This document shows, piece after piece, positions 1-45,645 of a stretch of 45,645 bases of DNA. The DNA comes from Colwellia sp. (GTDB lineage: Bacteria > Pseudomonadota > Gammaproteobacteria > Enterobacterales > Alteromonadaceae): positions 1 through 45,645 of the forward strand of contig NZ_JABSOV010000027.1 in the NCBI RefSeq assembly GCF_013215345.1, written 5' to 3'. Both the position numbers and the translations under genes were made by a program. The notes beneath the pieces were generated by a model. The model did not search any database, was not told the DNA's origin, and saw only the letters and a program-made list of their open reading frames with translations. Within the stretch, counting starts at the first letter, position 1; each line of letters starts with the position of its first letter.

Positions 1-310
1 GTTAACGTCCGCTATCGTATCAAAGTAGTCGTTAGATAGGGTGATTTTGAACAACAAATTTAGACCGCTTTGTGGTAACAGTGCGCCTTAGATTTGAATC
101 AATTAACAGTGAAAATCAGGTCATAGCTAATGGCTTCTTGGTGGGCTAATAGGAAGCTAACAGAGATGCTAATAATCCTTCCGTTGTTCGCTATTAGCTG
201 ACCTTTTGTCTGAGATGAAAAGGTAATACCTGGTACTATTTTAACGGTAGTTTATACTGAGCAGGCTGACTGATTTGTGTTAGCTGTAAATTGAAAGGAA
301 GCCGAAATCC
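1..310. other. Leading intergenic stretch
   Basis: No complete gene is visible. The first 39 bases can be read as a short open stretch ending in TAG at 37-39, which might be the tail of a plus-strand gene entering the window, but it is too short to identify. An imperfect inverted repeat pairs 118-131 (AGGTCATAGCTAAT) with 193-204 (ATTAGCTGACCT). It could form a long hairpin upstream of the next gene. The ribosome binding site AAAGGAAG just before 311 belongs to the DnaJ-related gene. Confidence 0.35.
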
Positions 311-886
311 ATGACCAACCCTTTGATTATTTTGATACTAGGGTATTTAAGAGAGCAGAGCAGTTCCTGCTCGCTGGTTGACTTGGTGGCTCTGTGTGAG
401 CAGGATTTTATTTCGCTTATTCTAAAAAATATCGACCCTCAAGTAGTCATTTTCCAAAAGAATTTTTTTGTTATGAATGCGCTTTATCAAATTCAACGTG
501 ATATTCAAACAGAAGAATTTTCACTTACCATTTTTCCATTAGAAATCTGTATGATTCCGAATCGCGCAGGAACGAAAGGTACACTGACCACGCGCGACTC
601 TGACCTGGCCCGCTACTATTTGGATTGGTCTAATTTGAATAACATCACAGTTGAAGAGATTGAAACACTCTTTTCTAGTTTTTGGCAAAGATATAGTGCT
701 AGAGATAAGATTGATGCTGCTCTGACTACCCTAGGGATCGATAAAAATGTCGGTTGGTTTGAGATACGTCAGGCTTACCAAAAGAAAATAGTCATTAGCC
801 ACCCTGATAAAGGCGGCTGTGCAGATGACTTTATCGAAACACGAGCAGCCTATGAGGTTTTAAGATTCTGTTATCATCGAACTTGA
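311..886 (+). CDS. DnaJ-related protein with C-terminal J domain
   Basis: A 191-residue protein. Roughly residues 1-80 match the N-terminal domain of the gammaproteobacterial 'DnaJ-related' family, with NPLIILILGYL near the start and an FQKNFFVMNALYQIQ segment. The last ~60 residues are a short J domain with the HPD tripeptide (SHPDKGG) that stimulates the ATPase of DnaK-type Hsp70. It lacks the Gly/Phe, zinc-finger and substrate-binding domains of true DnaJ, so it is more likely a specialised Hsp70 co-chaperone. It is cytoplasmic, with no signal peptide. AAAGGAAG before the ATG supports the start. It stands alone and its client is unknown. Confidence 0.85.
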   Translation: MTNPLIILILGYLREQSSSCSLVDLVALCEQDFISLILKNIDPQVVIFQKNFFVMNALYQIQRDIQTEEFSLTIFPLEICMIPNRAGTKGTLTTRDSDLARYYLDWSNLNNITVEEIETLFSSFWQRYSARDKIDAALTTLGIDKNVGWFEIRQAYQKKIVISHPDKGGCADDFIETRAAYEVLRFCYHRT

Positions 887-1009
887 CGCTAATTTTGTCT
901 TTATTTATTTCAAAGTAAGCGTTAAATGATGTAATTCGACCTTCTCAATGACGACCATTTATTCTATAACATGAGCCAAGTAATTTATGCTATCGGATTC
1001 ACTAATGAG

Positions 1010-1648
1010 TTAGGTACTAACGGTAATCGTCCGTTGTATTGATGCCTGACTAACACTGACCTTTTTTTCAATCTCTCGAGATGTTAAGCCCTCACTATGT
1101 AACTTCATTATCTGTAAATGAATGACTTCGGTAATAACATTAGGCAGGCCAAAAGCAGCAGCATAACCATTTTTACGCTCTTTCTTTTTAGCAATGAAAG
1201 GCCTATTTATTACTGGTATTAGTTTTCTTTTTTTATGAGCTACAGGAACCGTTGGTGTAATTGATTCGGGCATTAGTTCAGGTATTGGTTCGGGGTTTTC
1301 TTCAGCTATCGGCGCTGTTTTCTTATCTTCAATCAATAGCGGTATCGCTTTACTCAGCGCTTTTTCTACAGCACGAGAGATGATATCTTCAAGTTCATTA
1401 GGTGTTAAATTAATGCTGTTATTTTTTCTTAATAATTTCGCTGCGACACTCTGTGACTTTTTAGCTATTCTTTTCTGCGACACCTTAGACAGCACACCGA
1501 AAACACGTATTAACTCAGAAGTATCAATTTGTGGTTTACCTAACGAATTACTTACCATAGTTAACTTACCGCTAGCTATGTATCGCTGAATTGTTCTTCG
1601 TGACTTCTTTACTAGTAATGCGCTATCAGTGATATTGTGAATAGCCAT
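1010..1648 (-). CDS. Helix-turn-helix DNA-binding protein, plasmid-like
   Basis: A 212-residue protein. I chose the ATG at 1648 rather than the longer frame to 1735, because AGAAAGGTG precedes 1648 and the homology-like region begins there. The N terminus (ALLVKKSRRTIQRYIASGKL, then an IDTSELIRVFG segment) looks like the winged or MerR-like DNA-binding domain of small plasmid replication-associated proteins. The middle is rich in Pro, Glu and Lys and looks disordered. The C terminus (LTSREIEKKVSVSQASIQRTI) forms a second predicted helix-turn-helix. Two DNA-binding ends joined by a flexible linker suggest a regulator or a relic of a mobile element. No plasmid genes lie nearby. The exact family is not recognised. 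Confidence 0.6.
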   Translation of the reverse strand: MAIHNITDSALLVKKSRRTIQRYIASGKLTMVSNSLGKPQIDTSELIRVFGVLSKVSQKRIAKKSQSVAAKLLRKNNSINLTPNELEDIISRAVEKALSKAIPLLIEDKKTAPIAEENPEPIPELMPESITPTVPVAHKKRKLIPVINRPFIAKKKERKNGYAAAFGLPNVITEVIHLQIMKLHSEGLTSREIEKKVSVSQASIQRTITVST

Positions 1649-1828
1649 ACGACACCTTTCTCTTGTTATTTCACTGCGACATATTAGAGACTTTGATGAG
1701 AGGATAGTCAATACTGAACAAAAGAAAGTTAACACTATTTTTTGGATTAGGTGCTACGAATAAATCACACTGCTAGTGCTTTAAAATACTATTTATACTG
1801 TTAAAGCCTCGAAAGCAGATATTAGCAA

Positions 1829-2734
1829 TTAGAAAATATTTTGATGCAAACGTAATTCCTCATCAATCATTACTACGTTGATATCGCCCTCAATAACTAA
1901 ATTAGAATTGACCATCAAAGATGTTGAATAAATACCACTCGTTAATACTGAATGAGAAATAACGGTTGCTGATAATATTGCTGAAGTGTTGCTGGCTTTA
2001 TCATCATGCTTCTTTTTGTCATTAGTATTGCTGCTGTTTGCATTAGTGCTATTTGAATTGCTGCTATTTGAATTAATTATGTGTGAATAGCTCTTCCCTT
2101 CAACCAGTGTGCTACGTTCATAGTGTGCTGATGTGGTCAGCCCCTGATTACTCAGCTGTAAAATAGCAATATTTTCTTGCGGGTTCTTTGGGTTTTTAAT
2201 GGCTACATTAAATGGTGAGCCATCTGGTTTATTACCATTAACATAAATATCTCCACCAAAATTAATTAAAGCAGCCATATTTTCATTTTTAGCTATTTCG
2301 CCGGCTTGATCAACTGCAAACTCTTTAATCACGCCCCCCAAATCAAGCTTCACATAAGCATTTGAAAAGTTAATGCTATTTTCTGTTAACCTCCATTTAT
2401 CAGCACCAATAAAAGGCTTTAACCTAGCTCTACAAGCTTCTATTTTCGCTACAGTAGTCAGCTTGGCACATTGTTTTAATGTGCCAACAGTAATATCAAA
2501 ACTTCCTTGGGTTGTAGCTGATAACGTTCGTACTAGTGATAATACATGATGAGTTTCTTTATCAATGTTAACAATCGCTTGTTCTCGATTATTAATCTTG
2601 GCAATTAATGAATCATCACTAAAAAAATTATACTTTTTTTCTAGTCTGCGAGTGTTGCTTTCAATCAAGCGCGCAACCTTGTCCGCCGCTTTGGCATCCG
2701 CAGCATAAAGTTGCACTTCACAGGGTGTGGTCAT
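1829..2734 (-). CDS. apbE: ApbE-type FAD:protein FMN transferase (divergent)
   Basis: A 301-residue ApbE family member. ApbE enzymes move FMN from FAD onto Thr/Ser of extracytoplasmic proteins, using Mg2+. Visible family motifs are an MTTPCEVQLY start, SFDITVGTL at 78-86, KLDLGGVIKEFAVDQ at 129-143, NFGGDIYVNG at 158-167 and SHII at 217-220. Oddities: the usual HIIDP continues as HIINS into a Ser/Asn-rich then Lys-rich insert (about 221-246), and the C-terminal T-x-D-x-x-x-T metal motif reads TSGIYST (265-271), so the usual Asp is Gly267. No signal peptide or good ribosome site is seen; open frame without ATG continues about 18 codons upstream. It is the last gene of the 1.8-12.5 kb redox block, whose products carry its predicted acceptor motifs. 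Confidence 0.85.
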   Translation of the reverse strand: MTTPCEVQLYAADAKAADKVARLIESNTRRLEKKYNFFSDDSLIAKINNREQAIVNIDKETHHVLSLVRTLSATTQGSFDITVGTLKQCAKLTTVAKIEACRARLKPFIGADKWRLTENSINFSNAYVKLDLGGVIKEFAVDQAGEIAKNENMAALINFGGDIYVNGNKPDGSPFNVAIKNPKNPQENIAILQLSNQGLTTSAHYERSTLVEGKSYSHIINSNSSNSNSTNANSSNTNDKKKHDDKASNTSAILSATVISHSVLTSGIYSTSLMVNSNLVIEGDINVVMIDEELRLHQNIF

Positions 2735-2820
2735 GCAATTAAATTGATGACTATATTTTTTTAGCTTGTTATTTGAATGCGAAATAATTTAACTCATCAT
2801 TTAATAGTAATGTATTGGCA

Positions 2821-2848
2821 AGGCCTTACTAAGGTATTAGTAAGGCCT
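2821..2848. terminator. Perfect hairpin between dsbD and apbE
   Basis: AGGCCTTACT at 2821-2830 pairs perfectly with AGTAAGGCCT at 2839-2848 around an 8-base loop. It starts only 12 bases past the dsbD stop on the minus strand. No clear T tract follows on either strand, so it may be a weak terminator, an mRNA-end stabiliser, or an attenuating hairpin lowering apbE expression. Confidence 0.5.
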
Positions 2849-2859
2849 GTGATTATTCA

Positions 2860-4764
2860 CTATTCAACCACTTTAGCAATATGTTTTAAGAATTTACCTG
2901 CATCCATATATCCTACTATTCGATGATTTCTTAACTCTTCACCTTGGTCATTAAAAAACAAGATAGCGGGCGGGCCAATAATGCCAAAATGTTTCAATAA
3001 TTCAGTGTCAATATTATCATTAGCGGTAACATCAGCTTGAATCTTATGTACCTTGGCTAGTTTCAATTTCACTGCTGAATTTTTAAAAGTGACCTCTTCC
3101 ATTTCTTTACAAGAGACACACCAATCAGCATAAAAATCAAACATGGTGACTTGTTTGTTTTTACTGGCTTGCTTAAGAGTTGCCTTTAAATCATCAATAC
3201 TTTTTACTGGTTTAAAGGTAATGCCCTTGTGTTCACTAGATAAAGTAGCATTAACGCCGCTGCCTAAGTTTGCTAATGGCGACAACAGATTACTTTTCCC
3301 GGTAGAGGCACCAACAATCAAAATAAATCCAACCAGCAATAGTGATAAACCCAGCCCTTTCCATAACAACTGCCATTGTGTTGTGTCTTTATTATGTTGA
3401 CGTAAAGCGCCCATATACACAGCAGAAACAATCAATAACAGTGCCCACAATAGTTGCGTAATTAATGGTGGTAATATGCGTGCTAATAACCAAATAGCAA
3501 CGGCCAACATAAGCACACCAAAAACACCTTTCACTGCCACCATCCACATACCGGCACGAGGTAATATTTTACCTGCGGATGTACCTATAACGAGTAATGG
3601 CGCGCCCATACCCAAACCTAAACAAAACAGTGCCGCACCACCTAAAATAGTATCTCCTGTTTGACCAATATATATAAGTGCGCCTACTAATGGCGCGGTA
3701 ACACATGGTCCGACAATTAGCGCTGATAACACGCCCATAATGGCAGCACTGATTAATGTACCACTTTCCTGCTTATTGCTGAGGTTATTCAACTTAACTT
3801 GAATAAATGCTGGCATTTGCACATCATAAAAACCGAACATTGACAGTGATAACACCACAAAAATACCGGCAAAACTGCTTAATACCCAAGGGTTTTGAAA
3901 CCAAATTTGCAAGTTGGTACCAAATAAAGCGGCTAGCACTCCTACCACGGTATAAGCTAATGCCATTGCCAGCACATAGGCAAGTGATAAAGAGAAGGCT
4001 TTACGAGTAGAGAGCTGTTTTCCTTGGCCAATAATAATGCCTGATAAAATAGGGATCATAGGAAAAACACACGGTGTAAAGGCTAAAAGCAAACCAAAAC
4101 CAAAGAAACTAAACAAAGTTAAGATAAAGTTATCTGATGCTAAGCTATTCGCTATCGTGTCTTGCTCTGATTTAGTGCCTTGTTCCACCTTAGTATCGAT
4201 ATCAAAGGTACTAGGATTATCAGCCTCAGAGCCATTAGTTGCATTAGCTAAGTTAGTTAAATTAGATACATTAACGCTAGGTTTTAAATCTGCTACTTTG
4301 ATGACTTTTTTAACTGGTGGATAACAAACGCCAACATCAGCACAGCCCTGATATTTAATTTTTATGCTGGTATTGGCAAATGATGTTTCAGAGCCACTAA
4401 GCGCATATTTCACTATTAATGTATTTCTAAAGACTTCCAATCCTTTATACGCAGGATCATCAATGAATAAACTTGCTGGGAATTGTGCTGCACCTAATTG
4501 AATTGCTCGCTCTGTAGTGGCATTGTCGCTGCTTGAGCTATCGTCATGAACGATGGTTGCCAACAATTTAATGCGTTTTTTATAAAGATAATACCCGTCA
4601 GCAATATGCCATTGCAGAGAAAGAATTTTAGGACTGTCTAATGTCACTGAAAATGGAAAAGCAAGTTCGCTGGTCAACAGTGTTGACTCATCAACCGCAT
4701 TGGCACATGAACTAAAAAATAGAAAATAGCCAGAAAGTATTAAATGAACTAAAAATTTCTTCAT
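2860..4764 (-). CDS. dsbD: DsbD-type thiol:disulfide interchange protein
   Basis: About 634 residues from the ATG at 4764, chosen because it starts a proper signal peptide (MKKFLVHLILSGYFLFFSSCANA); the frame stays open to 4851. Family role: it carries electrons from cytoplasmic thioredoxin across the inner membrane to periplasmic thiol proteins. Domains in order: a periplasmic N-terminal domain with paired cysteines (GCADVGVCYPP), a membrane core with FTPCVFPMIP and VGPCVTAPLVG holding the buried cysteine pair, and a C-terminal thioredoxin-like domain with WCVSC (Cys549 and Cys552). All six expected redox cysteines are present. It sits inside the flavinylation block, where it would supply reductant to the TlpA-like protein and the cysteine-tailed lipoprotein. 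Confidence 0.93.
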   Translation of the reverse strand: MKKFLVHLILSGYFLFFSSCANAVDESTLLTSELAFPFSVTLDSPKILSLQWHIADGYYLYKKRIKLLATIVHDDSSSSDNATTERAIQLGAAQFPASLFIDDPAYKGLEVFRNTLIVKYALSGSETSFANTSIKIKYQGCADVGVCYPPVKKVIKVADLKPSVNVSNLTNLANATNGSEADNPSTFDIDTKVEQGTKSEQDTIANSLASDNFILTLFSFFGFGLLLAFTPCVFPMIPILSGIIIGQGKQLSTRKAFSLSLAYVLAMALAYTVVGVLAALFGTNLQIWFQNPWVLSSFAGIFVVLSLSMFGFYDVQMPAFIQVKLNNLSNKQESGTLISAAIMGVLSALIVGPCVTAPLVGALIYIGQTGDTILGGAALFCLGLGMGAPLLVIGTSAGKILPRAGMWMVAVKGVFGVLMLAVAIWLLARILPPLITQLLWALLLIVSAVYMGALRQHNKDTTQWQLLWKGLGLSLLLVGFILIVGASTGKSNLLSPLANLGSGVNATLSSEHKGITFKPVKSIDDLKATLKQASKNKQVTMFDFYADWCVSCKEMEEVTFKNSAVKLKLAKVHKIQADVTANDNIDTELLKHFGIIGPPAILFFNDQGEELRNHRIVGYMDAGKFLKHIAKVVE

Positions 4765-4911
4765 GAAAGTAACCCGTAAATTGGAAGTAATCATGGCAAG
4801 AGCGTTATAAATATCAGAGGAAATTGAGAGTAATAATAGAGAATTTGTCATCTTCGAAATATTTTTATCGAAGAACCATGGGCTTAAATACTATTGGCTT
4901 AAGTACCATGG

Positions 4912-4936
4912 ATTCCCGATCAGACACCTCGGGAAT
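4912..4936. repeat. Small stem-loop ATTCCCGA/TCGGGAAT
   Basis: ATTCCCGA at 4912-4919 pairs with TCGGGAAT at 4929-4936, followed by GAC. It lies in the 263-base gap between the second lipoprotein gene and dsbD. Just upstream CCATGGGCTTAAATA and GGCTTAAGTACCATGG form a second loose palindrome. Short ATTCCCG...CGGGAAT hairpins are often dispersed intergenic repeats. Copy number elsewhere cannot be seen here. Confidence 0.4.
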
Positions 4937-5027
4937 GACTCATATTCTATATTTCGCTCTAAAACGTTAATAATAATTTATAGTGTTCTTACCGTGTAGA
5001 AGTTATGACTAAAGGTGAAAAGCTTAA

Positions 5028-6995
5028 TTATTGATTCGCACGATGGACATCAAACCACGCTTGCTTTTTGTCATCGTTCCATGCATTAGCTGGCTCACCA
5101 AAACTAATATCTAACGTTTGTAGCGCATTTTTTGTCGCAATCAAGGCCCTGTTATTGGTAGTAAAAGCGACAGTCCCTACCTTGAGTGGCGTACTGACTA
5201 GCTCAATCTCTTTTTCAATTAACAATGTTTTCAGTACTTTGCTGGTGTTATTTTCTATCGAATAAACAACTAATGAACCACTACTGCCAATAATCACCAA
5301 TGTCCCATCAGGTGAAACATCAAAACTGGTAATATTACTTTGCGCAGCTAGTGTATGTAATAAAATGGGCTCTACACTCGGCTCAGTGACGTTATATATT
5401 GAAAGAATATTACTTTGTCCTAGATACCAAGCTAATTTGGTAAGGTCACTTCCTTGAAAAAGTTTGAATTCTTTTGGGTATTCAGTGCCCGTTGAAAGAG
5501 AGGTTAGCTTACTGCCGGTTATTACATCGATAATTTCCATACGATCAGGTGCTGATAAACTAACATAAGCCAAAGACCCACCTTCATTTAGCATAACAGC
5601 GCGATATTTAGAATCAGAAGAAAACTCGTTCACTAGGCTAAAGTCATCTACTTGCAATACCACCATTTTTTTATTGCCTCCCGAGAGAGCAACCCTGCTG
5701 CCGTCACTCGATAACGACATAGCATTTAAATCAGGAAATGAATAAAAGTCTTGCCCCTCACTTACCCCGGCAAAGCGTTGAAAGGGGATATCACTTGGGT
5801 TCGAGAAATTAGCGCGATATAGACCAACGCCACTATCCGCCCCCTCTTCACTACCACTTTTATTTTTTTTCTCTACGCCAACTAAGACACTTTGCATCGA
5901 TGAAGGGGGAGTTATGCGAATGTTCGCTAAGCTTTGCTCTGAGGCGCCAGTAAATCCATCAATATCATCACGTTCAACATCAGGTGATGCGGCAAAATCA
6001 TTGAATGATAATGTGGTAGGTATTTCTTGTGCTAAATTAAGCACAATCAAACGATTATGCCATTTTGAACCGATAACGGCATAATCACCTTGTACATGAA
6101 GGTCAGCACTTTCCTCTTCTATATAGCCAATTTCCCATTCAACATGTGGTGTCGAAAGGCTTATCTCCACTTCAGTTTCTTGGATATCCTGGACATTGAT
6201 ACTCTCTAGACTAATTGACGTAGTGTAAGTATTTAGCTGATACATACTGTCTAACATAGCCGCTACGGCTTTGTAGATATCAGTGGCTGCTATTGATTGA
6301 GCTTGATTTAAACTTGTCGCAATAGCATCAATTTGTGCAAACATAACATCATCAACACCTACTTCAACATCACTCTCAAGATAATCTTGTCCTGATAATA
6401 AAACTTCATTAGCAAAACCAAACCCATCAACAGTCATTTTCAATGATGCTTGCGCGGTTGTTGTATTGGCTAACGTATAGGGATTAAATTGGGTTTCACT
6501 GTGAACTAGCGTAGTAAACACTGTTATGTTTATATTTTTATCCGTGCTATTTACCGGTGTTGGTGCATATAAGGCAATACCTTCGGCGTTTTGCTCAATA
6601 GCTTTTCTAGCCAATAAAGGTGCTTTGCTACTGATACTGGCAATAATATCACTGGCTTTAAAGCTGTATTTACCGTCTTCAAAAGTTACGGTACTAGGCT
6701 CTGAGGCATCACATGACGCATTTCTATTATTATCAAAACATACCACGGCATTCAGCCAATAATCAGAGCCGAGTACCTTTCCTGTGACACCATCTTTTTC
6801 TATATATTCCGTTTGGTCTGGAACAGGTTCTGGTTCAGGCTCGGGTAATGGCTCAGGCTCTATAAATGTACTTGTCGATGCACAAATAGACCCAGCACTA
6901 CAATCGCCAGCCTTATAATCACTCTCTTCACAGGCGGGCAATAAACTCGCCATCATCATGAGCAGAACTAAATTGGCTTTATTATTTATTTTCAT
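5028..6995 (-). CDS. Lipoprotein with predicted FMN-attachment motif (655 aa)
   Basis: A 655-residue secreted lipoprotein: a signal peptide ending in the lipobox LLPAC, then a Pro/Glu linker. Next comes a C-D-N-N-R-N-x-x-C-D-x-x-E segment resembling a small calcium-binding or dockerin-like loop. The C-terminal ~370 residues contain repeated short strands (for example LIVLNLAQEI and MEIIDVITGSKLTSLSTG) typical of a beta-propeller. DGFTGAS at residues 346-352 (5940-5960) fits the D-G-x-S/T-G-A-S/T acceptor used by ApbE, with Thr349 or Ser352 as candidate attachment residues. It shares this layout with the 1018-residue lipoprotein of the same cluster, and the residue after the motif is Glu in both. 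It is probably anchored in the outer membrane. Start supported by GAGATAAACAC before the ATG. Confidence 0.8.
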   Translation of the reverse strand: MKINNKANLVLLMMMASLLPACEESDYKAGDCSAGSICASTSTFIEPEPLPEPEPEPVPDQTEYIEKDGVTGKVLGSDYWLNAVVCFDNNRNASCDASEPSTVTFEDGKYSFKASDIIASISSKAPLLARKAIEQNAEGIALYAPTPVNSTDKNINITVFTTLVHSETQFNPYTLANTTTAQASLKMTVDGFGFANEVLLSGQDYLESDVEVGVDDVMFAQIDAIATSLNQAQSIAATDIYKAVAAMLDSMYQLNTYTTSISLESINVQDIQETEVEISLSTPHVEWEIGYIEEESADLHVQGDYAVIGSKWHNRLIVLNLAQEIPTTLSFNDFAASPDVERDDIDGFTGASEQSLANIRITPPSSMQSVLVGVEKKNKSGSEEGADSGVGLYRANFSNPSDIPFQRFAGVSEGQDFYSFPDLNAMSLSSDGSRVALSGGNKKMVVLQVDDFSLVNEFSSDSKYRAVMLNEGGSLAYVSLSAPDRMEIIDVITGSKLTSLSTGTEYPKEFKLFQGSDLTKLAWYLGQSNILSIYNVTEPSVEPILLHTLAAQSNITSFDVSPDGTLVIIGSSGSLVVYSIENNTSKVLKTLLIEKEIELVSTPLKVGTVAFTTNNRALIATKNALQTLDISFGEPANAWNDDKKQAWFDVHRANQ

Positions 6996-7102
6996 GTGTT
7001 TATCTCTAATATTTTACAACTAATTTTTACAGTTAACTATTTACAGCTAATTATTTGCCGCTAATGAGCAATAACTAATATTCAACAATTAGCTATCAAC
7101 AA

Positions 7103-8416
7103 TTAATATCTGTATTGTGCGCCAAAATTGACCCAAGCAAAGGCTAAACCAGTAGATTGCTCTTGATAGCCCAACACTATATTCCAGGTAAGCTTCTTAC
7201 TTTCTAGATATTCCAAGCCAAGTTGCCCTGTCCATGCAGTAAAGTTACCTAAGCGATCATCCGCTGTTGCATAGCCGGTTTCAGAGAATATGTTATCAAC
7301 GGCATCATGAGCTTTAAAAAAGTTGGCTTCGTTTTGAGTATACAAACGCAATACTGGCGAGAAGCGAACGTTATCAGTAATGTTGTGATAACTTTTTGAC
7401 TCTAAAGTATGAGATTGCACTCCCCAACTGTCTTGGTAGAAGCGATAAGAGGTATGCCACGTGGTATTTTCATTCAAAGATTTTGCCGTTTGAATAGAAA
7501 TACCGCCGGCTTTTCGTTGTTCAGGGCGAGAGTCTCTTGCTAAATAATATTTAGGGTAAATATCTGCTGTAGTATATTCATCACTACTAGAGTCAATAAC
7601 ATTGATACGCCTTACTACATTGAAATATGGATTGGATAAATGACCATCTTCATACATGTAATAGGCACTAAATTTTGCGATAGTGTTTGCATCAAATACT
7701 TGAGTAATGCCGACTTGGCCATTGATTAAATCAAAGTCGTTCCATTGGCTACCTAAGCTATATTCGCCGTGTTCATCTTTTTCACCTAAATAATCATAAA
7801 CCTCATTTTTCATGTAGGAGACACCGGCAGTAATCGATCTATTTTTACTGCGATCGGTATACATTAAATATTCTACTGATAGGCCGGTATTTTTAAAGTC
7901 ATTCTCTTTTGAATAACTGGCACCAATACTCAACTCATTACGCATGGTAGGAGTACGATAAGTATATAAAAATGCTAGTGAATCTCGATGATCTTTTAAG
8001 GGTACATTTTTATAGACAAAATTATCAAGGTTAGTATCGCCATCACCAACAACACCATTAATTAATCGGGTATTACGACAATAATCATAGTAATTCTCAC
8101 CTTCTTCTGGCACACAAGCAGAAGCTCCAGTAAAGGCATCAGAGCCCGTTTCAGAAGAAGCTCCGGTTATTGAATCCCATGTAGGTGATGCCCCTGAAAT
8201 GCTATCCCAATCATACTCTCCACTTAAGGTATGATTGGGCCCAAAGTCATGCTCAATACTCAGTTTTCCATCAAGAACTTTAATGCGATCATCATTTTCT
8301 TTATATTGCTGTATTTGAATGGCCACTTTATCTTCAGCCAAGCTTGTTAAAGGTATAATGGCGGTAGCGACAGAGGTGATGACTAATAGTTTCAAATGTT
8401 TACGGCTAGCTTTCAT
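7103..8416 (-). CDS. DUF3570-type outer-membrane barrel with three DxxTGAS motifs
   Basis: About 437 residues. The ATG at 8416 is preferred over 8422 because AGGAGA is then properly spaced. A signal peptide ends near TSLAED. The rest alternates short amphipathic strands rich in Tyr, Asn and Ser and ends in aromatic residues (YRY), as expected for an outer-membrane beta-barrel; I recognise the DUF3570 type. Close to the N terminus are three near-tandem motifs: DSISGAS (residues 71-77), DSITGAS (81-87) and DAFTGAS (93-99). Each fits the ApbE flavinylation consensus. A cysteine pair follows (ACVPEEGENYYDYC). With apbE in the same block, I infer a barrel carrying up to three FMN groups. Confidence 0.8.
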   Translation of the reverse strand: MKASRKHLKLLVITSVATAIIPLTSLAEDKVAIQIQQYKENDDRIKVLDGKLSIEHDFGPNHTLSGEYDWDSISGASPTWDSITGASSETGSDAFTGASACVPEEGENYYDYCRNTRLINGVVGDGDTNLDNFVYKNVPLKDHRDSLAFLYTYRTPTMRNELSIGASYSKENDFKNTGLSVEYLMYTDRSKNRSITAGVSYMKNEVYDYLGEKDEHGEYSLGSQWNDFDLINGQVGITQVFDANTIAKFSAYYMYEDGHLSNPYFNVVRRINVIDSSSDEYTTADIYPKYYLARDSRPEQRKAGGISIQTAKSLNENTTWHTSYRFYQDSWGVQSHTLESKSYHNITDNVRFSPVLRLYTQNEANFFKAHDAVDNIFSETGYATADDRLGNFTAWTGQLGLEYLESKKLTWNIVLGYQEQSTGLAFAWVNFGAQYRY

Positions 8417-8580
8417 AAACATTCTCCTGATATTGGACTGGGTTTATTTGAGCAGGTGTAATATGACATTGATTCATTTGGTTTAATTCTATGGGTTAAT
8501 TCTATGGATTATTTTTATGAGTGAAGTCTGATTAATTATGTTGAGCGATTTAATTTTCCTATTGATAAATAACTCTGTTT

Positions 8581-8811
8581 TTAGTTACAACCACAGCCGC
8601 CACCTGAGACACCGCCACCACCTTTAGTGCCTTCTTTGGAGGTATAAATATGTTCATCAAATTTTTTGATCATCGGGTTAGGTCCACCAAAACGCATGGC
8701 TTCACTGGCAAGAGTGGCTTTTTGCCATGATTTAACCGGGACGATGCTGCAGGCACTGCAGGTAAAGCAGCAGACAATTAGCAGTAGTTTTATTTTCATC
8801 GATTGCTTCAT
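8581..8811 (-). CDS. Small DUF4266-type lipoprotein with Gly-rich CGCN tail
   Basis: A 76-residue protein from the ATG at 8811, which shares one base with the stop of the thioredoxin gene (TGATG), so the two are probably translationally coupled. A TTG at 8814 is possible but less likely. The N terminus is a lipoprotein signal with CSAC as a probable though atypical lipobox. The middle reads VKSWQKATLASEAMRFGGPNP, then a Gly-rich tail ends in GGGCGCN. The C-x-C at the extreme C terminus could form a disulfide or bind metal. The family (DUF4266 as I recall it) has no established function. Its location between the thioredoxin and barrel genes suggests it is the thiol partner of that pair. Confidence 0.82.
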   Translation of the reverse strand: MKQSMKIKLLLIVCCFTCSACSIVPVKSWQKATLASEAMRFGGPNPMIKKFDEHIYTSKEGTKGGGGVSGGGCGCN

Positions 8812-9302
8812 CAAATTTCCACCCCTAACTTTTGTAAATCATTTATAATTTTTTCATCGATATTGGGTACAGCACCAATATGTTTACCGACTATTTTGTT
8901 ATCAATGATGTAATACAAAGCGGGCATGGCTATAGGAGAGAATTCACTAATGATTGTTTGCTCAACATCATTAATAACAGGGAAATCTATAGCCAACTCT
9001 TTCTGAAAGGCTATGCCTTCATCTAACTCTTCATCAACATCAATGCCAATGACATACATTTTTTGTTGGCTGTCTTGCTTGATCATTTTTTTTATATCTG
9101 GAATCTCTTTTGCACAAGAGAGGCACCAAGAGGCAAAAAAATCAACAACACCAACCTGCCCTTTAGGAATGTTAAGTTGCTTTTGTAGGTCTTCACTAAG
9201 GGTATCACCAACTTCAACAGCAAACGCTGTACTCGGTGTTAGTAAAAAGAGTAAGACTAAAAGTATTGCGGATGGTATTACGTTAAATATTGAAGGTTTC
9301 AT
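8811..9302 (-). CDS. TlpA/ResA-like periplasmic thioredoxin
   Basis: A 163-residue protein with an N-terminal hydrophobic signal or anchor (SAILLVLLFLLTPSTAFA) and a thioredoxin fold. The active site is W-C-L-S-C (Cys60 and Cys63), with the cis-proline loop at IAMPALYY. Family role: reduction of particular periplasmic disulfides or cysteines, recharged by DsbD or CcdA. DsbD is encoded downstream in this block. The stop overlaps the start of the cysteine-tailed lipoprotein gene, pointing to that CGCN tail as a likely substrate. AGGAAT upstream of the ATG supports the start. It differs from CcmG or ResA of cytochrome c maturation in having no cytochrome genes nearby. Confidence 0.88.
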   Translation of the reverse strand: MKPSIFNVIPSAILLVLLFLLTPSTAFAVEVGDTLSEDLQKQLNIPKGQVGVVDFFASWCLSCAKEIPDIKKMIKQDSQQKMYVIGIDVDEELDEGIAFQKELAIDFPVINDVEQTIISEFSPIAMPALYYIIDNKIVGKHIGAVPNIDEKIINDLQKLGVEI

Positions 9303-9319
9303 GTCAGTATTCCTGTGGC

Positions 9320-9376
9320 ATACCCGTTACCATTCAAGATGCAGATTTCAGAGTGCATTTTGATTGGTAAAGGTAT
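9320..9376. repeat. 57-bp palindromic element related to the MITE ends
   Basis: The left arm at 9320-9343 (ATACCCGTTACCATTCAAGATGCA) is nearly the reverse complement of the right arm at 9354-9376, with a one-base gap and a few mismatches. The ATACCC...TTCAAGATGC sequence resembles the ends of the elements at 12830 and 41865. It therefore looks like a minimal, end-to-end version of the same repeat family. It lies between the large lipoprotein gene and the thioredoxin gene, where it would form a strong mRNA hairpin. Confidence 0.55.
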
Positions 9377-9431
9377 AAAAGTAATTTAATAAGCCCGCAA
9401 AAATGGGCTTAAGTCCTTATTTGAATAATAG

Positions 9432-12400
9432 TTATTGATTTGGTATTTCTATGACACCAAAATGCCTACCTTTATTATCCCCACTCCTGACACGGTAACT
9501 GAAGTACACAGTGCCGCCATCACCAGATACTGTCATTCGGTCAGCACCATCACTTTCAGGGGTATTCGAGAAAGCGATTTCTTTTAAGCTGCCATCATCC
9601 ATAATTTCTAGTTGATAAATACCATTTAAAGCTGAATCAGCTCTTTGTACTGCAATATAAAGATAATCTTTACCGTTAAAAGCTCTACCTGCTGCGCTGT
9701 ACATACGACCGCCTGTTCCGGTGTAGAACATTTTTCTTGATGATTCATCTAATGTTTCATTAAAGCTAACAATATTGCCTTCATACGTTAGTACAAATAC
9801 ACGGTTATCATGTGACCAAACACGCGCTATTTCATCTACAGCAGCTGAGGTAGTTGCACCATCCGCGGCTGTCATAATTACGTTATCTCCGTCTCTTTGA
9901 TAAACACGACTACCATCATTATTCATTGCTGGCGGTCCGTAAGTTGCATATTCGGCTGGCTCCAAGTTAATGGTGTGAGTTAACGATATTTCTCCCGCAT
10001 CACCAATTTCGTAAAATTCAGTGATGTAAGATTCATCATCTTTTTTAATCATTACTGATGCTATTGATTGCTCAGCGTTAAAGCCTACTTTTTGTGGAAC
10101 CCCAGTAGTGATGTCAATTGATGTAGTCACGGCGTTGCTTAATACACCCGTATCATCCATTGCCACGGTAAATATTCTCGCTTGCCCGGCATCATTACCA
10201 ACCTCAACAGCCGAACTCACACCAATACCATAACTACCATGTATACCAACACCCACAAGAGACTCAGTATCAAGGTAAGTTTTTGGTGTATCAGCTGTAC
10301 CTGAAACAATAACAGGTGAGCCGTCCACCAAATTTATGCCAATAAAACCATAAACATCTTCTTTATTAGCATTTTCAAACCTTACTGGTGCTAGCATAAT
10401 GCTGCCATCAACATTGGCTGCTGGGTATTGTGATGAATTATCAGCGGTTTGCACTGAAGTTGCCGTAGGTAAAACTTCAGGCATTTGACGGACACTGAAA
10501 TCAAAGTTTTTTAAATCATCAATACTAATATCACGAAAGCTGAAGTTCAAATTAGCCGTTAAAACACCTGACTGATCTCCTTGTCCATTTGTTGGACGAG
10601 TCAAAGCGCCTAGAGTAGGTTCCTCATCATTGGTAGGTTTCGATGTATTAACATTACTTACATTCGACGACCAAGTAATAGTAGAGCCAGAGCCTGCGGG
10701 GATAGTTGTCGCTAATGAAAGGTCCGAAACAACAACGGACAATGATGAACCATTATTAATGTCACTTTCTACAACCGCTGCTTTATCAGCCGCTAAAATT
10801 TGTGCTGGGGTAAGTACATTACCTTTATTAAGTTTATTAACATGGTTAAAGCCACGACCAGCAATAAAGACATTACCTTTTTCGTCGGCAGCTATGGCGC
10901 GTATACGTTCACCAACATTAAAACTTGCGATAATATTTACATCAATTGCATTCAAGTCAAAGACCCAAACAGCGTCACTTGCTGAGGAAAATATTGCGTA
11001 ATTATTATCAGGAGAGATTTCACCTGAGCGAACACTACTTGTTAGAGGTAAAGTTGTACTTAACGCCATTTTGTCGAGATCGATAATTGCAGCATAGTCA
11101 CCATCGTAAGCTAATGCTTGTCGACCATTATCAAAGAATTTTAGCGTACCAAAAATTTCATCTAGGCTAGCAACGCCATCAATAACACCCGTTGTAGTAT
11201 TGATTTTATGTAATTGATCTGTCGAGCCACTTTCACCTTCTGTCGCGACATATAAATACATACCATCGGGTGAGGTGAATTGCTCTTTAACATTAATTAA
11301 CGTGGCAAGTGAAGTAGTGACAAGATCTTTGGCAGTAACAAACTCACCAGTATCGGTTAAATCTAAGTTAAGAATATAAGTGACTTCTTCATCTAAATCT
11401 TCAACATGAACTTTATCACCAACAATTTCAAAATTACCAATGTAAGCATTTACAAAGCGTTTTGTACTGGCATCATCATGTGCCGCAAAGGTACCATCAT
11501 CCTTTATTGCTACTCTAAACAAACCATAGTTATCACTCGTACCAACAGAGTCTTCACCATTGCTAGGACGGATGTTAATGTAAACATATTGTCCATCAAG
11601 TGATGAAGTAGCACCTCGTAAACGGTGTTCACTTGCGCCTGTTGTTCCATCAATGGCGTAACGCTCACCTTCAACATTAGCAAATAAACCATTTGATTTA
11701 ATAACCGGTGTCTCACCGCTGGTATCAATCACCATCAGGCCGTTATGGTAATGCATGGTCATCGCCGTCATATTACGACCAGCTAGTGGCATAATAAAAT
11801 CAGGTGTTTCATCATGGTCACTTTGCTCCCACGTTAATTTTTCACCTTTTAGGCTGATATCGCGCTTGGCAACATGCTGAGCATTAACTTCATCAACGTC
11901 GACAGTAATAGTAAATTCTTTTGTTTCAATAAATTTACTAACCACAGCAGCAATTACTTTTAACGGATGGGCATTAGAGTGTGTCGTTAAGGCTGTTGTT
12001 ATTGAGCCTTTAATTTGCTCTGCTTGTTCAGTCGTTACCGAACCGTCAGTAGCCAATGACAACTGTTCATTTAAATAAGTTGCGGCTTGCGTTTTATTTG
12101 CTGAAATCGTTGGATTGAAGAGCATCTCGTTAGCAATAATTGTACTGTAAACATTTATTTCATCTGCACCTGGACTAGCTACATATAAGCTACCATCGGT
12201 TATTTCTAATAATCTTGCATAGTCACTAGACTTCATATTTTCTGGGATTGCAGTAGCTGAAAAGCCCACTTGACTAACTTCACCCTCATCACATTTACCG
12301 TTATTATTGCTGTCTATACACAATAAACCACTGGCAAGTTCAGGCTGAATAATTACTGGCTCATCAATAACTTCTGGTTCACTATCACTACTGCCACAAG

Positions 12401-12488
12401 CACTTAAACTACTGGCAAGAATAACGGCAATGCTCAACGACAGTGACTTCTTTTTAAAGATTGATAATGAATTTTTATTTTTTTTCAT
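9432..12488 (-). CDS. Large lipoprotein with predicted FMN-attachment motif (1018 aa)
   Basis: A 1018-residue lipoprotein: signal peptide ending in the lipobox LSAC, an acidic linker, then C-I-D-S-N-N-N-G-K-C-D-E-G-E, a calcium-loop-like segment. From about residue 220 on there are many WD/YVTN-like strands (GLMVIDTSGETPV, AIIDLDKMALSTTLPL, VWVFDLNAIDVNII), suggesting one or two beta-propellers. DGTTGAS at residues 280-286 (11631-11651) fits the ApbE acceptor consensus, and GAT recurs eight residues later. It has the same domain order as the 655-residue lipoprotein and is probably a paralogue. It is the first gene of the block and lies behind a Fur-like promoter. AAGGGAAATATCTG before the ATG supports the start. 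Function unknown; I infer a surface flavoprotein. Confidence 0.8.
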   Translation of the reverse strand: MKKNKNSLSIFKKKSLSLSIAVILASSLSACGSSDSEPEVIDEPVIIQPELASGLLCIDSNNNGKCDEGEVSQVGFSATAIPENMKSSDYARLLEITDGSLYVASPGADEINVYSTIIANEMLFNPTISANKTQAATYLNEQLSLATDGSVTTEQAEQIKGSITTALTTHSNAHPLKVIAAVVSKFIETKEFTITVDVDEVNAQHVAKRDISLKGEKLTWEQSDHDETPDFIMPLAGRNMTAMTMHYHNGLMVIDTSGETPVIKSNGLFANVEGERYAIDGTTGASEHRLRGATSSLDGQYVYINIRPSNGEDSVGTSDNYGLFRVAIKDDGTFAAHDDASTKRFVNAYIGNFEIVGDKVHVEDLDEEVTYILNLDLTDTGEFVTAKDLVTTSLATLINVKEQFTSPDGMYLYVATEGESGSTDQLHKINTTTGVIDGVASLDEIFGTLKFFDNGRQALAYDGDYAAIIDLDKMALSTTLPLTSSVRSGEISPDNNYAIFSSASDAVWVFDLNAIDVNIIASFNVGERIRAIAADEKGNVFIAGRGFNHVNKLNKGNVLTPAQILAADKAAVVESDINNGSSLSVVVSDLSLATTIPAGSGSTITWSSNVSNVNTSKPTNDEEPTLGALTRPTNGQGDQSGVLTANLNFSFRDISIDDLKNFDFSVRQMPEVLPTATSVQTADNSSQYPAANVDGSIMLAPVRFENANKEDVYGFIGINLVDGSPVIVSGTADTPKTYLDTESLVGVGIHGSYGIGVSSAVEVGNDAGQARIFTVAMDDTGVLSNAVTTSIDITTGVPQKVGFNAEQSIASVMIKKDDESYITEFYEIGDAGEISLTHTINLEPAEYATYGPPAMNNDGSRVYQRDGDNVIMTAADGATTSAAVDEIARVWSHDNRVFVLTYEGNIVSFNETLDESSRKMFYTGTGGRMYSAAGRAFNGKDYLYIAVQRADSALNGIYQLEIMDDGSLKEIAFSNTPESDGADRMTVSGDGGTVYFSYRVRSGDNKGRHFGVIEIPNQ

Positions 12489-12545
12489 CAGATATTTCCC
12501 TTGTAAATGTCTATGTTTTTAATAATCAACAGTAATTTTTCGAAG

Positions 12546-12574
12546 ATTGTAAAACAAAGTGTTACAATTGTAAA
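12546..12574 (-). promoter_or_regulatory. Sigma70-type promoter of the redox block
   Basis: On the minus strand TTTACA (12569-12574) and TACAAT (12546-12551) are separated by exactly 17 bases, close to the TTGACA/TATAAT consensus. The -10 lies about 58 bases upstream of the ATG of the 1018-residue lipoprotein. The -35 overlaps the Fur-like box by two bases. Confidence 0.6.
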
Positions 12575-12591
12575 TGATAATCGATCTCATT
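12573..12591. promoter_or_regulatory. Fur-like box
   Basis: AATGATAATCGATCTCATT matches 16 of 19 positions of the inverted-repeat Fur consensus AATGATAATCATTATCATT; the left arm is perfect. It overlaps the -35 hexamer of the promoter, which is where a Fur repressor would block RNA polymerase. It implies that the flavinylation block is induced under iron limitation. Binding is inferred, not shown. Confidence 0.6.
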
Positions 12592-12829
12592 AGTGTTCGC
12601 ATCTTATTAACATGTAATCAAACTATATATCTTTTCCCGTTTAGTTCAGTTGCTCGTGATGAGTGATACCCTAGTTATTTACTATTTCCCCCTGTCTACT
12701 AGGCCTAAACCTATAGAGACATAATAATCCCCCCCTATCAAACCTGTAAAAATAACAAGTTAATTGGCAACCTAAAGGAGATCAATTCACGCTAAGTGTT
12801 CTTGAAATTTTTTTGGGGAATGGTCGGTA

Positions 12830-13015
12830 TATACCCAAGCTAATTCAATATGATCGTTTCATAACACCTGAACGGCTCATGATCAAGACGTGTTTTTAAT
12901 TAATGTTTTTCAGGAGGATATGCGTCCTGCACTCTCTAATAAGTAGCATCCATGCCTTGCCTAAATATCTTTCTAATTCCAGCTGAACCCTGAATTTTGA
13001 GGTGGTTTGGGTAAA
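12830..13015. mobile_element. MITE-like element, copy A (186 bp)
   Basis: Its reverse complement shares long blocks with the element at 41865-42180: TTCAGCTGGAATTAGAAA, then ATATTTAGGCAAGGCAT (GTATTTAGGCAAGGCAT in the other copy), and both ends (TATACCCAAGCTAATTCAA on the left, GGTGGTTTGGGTAAA on the right). It codes for nothing. Terminal inverted repeats, small size and two copies in one window fit a miniature inverted-repeat transposable element moved in trans by an absent transposase. Copy A is shorter and more diverged. Confidence 0.7.
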
Positions 13016-13259
13016 CTGCAATATTTAGCCGATGTACTAGGATGTAGAGCCTGTTCAAGTAACTTTTATTTGGGGGATAACTCTAAATAATATTCAATCG
13101 TAATTTTAATGTTAATTTTTTGATCCTTATGATAGCTTAATATTTTATGGTCTTGCCTCCCTCTTTAAGGCCTAAAAATAGTACTGTTTATTATATAGCC
13201 ATATAAAAACAGGTTTTCGAGGGTGTCAAAGGAATCTAAAAGAAGGGAAGTAGGACGAT

Positions 13260-13760
13260 ATGACAAAAAAAATTATTGTATCCCTAGTGTTATTAATTTT
13301 TTCATCTGGAGTGTATGCAATGGGTATCAAACAGTGTCTGTTTTCAGAAATGACAGGTGTGGTTAATTTTGAAGGGAAACCTGCTGCTGGGGTAAAACTT
13401 GTTCGTATGGTTGATCTAAATAAAGAAATATATGATGAAACGATTACCGATGATGCTGGCAACTTTCATTTTCCAGCTATTTATCGTACAAGTATATTAA
13501 GCAAGATTTTACCAATGGAGTTTGTCGTCGCACAAAGTATTACTGCACACTTTAATGGTAAAGAAATTGAAATGTGGAATAACATCAAGAGAACACCTGA
13601 AGAAAATACTGAATCAAGAGGTAAACCATTAGTCGTGGATTGTGACCTAAGCCAACCTGAATTTACCTTTATCTCAGTTAATAACAATCTAATACATAGT
13701 TTATGTACTTGGGACGTAGAGCCAGATCCTGATCAAGCTACTTTTTTATTTGGTGAATGA
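13260..13760 (+). CDS. Secreted DUF6795-like protein
   Basis: A 166-residue protein with a clear signal peptide (VSLVLLIFSSGVYAMG) and a carboxypeptidase-regulatory or transthyretin-like sandwich (MTGVVNFEGKPAAGVKLVR, then TDDAGNFHF). Four cysteines outside the signal peptide could form disulfides. I recognise it as DUF6795-like. It ends 27 bases before the lipase start, so the two are probably co-transcribed. A periplasmic protein ahead of a lipase resembles the arrangement of type VI lipase effectors with immunity proteins, but this role is inferred. TAGGAC before the ATG supports the start. Confidence 0.7.
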   Translation: MTKKIIVSLVLLIFSSGVYAMGIKQCLFSEMTGVVNFEGKPAAGVKLVRMVDLNKEIYDETITDDAGNFHFPAIYRTSILSKILPMEFVVAQSITAHFNGKEIEMWNNIKRTPEENTESRGKPLVVDCDLSQPEFTFISVNNNLIHSLCTWDVEPDPDQATFLFGE

Positions 13761-13787
13761 TAACTAGAAATTTTTAAGGATGAAAAT

Positions 13788-14954
13788 ATGTCAAATGAAC
13801 AACCTGCAAAAGTTGCTGCCGCCCTTGCAAGAGATGTTTATGCTTTAACGAAGTACAAAACACAAAAACTCGCGTTGAGTGCTTTAAACAACCTTTATAA
13901 AAGTAATTTAGCCTTTGCTGATGATAATTTATTAACCGCAACAACGGGTGGCCCGCCTGGTTTTAAAGTATCTACCGGCTTTGGTTTTGTTTTATTAGGA
14001 AAAAGTAAAGCTTTAAAAGGCCATGCTTTTATCATTTTTAGAGGCACTCAGTACCTTGCTGATTGGTTAACTAACGGAAACTTAACCACCTCAAGAAGTG
14101 AATCAGGCTTTTTAGTTCACGATGGTTTTCATAGTGCTTTTAATACCATGAAGCCACGTATTAAAGACTTTATGAAAGTTATCCAACAACCCAAGAATGG
14201 TATTCATACCATACATTGCATTGGTCATAGTTTAGGCGGCGCCTTAGCCACCTTATGTGCTAGATGGATAGGTACTCAAAAGAGCACCTATTTATATACT
14301 TTTGGCAGCCCTCGCGTCGGTTTAGAAGCTTTTGCTAAAAACACGACCGATAAATTAGGCAGTGATAAAGTCTTTCGTGTTTATCATAAAACGGATCCCG
14401 TTCCTAAGTTATTACCTTGGCCTTATGCTCATGTACCTGCATCGGGTATTGATTATTATATGTATTCACCGGGTAGTCACTTCTCTGCTGCTTATCATTT
14501 GATGCCAACCTATTGTGCCTCTATTGGTGCTAGAAACTGGGACGTAATTAAAGGAGAAACTGAAGAGACTAAAACTGACTTTGGTATTGCTCGTTGGTTA
14601 GAGAGTAAAGGCAGCTATTCACTTACCGTTACTGTGGTCGGTTGGTTAGAGCAAGCATTAGTGTATGTATTAAAAAAATGTTTAGGTGCTGCGCATACTG
14701 CCCTTGCTGGTATTGTAGGTGGTGGCATAACACTGATAGATAAACTGGCTTATGTACTAGCAAAGGGTATCAACCTAGCAAAAAACATCTCAAGGTGGGT
14801 GATATTGTTTATCAAAAAAATAATGCAGGTCTTAGGAATGAAATATGTTGCTGATAAAATTCAATTAACACAAAACTTTATTCGCAGTATTTTACATCGC
14901 TTACAAAGAGCTGTGACCATTGCTTCGCAACAAGCATTGATGAAAATCATTTAA
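13788..14954 (+). CDS. Class 3 lipase with hydrophobic C-terminal region
   Basis: A 388-residue alpha/beta hydrolase of the class 3 (fungal-type) lipase family. Evidence: FRGTQYLADWLTN (oxyanion region), the nucleophile elbow GHSLGGALA with catalytic Ser, FGSPRVG, and HKTDPVPKLLP, which carries the likely catalytic Asp. A His follows in the SHFSAAYHLMP region. There is no signal peptide. After about residue 270 a region with hydrophobic or amphipathic helices appears (LAGIVGGGITLIDKLAYVLA and RWVILFIKKIMQVL), unusual for a plain lipase and possibly membrane-inserting. Lack of a signal plus the upstream secreted partner fits a translocated phospholipase effector, but no VgrG, PAAR or Hcp is nearby. 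AAGGATGAAAAT precedes the ATG. Confidence 0.85.
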   Translation: MSNEQPAKVAAALARDVYALTKYKTQKLALSALNNLYKSNLAFADDNLLTATTGGPPGFKVSTGFGFVLLGKSKALKGHAFIIFRGTQYLADWLTNGNLTTSRSESGFLVHDGFHSAFNTMKPRIKDFMKVIQQPKNGIHTIHCIGHSLGGALATLCARWIGTQKSTYLYTFGSPRVGLEAFAKNTTDKLGSDKVFRVYHKTDPVPKLLPWPYAHVPASGIDYYMYSPGSHFSAAYHLMPTYCASIGARNWDVIKGETEETKTDFGIARWLESKGSYSLTVTVVGWLEQALVYVLKKCLGAAHTALAGIVGGGITLIDKLAYVLAKGINLAKNISRWVILFIKKIMQVLGMKYVADKIQLTQNFIRSILHRLQRAVTIASQQALMKII

Positions 14955-14989
14955 CATAGTCAGTTTTCTCGCTACTTACTACTTAAAAC

Positions 14990-15027
14990 AAAAAACCAGC
15001 GTTAAATTTAACGCTGGTTTTTTATTT
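14990..15027. terminator. Bidirectional rho-independent terminator
   Basis: AAAAAACCAGCGTTAAA (14990-15006) and TTTAACGCTGGTTTTTT (15007-15023) are perfect reverse complements. The GC core with A tract and T tract on opposite sides works in both directions. It sits between the convergent lipase gene and site-2 protease gene. Confidence 0.9.
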
Positions 15028-15054
15028 TAAAACGATTATTACCACAAGTTTTAG

Positions 15055-16152
15055 CTAACTAGCCAATATTTTAAGTGGCAGTGACAAGGCACCATTGCCC
15101 GTTTGCCCTACAAACCAAATAATGGCACTTAAGCCGCCAAGGGTAAGGATATACCACAGGGCTGAAACGATTTGTGCATACCGATTAAGTGGTAGTAATT
15201 CACTTAGGTGGCGACGTTTATATTCAAAGACTATTTCAATACTGCCAATAGCCAGTAAAAATCCTAACAGCGCTAAACCAAAATGATAACTGATATAAAC
15301 ACCTAACACGGCCCCTAATACACAAGCCACTAAACCAATTTTAGAATTGATTGAGAAAGCGATACTTTTAATAATGTGGCCGCCATCTAACGGTAATACT
15401 GGTAACAAGTTAAATAAATTGAGCAGCGCATTAAATACCGCAAGTCCGGCCAATATTTCTATATCGGTTAGCCAATAGCCAATTAAACAGACTATGGATA
15501 ATATCAAACCAAAGAAAGGGCCCATGATGGAGATAACAATATCTTGCCAGCGGGTATTAATTTTATCGTCGCTAAGGGCTAAGCCGCCAACAAAGGGAAT
15601 AAGATAAATACCTTTGGTTTTCAAACCAAAATACTTCATCGCCTTAATATGACCATACTCATGGAAAACTAAACAAAGAATAAGGGCGATGGCAAATTCA
15701 ATAGAAAATAACCAGCTATAAGCCGCCAAACTACCGGCAGCAAATAACACTTTAATGACCTTGGCACTTTTTAATAACTTTAAGCCCAGACCCGCCATGC
15801 CAATGAAGCTAAATTTCATCGGCTGCTTTTTATGTTCACCTATCTGACGTTGCTCGATATCTTTTTCATTGAGGGTGTTTTCGTCAAGCAGTTCACCATT
15901 TATTAACAACTGAAATTGTAAATCGAAAGGCTGCCACTGGAGTGAACCATTAAGTTCAACGTGTAACTCGCCCTGCTCACTTTCTTCACCACCATCGGTT
16001 TTTAACGAGAATTGATGGTTAAATGACTCGCTGTCGGCATTGGCATTGATTTGTGAGACACATTGACCATCCCAAAATAGTTGTTGCCAACCTGCCATAG
16101 AACCTTCTAATCGTAGTGTTTTGCCTAAACACTCTATTTCTAATAAATGCAC
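15055..16152 (-). CDS. Site-2 protease family (M50) membrane metalloprotease
   Basis: A 365-residue protein with an N-terminal ~110-residue soluble domain rich in strands (LRLEGSMAGWQQLFWDG), then at least five membrane segments. The zinc motif is HEYGH (FHEYGHIKAMKYFGL), and the third ligand region is NLLPVLPLDGGHI, both standard for M50 intramembrane proteases. The start is GTG at 16152 with AGGTAAG upstream. The N-terminal domain resembles that of uncharacterised gammaproteobacterial site-2 proteases rather than RseP, since no PDZ domain is visible. The substrate is unknown. It is transcribed alone, between two terminators. Confidence 0.87.
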   Translation of the reverse strand: MHLLEIECLGKTLRLEGSMAGWQQLFWDGQCVSQINANADSESFNHQFSLKTDGGEESEQGELHVELNGSLQWQPFDLQFQLLINGELLDENTLNEKDIEQRQIGEHKKQPMKFSFIGMAGLGLKLLKSAKVIKVLFAAGSLAAYSWLFSIEFAIALILCLVFHEYGHIKAMKYFGLKTKGIYLIPFVGGLALSDDKINTRWQDIVISIMGPFFGLILSIVCLIGYWLTDIEILAGLAVFNALLNLFNLLPVLPLDGGHIIKSIAFSINSKIGLVACVLGAVLGVYISYHFGLALLGFLLAIGSIEIVFEYKRRHLSELLPLNRYAQIVSALWYILTLGGLSAIIWFVGQTGNGALSLPLKILAS

Positions 16153-16175
16153 TTAATTAACTTACCTAACTCAAC

Positions 16176-16223
16176 AAAAAACCTTGCCCGATTATCACTA
16201 TATTTAGCAATGCGGCAAGGTTT
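16176..16223 (-). terminator. Rho-independent terminator after the curA-like gene
   Basis: On the minus strand AAACCTTGCC pairs with GGCAAGGTTT around a roughly 25-base loop and is followed by a run of T. It lies about 40 bases past the stop of the reductase gene and ends the three-gene carbonyl operon. Confidence 0.75.
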
Positions 16224-16260
16224 ATCGAAGATAATTATTAATTAAGTCCTGATAATGTAA

Positions 16261-17304
16261 TTAAGCTAGATCATCCGGCCCAACACGTACCACTAACTTA
16301 CCGAAGTTTTCGCCTTTTAATAAACCAATAAAAGCACCTACCGAGTTCTCAAGCCCATCAATCATGTGCTCTTTGTACTTGATCTCGCCAGCCATTAACC
16401 ACTTAACCATTTGCTCACTAAATTCGTTATAACGATGTCCATAATCATCAAAGACAATAAAGCCCTGCATTTTAATGCGCTTAACTAATAATGTGCCCAT
16501 TAATAAAGATAATCTGTCGGGACCACTTGGTAATTCAGTAGCGTTGTACTGAGAAATCAGGCCGCATAAAGGAATACGGGCACAGCTATTAAGTAATGGC
16601 ATAACGGCGTCAAAAACTTTACCGCCAACATTTTCAAAATAAACATCAATGCCTGATGAACAAACTTCCGCTAATTGCTCGGCTAAATTTTCACTTTTAT
16701 GATCTAAACAATGATCAAACCCTAAAGTTTCAACTGCATATTTACATTTAGTATCGCCGCCAGCAATACCAATCACTTTACAGCCTTTTAATTTAGCTAT
16801 TTGACCCACTAAGCTACCAACAGCACCGGTTGCTGCAGCAACAACTACCGTGTCACCCGCTTTTGGCTGTCCTATATCAAGCAATCCCATGTAAGCCGTT
16901 AACCCTGGCATGCCTAATACACCTAAGGCATGTGATGGATTAGCCATTTTGTCATCCAATTTAAGTAACTCACTACCATTGATAACGCTATAATCTTGCC
17001 AGCCACCAAAGGCAACTACCCAATCACCTATTTTATAATTTTCATGGTTTGATTCTTCTACTCTACAAACGCTACCACCGACCATTACTTCATTCAAGGC
17101 AACAGGGTCCGCATATGACTTGGCATCATTCATTCGTCCACGCATATAAGGGTCGAGTGAAAGAAATACCGTACGTAATAACACTTCACCTGCTTTAGGC
17201 GTTGGTTTTTCACTGTTTACAAGATTAAAGTTCTCAGCGGTTGGCGCGCCAAAAGGACGCGATGCCAAAACCATTTGGCGATTTATGTCAGTTGTTTGAG
17301 TCAT
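16261..17304 (-). CDS. curA: Zinc-free medium-chain NADPH oxidoreductase (CurA/PTGR type)
   Basis: A 347-residue member of the leukotriene-B4 dehydrogenase/CurA branch of medium-chain reductases. These reduce the double bond of alpha,beta-unsaturated carbonyls with NADPH. Start taken at 17304, with AGGAAATAAC upstream. Visible: SLDPYMRGRMND near the N terminus, the nucleotide-binding loop AAATGAVGSLVGQIAKLKG, and YFENVGGKVFDAV. No zinc-binding cysteines are in place. It is the third gene of a minus-strand operon with the DJ-1-like and YqhD-like genes (gaps of 82-83 bp), which suggests electrophile detoxification. The exact substrate is not determined, so curA is a family-level symbol. Confidence 0.85.
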   Translation of the reverse strand: MTQTTDINRQMVLASRPFGAPTAENFNLVNSEKPTPKAGEVLLRTVFLSLDPYMRGRMNDAKSYADPVALNEVMVGGSVCRVEESNHENYKIGDWVVAFGGWQDYSVINGSELLKLDDKMANPSHALGVLGMPGLTAYMGLLDIGQPKAGDTVVVAAATGAVGSLVGQIAKLKGCKVIGIAGGDTKCKYAVETLGFDHCLDHKSENLAEQLAEVCSSGIDVYFENVGGKVFDAVMPLLNSCARIPLCGLISQYNATELPSGPDRLSLLMGTLLVKRIKMQGFIVFDDYGHRYNEFSEQMVKWLMAGEIKYKEHMIDGLENSVGAFIGLLKGENFGKLVVRVGPDDLA

Positions 17305-17386
17305 GTTATTTCCTAATATAGAAGGTGATCTGGTGACGTGTGAAATAATTCCACACGTCACTTTTAACTTTATGTTTGTCTAATAC

Positions 17387-18556
17387 TTACAATGCTTTTG
17401 TTAATATTTCACGGCTTATCGCTAAAGTGATATCACTTTTTTCGCCTAATGCCGTCATACCATGTTGCTCTAATCGCTCAATAAGTAGATCAATATCCTT
17501 ACTGCCAAGATTCACATCAGATAAACGAGTTGGTACCTGCATCTGCTGGAAAAACTCTTCGGTTAAACGAATAGCTTGGTCGATACGTGTATCTTCATCA
17601 CCCTCGGTTATCTGCCATACACGTGATGCATATTGTAGTAATTTTTCACGCTTTTGCTCTTTACGTACTTTCATTACCGCAGGTAAAACAATAGATAAGG
17701 TGCGGGCGTGATCAATACCAAACGCACCGGTTAGTTCATGGCCTATCATATGTGTTGACCAATCTTGTGGTACACCTGCGCCAATAAGGCCGTTTAATGC
17801 CATGGTTGCCGACCACATGATATTGGCTCTAACCTCTAAATTTTCTTTAGTCGCTGGATCTAAAGCTTTCGGCCCTTCTTCAATTAAAGTTTGCAATAAT
17901 CCTTCACTGAAGCGGTCTTGCACTTTGCCATTTACACTGTAAGTTAGGTACTGCTCAATAGTATGAATAAAGGCATCAACCACACCATTACTGATTTGAC
18001 GATCAGATAATGACAAGGTCACATTTGGGTCTAACACGGCAAAGAGTGGACGAACTAAAGGGCTAGAGAAAGGTAGCTTGTTACCATCTCTTGTTACTAC
18101 CGAGTTGCCGTTACTTTCAGAGCCGGTCGCCGGTAAAGTTAATACCGCGCCAATTGGTAATGCTTTGGTTACTGCTTGCTGTTTAGCTAAAATATCCCAA
18201 GGATCATTCCCTTCACTACTACCTTCATATAACGCCGCAGCAGCAATAAATTTGGCGCCATCAACTACAGAGCCACCACCAACGGCAAGTATGTAATCAA
18301 TATTCTCGCGTTTAATGATGTCTTGCGCTTTCATCAAGGTATCATAAGTTGGGTTTGGCTCTATACCCGAAAACTCAAAGTAAGTATGTTCACTAAGAGC
18401 ATCAATCACCTGTTGATAAACACCATTAGCTTTAATTGAGCCGCCGCCATAAACTAATAATACTCTTGCCTTTAGTGGCACTTCTTTGGCAAGTACGGAA
18501 ATTTGTCCTTCACCAAAATGTATATGCGTAGGGTTTTGAAAAGTAAAATTTAACAT
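17387..18556 (-). CDS. yqhD: Iron-containing alcohol dehydrogenase, YqhD-like aldehyde reductase
   Basis: A 389-residue protein, almost the same length as E. coli YqhD (387). Key pieces: FGEGQI near the N terminus, VYGGGSIKANGVY, the NADPH-binding AVGGGSVVDGAKFIA, and the metal-ligand segments DAFIHTIEQYL and HMIGHELTGAFGIDHA, which supply Asp/His ligands. YqhD reduces short aldehydes and lipid-peroxidation products using NADPH. It lies between the DJ-1-like and CurA-like genes in one operon, opposite a LysR regulator, which fits carbonyl stress. In E. coli yqhD is under an AraC-type activator, so the regulator type here differs. Confidence 0.88.
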   Translation of the reverse strand: MLNFTFQNPTHIHFGEGQISVLAKEVPLKARVLLVYGGGSIKANGVYQQVIDALSEHTYFEFSGIEPNPTYDTLMKAQDIIKRENIDYILAVGGGSVVDGAKFIAAAALYEGSSEGNDPWDILAKQQAVTKALPIGAVLTLPATGSESNGNSVVTRDGNKLPFSSPLVRPLFAVLDPNVTLSLSDRQISNGVVDAFIHTIEQYLTYSVNGKVQDRFSEGLLQTLIEEGPKALDPATKENLEVRANIMWSATMALNGLIGAGVPQDWSTHMIGHELTGAFGIDHARTLSIVLPAVMKVRKEQKREKLLQYASRVWQITEGDEDTRIDQAIRLTEEFFQQMQVPTRLSDVNLGSKDIDLLIERLEQHGMTALGEKSDITLAISREILTKAL

Positions 18557-18639
18557 CTATATTCCTATATTATTCTCTAACAGCTTAAACAAACGAATGA
18601 ACTAAGCTAATTAACTGAACTGATGACTTAAAAGGTAAC

Positions 18640-19338
18640 TTAAGCAGAAAGCTGAGCTAGTAATTTTTCAGCCGCTAATGCAGAACTGGCTGGGTTTTGA
18701 CCGGTAATAATAAGGCCATCTTGTACAACAAAAGCATGCCAATCTTGTGCTTTTTGATATTCGCCGCCACGTTTAATTAGCTCGTCTTCAAGTAAAAAAG
18801 GTACCACTGCTGTTAATTGCACTGCTTCTTCTTCACTGTTAGTAAAACCTGTTACTGCTTTGCCTTTAATGGCAAAGTCACCTGAGGCTTGTTTCACATT
18901 TAATAAAGCGGCACTAGCGTGACAAACAGTCGCAACGGCTTTACCTGCTTTTAGGAAGCTTTCAATCAAGGTGATTGAATCAGTGTTATCGGTAAGGTCC
19001 CATAATGGACCGTGACCACCAGGATAAAATACGCCATCAAAATCACCTTCACTTTTACTTTCAAGAAGCGAAGATAACTGTACTGTGTTAGCAATTTTAG
19101 CTTGTGCTACATCATCGCCATCATAACGTTCCGTGGCTGATGTTTGGAAATCTTCTAATGTACTTGTAGGGTCAATAGGTGCTTGTCCGCCTTTTGGTGT
19201 CGCTAAGGTCACTTCAACGCCAGCATCGATAAATGCATAATAAGGGGCGGCAAATTCTTCCACCCAAAAACCAGTTTTTTTGCCGGTGTTACCAAGTTCA
19301 TCGTGTGAAGTAAGTACCATCAATATTTTTTTAGTCAT
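18640..19338 (-). CDS. DJ-1/PfpI family protein (Hsp31-like glyoxalase type)
   Basis: About 232 residues, starting at the ATG at 19338 (19344 is possible; GGGATGA is better spaced for 19338). The nucleophilic cysteine lies in VCHASAALLN; FYPGGHGPLWDL and GFTNSEEEAVQL are standard for this group. Members act as glutathione-independent glyoxalases, deglycases or chaperones against methylglyoxal, and the true activity varies. It is the first gene of the operon and the one nearest the divergent LysR gene. All three operon products would act on reactive carbonyls, so a glyoxalase-type role is the best inference. Confidence 0.88.
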   Translation of the reverse strand: MTKKILMVLTSHDELGNTGKKTGFWVEEFAAPYYAFIDAGVEVTLATPKGGQAPIDPTSTLEDFQTSATERYDGDDVAQAKIANTVQLSSLLESKSEGDFDGVFYPGGHGPLWDLTDNTDSITLIESFLKAGKAVATVCHASAALLNVKQASGDFAIKGKAVTGFTNSEEEAVQLTAVVPFLLEDELIKRGGEYQKAQDWHAFVVQDGLIITGQNPASSALAAEKLLAQLSA

Positions 19339-19480
19339 GTTCATTCATCCCGTTATCTGTATTACTATTTTGAAGTAAGTATGTTGAAGTAAGTTTAAGC
19401 GCGTTTGGCTGTGCTTTCATTTTCAATAAAGCTAGTATATGCCCAACACCCCATATGAACAATGCAGATAAAACTGACAA

Positions 19481-19505
19481 CATTGTCTTAATAATTGATA
19501 CAATG
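19481..19505. promoter_or_regulatory. Candidate LysR operator
   Basis: CATTGT (19481-19486) and ACAATG (19500-19505) form an inverted repeat with 13 bases between, a T-N11-A-like arrangement typical of LysR sites. GACAACATTGTC overlaps its left half and is also nearly palindromic. It lies 60 bp upstream of the lysR start, in the divergent gap shared with the carbonyl operon. Confidence 0.45.
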
Positions 19506-19564
19506 CTATTCACGAGTAGTTACTTTGTCAGTAGTAATACGCTTTTAGTCAGTTAGGATAGTCT

Positions 19565-20473
19565 ATGAATGTTTCATTTGAACAACTCAAAAGTATGGTT
19601 GTTTTTGCTCAAGTCATTGAACAAGGCAGCTTAAGCGCGGCGGCGAAACATTTGGGGCTCTCTCGAGCGGTAGTTAGTTATCATTTGAAAAAGCTTGAAA
19701 CACAGCTCGAGGTAAAACTACTTAACCGTTCAACCCGTTCGATCAATCTTACTGAAGCTGGCCAAGCCTATTATGAACGCTGCCGGGTTATTGCTGAGCA
19801 AGCCAGTGCTGCCAACCAGCAAATTGAAAATTTCAAAAATGAACCTATCGGATTACTTAAGATAACTTGCCCGGTAAATGTTGGTTTGCAAACCGTGGTA
19901 CCAGCACTTAACGAATTTAAGAAGATTTATCCAAAAATTGAGCTTGATGTCATGTTGACTGATGAAGTGGTTAATATCATGAAAGAAGGTATCGATTTGG
20001 CCATTCGTGGTGCACCATTGCCTAACTCAGGTTTACAAGCAAGTAAACTCGCCACTCTAAAAACGTGTCTTTGCGCTGCACCTGAGTACCTGCGCCAATA
20101 TGGACTACCAAAAAATCCAGCGGATTTAAGTAATCATCAGTGGGTGATTTATAAATTAACCTCAGGGGTAGTAACTTTAACTAAAGGCAGTCGTTCGTTC
20201 AGCGTTACCACCAAAGGCAGCATTAGTACCAATAATGCCGCAGCACGTACTGCATTTGTTGAAGCTGGGCATGGCTTAGGCCGTATTCCTGTTTATGATG
20301 CCTTACCCAAAATAAAGGCCGGCACCTTAGCAACAGTACTCGATGATTACAGCCTGAGTGATATCAATGTATATGGTGTTTTCCCGCCAGGCACGGCCAA
20401 CTCTAAAAAAATGAGATTATTGCTTAATTTTTTGAAAGAGTATTTTAACAGCCAAATAAGTAATAAAATCTAA
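19565..20473 (+). CDS. LysR family transcriptional regulator
   Basis: A 302-residue LysR regulator. The N-terminal winged helix-turn-helix reads FEQLKSMVVFAQVIEQGSLS, then AAAKHLGLSRAVVSYHLKKL and LLNRSTRSINLTEAG; the C-terminal periplasmic-binding-like effector domain starts near residue 90 (IGLLKITCPVNVG). It belongs to the CrgA/AaeR-like branch often found opposite the genes it controls. It faces the DJ-1/yqhD/curA operon across a 226-bp gap holding an inverted repeat. By the usual rule it regulates that operon in response to an aldehyde or quinone-like signal. TTAGGATAG before the ATG supports the start. Confidence 0.9.
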   Translation: MNVSFEQLKSMVVFAQVIEQGSLSAAAKHLGLSRAVVSYHLKKLETQLEVKLLNRSTRSINLTEAGQAYYERCRVIAEQASAANQQIENFKNEPIGLLKITCPVNVGLQTVVPALNEFKKIYPKIELDVMLTDEVVNIMKEGIDLAIRGAPLPNSGLQASKLATLKTCLCAAPEYLRQYGLPKNPADLSNHQWVIYKLTSGVVTLTKGSRSFSVTTKGSISTNNAAARTAFVEAGHGLGRIPVYDALPKIKAGTLATVLDDYSLSDINVYGVFPPGTANSKKMRLLLNFLKEYFNSQISNKI

Positions 20474-20500
20474 ATAAAAATCTAGCTAATGTCACTTCAC

Positions 20501-20514
20501 TTGATATAGATCAC
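20501..20514. promoter_or_regulatory. FNR/CRP-like site upstream of the diguanylate cyclase
   Basis: TTGATATAGATCAC matches 9 of 10 defined positions of the FNR consensus TTGAT-N4-ATCAA, and partly matches a CRP site. It lies in the 280-bp gap before the diguanylate cyclase gene, 240 bp from its start. No clear promoter hexamers can be tied to it. Confidence 0.3.
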
Positions 20515-20753
20515 ATTTCAACCAAAAAGAAACACTCCGTTAACAATTAGTAATACAAACGCAACAATAGCCATGTTATTTGTAGAGGCTAAGAGGTATC
20601 AGTTGCTTTTTGTAAAGACATTAAAAGGCTTGGTCGATACTACTAAAGCCATATGGAAATAGCTCAGAGATCAATCATTTACTTTAATTTATTTCAATAG
20701 CCACTTGTAAGCCGAACATATAACAACATACAAGGCTAATAATTAGGTGAATC

Positions 20754-22040
20754 ATGAATGAAATGCAATTAAAAGACATCTTAGATCATCAGCCTTTGGG
20801 GATTGCTGAACTTTCTGTGGTTCAAGGAAAGTATATTTATTTTAATGAAAGAGAGTGCGAGTTAAGGAATTTGACCTACGAAACAATGTGGAAAATTAGC
20901 TTGTTTGACTTATTTACGGATAAAGAAAGCTTAGAGTTAAAAGCATTGTTCAATAAGTGTCTCACAGGTTCAAAAAATGCGTTGTTTTTTAAATACAAAC
21001 AAGCTGACAAGCACTTTAAAATGAAATTAGTTAAAAATGAGAAAGGTAATATTATAACTTTTTTAACTGAAATTACTAAATCTGTACAGTTTAAAGCAGA
21101 AAGAAAAGTTGATAAAGAAAATATAAAACGCCTAACAAATGCGGTAAAAGCGGCGAACATTGGATGCTGGGATTTTTATCCTCAAGAAGGACGTATTATT
21201 GCTAATAAGACCTGGGTAACTCAAAAAAAATATTTAGATAATAAATTTAGAGCCAGTAATGAATTATTTTCAGAGATAATAGATGGCCTTGATAAGTGGG
21301 CTTCAATTGTTCACCCCGATGATCTTGAGCCAACAATTAAGCTTATTGCAAAACATTTAAATGGTGAAAGTGAAGTTTATAATGCAAAATTTCGCATGAA
21401 GGATGGCCATGGTCAATGGCGGTGGATCCATGATATAGGTAAAGTTTGTCAACGAGATGAAAACGGCAATGCTATACGAATGAAAGGTGTTCATATTGAT
21501 ATAACTGAGTCTAAAAACCTTGAGTTAAAAATTAAGCGAATATCTGAAACTGACTCTTTAACTGGCTTATTGAACAGAAGGAAGTTTGAATCTTTGTTTA
21601 ATAATACTATCAAGGAATCAGGAAGGGATAATAAATTAATTTGTTTTTTAATGTTGGATATCGACTTTTTCAAAGCATACAACGACACCTATGGCCATTT
21701 AGCAGGAGATGATGTTTTAAAGAAGATTAGCAACGTATTACAAAAGTCGTTATTTAGAGATGATGATTATTGTTTCAGATTAGGTGGTGAAGAGTTTGGC
21801 CTTGTCTTTAAAGTAGATCGTAAAGAGTCAGCCAATATTTTATCAAAAAAAATTATGCACAATATTGCCCAATTACAAATACCTCATAAACATAGTACGG
21901 TGAGTGATTATATTACGGTATCTATGGGACTGTTATGCACAGAATACAGCAAAGCAGTAAACATCGACGAGCTTTACAAAAAAACAGATGCCTTACTATA
22001 TAAAGCTAAAAATAGTGGTAAAAACACCTTAAGTAGCTAG
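20754..22040 (+). CDS. PAS-PAS-GGDEF diguanylate cyclase
   Basis: A 428-residue cytoplasmic protein. Residues ~10-105 form a first PAS-like fold (GIAELSVVQGKYIYFNE), and residues ~120-255 a PAS_3-type domain with the typical PAC end (WRWIHDIGKVCQRDENGN, then HIDITESKNLE). The C-terminal GGDEF domain begins TDSLTGLLNRRKF and has an intact active site GGEEF with upstream metal-site Asp residues (LDIDFFKAYNDTYGH). An RxxD inhibitory site (RDDD) sits exactly five residues before GGEEF, so product inhibition by c-di-GMP is expected. It lacks membrane segments. The signal sensed is unknown. AGGTGAATC precedes the ATG. Confidence 0.93.
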   Translation: MNEMQLKDILDHQPLGIAELSVVQGKYIYFNERECELRNLTYETMWKISLFDLFTDKESLELKALFNKCLTGSKNALFFKYKQADKHFKMKLVKNEKGNIITFLTEITKSVQFKAERKVDKENIKRLTNAVKAANIGCWDFYPQEGRIIANKTWVTQKKYLDNKFRASNELFSEIIDGLDKWASIVHPDDLEPTIKLIAKHLNGESEVYNAKFRMKDGHGQWRWIHDIGKVCQRDENGNAIRMKGVHIDITESKNLELKIKRISETDSLTGLLNRRKFESLFNNTIKESGRDNKLICFLMLDIDFFKAYNDTYGHLAGDDVLKKISNVLQKSLFRDDDYCFRLGGEEFGLVFKVDRKESANILSKKIMHNIAQLQIPHKHSTVSDYITVSMGLLCTEYSKAVNIDELYKKTDALLYKAKNSGKNTLSS

Positions 22041-22050
22041 TAAAACAGTT

Positions 22051-22668
22051 TTAGCTAACACTATAGTTAGCTAAAAAATTACCGACATTGGCTTTAGTGA
22101 TTTTAGTCAGCTTTTGTACTAATGAAAACGGTACATCATCGATAGCCGCTTTTTCTTGAATATCTTCTAACATTGCTAACCAAAGTTTGGCTGTCATTTC
22201 AGAATCGTATAACGCCCTATGGAAACTACCATTTGAGGCAATACCTTTGTAGTTAATGAGTGTTCCTAACTTATGATTAGGCGCACTTTGGTTTAGACGG
22301 CGAGACAGTAATAACGAACAAACAAATTGACCATCATAGTCTCTTGATATCCGTTTTAGTTCACTGTCTAAAAAACGTTTATCAAACGAGGCATTATGGG
22401 CAACCAGATTATACCCTTGAATAAAGTCAGCAAAGCGTGCCATAACTTCATCACATGGCGCCGCTTCATTTAACATTTTATTAGTAATGCCGGTGTAATC
22501 GGCAATAAAATGACTCACCGGTCGCCCAGGATACATCAGCTCTTGAAAGCGATCAGTGACCACTCCATTTTCAAGTTTAACGGCACCTATTTCAATGGCT
22601 CTATCACCATTATCAGGGGACAGGCCGGTAGTTTCAAAATCGAGAATTATTAGCGAATTGGCGTTCAT
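22051..22668 (-). CDS. DnaQ-like 3'-5' exonuclease (DEDDh)
   Basis: A 205-residue exonuclease of the DnaQ/DEDDh superfamily. Exo I is LDFETTG, Exo II is NLVAHNASFDKRFL, and Exo III is FHRALYDSEMTAKL with the catalytic His and Asp. It lacks the extra C-terminal domain of DNA polymerase III epsilon that binds the alpha subunit, and its C terminus is a short helical extension. Such stand-alone exonucleases are often annotated as DNA polymerase III subunit epsilon but more likely act in repair or nucleotide turnover. It ends 11 bp from the convergent diguanylate cyclase. Confidence 0.88.
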   Translation of the reverse strand: MNANSLIILDFETTGLSPDNGDRAIEIGAVKLENGVVTDRFQELMYPGRPVSHFIADYTGITNKMLNEAAPCDEVMARFADFIQGYNLVAHNASFDKRFLDSELKRISRDYDGQFVCSLLLSRRLNQSAPNHKLGTLINYKGIASNGSFHRALYDSEMTAKLWLAMLEDIQEKAAIDDVPFSLVQKLTKITKANVGNFLANYSVS

Positions 22669-22746
22669 AGGGTTCTTTACAGCTTAGTTATAGATTAGTG
22701 GTAATTATTAAAGGCTTTTAATACTTTCTAAAGTGACGAACTTTTC

Positions 22747-22769
22747 GCGCTACGTCTTTTTCGTAGCGC
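22747..22769. terminator. Hairpin between hxlR and the exonuclease gene
   Basis: GCGCTACG (22747-22754) and CGTAGCGC (22762-22769) form a strong GC-rich stem around a T-rich loop, just after the HxlR stop on the minus strand. No long T tract follows, so it may be an incomplete terminator or a processing hairpin. Confidence 0.45.
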
Positions 22770-22788
22770 AAAGATATCATAAATAAGC

Positions 22789-23133
22789 TTATAAGCTACT
22801 GTCATCTATTTCTGCTTGCAGCTTTTCTAATTCAGTCAATATGTGGATAAATTTATCCCCTAACTCCGTTACTCTATATTCAACTCTAGGTGGAATTTCA
22901 TTAAAGCTTTCCCGTTCAACAATACCAAACTCTATATTGCGCTTTAAACAAGCATTTAGCACCTTAGTGGTTAAACCCTCCACACTTTTCACCATTTCTC
23001 CCGGCCGACGAATATCATGCTTCAGTAAATTATAAACAGTGAGTGACCATTTACAGCCGACAATGGTTTCAACCATACGAGCAGTTTTTTCAGGTGCTGA
23101 TTTTATTGAAAATTTAATTGTCTTATTATTCAT
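22789..23133 (-). CDS. HxlR family transcriptional regulator
   Basis: A 114-residue regulator of the HxlR (winged helix) family. Start at 23133, with TTTTAGGTA upstream; the frame remains open to 23160. Family marks are VGCKWSLTVYNLLKHDIRRPGEM with the conserved early Cys, GLTTKVLNACLKRN (recognition helix), and PRVEYRVTELG (wing). Many HxlR proteins respond to quinones, aldehydes or redox stress through that cysteine. It faces a cupin gene across 113 bp holding a perfect inverted repeat. It probably represses the cupin gene and itself. Confidence 0.9.
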   Translation of the reverse strand: MNNKTIKFSIKSAPEKTARMVETIVGCKWSLTVYNLLKHDIRRPGEMVKSVEGLTTKVLNACLKRNIEFGIVERESFNEIPPRVEYRVTELGDKFIHILTELEKLQAEIDDSSL

Positions 23134-23173
23134 AAAGATGTACCTAAAAGTGCTTACCAAACCCTATTGTGCG

Positions 23174-23213
23174 TACTTGGTATAGAATTGAGTAGAGGAT
23201 ATTATACCAAGTA
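23174..23213. promoter_or_regulatory. Candidate HxlR operator
   Basis: TACTTGGTATA (23174-23184) and TATACCAAGTA (23203-23213) are perfect reverse complements separated by 18 bp. The arms lie between the divergent hxlR and cupin starts, close to the expected promoter of each. The length and position fit two dimer half-sites or one extended operator. Confidence 0.65.
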
Positions 23214-23246
23214 GATTATTTAATTAATTGGTATTAGAGGAAAAAA

Positions 23247-23891
23247 ATGCTCAATATGAACTTTACTGAAAAGGTATTCATTAATACTCACGAACAAACT
23301 TGGCTAGCTAGTCCACATGCGCGTGTTTGGCGTAAACCCTTAGCCAGAGAAGATGCCGAAAGAGGCCATGCCACCAGCTTAGTTAAGTTTGAGCCCGGCG
23401 CTAACTTTAATGAACACGATCATCCGCTAGGTGAAGAGATCCTTGTTTTATCCGGCAGCTTTTCTGATCATACCGGTGACTATCATGCTGGCAGCTATTT
23501 TAGAAATCCTGAGGGATTTCGTCATGCACCTTTTAGTAAAGACGGCTGTATTTTATTAGTAAAACTGCACCAATTTCAATCAGGTGATAATGAACATGTT
23601 GTCATTGATACCACAAAAACAAGCTGGTCACCGGGCATGGGCAACTTAATGGTTATGCCATTGCACAACTACCAAGGTCAATCTACGGCGCTAGTTAAGT
23701 GGCCAAAAGGTGAACGATTTCAACCGCACCGACACTTCGGCGGCGAAGAAATTTTTGTTATTAGTGGCGAGTTTATTGATGAGCATGGTCGCTACCCCGA
23801 AGGATCTTGGCTTCGTAGTCCGCATTTGAGTGAACATTTTCCTTATGTAGAGCAGGAAACAATTATCTTGGTTAAGGTGGGTCACCTGTAA
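23247..23891 (+). CDS. Double-cupin protein (ChrR-like cupin)
   Basis: A 214-residue protein with two tandem cupin folds. Each has the metal motif: first EHDHPLGEEILVLSG, second PHRHFGGEEIFVISG, with the distant histidine or partner residues at FRHAPF and SEHFPY. The fold resembles the C-terminal cupin of the anti-sigma factor ChrR, but the ChrR zinc-binding N terminus is missing, so this is a stand-alone cupin. It may bind iron or zinc and act as a dioxygenase, isomerase or sensor; the reaction is unknown. It is divergent from the HxlR gene and probably its target. GAGGAAAAAA before the ATG at 23247 supports the start. Confidence 0.85.
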   Translation: MLNMNFTEKVFINTHEQTWLASPHARVWRKPLAREDAERGHATSLVKFEPGANFNEHDHPLGEEILVLSGSFSDHTGDYHAGSYFRNPEGFRHAPFSKDGCILLVKLHQFQSGDNEHVVIDTTKTSWSPGMGNLMVMPLHNYQGQSTALVKWPKGERFQPHRHFGGEEIFVISGEFIDEHGRYPEGSWLRSPHLSEHFPYVEQETIILVKVGHL

Positions 23892-24048
23892 GCTTAGTGA
23901 CTCAACTAGAACGGTTAACCTTAATGAGTATATTAGCAATGATGATACATATGCATATTGGTATTGATCGCTAAGGTCATTGTATGAATTAATATTAAAA
24001 ACCTACCATATATTTTAAAACGATCAAAAATCACCTAAAGGAATAGCT

Positions 24049-25437
24049 TTACATAACCGCTTCTTTTATAGAGGGTCCTTGCTGCAAAAGGGTTTTAATT
24101 ATTACTAATGCATCCGTTAGTTGCACATGAGTTTTTGGCCTACTTAAACACAAACGAATAGCTGGCGATGGTATTTGTTGACCCACTCGGTAGTCATCAG
24201 CACTACGTACTAACACACCATGTTCTTTTGCTTGAGCTACAAATTCATGGCTCAACCACCCTAGCGGTAACTCTAGCCATAAATTAAAGCTGGTTTGTTG
24301 GCTATTCGGCTTCCAAGCAGCAAGATATTGCTGAGCTAGTGCTTGTCGTGCTGTCATTTCTGTTACTAACCACTGCTCTAACTCGGCCAATTCACCATTA
24401 TCCATCCACTGGCACAACCAATGGATTAATATTGGCGAATTAGTCCAAGAAGAAGCCCGCAGTGATAGTCGAATTTTATTATAAATGCTATTAGGTGCTA
24501 CCAAAAAACCAATGCGCATAGCACCACTAAAGCGTTTGGAAAAGCTACTTAGATAAATACATTGCTCAGGTGCCAATTCTTGCATGCTTTTTGGTTTATC
24601 TTTAGTGGCAATAAACTGCACATCATCCTCTAGAATAAAAACGTTATGCTCACAGCAAATATCGACTAGTGTTTGACGCCGCTCAATTGATAGCTGTGTT
24701 CCACAGGGGTTTTGGCTATTGGGTGTTAAGTATATCATTCGCGGTTTATGCCGCTGGCAAGCCTGTAAAACTTTGTCTGGTATGATTCCCTGCTCGTCCA
24801 TGGCAATAGAGACAAGTTTAACACCTTTATTTTGCGCAGCTGCCAAGATACCAGGGAAGACTAAATCTTCTATGAGAATGATATCCCCCTCTCGACATAA
24901 AGCATTAATTGCGACACTAATGGCATGTTGGCCACCATGAGTGAACAAGAAATCACAGTCTTTTAATGCTACCGGCTCATCGGTAAGCCACCGCTGAAAA
25001 CTCTTGCGATGATTAGGGTAACCAAGTTCAGGGGCATAATGCAGTAAATTACTGAGTAATTGCTCACTTTGAGCCATTGATGTCATTGCACGATTTAACA
25101 TTTTTATCTGTGGACCTTCTGGTGCAAAGGCCATCTGCATATCAATTTTACCAGCAATGTCCTGCGCCATTTCATCAACGATTTCATTGATATTATTCTT
25201 TGTTCGAACGTAAGTGCCACTGCCCGTTTTGGCCGTCACCAAACCACGCCGTTCAGCCTCACTGTAGGCTCGAGAAATTGTACCTATGGTAACCTTTATT
25301 GCATCGGCTAAACGTCGCTGTGGTGGCAGCTTATCTTCAGGTTTTAATTCACCTTGATTAATGGCTTCTTCTATAGCCTGGGCTAAGGCCAAATACTTTG
25401 GCAATGCACTATCGAGTATTGGTGTCCAAATTGTCAT
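24049..25437 (-). CDS. MocR-type GntR regulator with aminotransferase domain
   Basis: A 462-residue PLP-dependent regulator. The GntR winged helix spans residues ~1-75 (YLALAQAIEEAINQGELKPE, then LPPQRRLADAIKVTIGTISR and GSGTYV), followed by a class I aminotransferase fold with the PLP lysine in SSFSKRFSGAMRIGF and upstream NPCG and EDDVQF motifs. MocR regulators sense PLP with an amino compound. It starts at 25437, since upstream codons are not homologous in type. It faces a LysE-type exporter across a gap with a palindrome and direct repeats, so it likely controls export of an amino acid or amine. The related PdxR regulators control PLP synthesis, but no pdx gene is nearby. Confidence 0.9.
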   Translation of the reverse strand: MTIWTPILDSALPKYLALAQAIEEAINQGELKPEDKLPPQRRLADAIKVTIGTISRAYSEAERRGLVTAKTGSGTYVRTKNNINEIVDEMAQDIAGKIDMQMAFAPEGPQIKMLNRAMTSMAQSEQLLSNLLHYAPELGYPNHRKSFQRWLTDEPVALKDCDFLFTHGGQHAISVAINALCREGDIILIEDLVFPGILAAAQNKGVKLVSIAMDEQGIIPDKVLQACQRHKPRMIYLTPNSQNPCGTQLSIERRQTLVDICCEHNVFILEDDVQFIATKDKPKSMQELAPEQCIYLSSFSKRFSGAMRIGFLVAPNSIYNKIRLSLRASSWTNSPILIHWLCQWMDNGELAELEQWLVTEMTARQALAQQYLAAWKPNSQQTSFNLWLELPLGWLSHEFVAQAKEHGVLVRSADDYRVGQQIPSPAIRLCLSRPKTHVQLTDALVIIKTLLQQGPSIKEAVM

Positions 25438-25479
25438 GGTGTCAATAAAGTCCTTGAGTAATAAAAATAAATCAATATG

Positions 25480-25531
25480 ATGACACCTGAATAATGACAC
25501 CCTAACAAACAACAATTGTATGCATACAATT
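25480..25531. promoter_or_regulatory. MocR operator region: direct repeats and palindrome
   Basis: ATGACACC occurs at 25480-25487 and again at 25494-25501, a direct repeat with 14-bp periodicity as often bound by MocR dimers. A third GGTGTC lies in inverse orientation at the regulator start (25438). AATTGTATGCATACAATT at 25514-25531 is a perfect 18-bp palindrome, 20 bp before the exporter start. Confidence 0.6.
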
Positions 25532-25551
25532 TAATGAATGCAAGGACTTTT

Positions 25552-26160
25552 ATGTACGAACAACTTTTTGCCCTGATGTTACCCCTACTAATCTTCACCC
25601 TTACTGCGGCATCAACCCCCGGTCCAAATAATATGTTGCTTTCAGCCAACGGTGCACACTTTGGTTTTCGCGCCAGTATGCCCTTTGTCTTTGGCATTCG
25701 CTTAGGTATTGTATTGCTGGTGCTGCTGTTAAGCCTTGGTCTGGGTGCCATATTTGTTAACTACCCGGCAGCACAACAAGTACTTAAGGTAATTTGTATT
25801 GCTTATATGCTGTACTTGGCAATGAAAATAGCTTTTGCCTCGCCCGTTACTAAACAAGATAAAGGCGCACAACCCTTGAGTTTCTGGCATGGCGTAGTAT
25901 TTCAATTTATTAACCCTAAAGCCTGGATGACAAGCCTCACTTGTCTTTCTGCTTTTACTCTAGTAGGCGAAGCATATTTCTATTCGGTATTTATGGTGAT
26001 TTTTGCTTGGAGCATAACCGGCTTTATCGGTAGTTTATTTTGGATTTGTTGCGGGGTAGCAATGCAGCGACTGTTAAAAACACCTCGTCATTGGCAAGTA
26101 TTTAATATCACCTTGGCATTAGCAACCTTAGCCAGCATAGCGATGATAATTGGGAATTAA
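25552..26160 (+). CDS. LysE family amino-acid exporter
   Basis: A 202-residue inner-membrane protein with about six hydrophobic segments. The N terminus carries the LysE/RhtB signature (FTLTAASTPGPNNMLLSANG), later FQFINPKAWMTSLTCLSAF with the conserved NPK. Start at 25552, with AAGGAC correctly placed. Members export amino acids or derivatives using the proton gradient. It is divergent from the MocR regulator and directly ahead of the GNAT gene. The substrate cannot be named from sequence. Confidence 0.92.
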   Translation: MYEQLFALMLPLLIFTLTAASTPGPNNMLLSANGAHFGFRASMPFVFGIRLGIVLLVLLLSLGLGAIFVNYPAAQQVLKVICIAYMLYLAMKIAFASPVTKQDKGAQPLSFWHGVVFQFINPKAWMTSLTCLSAFTLVGEAYFYSVFMVIFAWSITGFIGSLFWICCGVAMQRLLKTPRHWQVFNITLALATLASIAMIIGN

Positions 26161-26161
26161 T

Positions 26162-26671
26162 ATGTCAGATAATATGAAAATACAGCTTCATGATGAAGTT
26201 CAAGATAAGGTGCAAAAAAATACTCAAAAAAAAATAACCAGCCAAGAGCAAACCTTTTTAGTGAGTGATGATAAGGGCAGCCTGCAACTTAACGTTATTC
26301 ATGGCTACTTAACATGTTGTTATTGGTCGAAAGGCATATCAAGGGAGTTGGTTGCAACAGCGATTAGCAACTCCATGTGTTTTGGCTTGTACCTTAATGA
26401 TCGACAAATAGGTTTTGCACGGGTAATTACTGACAAAGCCGCTTTTGCATATTTAGCCGATGTTTTTGTATTGCCTGAATATGGTAATCGTGGCCTAGGC
26501 ACCGCCTTGATAGACTTTATTATGCAGCATAGTGACTTGCAAGGCTTAAGACGGTTTATGTTGTGTACCCTTGATGCCCACGAACTTTATAAAAAGTTTA
26601 CTTTTACTGCTGTCGACAATCCGCAATCAATGATTCAAATCAACAAACCTGGACTTTATTTAACTCAATAA
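26162..26671 (+). CDS. GNAT family N-acetyltransferase
   Basis: A 169-residue protein. The start at 26162 lies one base after the exporter stop, so the two are probably co-translated. The acetyl-CoA-binding motif A is VLPEYGNRGLGTALIDF (R/Q-x-x-G-x-G/A type), preceded by the strand FAYLADVF and followed by LCTLDAHELYKKFTF. The first ~35 residues are polar and lysine/glutamine-rich and are not part of the fold. With the exporter it may acetylate the same small amine or amino acid that is exported, but this is inferred from position only. Confidence 0.87.
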   Translation: MSDNMKIQLHDEVQDKVQKNTQKKITSQEQTFLVSDDKGSLQLNVIHGYLTCCYWSKGISRELVATAISNSMCFGLYLNDRQIGFARVITDKAAFAYLADVFVLPEYGNRGLGTALIDFIMQHSDLQGLRRFMLCTLDAHELYKKFTFTAVDNPQSMIQINKPGLYLTQ

Positions 26672-26694
26672 ATTCCTATAGTGATTTTAGTCAT

Positions 26695-26719
26695 AAAAAA
26701 GCTCTCATGATGAGAGCTT
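26695..26719 (-). terminator. Rho-independent terminator of the beta-propeller gene
   Basis: On the minus strand AAGCTCTCAT-C-ATGAGAGCTT is followed at once by a T run (TTTTTTATGAC). It sits 24 bp past the stop of the beta-propeller lipoprotein gene. The plus strand lacks a T tract. Confidence 0.82.
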
Positions 26720-26742
26720 GGTAAGTAACCTGGGATGTTAAG

Positions 26743-28884
26743 CTAAAATGGCCCCATCACTTGTTCTGGGCTGTGCCATAATGATTTCCAAACTTGCATG
26801 CCATGAATATAATAAACATCGTCATAATGTAATATCGCTCGGTCATCCCAAGCAGAGGCATGATTAAAAGGCCCCTCGGTATCAATGGCATTAACATTGC
26901 CAATATAATTTAATTCAGCACTACTATTACCTTGAGTTATATTGCTGATATCAAATAGGCCAAGGAAATTTTCCTGACTCCATTCGTACACTATCCCCCC
27001 CCCTTCCTGCACATAACTGGTCGTTAACCAACGCTCAAAAGGAAGCGCGATACGATATGAGTCATCTTCAGTCGCTAAAGAAGTAAAAGCATGATAATTA
27101 TATTCAACTGGCGTATAAGCACCTTCAAACACTAAAGAGCGTATTTCTTTTGGCGCTGATAAATCACTGACATCAAATAAACTGACTTTTGCGCCTTGAA
27201 TGAGCGGAAAGTCTTCTGCTGGCAGAGCTTGGCCGTTATTAACTTCGAATATGCCTAAACCAACGTTTTGCCCTATGCCTAATAATAGAGTGGGTGATAC
27301 CGGATGTAGATAAGAAGAATAACCAGGAACCTCTAGTTGGCCCTGAATAACAGGATTCATAGGGTCAGAGAGATCAATTACATACAGTGGATCCGTTGTT
27401 AAAAATGTTACCACATAGGCTAGGTCACCAAAAAACCGGACCGATTTAATATCTTCTAGGACTATGCCGTCATTGTTTACCTTACCTATGGGTTTAGGGT
27501 TACTTGCATTCGGTAACTGAGCAACAAGAGCAAGATTATTATTATTTTGTCTAAGAATATTCAGCTTATGTTGATAACCAGAAAAGCGATCTCCTGCAGT
27601 GGTTATTACCCGTAAATCACCATTATGCTCACTAAACCTTAAGTTAGACATATGCCAGTCAAAACGGCCCGAAATAGTGCCTGATGCAACATAATCAATT
27701 GCGCTGCCATCAAGTGTAAACTTATGAATCACAGAGCTTTGTTCGCTAGCTTTGCTGTCAAAGAAAAATTGGTTTACATAGTTAGTGCTATACAAATAAA
27801 CAGAGGAAGATGTAGCATAAATCCCTTGTACTTGACTATTCACACAGGCAGAGGTCAGCTGCTGCGGATTATTAATATTGATTGCCGTTAACGTTACCAT
27901 GTCATCAAAGCCATCTTTATCAGTGGCATTCTCAGGAAGGTAACAGTCTTCTGCTGTTACTAACGCTCGCTCAATGCCATCTTGGTCACGATATTTAGGC
28001 AATAAGTCACTGATATTAGTATCCATAATGCGGCGGTAGTTTGCCCACTTTTCTGCTTTGCTTTCAGCATAAACTAAACCATCTACTACAGGCGAATAGC
28101 GACTAACCACATATAAGGTATCACCTACTCTGCGGCTATCAACAACAAAACCATCAAAGGTAAGTGAACCTATAGTGCTACTATTTTTTGGCTCGTTAAC
28201 ATTTATCAATGAAACATTAAATTGAGCTTTAGTTGGCATAATAGAGTCCGCGGCAATAGAAGTAGCATTCATATAATCGGCTTGCTCTTGATAAAGATCT
28301 GAAACAGCTACCAAGGTATTATTGTTTAGATATAAGCTGTTAATATTAGACGACGGTAAATTTAAGGGAATACTTGCTGCCTCACTGACATCACCATTAT
28401 TATCTCGGAGCATCACTCTAACAGAGCTTTGAGTCTGCTCCTGTATTGAGCTTTCAAGCATATGAAAATCATATTGATTGTTAGCAATATACATATATTC
28501 GCCGTCATATTTTACTCTATCCCCTTCGGCAACTCCCTGTTGCTGAACATTCGTTTGAGAAAACCCAGTATCACCGGCACTTGCCTTATCAACCAAAGCC
28601 GAACTTTCCAATACGCCATCAACAGCATAGTTATTTTGTTCGCTACGTAAGTAGAGGCCATTTTTAATATATTGCTCAAAAGTAGTAGCTGTTTTGGTTA
28701 CCCCTCTTGCCAAAGGCGTTAAACTCATCTGTAAACCATTGAGTTCTGGAACCTCCTTGATATTGTCATTGTCACTAACACAGCCCGTTAACATTGAGGT
28801 AAACGTAACCAGACTAAGCAGTAAACACAACGCTAATTCAGATCGAGTAAACATCGAGAAAAGCGCAATTTTTTTGTTAAACAT
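26743..28884 (-). CDS. Beta-propeller domain lipoprotein
   Basis: A 713-residue lipoprotein: a signal peptide with lipobox LTGC, then a protein of the secreted 'beta propeller domain' family. The hallmark is TNVQQQGVAEGDRVKYDG just before YMYIANN, followed by repeated blades (SLYLNNNTLVAVSDLYQ, DTLYVVSRYSPVVDG, SSVYLYSTNYV, LAYVVTFLTTDPLYVIDLS). The function of the family is not settled; archaeal and bacterial members are cell-surface proteins. No DGxTGAS motif is present, unlike the two lipoproteins of the 1.8-12.5 kb block. It is divergent from mipA-DUF3019-rstAB, which may control it. AAGGAGAATGAAATA precedes the ATG. Confidence 0.88.
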   Translation of the reverse strand: MFNKKIALFSMFTRSELALCLLLSLVTFTSMLTGCVSDNDNIKEVPELNGLQMSLTPLARGVTKTATTFEQYIKNGLYLRSEQNNYAVDGVLESSALVDKASAGDTGFSQTNVQQQGVAEGDRVKYDGEYMYIANNQYDFHMLESSIQEQTQSSVRVMLRDNNGDVSEAASIPLNLPSSNINSLYLNNNTLVAVSDLYQEQADYMNATSIAADSIMPTKAQFNVSLINVNEPKNSSTIGSLTFDGFVVDSRRVGDTLYVVSRYSPVVDGLVYAESKAEKWANYRRIMDTNISDLLPKYRDQDGIERALVTAEDCYLPENATDKDGFDDMVTLTAININNPQQLTSACVNSQVQGIYATSSSVYLYSTNYVNQFFFDSKASEQSSVIHKFTLDGSAIDYVASGTISGRFDWHMSNLRFSEHNGDLRVITTAGDRFSGYQHKLNILRQNNNNLALVAQLPNASNPKPIGKVNNDGIVLEDIKSVRFFGDLAYVVTFLTTDPLYVIDLSDPMNPVIQGQLEVPGYSSYLHPVSPTLLLGIGQNVGLGIFEVNNGQALPAEDFPLIQGAKVSLFDVSDLSAPKEIRSLVFEGAYTPVEYNYHAFTSLATEDDSYRIALPFERWLTTSYVQEGGGIVYEWSQENFLGLFDISNITQGNSSAELNYIGNVNAIDTEGPFNHASAWDDRAILHYDDVYYIHGMQVWKSLWHSPEQVMGPF

Positions 28885-29043
28885 TATTTCATTCTCCTTT
28901 GTTATGTTTAAATTTACTTTACCGAATGTCAGTAATAATTCCGTTGTCAGGTGCTACCAAATGTAACCTTGTGTAATCGGCAGTGACCCACTCTTGCTTC
29001 AGTGTTAACTTATAGGCAATACCATTGCTATTCACTAGAAGTC

Positions 29044-29943
29044 ATGAAATTGAAGTATTTAATTTTCCTACTATTTATCATTAGCCCGTCAGTATATGCA
29101 CAATGTTCACCTGCAGATAGCGACTGTGTGCCCGTGGGTGAGTGGCAATTCTCCATTGCTTTGGGTGCTGGTGTTATCACCAACCCGCTAAATGATGGCG
29201 ATAATATCCCCTTAGTTATAGTACCCAACTTTAGTTATTATGGAGAGAAAGTATTTATAGATAACAATGCCTTAGGCTTTACATTTTACGAAAGCGATGC
29301 TTTGTCATTTAGCGCGATTAGTCAGATTAATCGAGAGAATTCATTTTTTGAGCGTTGGCACCCCAATAATATTTTCGTTAATACCCTCTCTAACAGCATA
29401 GTAAGCGAAGCTCAATTCGATGAAGCCATCGATGCCATAGAAGGTACAGGTAAGACTGAGACTGATATTATTGAAGTGGAACTCGGTCAAGTACAAGAAC
29501 GAAAGTGGGCATTCGATGCAGGTTTGCAAGTGAATTGGTTTTTCTTCCAGCACAGTCATTTTCAAGTTAAGTTATTGCATAATATCAATAATATTTATAA
29601 TGGCTTAAATGCTCAGCTAGCATTAGAGCAGCCATTTACTTTCAGTACGATACCCAACAACCTGCTAACCCTGACCATAGGGGCTAATTGGCAAAGCAAA
29701 GAACAAGTTGATTATTACTATGGCATTGATGAAAAAGATAATGTTGTCGATGAATTATATTATCAGGGTAAAGCAAGTTTAAGCCCTTACTTTAAGTTTA
29801 TTAACCAATATGCCATTAACGAAAATTGGTCGGTGAAATTAACGCTACAAAGAGAGTGGTTAGACAGTTCTCTGACCAATAGTCCTCTGGTACATGATGA
29901 TGTTATTGATACCTTTTTTATGGGGGTAGAATATGCGCTGTAA
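29044..29943 (+). CDS. MipA/OmpV family outer-membrane protein
   Basis: A 299-residue protein from 29044 (the frame is open from 29002, but the signal peptide LKYLIFLLFIISPSVYAQ starts here). It has the pattern of a MipA/OmpV beta-barrel: GEWQFSIALGAGVITNPLNDG near the N terminus, LVIVPNFSYYGEKVFIDNNA, and a terminal segment with aromatic residues (FFMGVEYAL). MipA binds MltA and PBP1B in E. coli, while OmpV-like members are porins or adhesins. The next gene overlaps its last 11 bases, so the two are coupled. Likely induced by the linked two-component pair. Confidence 0.87.
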   Translation: MKLKYLIFLLFIISPSVYAQCSPADSDCVPVGEWQFSIALGAGVITNPLNDGDNIPLVIVPNFSYYGEKVFIDNNALGFTFYESDALSFSAISQINRENSFFERWHPNNIFVNTLSNSIVSEAQFDEAIDAIEGTGKTETDIIEVELGQVQERKWAFDAGLQVNWFFFQHSHFQVKLLHNINNIYNGLNAQLALEQPFTFSTIPNNLLTLTIGANWQSKEQVDYYYGIDEKDNVVDELYYQGKASLSPYFKFINQYAINENWSVKLTLQREWLDSSLTNSPLVHDDVIDTFFMGVEYAL

Positions 29944-30337
29944 TAGCTGGGCAATTTTACTCATTTTGAGCTTTGCTACATTGCCCGCTCTTGCTGCTGA
30001 TGAAAATGCTGAAAATACCGGTGGTGTTGAATTTTCAATAAAACCGTTAGTGTGTATTGTTAAAAAACCAGGAGATGCCTGTAGCATGACAGCAACGGTT
30101 AGTTGGCAAGCACCAAAAGCCATCAACAGTTGCCTTTATCAAGGCATAACCAAAGTGGCCTGTTGGCTTAAGCAAAAAACGATTAAAGCTGTCATTGAAA
30201 TCAACATTGAGGAAAACATGGTATATACCTTAAAAGATGATAATCACCATATTATTGCCAAGCAATTGATCACTATCAATAGCAGCCTTGCTAAAAAATA
30301 TCGACGCCGTTTGCGCTCGGGCTGGAGTCTATTTTAA
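29933..30337 (+). CDS. DUF3019 secreted protein
   Basis: A 134-residue exported protein. After a signal peptide (WAILLILSFATLPALAADE) comes a small Ig-like sandwich with four cysteines (LVCIVKKPGDACSMTATVSW, NSCLYQG, KVACWL), typical of DUF3019. It begins inside the 3' end of mipA and its stop shares a base with the response regulator start (TAATG). DUF3019, mipA and a two-component pair recur together in marine gammaproteobacteria. Its biochemical role is unknown; the tight coupling suggests a periplasmic partner of the barrel or a signal-modulating subunit. Confidence 0.82.
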   Translation: MRCNSWAILLILSFATLPALAADENAENTGGVEFSIKPLVCIVKKPGDACSMTATVSWQAPKAINSCLYQGITKVACWLKQKTIKAVIEINIEENMVYTLKDDNHHIIAKQLITINSSLAKKYRRRLRSGWSLF

Positions 30338-31029
30338 TGTTGCATATTTTATTAGTTGAGGATGATGTGCGTCTTGCCAGCCTTATCCAGCAATTTCTAC
30401 AAGCAAACAACTTTAGAGTAACTGTATTACATAGCGGTGAACAAGCACCTGCGTTTATTCTAGCCAAACAACCCGATGTAGTTATTCTTGATATTATGCT
30501 GCCCAAACTCGACGGTTTTAGTATTTGCCGACGAGTAAGGAAAAAATTTACTAAACCGATACTCTTTCTTACCGCCAAAGACAGTGATTTAGACCATGTC
30601 ATCGGCTTAGAAATAGGCGCTGATGACTATATCATCAAACCTGTAGTGCCTCATGTACTGCTCGCTAGAATCAATATGGTATTAAGGCGCACACAAAACA
30701 CCAAGGCGACAGAGCAAGACAGCCTTAAAATTGGCCAACTCAGTATTGATAAAAAATCCCGTCAAGTGCATTTAAATAAAGAACATATTGAGCTAACTAG
30801 CCATGAGTTTGAATTACTTTGGCTACTGGCCAATAACCCCGACGAGCCGCAAAGTCGTGATTTTATCCATCAAGAAATGATAGGCCGCGATTACGATGGT
30901 TTTGATCGCAGTGTTGATGTAAGAGTTTCGCGTTTGCGTAAAAAATTAGCTGATGATACCCAAAAGCCTTATAAAATAATGACCATTTGGGGCAAGGGGT
31001 ATTTATTTTGCTCCTCTGCATGGCAATAA
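30337..31029 (+). CDS. rstA: OmpR-family response regulator, RstA-like
   Basis: A 230-residue regulator. The receiver domain (1-120) has the acidic pair in LLVEDDVRLAS, the phosphorylated Asp in VVILDIMLPKLDG, the conserved Thr in ILFLTAKDSD and Lys in YIIKPVVP. The winged-helix output (135-230) has ELTSHEFELLWLLA and RSVDVRVSRLRKKL. The DYIIKP...PHVLLAR stretch resembles E. coli RstA. It is the third gene in a row with overlapping starts, so its translation is coupled to DUF3019. It presumably controls its own operon and possibly the divergent beta-propeller gene. Confidence 0.9.
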   Translation: MLHILLVEDDVRLASLIQQFLQANNFRVTVLHSGEQAPAFILAKQPDVVILDIMLPKLDGFSICRRVRKKFTKPILFLTAKDSDLDHVIGLEIGADDYIIKPVVPHVLLARINMVLRRTQNTKATEQDSLKIGQLSIDKKSRQVHLNKEHIELTSHEFELLWLLANNPDEPQSRDFIHQEMIGRDYDGFDRSVDVRVSRLRKKLADDTQKPYKIMTIWGKGYLFCSSAWQ

Positions 31030-31072
31030 TACCACACGGCCTAACTCGATAATATTTGGATAAAAACTCACC

Positions 31073-32371
31073 ATGATAAAGTTATTTATCAGTTTATATT
31101 TGGCAATAGTCATAGGGTTACTCAGCATCAACTGGGGCTCTGAATTGTTATGGCAACATTTAACACTAACTGACGAAAGTGAAAATATTTCTGAAATTCA
31201 ACAAGCGGTGAATATTGCCAAAGCACTGCCTGCACTGATCGGAAACGATACTGAAAAAGTGCAGCTTTTTACCCAACAATCTAGCATTGCGCTGGCAATA
31301 ATTTCACTAGATGACATTGCCTGGTTAAGTGAGCAAAAATCACGCCTGCTAGAGGGTGAAGCCGTGGTTATTTATGATCATCAGCAACGTCCGCTCATTT
31401 ATCTGCACGCAAATAAGAGGCAAGAAAATAATAACAGCAGCCTATATCAAATTGGGCCCCTAGAGGTCAATCACCACGCAGACAACAGCCATGAAAATAC
31501 TCAATTAAAATATATTATCTTAGCTATTTCCTATCTGTTACTAGCTGCTTTTATCGCACTATGGATCCGTCCTATTTGGCTAGATTTAGTCAAGTTAAAA
31601 CAAATGGCCAGTGATATTTCTTCAGGTAATCTCGCCATAAGCTGTAAGATAAATAAAAGTTCTCCAACCGCAATAGTGGTGCAAACTTTTCAAGATATGG
31701 CAAAACGTATTACCAAATTACTGCTAGAGCAAACCCAATTGGTAAATGCCGTGTCTCATGAATTAAGAACACCTATGTCCAGGCTTAGGTTTTCTTTGGC
31801 CATGTTAGATAATGCTAAGCCAGAGCAAGTCGCGGGGATTACCAGCGACTTACAAGAAATGGAAACTCTCGTCGATGAAATGCTCAATTATTCTCGTATC
31901 GAAACCCTTGAACAAGCGCATAGTAAAACCATGGTTAACATTAATGAGCTGTTAGTAAATCAAGTAGAGAAGCAAAAACGCAGTACAGATAAAACGTTAA
32001 CACTTACACTGCAAGATGATCTTTATTGTTTATGTAACGGACATCTAATAGAGCGAGCCAGCCAAAACTTAATTACTAATGCGATTCGTTATGCCGATAG
32101 CCTAGTTGAAATTAGAGCGAGCATGCAAAATAATCAACTCATTATTTCAGTGAGCGATAATGGCAAAGGTATTGATAAAAAGGATCGAGAAAGTATCTTC
32201 CAAGCTTTTACCCGTTTAGATAAAAGTAGGAACAAAGAACAAGGTGGCTTTGGCCTAGGTCTCGCCATAGTTAAAAGAATTATGGACTGGCATAAAGGCC
32301 AGTGCACTATTGAAAAGTCCGACATGGGCGGAGCAAACTTTAGTTTAACCATCCCGCTAGATAAAGCGTAA
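31073..32371 (+). CDS. rstB: Membrane sensor histidine kinase, RstB-like
   Basis: A 432-residue kinase. TM1 lies near residues 3-20 (LFISLYLAIVIGLLSI), then a ~125-residue periplasmic sensor, TM2 (YIILAISYLLLAAFIALWI), a HAMP linker, the H box VSHELRTPMSRLRF with the phospho-accepting His, the N box NLITNAIRYA, and G boxes (VSDNGKGIDKKD, GGFGLGLAIVKRI). All catalytic elements are present. It is paired with the RstA-like regulator 43 bp upstream. The HELRTP-x-x-RLRF signature fits the RstB group. The signal is unknown, but the MipA and DUF3019 genes it is cotranscribed with point to an envelope cue. Confidence 0.9.
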   Translation: MIKLFISLYLAIVIGLLSINWGSELLWQHLTLTDESENISEIQQAVNIAKALPALIGNDTEKVQLFTQQSSIALAIISLDDIAWLSEQKSRLLEGEAVVIYDHQQRPLIYLHANKRQENNNSSLYQIGPLEVNHHADNSHENTQLKYIILAISYLLLAAFIALWIRPIWLDLVKLKQMASDISSGNLAISCKINKSSPTAIVVQTFQDMAKRITKLLLEQTQLVNAVSHELRTPMSRLRFSLAMLDNAKPEQVAGITSDLQEMETLVDEMLNYSRIETLEQAHSKTMVNINELLVNQVEKQKRSTDKTLTLTLQDDLYCLCNGHLIERASQNLITNAIRYADSLVEIRASMQNNQLIISVSDNGKGIDKKDRESIFQAFTRLDKSRNKEQGGFGLGLAIVKRIMDWHKGQCTIEKSDMGGANFSLTIPLDKA

Positions 32372-32536
32372 ACATTACGGCTATCAACCATATTTTTGCT
32401 GTTCACTCAAGGTTAACTTGGGTATGCCCAGTTATTCCCGGCAATTATGTTAAGAACAAATTGATAAATAACAGAATCTTGACTTAACCTTAGTCGTGTC
32501 TACGCTTTTATATACACCTAGTAATTTTGAGACGTC

Positions 32537-33583
32537 ATGACAATACTTTCCCCTAACACTACCAATAAAGTTGCTAATAATATTACTGAATTAATCGGCA
32601 ATACCGATTTATTACGCATCAATAGCCTGAGCAACCTAACTGGCTGTGAAATATTGTTAAAATGTGAGCAGCAAAACCCGGGAGGCTCAATTAAAGACCG
32701 AGCGGCATTACAGTTAGTGAAAGACGCCATAGAAAGTGGTTATCTAAAACCCGGCATGACCATAGTCGAGGGAACCGCTGGCAATACCGGTATTGGCTTA
32801 GCCCTTGTTGCCAAAGCCCTAGGTTTTAATATGTTAGCAGTAATGCCTAAAGGACAAGCGCTGTATGATGCGCAATTGTTTTTAGTTGATGCCTGCCCCT
32901 TTGCTGATCCTAAACATTTTTATCATACCGCCAAACAACTTGGTGAACAGCGTGGCGATTATTGGTGGGCTGATCAGTTTGAAAATACCAGTAATTGTAA
33001 AGCCCATTACCTCAATACCGGACCCGAAATTTGGCAACAAACCCAAGGCCATATTGACGCACTGGTTTCTGTCGTTGGTACTGGCGGTACTATAGCGGGT
33101 AACTCAAGGTATTTATCAGAGCAGAACCCGCAATTACAAACTTGGTTGGTTGATCCCCACGGCTCTGGTATTTATCACTATTTAAAAACCGGCCAGTATC
33201 AAGCGAACGGCAGTTCGTTTACCGAAGGCATCGGCATTATGCGTAGTGTCGAAAATTTCCGTCAGGCCAAGATAAATAAAGCCATTAGCTTACCGGATCA
33301 AGACTTGGTGACTATTTCCCGAGAGCTCAGCCAACTAGATGGTATCTTACTCGGCAGTAGCTCTGCATTAAACGTTGCCGGTGCGCTATATGCAGCAGCA
33401 AAAATGGGCCCAGGCAAAACTATTGTCACCTTTTGCTGTGACTTAGCGGAGCGCTCTTACGACAAACTTTATAATCCCGAATTCCTAAAAGAAAAGAAAA
33501 TTACTGTTGATCATGAAACGCTAGCCAGCATGTTTGAACGTTATCAAGCCGAGCCAGCTAACGTGGTGATTACAGTGCGCTAA
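32537..33583 (+). CDS. Cysteine synthase-like PLP enzyme with a shortened loop
   Basis: A 348-residue fold type II PLP enzyme. The PLP lysine lies in PGGSIKDRAAL, the substrate loop in EGTAGNTGIGL, the phosphate loop in VGTGGTIAG and the late serine loop in LLGSSSALN. It resembles the CysK-related group with a PCPFADPNHFYH-type segment. In this protein MPKGQ runs almost directly into ALYDAQLFLVDACPF. Relatives as I recall them carry about 8-9 more residues there (a Q-x-E-K-I-x-x-L type helix), so an in-frame deletion of roughly 25 bases near 32855 is suspected. Whether the enzyme still works is uncertain. It is monocistronic. Confidence 0.8.
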   Translation: MTILSPNTTNKVANNITELIGNTDLLRINSLSNLTGCEILLKCEQQNPGGSIKDRAALQLVKDAIESGYLKPGMTIVEGTAGNTGIGLALVAKALGFNMLAVMPKGQALYDAQLFLVDACPFADPKHFYHTAKQLGEQRGDYWWADQFENTSNCKAHYLNTGPEIWQQTQGHIDALVSVVGTGGTIAGNSRYLSEQNPQLQTWLVDPHGSGIYHYLKTGQYQANGSSFTEGIGIMRSVENFRQAKINKAISLPDQDLVTISRELSQLDGILLGSSSALNVAGALYAAAKMGPGKTIVTFCCDLAERSYDKLYNPEFLKEKKITVDHETLASMFERYQAEPANVVITVR

Positions 33584-33613
33584 TTACAGTGAGGTAAGTG
33601 AAGTAAAATAAAT

Positions 33614-33840
33614 AACCTCAACTCGGGTTAATGAATGTTTCAATTTCACCAAGTAGTCATTTATATCAATAGGTTGCAAGAATCACTGAAGATATTACCT
33701 ATTTGTATCGCTCAATTTTGATAGTTTAGTGTCTAACAAGGCGGTTTTGTGTACCAATAACTGGTTATTGGTAACAGAGCCAACGCAGGTAGGCGCTAAA
33801 ATAGCTTATTGAGTAACTTTGCTTATCCCGAGCTGAGGTT
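33614..33840. mobile_element. Inverted-repeat element (227 bp), MITE-like
   Basis: The left end AACCTCAACTCGGGTTAA (33614-33631) and the reverse complement of the right end (33823-33840), AACCTCAGCTCGGGATAA, agree at 16 of 18 positions. The interior codes for nothing and lies in the gap between two convergent genes. Size and terminal repeats fit a miniature inverted-repeat element, different from the TATACCC family at 12830 and 41865. It ends 9 bp before the mnmH stop. Confidence 0.6.
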
Positions 33841-33848
33841 AAATAACA

Positions 33849-34970
33849 CTAATGAGCCAAAACGAGCTCATTTTGTAAAAAAGATAAACATTGGGCATTA
33901 TTGCCACGAAAAATTATTCTTTCGGCCTTTAGTCCTAATTGGTATTGATACATAGGATCATAGTATTCGCTGAGCAAAGGTTTTAACCAATCAAAATGAT
34001 AGTGAAGTTGACCATTTTTCTGTTGGATTAAGGCCGTACTCTGTATTGCCTTTAATTGGCCGTAACGCTCGGTGCCAAGGCGCTTTCGTACTTTGAACAG
34101 GCCTTGCTCTAAATACTGACTAAAGGCGACAAAGCCTTGTTCAACACCATATTTAGCTTGGTATTGGGCTGTCATTTTTATGATGTATTCTTGATAAATA
34201 TGCTCAAGTCGATAATCTAAGCTTTCTTCAAGTACCACTAGTGGCGCTAATGCCATAGATTTTCTTAAGCTATCCGGTAAATGAATGCTGCCAATTGCCC
34301 TGCCTTCATCTTCTAAGAGCAAGGTTTGCTCTGAGTTATAGTTACCCGTGATGTATTGTTCAACTAGCTTATTTTCAAAATTTATTTGATTTGATTGTCT
34401 GGTAACGAAGCCGCCAAAACTCGAACCTCGATGACCCGCTGCCCCTTCTAAATCTAAACTGTTAACACAATGGCTTAGAAAAGGCGTTTTGCCACAGCCA
34501 GTATTGCCGGCTAAAATCATCAATGGCTGTAATGCTAATTTGTCCAGTTCGTTCAGTAAAAACTGACGAAGGGCTTTATAACCACCGGTAAGCAGTGGAT
34601 AGTTAACACCCGATTCCTTTAACCAACGCTGTACCGTTTGCGAACGTAAACCGCCGCGAAAACAATATAAATAGCCTTGTGGATTTTCCCGAGCAAAGTC
34701 TTGCCATTGTGCCAGCCGACTCGATTTTGTCTGCCCTGAAACTAAGCTATTGCCTAGAGTGATGGCAGCCGCTTGGCCATTTTTTTTATAACAAAGGCCT
34801 ACTTCCGCTCGTTCATCGTTATTCATCAGAGGGTAACTTATCGACTGATTAAAAGCGCCCTTTTCAAATTCAATTGGCGCCCGTACATCCATTAAAGGGA
34901 TTTTATTACGAATAATAGCGCTAAAATCTGCGCTGTTGGCTCGCTCTATTGTTGAAGTATTGATGGTCAT
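33849..34970 (-). CDS. mnmH: tRNA 2-selenouridine synthase
   Basis: A 373-residue protein (E. coli SelU/MnmH is 364). The N-terminal rhodanese domain (residues ~1-130) carries the active cysteine in [10 protein letters not shown]; the C-terminal domain has a P-loop, [11 protein letters not shown], followed by [12 protein letters not shown]. It replaces sulfur with selenium in the wobble 2-thiouridine of Lys, Glu and Gln tRNAs, using selenophosphate. The start overlaps the selD stop by one base (TAATG), so the two are translationally coupled and selenophosphate supply and use are made together. No selA or selB is in the window, so selenoprotein synthesis cannot be judged. Confidence 0.95.
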
Positions 34971-36001
34971 TACAACAAGCTCACGGTTGGTGAAGTTGCC
35001 GCCACTAGCTCACCAATAGGTTGTAGGTTAAGGCCATTATCTCGACATAGCGCTTCAAATTCGTCTTTGCCTTGTGGTTGAACTGCCACAAGTAAACCGC
35101 CACTGGTTTGAGGATCGCACAAAAGTATTCTTTGCTTAGCGCTTAACGGCCCAACGTGTTCACCATAACTGTCAAAATTTCGCTCACAGCCACCAGGTAT
35201 ACAGCCTTGGTCAATATAATCATTGACGAAGTCCATAAAGGGTACTTGCTCAAAATCGATAACAGCAGCAACATCACTGCCTTGACACATTTCCAATAGA
35301 TGTCCTAAAAGTGCAAAGCCAGTCACATCAGTCATAGCCGTAACAACATCCAGTGCTGCAAACTTCTGTCCAATAGTATTTAAGGTTTTCATCACTTGTG
35401 GTGCTAGTTGTGTGTGTTCAGGTAACAGTTTCCCTTGTTTTTCAGCCGTGGTCATAATGCCAATACCTAACGGCTTAGTTAAATACAAAAGATCGCCAAC
35501 CCCTGCGGTATTGTTGCGCTTAATCTGCGCATTATTGATCAGACCAGTAACGGCTAAGCCAAAAATTGGCTCAGGCGCATCAATGGAATGGCCGCCCGCT
35601 AACGGGATCCCCGCCTCAGCACAGATCATTCTTGCTCCATCAAGCACTTGTTGGGCTATTTCTGGCGCTAAAAGTTTTACTGGCCAGCCCAAAATAGCTA
35701 TCGCCATTAGCGGCTTTCCGCCCATGGCATAAATATCGCTAATGGCATTACAGGCGGCAATTTTACCAAAGTCAGTAGGATCATCGACAATGGGCATAAA
35801 AAAATCAGTGGTTGAGATCACGGCTTGATCATTACCAATATCAAAAACAGCCGCGTCATCTTTGGTGCTATTACCCACTAAAAGTGCGTTATTCTCGGGT
35901 AAAGCCAGTGATGACTTTAGCATCACATCAAGTACCGACGGCGAAATTTTACAGCCACAGCCTGCGCCGTGTGAGTATTGGGTCAAACGAATTTTTGTCA
36001 T
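34970..36001 (-). CDS. selD: Selenide, water dikinase (selenophosphate synthase)
   Basis: A 343-residue SelD, close to the usual 347. The N terminus has [11 protein letters not shown] with the catalytic Cys and Lys (Cys, not selenocysteine). Further marks are [43 protein letters not shown] and [13 protein letters not shown]. It makes selenophosphate from selenide and ATP. It is the first gene of the selD-mnmH pair, whose ends overlap. ATG at 36001; no strong ribosome site is visible, but homology begins at residue 3. Confidence 0.95.
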
Positions 36002-36103
36002 GATAATTGGTATAATGAAGAAGCAGGAGACTAATTTACAGTAATAACTGCGCTGTTACACCTGTGGATTAATATTTATCTCAGTTGCTATTCAATGTGC
36101 TGG

Positions 36104-36456
36104 GCTGCAGTGGCAATTAAAATTGCTCAAGTTATCATGGGTGGCCTAATAAGTTCTAGGCGCAGAAGTATATGCCAGAAGGCAGCAGCGGTATTTTAAG
36201 TTTTGGCATTAAAGGTGGCGAACAAGCAGGCGCTAAATTTATTGATGCACTACAGCTTATCGTGCGTCTTGTTAATATTGGTGATGCTAAGTCACTCGCT
36301 TGTCATCCAGCTTCAACAACACATAGGCAATTAAACGCAGAAGAATTGCCTATGGCTGGCGTGAGTAAGGAAATGGTGCGTTTATCTATTGGTATTGAAC
36401 ATATTGAAGATATTCTTGCCGACGTTGAGCAGGCATTAGCACTGAGCCAAAAGTAA
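36104..36456 (+). pseudogene. metY: Remnant of O-acetylhomoserine sulfhydrylase (metY)
   Basis: The last ~95 codons read KYMPEGSSGILSFGIKGGEQ, then DALQLIVRLVNIGDAKSLAC, HPASTTHRQL, and GVSKEMVRLSIGIEHIEDI. This is the C terminus of MetY, a ~430-residue PLP enzyme. Just upstream, in a different frame, AQVIMGGLISS (36125-36157) resembles the preceding PGLxSSP region, and an in-frame TAG lies at 36158-36160. A deletion or frameshift thus joins two pieces, and the N-terminal ~300 residues are absent. The PLP lysine region is missing, so it cannot be active. A terminator after it survives. Confidence 0.85.
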
Positions 36457-36510
36457 CTTTTCTTTTTATAGGGACTAAGCACTGACATAACTTTAGTTGC
36501 TTAAACAATT

Positions 36511-36543
36511 AAACCCTCCATTAGTGATTTAATGGCGGGTTTT
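36511..36543 (+). terminator. Rho-independent terminator behind the metY remnant
   Basis: AAACCCTCCATTA and TAATGGCGGGTTT pair with one mismatch around a short loop and are followed by TTTAATTTA. It probably served the intact metY gene and also separates it from the convergent Old Yellow Enzyme gene. Confidence 0.75.
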
Positions 36544-36609
36544 AATTTATCTAAATTGAGTTAGTTAAATTTAGTTGAATTTAGATAGGCTCAATTTAGG
36601 CCGATTTAA

Positions 36610-37665
36610 TTAAACTAAGCTGGTTAACATCTCATCAGAATAACTCACTAATGGCTGCTTATTGCGGATTTTAGCGACATAATCAGGGTTAGCAATGAAA
36701 GGTCGACCAATAGCAATAAGGTCAAACTTATTATCTTCGATTGCCTCACTTGCCGTTTCTGCGGTGTAACTACCCACACCCACTAAAGTTTTACTGTAGT
36801 TCGCTCGAACATAACTTGAGGCTTTACCGCCTAAATAATCAAATTCCATACTATCGTCAAATATACCAATATGTAAAAAGGCTAAATCACGCTTTTCTAA
36901 CTCTGGTAATAGTAGATCAAATACTTGGCGATCTCGTTTGTCACCAGCCATATTAAAGTAGGCTCCTGGTGATACTCTTAACGCAGTTCTATCATTGCCT
37001 ATTTTTGAGATAATGCCGTCAACCACCTCTAAAGCAAAGCGGATCATATTTTCACTGCTACCGCCGTACTCATCACTGCGTTGATTACTATCATGATGTA
37101 AAAATTGGTCAATAAGGTAACCATTAGCGCCATGAATCTCAACACCATCAAAACCTGCTTTAATCGCATTTTCGGCAGCTAAAGCATAATCACTCACTAG
37201 TGAGTTTATTTCATCAATGCTTACGGCTTTAGGGGTTTTATAGGTTAGTTCGCGCATTCTAGGTACACTGCCCTCAACACCAATGGCAGATGGTGCTAAT
37301 ACTGCCGCGTCATCGTTGCCCTTGCCGTAAAAATACGGATGTGCAACTCGACCGGTATGCCAAAGCTGGGCAAATATTTTCCCACCATTTTTGTGCACTG
37401 CCGAAGTAACTGCTTGCCAGCCGTCAATTTGAGCTTGGGTAAATAAGCCCGGTGTATTTGGGTAACCTTGACCGTCAGGGCGGATAATTACCGCTTCTGA
37501 AATGATTAACCCTGACTCAGCTCTGCGAGCGTAATACTCTGCCATTGCTTGAGTGGGTACTAAATTATCATCAGCCATACACCGTGTTAATGGCGCCATT
37601 AATATTTTATTGTTTAAACTAATGCTGTTATTTAACACGTAAGGTTTGAATAAATTTTCGGTCAT
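36610..37665 (-). CDS. nemA: Old Yellow Enzyme family alkene reductase
   Basis: A 351-residue FMN-dependent reductase; ATG at 37665. Motifs: ILMAPLTRCMADDNLVP, AQLWHTGRVAHP (FMN and active site), AIKAGFDGVEIHGANGYLID with the His/Asn substrate pair, and RFALEVVDGI. The C terminus ends in LIAIGRPFIANPDYV. It reduces electrophilic alkenes, nitro compounds and N-ethylmaleimide with NADPH. It faces a TetR regulator across a gap with three operator-like repeats, as in the E. coli nemRA pair. The nemA symbol is a family-level assignment. Confidence 0.9.
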   Translation of the reverse strand: MTENLFKPYVLNNSISLNNKILMAPLTRCMADDNLVPTQAMAEYYARRAESGLIISEAVIIRPDGQGYPNTPGLFTQAQIDGWQAVTSAVHKNGGKIFAQLWHTGRVAHPYFYGKGNDDAAVLAPSAIGVEGSVPRMRELTYKTPKAVSIDEINSLVSDYALAAENAIKAGFDGVEIHGANGYLIDQFLHHDSNQRSDEYGGSSENMIRFALEVVDGIISKIGNDRTALRVSPGAYFNMAGDKRDRQVFDLLLPELEKRDLAFLHIGIFDDSMEFDYLGGKASSYVRANYSKTLVGVGSYTAETASEAIEDNKFDLIAIGRPFIANPDYVAKIRNKQPLVSYSDEMLTSLV

Positions 37666-37679
37666 GATTGTGTCTCTAT

Positions 37680-37747
37680 CTTGAATGTACATTCAAGATA
37701 TCGTTATTTGAACGAACATTCAACTACTATTTTGAATGCTTGTTCAA
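37680..37747. promoter_or_regulatory. Three TetR operator repeats
   Basis: CTTGAATGTACATTCAAG (37680-37697, a perfect palindrome), TTGAACGAACATTCAA (37708-37723) and TTGAATGCTTGTTCAA (37732-37747) share TTGAA...TTCAA. Their centres are 27 and 24 bp apart, about two to three helical turns. They fill the divergent gap between the OYE gene and the TetR gene. Confidence 0.75.
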
Positions 37748-37793
37748 AATTAGGTATAATCATGGCATCTACTAAAATGATGACGATAAATTA

Positions 37794-38375
37794 ATGCGTA
37801 ATGCTGAGTTTGATAGAGAAGAAGTATTAAGAGCTGCTATGAAAGCTTTTATGCATAAGGGTTATGCTAATACCAGTATGCAAGAGCTTAAAAAAGCCAC
37901 GGGTTTACACCCTGGCTCTATTTACTGTGCTTTTGAAAACAAGCGAGGTTTATTACTTGCTGCCCTTGAGCAATATCGTTTAGACAGAGCTACCGAATTT
38001 GAGCAGTTCTTTGCTAACTCGCATTTAACCCTTGATAATTTAAAGTCATATTTAACTAATGTGGTCGTTGAATGTATTAGTTGCGATAGTGCTCAGGCTT
38101 GTTTATTAACCAAGGCATTGAATGAAATCGCTGAACAAGACAGTGAAATTCAACAAGTGATTAGCGATAATCTATCTGTTTTACAGCAAGCTCTAGCAGA
38201 AAAATTTGAGCAAGCTAAAGCAGAAAAAAGTATTAACGCTGACAAAGATTGCGACCATCTAGCACGGTACTTTTTAATGGGTATATATGGCTTAAGAACT
38301 TTTGCCCATACTCACCCCGAGGCAAAAGTATTAGAGCAACTTGCTGAGCAGCTTTATCATGATGTTTCTCAGTAG
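37794..38375 (+). CDS. TetR/AcrR family regulator, NemR-like
   Basis: A 193-residue repressor. The N-terminal helix-turn-helix reads REEVLRAAMKAFMHKGYANT, then SMQELKKATGLHPGSIYCAF and ENKRGLLLAAL. The C-terminal ligand domain contains cysteines at ECISCDSAQACLL; NemR-type regulators sense electrophiles through cysteines, which suits its position opposite an alkene reductase. The three operator repeats in the shared promoter fit autoregulation. The ribosome site before ATG 37794 is weak. Confidence 0.88.
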   Translation: MRNAEFDREEVLRAAMKAFMHKGYANTSMQELKKATGLHPGSIYCAFENKRGLLLAALEQYRLDRATEFEQFFANSHLTLDNLKSYLTNVVVECISCDSAQACLLTKALNEIAEQDSEIQQVISDNLSVLQQALAEKFEQAKAEKSINADKDCDHLARYFLMGIYGLRTFAHTHPEAKVLEQLAEQLYHDVSQ

Positions 38376-38429
38376 TTTTACTTATACAAAATTTTAATCA
38401 CTCTAGCTTCCCAACAGGTTTTTTAATTA

Positions 38430-39371
38430 ATGAATAATATAGTTTTCATCAGTGGCTCTGAATCAGCAACTAAGTCTCAATGGCTAGCAGAGATCCAAAA
38501 GCAACTTATCAATGAAACAATACGTTTACCTGAAGAAATTAGTGACTCTCAAGCTAAGCATATAGATATTGCCATTGTTGCCAATCCAGATCCAAGCGAC
38601 TTGGCCAGATTCCCTAATTTAGTCTGGATACAAAGCTTATGGGCTGGTGTCGAACGCTTAGTTGGTGACGTTATTGATAAGCCGGTAAAGCTAGTTAAAT
38701 TAAACGATCCACAACTAGCAAAGACTATGGCTGAATCTGTACTTGCCTGGACCTTATATTTGCAACGAAACATGCCTGAATATGCGCAACAGCAAGTCAA
38801 CAAACAGTGGCGACAGTTGCCGTGTATAACCTCCGCAGAACTTAGGGTAAGTGTATTAGGAGCTGGTGCACTCGGCATCACGGCTTTAAATACCCTAAAA
38901 AAACTAGATTACCAAGTGAGTTGTTGGAGCAGAACAGCAAAGCAGTTTGATGGTATTAAAAATTACCTAGGCTCTGCTGGTTTACATACAATGCTAAGCA
39001 AAACAGATATTTTAATAAACCTGTTACCACTCACTCCAGAGACTTATCATCTGCTTGGCAAGGAATTGTTAAGTAATCTTCCTAAGGGTGCCAAGCTAAT
39101 AAACTTCTCACGAGGAGCTGTTATCGATACCAAAGCATTATTGAACTTATTAGAAAATGGCCACATAGCTCATGCCGTACTCGATGTCTTTGAGCATGAA
39201 CCTTTAGCGCCGACCGATGCCATTTGGACTAACCCTAACATCACAGTGTTACCGCATATATCCGCACCAACCAATATGCTCTCGGCAGCAAAGGTTATTG
39301 CTAAGAATATATTAATGTATCGTGAAAATAACGTCATCCCCAATTATGTCGATGTTAAACAAGGGTATTAG
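38430..39371 (+). CDS. ghrA: D-2-hydroxyacid dehydrogenase, GhrA-like
   Basis: A 313-residue protein of the glyoxylate/hydroxypyruvate reductase A type (E. coli GhrA is 312). The dinucleotide motif is VLGAGALGITALNTL; catalytic Arg is in NFSRGAVIDT, Glu in DVFEHEPLAPTD, and His in LPHISAPTN. It reduces glyoxylate and hydroxypyruvate with NADPH. It lies 54 bp past the TetR gene and may be read through from it, giving a further carbonyl-reducing function to that locus. The start has only a weak ribosome site (ACAGG). Confidence 0.87.
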   Translation: MNNIVFISGSESATKSQWLAEIQKQLINETIRLPEEISDSQAKHIDIAIVANPDPSDLARFPNLVWIQSLWAGVERLVGDVIDKPVKLVKLNDPQLAKTMAESVLAWTLYLQRNMPEYAQQQVNKQWRQLPCITSAELRVSVLGAGALGITALNTLKKLDYQVSCWSRTAKQFDGIKNYLGSAGLHTMLSKTDILINLLPLTPETYHLLGKELLSNLPKGAKLINFSRGAVIDTKALLNLLENGHIAHAVLDVFEHEPLAPTDAIWTNPNITVLPHISAPTNMLSAAKVIAKNILMYRENNVIPNYVDVKQGY

Positions 39372-39499
39372 AATCACACTATCTAAAGCTAAATTATAAG
39401 ATTAATCAGGGCATCCATTACCAAACAGCTTCAATAAATACATTATCACCTAAATTGAGCAATGGTGGTGTACATCATGTATTATCGTAATTTAAACAC

Positions 39500-39532
39500 A
39501 AAAAAGCCCCGACCATTTCTGATCAGGGCTTT
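39500..39532 (-). terminator. Rho-independent terminator after tRNA-Leu
   Basis: On the minus strand AAAGCCCTGATC and GGTCGGGGCTTTTTT pair imperfectly around a short loop and end in a T run. It begins 7 bp past the tRNA 3' end. It may also act on the convergent ghrA side. Confidence 0.8.
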
Positions 39533-39539
39533 CTATGTA

Positions 39540-39624
39540 TGGTACCGCAAGACGGACTTGAACCGTCACTTCTTTCGAAATCGGATTTTGAATCCGACGT
39601 GTCTACCAATTCCACCACTGCGGC
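39540..39624 (-). tRNA. tRNA-Leu(CAA)
   Basis: The minus strand reads GCCGCAG (acceptor), then GTGGAATTGGTAGACAC (D arm), the anticodon stem-loop GTCGGATTCAAAATCCGA with anticodon CAA, a short variable arm (TTTCGAAAGAAGT), GACGGTTCAAGTCCGTC (T arm), and TTGCGGT-A-CCA. The long variable region and the D-arm form are those of class II leucine tRNA. CCA is encoded. Length 85 bases. Confidence 0.93.
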
Positions 39625-39860
39625 ATAAACTTTTAGTTAGCTGATAAATCAACTCCCTGGAAATTTATTCAGTAAAGGCTATAAAGCTTTTACGAACTTT
39701 AGCTATGCGCTAAAGAGGTGGCATTATACGAAACTAAATTAACTAAGCAACAAGTTTTTCATCGCGGTTATGTTAACTGGTGTTTATTTATGCTATTCCA
39801 GCAGCAAGACACCATTCTCAGCTCATTATGGTCCCTGCCAATAGTTATTTAAGAAAGTAA

Positions 39861-40973
39861 TTAATCGGGCACTCTAAGATTAAAGTCTTTTATTAGGACT
39901 TCTTTACCATTTATCTGTATCGCTACTTGGTGTTTGCCCGAATAATACTTACGTGTAGTAATAGCTTTCATCTTATGTTGCTTCGTTAGCTCAATACTTG
40001 CTTTGCTTTTTAAGGTCAGCTCTTTCAACTTAAAGACTTTTGCTGATAACTGTCCATTCGCTTTCATATGATAAATGACAAAATCGATAGCAAGCTTTTG
40101 ATTACTCATTGATGTGGATGTTAACTGCACAGTAAACGTTAACGTATCACCGAGTGTTAATTGACTATTTACTAAGGATAAATCTTCGGCCAAAAGTTTT
40201 GGGCTTTTGGTAAAGCCCAACAGTGGAAATACCTGAGGATGCCCTGATTTAATTAAACTACGACAAGCGTGTTTAATAACCCATTGAGTATTACTTGAAG
40301 CGCCTTTTTGCCAGCGCTTACATATTTCAATAACAATGTCGGGATTGTCTTTCGCTATATCATTTAAGTGATTTGCCACTGAGCGGCGTACATATTCACT
40401 TTCATCATCTTTAAGTTGCTCTAATAAAGCTAAATTTGGTTTTGGGTCTTGGCAAAATGCCTGCAACCTAATTCCCCAAGGCAAACGTGGCCTTGTGCCT
40501 TCAGAAGTTAGCCGTCTTACATGGTAGTCTTCATCCGTTACCCATTGGCTTAAATATTTAGCCGATAATTCAGGATATTTTTCAATAAAAGGTCGAATGG
40601 CAAACTCAGCTGAAAATAAACTGGTTAAATACCGTAGACAATCAAAAGCTAAATCTGGATTATCTATGCCATATTTAGCAACAAAATCAGTGACTGGCCA
40701 AGCAGCAAATGATCGTAATGGATCTTCGGGGTTACCATAATCCCAATGAGGTTTTAGCTGGATAAAAATTTCATGACAAACGGAAAATTCTTGCGGTAAA
40801 TACTTAGCTAAGACCTCAATAAAGTGGTTAACTCTCTGCTTAAGTTCAAGTGATGCTAGACCAATATCAATTTGTTGTAAAAATTGTTCAACTGCAAAGT
40901 TAGGGTAAACCTGACTAATCGCCGTCGAAATTCGCTCTGCCGCGGCGAGATTTAATCCATCTTTCATTAACAT
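39861..40973 (-). CDS. AlkD-like DNA alkylation repair protein (HEAT repeat)
   Basis: A 370-residue protein. Helical HEAT-like repeats make up residues ~1-250, including LRSFAAWPVTDFVAKYG, VTDEDYHVRRLTSEGTRPRLPW and DDESEYVRRSVANHLNDIA, which are hallmarks of the AlkC/AlkD glycosylase group for N3- and N7-alkylpurines. The C-terminal ~100 residues are strand-rich (TLGDTLTFTVQL, KYYSGKHQVAIQING) and look like an Ig-type domain that some AlkC-like proteins carry. The start ATG at 40973 lies directly against an inverted-repeat element (40974-41138), so its upstream signals come from that element. ATG at 40967 is an alternative. Confidence 0.85.
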   Translation of the reverse strand: MLMKDGLNLAAAERISTAISQVYPNFAVEQFLQQIDIGLASLELKQRVNHFIEVLAKYLPQEFSVCHEIFIQLKPHWDYGNPEDPLRSFAAWPVTDFVAKYGIDNPDLAFDCLRYLTSLFSAEFAIRPFIEKYPELSAKYLSQWVTDEDYHVRRLTSEGTRPRLPWGIRLQAFCQDPKPNLALLEQLKDDESEYVRRSVANHLNDIAKDNPDIVIEICKRWQKGASSNTQWVIKHACRSLIKSGHPQVFPLLGFTKSPKLLAEDLSLVNSQLTLGDTLTFTVQLTSTSMSNQKLAIDFVIYHMKANGQLSAKVFKLKELTLKSKASIELTKQHKMKAITTRKYYSGKHQVAIQINGKEVLIKDFNLRVPD

Positions 40974-41138
40974 GTAATACCAATTTCATTAAATTATTGC
41001 TCACTTGTGCAGGTTAAAATACACCATGTCTGCGTTGCTCTCAATCCCAATAGCCAGCTATTGCTCAATCGAGCGCCTTGCCCTGATATATTTTTCCTAT
41101 CCACAACAAGATCACAAACTTAATGAAACTGGTATAAC
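40974..41138. mobile_element. Inverted-repeat element (165 bp), MITE-like, second family
   Basis: The left end GTAATACCAATTTCATTA (40974-40991) and the reverse complement of the right end (41121-41138), GTTATACCAGTTTCATTA, agree at 16 of 18 positions. The interior (TGCGTTGCTCTCAATCCCAATAGCC region) resembles sequences repeated in Alteromonadales intergenic DNA, as far as I recall. No coding capacity. It ends exactly at the start codon of the AlkD-like gene, whose promoter it may provide or interrupt. Confidence 0.65.
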
Positions 41139-41221
41139 TACCTTGTTTTCCCTAAGAAGAGAATACTTATTTTTATAAGTTGCGTTATTAATTACAAAAT
41201 ACTATCACTGACATTCACACT

Positions 41222-41842
41222 TTAAACTTGATGGGCATTTAAAAAAATATCAACAGCCTTGGCCACCTGATGGCTGATTTCTTCATCACTGGCTTTTTTA
41301 TTCGGTAACAATAAGCTTCTGGTATGTAATGGACCTTTTGCCATTTCAATTAGCATTTGTGCACTAAAGTGACAATTATCAATTTTTAAGATTTTTTGCT
41401 CTTTCAGCCATTCTAAGTAATCTGCTAAGGGTAGGATGCCAGTCATAGGTCCTTTTTGATAAATCATTTCGCCCAGTTCCGGAAATTTCACGACTTGCTG
41501 CACCACTAAACGAAACAGTGACATCAACTCTGGTGATAACATGCCTTTAACAAACTTAAAACATACTTGGTTAAGCGCTGCTTTGGCTTCAATATCACGA
41601 TTAATCGAAGTTAGAATTTCCGATTGCTCTTTCACTTGCCTTTGAATAACGGCCATCAACAAGCCCTGCTTATTACCAAACTCATTATAGATAGAGCGTC
41701 TTGAACCACCTGCCTCGCTAATGATCATTGCTAAAGACGTTTCATCAAAGCCTTGATGATAAAAAAGATGTTGTGCTGCATCTAATATCAACAGACCTCT
41801 TGCGCTGAGTTTGGTAATTTCTATAGTGCTGTCTTTAACCAT
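41222..41842 (-). CDS. TetR/AcrR family regulator of the RND pump
   Basis: A 206-residue repressor. Helix-turn-helix: ILDAAQHLFYHQGFDETSLA, then MIISEAGGSRRSIYNEF and GNKQGLL. The C-terminal domain resembles the AefR/TetR_C group (PELMSLFRLVVQQVVKFPEL). It faces the RND adaptor and permease genes 478 bp away, in whose gap lie two palindromic operators, so it likely represses the pump. Unusually, a 316-bp MITE-like element sits between its own start codon and these operators, 22 bp from the ATG. No ribosome site is evident. Confidence 0.87.
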   Translation of the reverse strand: MVKDSTIEITKLSARGLLILDAAQHLFYHQGFDETSLAMIISEAGGSRRSIYNEFGNKQGLLMAVIQRQVKEQSEILTSINRDIEAKAALNQVCFKFVKGMLSPELMSLFRLVVQQVVKFPELGEMIYQKGPMTGILPLADYLEWLKEQKILKIDNCHFSAQMLIEMAKGPLHTRSLLLPNKKASDEEISHQVAKAVDIFLNAHQV

Positions 41843-41864
41843 CTTGGGGTGCCGTAATTGTAAC

Positions 41865-42180
41865 TATACCCAAACAACCTCAAGATGCGGGATTCAGCTG
41901 GAATTAGAAACGTATTTAGGCAAGGCATTGATTGAAGAGAATGGTTACTCAGGAGTAATAAGCTCCTGCATTCTCTAAGAAGCAACATCCATGTAGCGTC
42001 CTTTTCGAATATCAATAACGACGAATAAAACGTTTCTAAACCAGCCCTACGGGGACGAATGAGCAAATCATATTCATTGTTGCGTAAGTAATTAAGGGAA
42101 TGACCATTAATAAAATACGCGCCTTGAGTATGAATCGCTCAGCCGTCCTGAAACGAGCATCTTGAAGTAGCTTGGGTATA
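41865..42180. mobile_element. MITE-like element, copy B (316 bp)
   Basis: The left end TATACCCAAACAACCTCAAGATGC (41865-41888) and the reverse complement of the right end (42157-42180), TATACCCAAGCTACTTCAAGATGC, agree at 21 of 24 positions. Interior blocks match the reverse complement of the element at 12830-13015. It is longer than copy A and has no clear open reading frame for a transposase. It lies between the tetR start and the operators, and fills most of the 477-bp gap before the RND adaptor gene. Confidence 0.75.
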
Positions 42181-42193
42181 TATTGTTGACTTT

Positions 42194-42234
42194 GGTACTG
42201 TATAGTACCAAACTATCCGGTACTAGGCAGTACC
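42194..42234. promoter_or_regulatory. Two palindromic TetR operators
   Basis: GGTACTGTATAGTACC (42194-42209) and GGTACTAGGCAGTACC (42219-42234) share perfect GGTACT-N4-AGTACC arms with centres 25 bp apart. They lie 86 bp before the RND adaptor start and just outside the MITE-like element. Two dimer sites side by side fit repression of the pump promoter. Confidence 0.75.
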
Positions 42235-42319
42235 AATTGTACAGCTTAGTAAAAATGAACTTTACTCATAGGGACATCCCTGCACTTTTGTCAAGCCAAA
42301 AGTAACCAAAGGAACAAGC

Positions 42320-43420
42320 ATGCGCGCGCTCTCATTTATACTAATGACTCTATTACTCGTTGGTTGTAATAAACCAGCAAAAGACATAATCGAACCAATT
42401 CGTCCGATAAAGTGGACACAAGTTAGTCTTTCATCACTTGAACAAATACGGGTATTATCGGGTATTGTAGCTCCCGTTGAAGCGACAAAACTCAGCTTTG
42501 AAGTCAGCGGTAAAATTGAACAGATTAATGTTAACTTGGGTGCGCATGTCCGCAAAGATCAACCATTAGCCCTATTGTATAAACGTAGTTTTAATCTAGA
42601 ACTGCAATCCGCTAAGGCAAAGTATCAACAGTCTAAGGCGAGTTTAGCTGATGCTAAAAACACTTATGCTCGTTATCAAGCCTTGCTAAAACAAGGTGTT
42701 GTTTCGCAATCAGGTTTTGACAATGCCAAAGCAAGTTATGATTCTAACAGTAGTGCTGTTGCGGTTGCACAGGCGCAATTAGATATTGCCAATAAAAACC
42801 TGCAGGACAGTATTTTACGTGCTCCCTATGATGGCATTATTACTCGGCGATTATTTGAGCCGTCTCAGCAGATTACTTCCGGACAGTCTGTCTTTGAAAT
42901 CGAAGGTAAACATGGCTTAGAAATTCAGATTATGGTGCCTGAAACCTTAATTCAAGAATTAACCCAAAACGCTATTTTACCGATAATGTTCCCAGTATTA
43001 CCTAAGATAAAAATGAATGGTCGTATCACCGAAATAGGTACTAGAGCAGAGTCTGCCAATGCCTTTCCGGTAACTGTAGTTTTGCAAGGTGATAACCCAT
43101 TATTACGCGCAGGCATGACCGCGGAAGTAGAATTTATGTTTGAGGGCGTAGGTAGAACAGGACATAAAGGCCCTTCTATCAAGGTACCTCTTACAGCGAT
43201 TAGCGCAGGACTAGAACAGAAAGCTTATGTATTTGTCTATAACAGCGATGAAAAAGTAGTTCAGCGCAGAGAAATAAAAACAGAAAACATCTTAAACAAC
43301 CAAGTATATATATCTTCTGGATTACAGCCGGGTGAAATAATCGCTACAGCTGGGGTTGCCTTCCTTAGAGATGGCCAACAAGTTAGTTTGCTAGATACTA
43401 AAATCAAGCGATTTAACTAA
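42320..43420 (+). CDS. RND efflux periplasmic adaptor lipoprotein
   Basis: A 366-residue membrane-fusion protein. Signal peptide with lipobox LLVGC, then a barrel-sandwich hybrid half (LSFEVSGKIEQINVNLGAHV, RKDQPLALLY), a coiled-coil hairpin (~residues 95-160, rich in Ala, Gln, Lys), and the second half ILRAPYDGIITRRLFEPSQQ. A beta-barrel and a membrane-proximal domain follow (GEIIATAGVAFLRDGQQVSL). It links an inner-membrane RND pump to an outer-membrane channel. It is 21 bp upstream of the permease gene. AAAGGAACAAGC precedes the ATG. Confidence 0.92.
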   Translation: MRALSFILMTLLLVGCNKPAKDIIEPIRPIKWTQVSLSSLEQIRVLSGIVAPVEATKLSFEVSGKIEQINVNLGAHVRKDQPLALLYKRSFNLELQSAKAKYQQSKASLADAKNTYARYQALLKQGVVSQSGFDNAKASYDSNSSAVAVAQAQLDIANKNLQDSILRAPYDGIITRRLFEPSQQITSGQSVFEIEGKHGLEIQIMVPETLIQELTQNAILPIMFPVLPKIKMNGRITEIGTRAESANAFPVTVVLQGDNPLLRAGMTAEVEFMFEGVGRTGHKGPSIKVPLTAISAGLEQKAYVFVYNSDEKVVQRREIKTENILNNQVYISSGLQPGEIIATAGVAFLRDGQQVSLLDTKIKRFN

Positions 43421-43440
43421 GCCGAGCCTAAGGAAGAATA

Positions 43441-45645
43441 ATGAATTTAACTAAAATCGCCTTTAAGTATCGTAAAAGTGTTTTTTTACTACTGGGTGTC
43501 ATGTTGATCAATGGTGTTTTTGCCTACTTCACCTTGCCTGCGCAAGAAGACCCAACTATCACCATACGTGAAGCTATTATCAGCACATCTTTTCCTGGTA
43601 TGTCGCCAGACAGAGTTGAGCAACTTATCACCAAAAAGTTGGAAGAGGAAATACGAAAAATTCCCGAAGTGGAGGAAATTAAATCAACCTCCACTATCGG
43701 TTTATCCATTGTCCATGTAAAAGTTTATGATCGTTATTTCAACCTTGACGATATATGGCAAAACGTACGTAATAAAACCACGGCAGCACATCAAAAAATG
43801 CCATCGGGTACACGTACTCCTCATGTAAATGACGAATTTGGTGATGTTTCAGTGATCACCCTAGCCTTAACCGCCGACGGTTTTGGTATGGGTGAAATGT
43901 ATGATATTGCCCAACATATACGCGACAGTTTATATGGTGTGGAAGGCACTAAAAAAATTGAAATACTCGGCCGTCAAGAAGAACGAATTTTTCTCGAAGT
44001 ATCTAATGCCAAATTAGCACAACTGGGCATATCGCCAGAGGCGTTAATATCGGAGCTGCAAAATCAAAACATTATTAGCTCTGGTGGTCAAATAGACACC
44101 GGAGCCATCAGTTTTATTGTTGAGCCTTCAGGTAACTTTAATAGCACCTTAGATATTGCCAATACTTATATTAACATCCCCAATAGCGAAAATTTTATCG
44201 CCTTAAAAGATGTGGTAACCCTACGTAGAGACTATCTTGACCCGCCTGACAAACTTGCTTACTTTAATGGCCAACCGGCAATATTTTTTGCCATATCTAT
44301 GTTGCCCGAATATAACTTATTGGAATTTGCCCCACGGGTGATGGAAAAATCAGATGAGGTAGCCAGCACTTTACCGGTTGGTTATACAATAAATGTTGCC
44401 ACCTACCAAGCGGCACAAGTAGAGAAAACCATTAGAGGTGTCTCGGTAAATGTATTACAAACACTGGCGATTGTACTGGTGGTGGTGATTTTATTTTTAG
44501 GTCTGCGAGTTGGTCTTATTGTTGGCGCTATTGTGCCTTTTGTTATGCTTACCACACTCACCATAATGCATTTTGCCGATATGAAATTAGAGCGGATGAG
44601 TTTAGCGACCTTGATTATTTCATTAGGCTTGTTAGTAGATAACGGCATTGTTATCGCCGAAGATTTTAAGCGCCGTATAGAAAAAGGCATTGCCCGCTAT
44701 GATGCTATGTTACAAGGCAGTCAAGAATTAGCCATTCCCCTACTTAGCTCATCTATTACCACTATTTTATTTTTCTTACCGCTGATGCTGGCTGAACATG
44801 TTGCTGGTGAATATACCCGCTCTATTTCTTTGGTGATATTAATTACCTTATTAACTAGTTGGATATTGGCCTTATGTGTCACGCCATTATTGTGTTACTT
44901 CTTCATTACTCCCGCAAAGCAAGCAGGTTCAAAAGCTTTAGTGACAAATAATGAAGATGTTAGTGTCGGTAGATTTTATGCCTACTACGAGGTGTTTTTG
45001 CATTGGTTATTAACACATAAAGCGCTATTTATCGGCGCTATGCTGATGCTATTTGTTGCCTCGATAGTTGCAATGGGTTCGGTCGCTAAACAGTTTTTTC
45101 CGGACTCTGATCGCACACAAATTATTATCAATATTGACTTGCCTAATGGCACCTCATCAAAAGAAACTAACCGCCAGATGAAAGAGATATTCTCATGGCT
45201 AGATAACAAAACACGTTTTGATTTTATCGACAGTTACTCTGGTTATGTCGGTTTTAGTGGCCCACGTTTTGTTATGTCATTGGCGCCAGAAGATCCTGCG
45301 CAGAATAAAGGTTTTATTGTTCTTAATGTAAAGGATGAAACCGATATTTCCGCTAAGGTACTTATGTTAGACCGTGATATAGAACATGACTTCCCTAATG
45401 TATCAGCTCGGGTAAGTAAGATGTTTTTAGGGCCATCAGATTCCAATACTATTAAAATACAAGTAAAGGGCCCAGACAAAAATATTATCTATAAGAAGGC
45501 ACAGCAGATCATGGATGTACTGCATGACACGCCAAACACCTTAGATATTAGAACCGACTGGGAAAACCTGATTGTTAAAATTGACGTGCAAATTGATCAA
45601 CTCAGAGCAAAGCGCTCAGGACTAACTTCTTCTGAAATAGCGCAA
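43441..45645 (+). CDS. RND efflux permease (partial, cut at window end)
   Basis: The 735 codons shown continue past the window; full-length pumps have about 1000-1050. The start is MNLTKIAFKYRKSVFLLLGV with AAGGAAGAATA upstream. Evidence of the HAE1-type family: TM1 at the N terminus, the porter segments TISTSFPGMSP-like (IISTSFPGMSPDRVEQL), TM2-TM6 with ILFLGLRVGLIVGAIVPFVM, and LIISLGLLVDNGIVIAEDF, where the Asp is the expected proton-relay residue (LVDNGIV). A second large periplasmic loop starts near residue 545 (KQFFPDSDRTQIIINIDLPN). The paired adaptor and TetR suggest a multidrug pump; no outer-membrane channel gene is in the window. Confidence 0.92.
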   Translation, partial: MNLTKIAFKYRKSVFLLLGVMLINGVFAYFTLPAQEDPTITIREAIISTSFPGMSPDRVEQLITKKLEEEIRKIPEVEEIKSTSTIGLSIVHVKVYDRYFNLDDIWQNVRNKTTAAHQKMPSGTRTPHVNDEFGDVSVITLALTADGFGMGEMYDIAQHIRDSLYGVEGTKKIEILGRQEERIFLEVSNAKLAQLGISPEALISELQNQNIISSGGQIDTGAISFIVEPSGNFNSTLDIANTYINIPNSENFIALKDVVTLRRDYLDPPDKLAYFNGQPAIFFAISMLPEYNLLEFAPRVMEKSDEVASTLPVGYTINVATYQAAQVEKTIRGVSVNVLQTLAIVLVVVILFLGLRVGLIVGAIVPFVMLTTLTIMHFADMKLERMSLATLIISLGLLVDNGIVIAEDFKRRIEKGIARYDAMLQGSQELAIPLLSSSITTILFFLPLMLAEHVAGEYTRSISLVILITLLTSWILALCVTPLLCYFFITPAKQAGSKALVTNNEDVSVGRFYAYYEVFLHWLLTHKALFIGAMLMLFVASIVAMGSVAKQFFPDSDRTQIIINIDLPNGTSSKETNRQMKEIFSWLDNKTRFDFIDSYSGYVGFSGPRFVMSLAPEDPAQNKGFIVLNVKDETDISAKVLMLDRDIEHDFPNVSARVSKMFLGPSDSNTIKIQVKGPDKNIIYKKAQQIMDVLHDTPNTLDIRTDWENLIVKIDVQIDQLRAKRSGLTSSEIAQ

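Follow-up and report, generated by a model that had tools for sequence, protein, structure and literature searches.

The minus-strand genes at positions 1829..12591 of a 45,645-nucleotide stretch from Colwellia sp. (contig NZ_JABSOV010000027.1; hereafter the window, meaning the whole stretch of DNA that was analysed) raise the question of whether they form one more copy of a described thiol-to-flavin electron relay or an extended version of it, and in which compartment its flavins would be attached. An earlier note on this DNA had placed seven same-strand genes here, and an ORF check of the window recovered all seven minus-strand ORFs (Table 1). The intergenic gaps, put slightly high at 100-260 bp in that note, were 107-176 bp, with one 4-bp overlap between the thioredoxin-like gene and the DUF4266 gene. 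On balance, we favour reading this cassette as an extended DsbD/DUF3570/DUF4266 system in which a relay would lead to a barrel and two propeller proteins, with FMN attached by an ApbE that has no signal peptide, most likely before export.

Table 1. Features of the cassette, in positions of the window
Feature	Position	Strand	Details
ApbE-family protein without signal peptide	1829..2734	-	KEF at 2318-2326 (Glu replaces Gly); Ser at 2123-2131; His at 2078-2086; metal-binding Asp replaced by Gly
DsbD, second copy in the genome, cassette-borne	2860..4851	-	Pfam DsbD_TM (5e-100), DsbD_N and thioredoxin domains
PropB, 655-aa beta-propeller, predicted lipoprotein, homologue of PropA	5028..6995	-	Predicted flavin site S352; DGFTGAS at 5940-5960
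DUF3570 outer-membrane-barrel-like protein	7103..8422	-	S79, S89 and S101, all predicted flavin sites, share one long loop
Barrel motifs D-x-x-[ST]-G-A-[ST]	8186-8206, 8156-8176, 8120-8140	-	Motif search
DUF4266 small predicted lipoprotein	8581..8814	-	C-terminal CGCN at 8584-8595; Pfam 1e-19
TlpA/ResA-like thioredoxin, 163 aa, hydrophobic N-terminus	8811..9302	-	CLSC at 9114-9125; AhpC-TSA/thioredoxin 3.5e-11
PropA, 1018 aa, predicted lipoprotein, beta-propeller-like with aBig_2 segments	9432..12488	-	Predicted flavin site S286; DGTTGAS codons 11631-11651
Fur-like site	12570..12589	-	Just upstream of and overlapping promoter-like sequence at 12546-12574

Five core genes (ApbE, DUF3570, thioredoxin-like, DUF4266, and DsbD) were identified together in the window using Pfam and the ORFs. 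The DsbD-Trx-DUF4266-DUF3570 gene set with ApbE is what Meheust et al. 2021 (PMC8238504) described as the "DsbD system"; according to the available part of that paper, flavin was shown on a DUF3570, where it was attached by the cognate ApbE, and a thiol-to-flavin relay is the model for the core genes. The suspicion in the earlier note that parts of the set had already been described was therefore correct, and a wholly new block is ruled out. The cassette shares with the published system the five core genes, a CXC tail (here CGCN at the DUF4266 C-terminus), a flavin motif in the barrel, and DsbD as proposed donor. It differs in that it adds two motif-bearing propeller lipoproteins, has three barrel sites instead of two or one, and encodes an ApbE without a signal peptide and with an altered metal site. 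In PMC8238504, the demand for an extracytosolic ApbE, one with a signal peptide or a site for lipidation, served as a search filter and not as a definition of the gene set. That the block is nothing new, one further member of the 2021 system, is possible given the match of all five core genes, but this reading is not the one we prefer, as no mention of propeller acceptors, a triple-site barrel, or the ApbE subclass was found in the available text of PMC8238504. Neither the two predicted flavin carriers nor the odd ApbE form was found in the open-licence PMC literature. The multi-flavinylated FMN-binding-domain proteins described in the available part of PMC8238504 resemble the cassette in carrying several predicted FMN sites per block, possibly as a flavin chain, but the cassette has its sites in propellers and in a loop of the barrel, and no FMN-binding domain was found by Pfam among its seven proteins. 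A Shewanella dsbD/DTNB paper (PMC10986466) deals with the Mtr system and with the maturation of cytochromes, and has no bearing on the cassette.

Of 61 related genomes, 6 carry the cassette, each of them from the genus Colwellia, and the order of all seven genes was identical in each of the five other cassette genomes, including one in which the proteins were only 40-80% identical. The carriers are a few cold-sea Colwellia. Neighbourhoods of motif-bearing barrels were scored in two sets of loci, with genes called as the longest ORFs. In the first (60 hand-picked loci, L029-L048 and L054-L093, near-identical copies included), DUF4266, thioredoxin-like, and ApbE genes lay within 4 kb of 34, 34, and 30 of 39 such barrels, respectively; in the second (80 of the listed places, L114-L193), they lay within 5 kb of 29, 33, and 22 of 36. 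Co-occurrence elsewhere, on which the earlier note had made its proposal depend, was thus widespread for the core genes, but, across the samples covered, full-length propellers were restricted to Colwellia. No D-x-x-[ST]-G-A-[ST] motif was present in 16 of 55 DUF3570 proteins in the first set, and in the second set a barrel motif was missing at 44 of the 80 loci (one of these had no called barrel).

All six cassette genomes encode two DsbD copies, compared with one in each of six cassette-free Colwellia genomes checked (picked from 31), which rules out a housekeeping DsbD that lies here by chance. In the route that we propose, electrons would pass from cytoplasmic thioredoxin to the cassette-borne DsbD and on to the secreted TlpA-like protein, which would in turn reduce the DUF4266 lipoprotein at its CGC tail. 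The tail would then pass electrons to FMN on the DUF3570 barrel and on the two paralogous propeller lipoproteins, FMN having probably been attached in the cytoplasm by an ApbE that has no signal peptide and belongs to a distinct subclass, with the chains exported and folded afterwards. As a guess, the final acceptor might be ferric iron or some other oxidant that is extracellular or bound to a ligand. Much of this route had been drawn in the earlier note; the second DsbD, the conserved gene order, the propeller motifs, and a barrel-like fold modelled with low confidence are in its favour, while its extracytoplasmic ApbE is not upheld and its core was already published (PMC8238504, available part).

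In a further reading, the system would be controlled by Fur and serve iron acquisition, reducing ferric iron or an iron-bound ligand at the outer membrane. The Fur-like site, which the earlier note had placed at the block's promoter, scored 14/19, or 11/14 in its 7-1-7 form, and adjoins a promoter-like sequence (TTTACA-17-TACAAT). Scores of this size are not rare by themselves: six sites reached at least 14/19 across the window against 2.55 expected by chance, and 11/14 was reached in 17 of 189 control upstream regions. A Fur-like site was nevertheless present in all six cassettes, and the divergent C. marinimaniae cassette has one scoring 12/14 at about the same distance; because of this site and the adjoining promoter-like sequence, the conserved but modest box is regarded as suggestive. 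The iron reading is further favoured by 25 DUF3570 clusters with VIT1 reported in the available part of PMC8238504, but Pfam revealed no iron transporter or TonB receptor among the seven cassette proteins, and Fur-like sites were not enriched at DUF3570 loci in general (9 of 49 scored at least 11/14, five of the nine being cassette loci, versus the 17 of 189 controls). We therefore hold the iron reading only tentatively, and Fur control as a general property of DUF3570 loci was not supported by the same comparison.

Flavinylation by ApbE is usually regarded as periplasmic, and the earlier note had described the flavinylation in this block as extracytoplasmic. The cassette ApbE matches Pfam PF02424 (2.8e-47; 161.9 bits versus a cut-off of 25.6; profile positions 1-222 of 266), and its open frame of 319 aa extends 18 codons upstream, to an ATT in the window and an ATG in close relatives. 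Extracytoplasmic flavinylation is doubtful for this transferase because it has no hydrophobic N-terminus (signal peptides were judged heuristically, using a hydrophobicity window). The same was true of 58 of the 62 ApbEs encoded no more than 8 kb from a motif-bearing DUF3570, and the four exceptions are of the M-G-T type. A 93-sequence alignment was used to compare catalytic columns, with ApbEs shorter than 250 aa (L153 and L185) excluded; four controls (L103-L106) scored as signal-less there solely through the alignment-based cut, the own N-termini of L103-L105 being hydrophobic and that of L106 falling below threshold. In the 66 signal-less ApbEs outside the M-G-T type, the catalytic Asp that binds the metal is always replaced by Gly; 65 have a new Glu nearby, and all keep the catalytic Ser and His. 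This subclass, defined by Gly at the metal Asp, was set apart by one split with a support of 0.963.

Compared with Listeria FmnB and the E. coli and Vibrio ApbEs (PMC8906456, PMC4767422, PMC12052999, each as available in part), the cassette protein belongs to the same Pfam family and retains two residues of the proposed triad, Ser and His, but Gly occupies the position that we matched to FmnB Asp301 and V. cholerae Asp285, and Glu replaces the Gly of their K-G-Y. Because the metal-binding Asp of the triad is replaced, we name the product an ApbE-family protein and consider a flavin transferase probable. Changing this Asp to Ala greatly reduced or abolished FmnB activity (PMC8906456, available part), so the loss could mean an altered activity in the cassette ApbE. 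As this ApbE is signal-less, the acceptors may receive their flavin in the cytoplasm, ahead of export, provided that no other ApbE performs this step. Klebsiella pneumoniae provides a parallel in its cytoplasmic ApbE without a signal peptide, which serves a soluble fumarate reductase (available part of the review PMC12052999); its acceptor is cytoplasmic, in contrast to the predicted acceptors of the cassette, which by eye all have a hydrophobic, export-like N-terminus.

Alternatively, a different ApbE of the lipoprotein type might flavinylate the exported acceptors in the periplasm, the cassette ApbE having some other cytoplasmic role or acting as a helper. The genome encodes four ApbEs, one of which (C124) is of the high-scoring ordinary type found across sampled relatives, which we take to be the NQR-type, and 10 of 10 examined members of that type have a hydrophobic, lipoprotein-like N-terminus; the missing metal Asp of the cassette ApbE points the same way. 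Against this, 58 of 75 loci with motif-bearing barrels have a signal-less ApbE no further than 8 kb from the barrel, which makes such an ApbE the likeliest partner of the barrel, the catalytic Ser and His are conserved throughout the Gly-type ApbEs, and, in the available part of PMC8238504, the published DUF3570 was modified in E. coli by its cognate ApbE, of whichever subclass, made without a signal peptide. We consider flavinylation by another ApbE unlikely. Transferase and motif are not perfectly linked, since many DUF3570 proteins have no motif and nine signal-less ApbEs lie beside motif-less barrels. A more specific form of our preferred reading, which we put forward with reserve, is that the Gly-type ApbE, using a Glu from the neighbouring metal-site loop, would load FMN in the cytoplasm onto precursors of the barrel and lipoproteins, and that the Colwellia cassette would be a five-flavin, DsbD-fed, heme-free outer-membrane conduit. 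If a widespread subclass flavinylates exported proteins in the cytoplasm, the rules for where covalent flavin is made would change, as would the search filter for covalent-flavin systems.

The five predicted FMN sites of this possible heme-free electron path are spread over three proteins, compared with one site in one protein for most motif-bearing relatives. Three of them lie in the barrel, where most such relatives have one. The barrel matched DUF3570 in Pfam (3.6e-57) and ends in Tyr, aromatic C-termini being common in the family. In a low-confidence structure model (mean pLDDT 44.5, six-sequence alignment), the 50 PDB matches listed were all outer-membrane barrels, with TM values of 0.2-0.4, which would fit a barrel-like fold such as the one named in the earlier note.

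The other two sites lie in PropA and PropB, which had been predicted as acceptor lipoproteins and in which the motif proved strongly conserved. PropA matched aBig_2 just above the Pfam cut-off and PropB matched WD40 only below it; a PropB model of low confidence (mean pLDDT 47.5, six sequences in the alignment) gave Foldseek matches to general WD40-type propellers. Using a simple lipobox pattern, PropA was recognized in 5 of 5 relatives, PropB only in L033, and DUF4266 in no cassette; by eye, the window has lipobox-like ends in PropB (LLPAC) and DUF4266 (TCSAC). The TGAS motifs could be structural turns, with only the barrel flavinylated and the propellers acting as scaffold or ligand-binding lipoproteins. 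ApbE-flavinylated propellers were not found in the open-licence PMC literature, and a PropA-like paralogue of 726 aa near a Tad-linked module has no motif. Both propellers nonetheless match the full seven-residue recognition sequence, aligned in register between paralogues at 24% identity (E 7e-12). In 834 other proteins (279,783 aa) from the first 60 loci, the motif occurred three times, giving about 0.007 and 0.011 expected matches for proteins of PropB and PropA lengths, so that two chance matches in one block are improbable. We judge a purely structural role to be improbable as well. TGASE was the longest invariant run in 12 aligned propeller copies (the next longest was three residues), and between this cassette and that of C. 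marinimaniae, identity in the motif window ranked in the top 0.3% for PropB and in the top 5.7% for PropA. If these predicted sites carry covalent FMN, PropA and PropB would represent a new type of flavin carrier.

Propellers were sought elsewhere in three ways. Among 395 family genomes, 14 matched a PropB profile at all and five over the full length, with no full-length match beyond Colwellia; the nine partial matches all fell inside profile positions 391-598, a region past the motif. A GTDB r220 scan with two peptide patterns returned five loci, all Colwellia, and none outside the genus. A joint propeller profile gave no full-length match outside the window's own genome among 369 gammaproteobacterial genomes; four other genomes matched at positions 70-209 only, and the fetched stretches had no motif. 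Extra acceptors are rare: a search up to 5 kb from the barrels at the 80 further loci gave no additional envelope protein with the motif, and the sole extra motif-bearing neighbour was a long protein at L172, presumably glutamate synthase. At L067, in a genome of another class, an unrelated predicted lipoprotein that ends near DATTGAS adjoins Trx-DUF4266-DUF3570.

The block between 1829 and 12591 carries the seven same-strand genes claimed for it in an earlier note, all on the minus strand and in the order PropA, thioredoxin-like (Trx), DUF4266, DUF3570, PropB, DsbD and ApbE (the cassette). PropA and PropB are predicted beta-propeller proteins, and the DUF3570 protein is referred to as the barrel. 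A Cys follows a hydrophobic N-terminus in PropA, PropB and DUF4266, which are lipoprotein-like by eye; a simple lipobox pattern fitted PropA well and PropB and DUF4266 loosely. The motif D-x-x-[ST]-G-A-[ST], the minimal ApbE target in the account of a recent review (PMC12052999), occurs once in PropA, once in PropB and three times in the barrel. An 8-pair hairpin in the gap between PropA and the thioredoxin-like gene (9390-9411) may separate transcripts, and a 12-pair hairpin lies in the dsbD/apbE gap (2821-2848), without a T run 3' of it on the minus strand. The apbE genes of close relatives begin 18 codons further upstream with ATG, where the window has ATT (2735-2790).

Predicted products of the cassette genes
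Gene	Length	Strand	Start and frame
PropA	1018 aa	minus	
Thioredoxin-like	163 aa	minus	
DUF4266	77 aa	minus	
DUF3570	439 aa	minus	
PropB	655 aa	minus	
DsbD	663 aa	minus	
ApbE	301 aa	minus	ATG at 2734; open frame 319 aa

Among the open-licence papers searched, DUF3570 and DUF4266 each appear in a single one, Meheust et al. 2021. Its authors describe 285 DsbD clusters, typically with ApbE, of which 227 contain DUF3570, 183 a thioredoxin-like protein and 221 DUF4266; they also report flavin demonstrated at two sites of the Chlorobium luteolum DUF3570 and put forward the same thiol-to-flavin route (PMC8238504). The main idea of the earlier note, an electron route from thiols to flavins, is therefore right but already described there. 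Open-licence PMC papers searched for ApbE, flavinylated and beta-propeller yielded no beta-propeller ApbE acceptor. The cassette is a real, conserved variant of the known system, with two new candidate flavin carriers (PropA and PropB) and a distinct ApbE subclass.

Comparison of neighbourhoods across genomes, as the earlier note had proposed, bore out the gene order and every motif in 5/5 fetched cassette copies but placed full-length PropA and PropB in a single genus (6/61 searched genomes, counting the window's own; the others were Colwellia psychrerythraea GAB14E, Colwellia sp. TT2012, C. marinimaniae MTCD1 and two Colwellia MAGs). Order and motifs were kept even in C. marinimaniae, where PropB is only 40% and PropA 55% identical and the flanking genes differ. 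At 24% identity (E 7e-12) the two propellers are paralogous, and their alignment is in register at IDGxTGASE. Across 12 propeller sequences 60 columns were invariant, the longest run being TGASE and the next longest three residues; between the window and C. marinimaniae, identity around the motif ranked in the top 0.3% for PropB and in the top 5.7% for PropA. The PropB model was fairly confident only at ~420-590, a propeller, with the motif in a low-confidence loop.

The cassette barrel is unusual in its number of sites, with three in 6/6 cassette copies versus one in 36/36 motif-bearing barrels from a second set of 80 further DUF3570 loci. All three fall within a long loop (73-146) of a model with pLDDT 44.5 and long strands, whose 50 listed PDB matches were outer-membrane barrels. 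The motif was absent from 16/55 DUF3570 proteins in the first set (60 hand-picked loci) and at 44/80 loci in the second, one of the 44 being without a called barrel. Other proteins of the first 60 loci rarely had it (3/834). One of these is a predicted lipoprotein of 401 aa (locus L067, 2526-3731) that has DATTGAS close to the C-terminus and adjoins Trx-DUF4266-DUF3570. It comes from a different class, represented by one genome in the sample, and is a candidate independent flavin acceptor. Within 5 kb of barrels in the 80 further loci only one motif-bearing neighbour was found, a long protein that we take to be glutamate synthase, so additional acceptors are an uncommon extension of the system, not its norm.

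Extracytoplasmic flavinylation, also proposed for the block, is doubtful in view of the features of the cassette ApbE, which are unlike the usual picture of periplasmic flavinylation. No hydrophobic N-terminal segment was present in the ApbE of the window or of its relatives, even with the frame extended back to the preceding stop. Such a segment was likewise absent from 58/62 ApbEs encoded no more than 8 kb from a motif-bearing DUF3570 (140 loci); the remaining four belong to the ordinary M-G-T type, and the clusters that hold them differ in gene-size pattern. The 18 other ApbEs of these loci had the segment in 5 and lacked it in 13, 9 of which adjoin barrels without the motif. Ordinary high-scoring control ApbEs, presumably the NQR-linked type, had a lipoprotein-like N-terminus in 10/10.

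In an alignment of 93 ApbEs, Gly replaces the metal-binding Asp in 66, which include several near-identical sequences. These Gly-type sequences are all signal-less (66/66); in 65/66 the Gly of K-G-Y is replaced by Glu, and Ser and His, the other members of the proposed triad, are retained in 66/66. Of the remaining 27, 25 have Asp and 2 Glu at the metal position, and all have Gly in K-G-Y (27/27). Because the tree parts the two groups (support 0.963), the signature reflects shared ancestry, not 66 independent events. Asp301 of Listeria FmnB binds both Mg ions, and Ala replacements of metal-binding residues greatly reduced or abolished activity (PMC8906456). In E. coli ApbE the second metal is bound by E169, for which Lys165 is given as the counterpart in Treponema (PMC4767422). 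By our own matching, the latter position is the Lys of K-G-Y, and the new Glu would be the residue next to it. The simplest reading of the paired exchange (Asp to Gly, Gly to Glu) would be a moved carboxylate. A Cys stands four residues after the core-opening Met in 63/66 Gly-type ApbEs (MASPC, MTTPC etc.), from many DUF3570-linked loci.

DsbD is part of the system; all six cassette genomes carry two, the cassette copy and a housekeeping-like copy (41-44% identity), and 6/6 cassette-free Colwellia checked (picked from 31) carry one. The mechanism proposed here builds on the gene set and order, the motifs, this second DsbD and the ApbE features, all directly observed. As in the published model, electrons would pass from DsbD through the thioredoxin-like protein and DUF4266 to flavin; PropA and PropB would also carry flavins, and a cytoplasmic ApbE would attach the flavin before export, drawing on FAD in the cytoplasm. 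Alternatively, a lipoprotein ApbE encoded at another locus of the genome may do the flavinylation instead.

The Fur-like box placed at the block's promoter by the earlier note was seen and is kept in six cassettes: the window and four of the others share one identical 11/14 site, and C. marinimaniae has a 12/14 site at a similar distance. Among control upstream regions 11/14 was reached in 17/189 and 12/14 in 3/189. Non-cassette DUF3570 loci reached 11/14 in 4/44. The site adjoins a TTTACA that resembles a -35 element and belongs to a promoter-like pair, but the region contains 30 pairs of this kind versus 37.7 expected by chance. For this cassette iron control is at most plausible.

The tree of ApbEs places the cassette enzyme closest to those of Tad-pilus-attached modules (Colwellia loci L035-L038; L076 and L077 from another family), with support 0.796 for the grouping and 1.0 for the one that takes in two further sequences. 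In L035 (G000:C189, the window's own genome), L036 (G034:C12), L037 (G015:C41), L076 and L077, a Tad/Flp pilus gene run is immediately followed by a Trx-DUF4266-DUF3570-ApbE module. Pfam matches confirmed the Tad genes of L077 (TadE, TadF, T2SSE, T2SSF, VWA) and L035 (T2SSE, secretin), while those of L036, L037 and L076 were assigned by gene order; the contig of L038 is short. Three of the Colwellia have, at the opposite end of the Tad run, a PropA-like lipoprotein that lacks the motif. Another type of DUF3570 cluster (L066 and, by similar gene-size pattern, L042, L043, L045-L048, L061, L075, L087 and L090) has barrels mostly without the motif and a ~900-aa propeller lipoprotein; the L066 protein, the single one scanned, has a match to the hydrazine synthase alpha middle domain, and those of L066, L042 and L043 contain two CXXCH. 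Several of these genomes have a signal-bearing ApbE ~12 kb away on the same contig.
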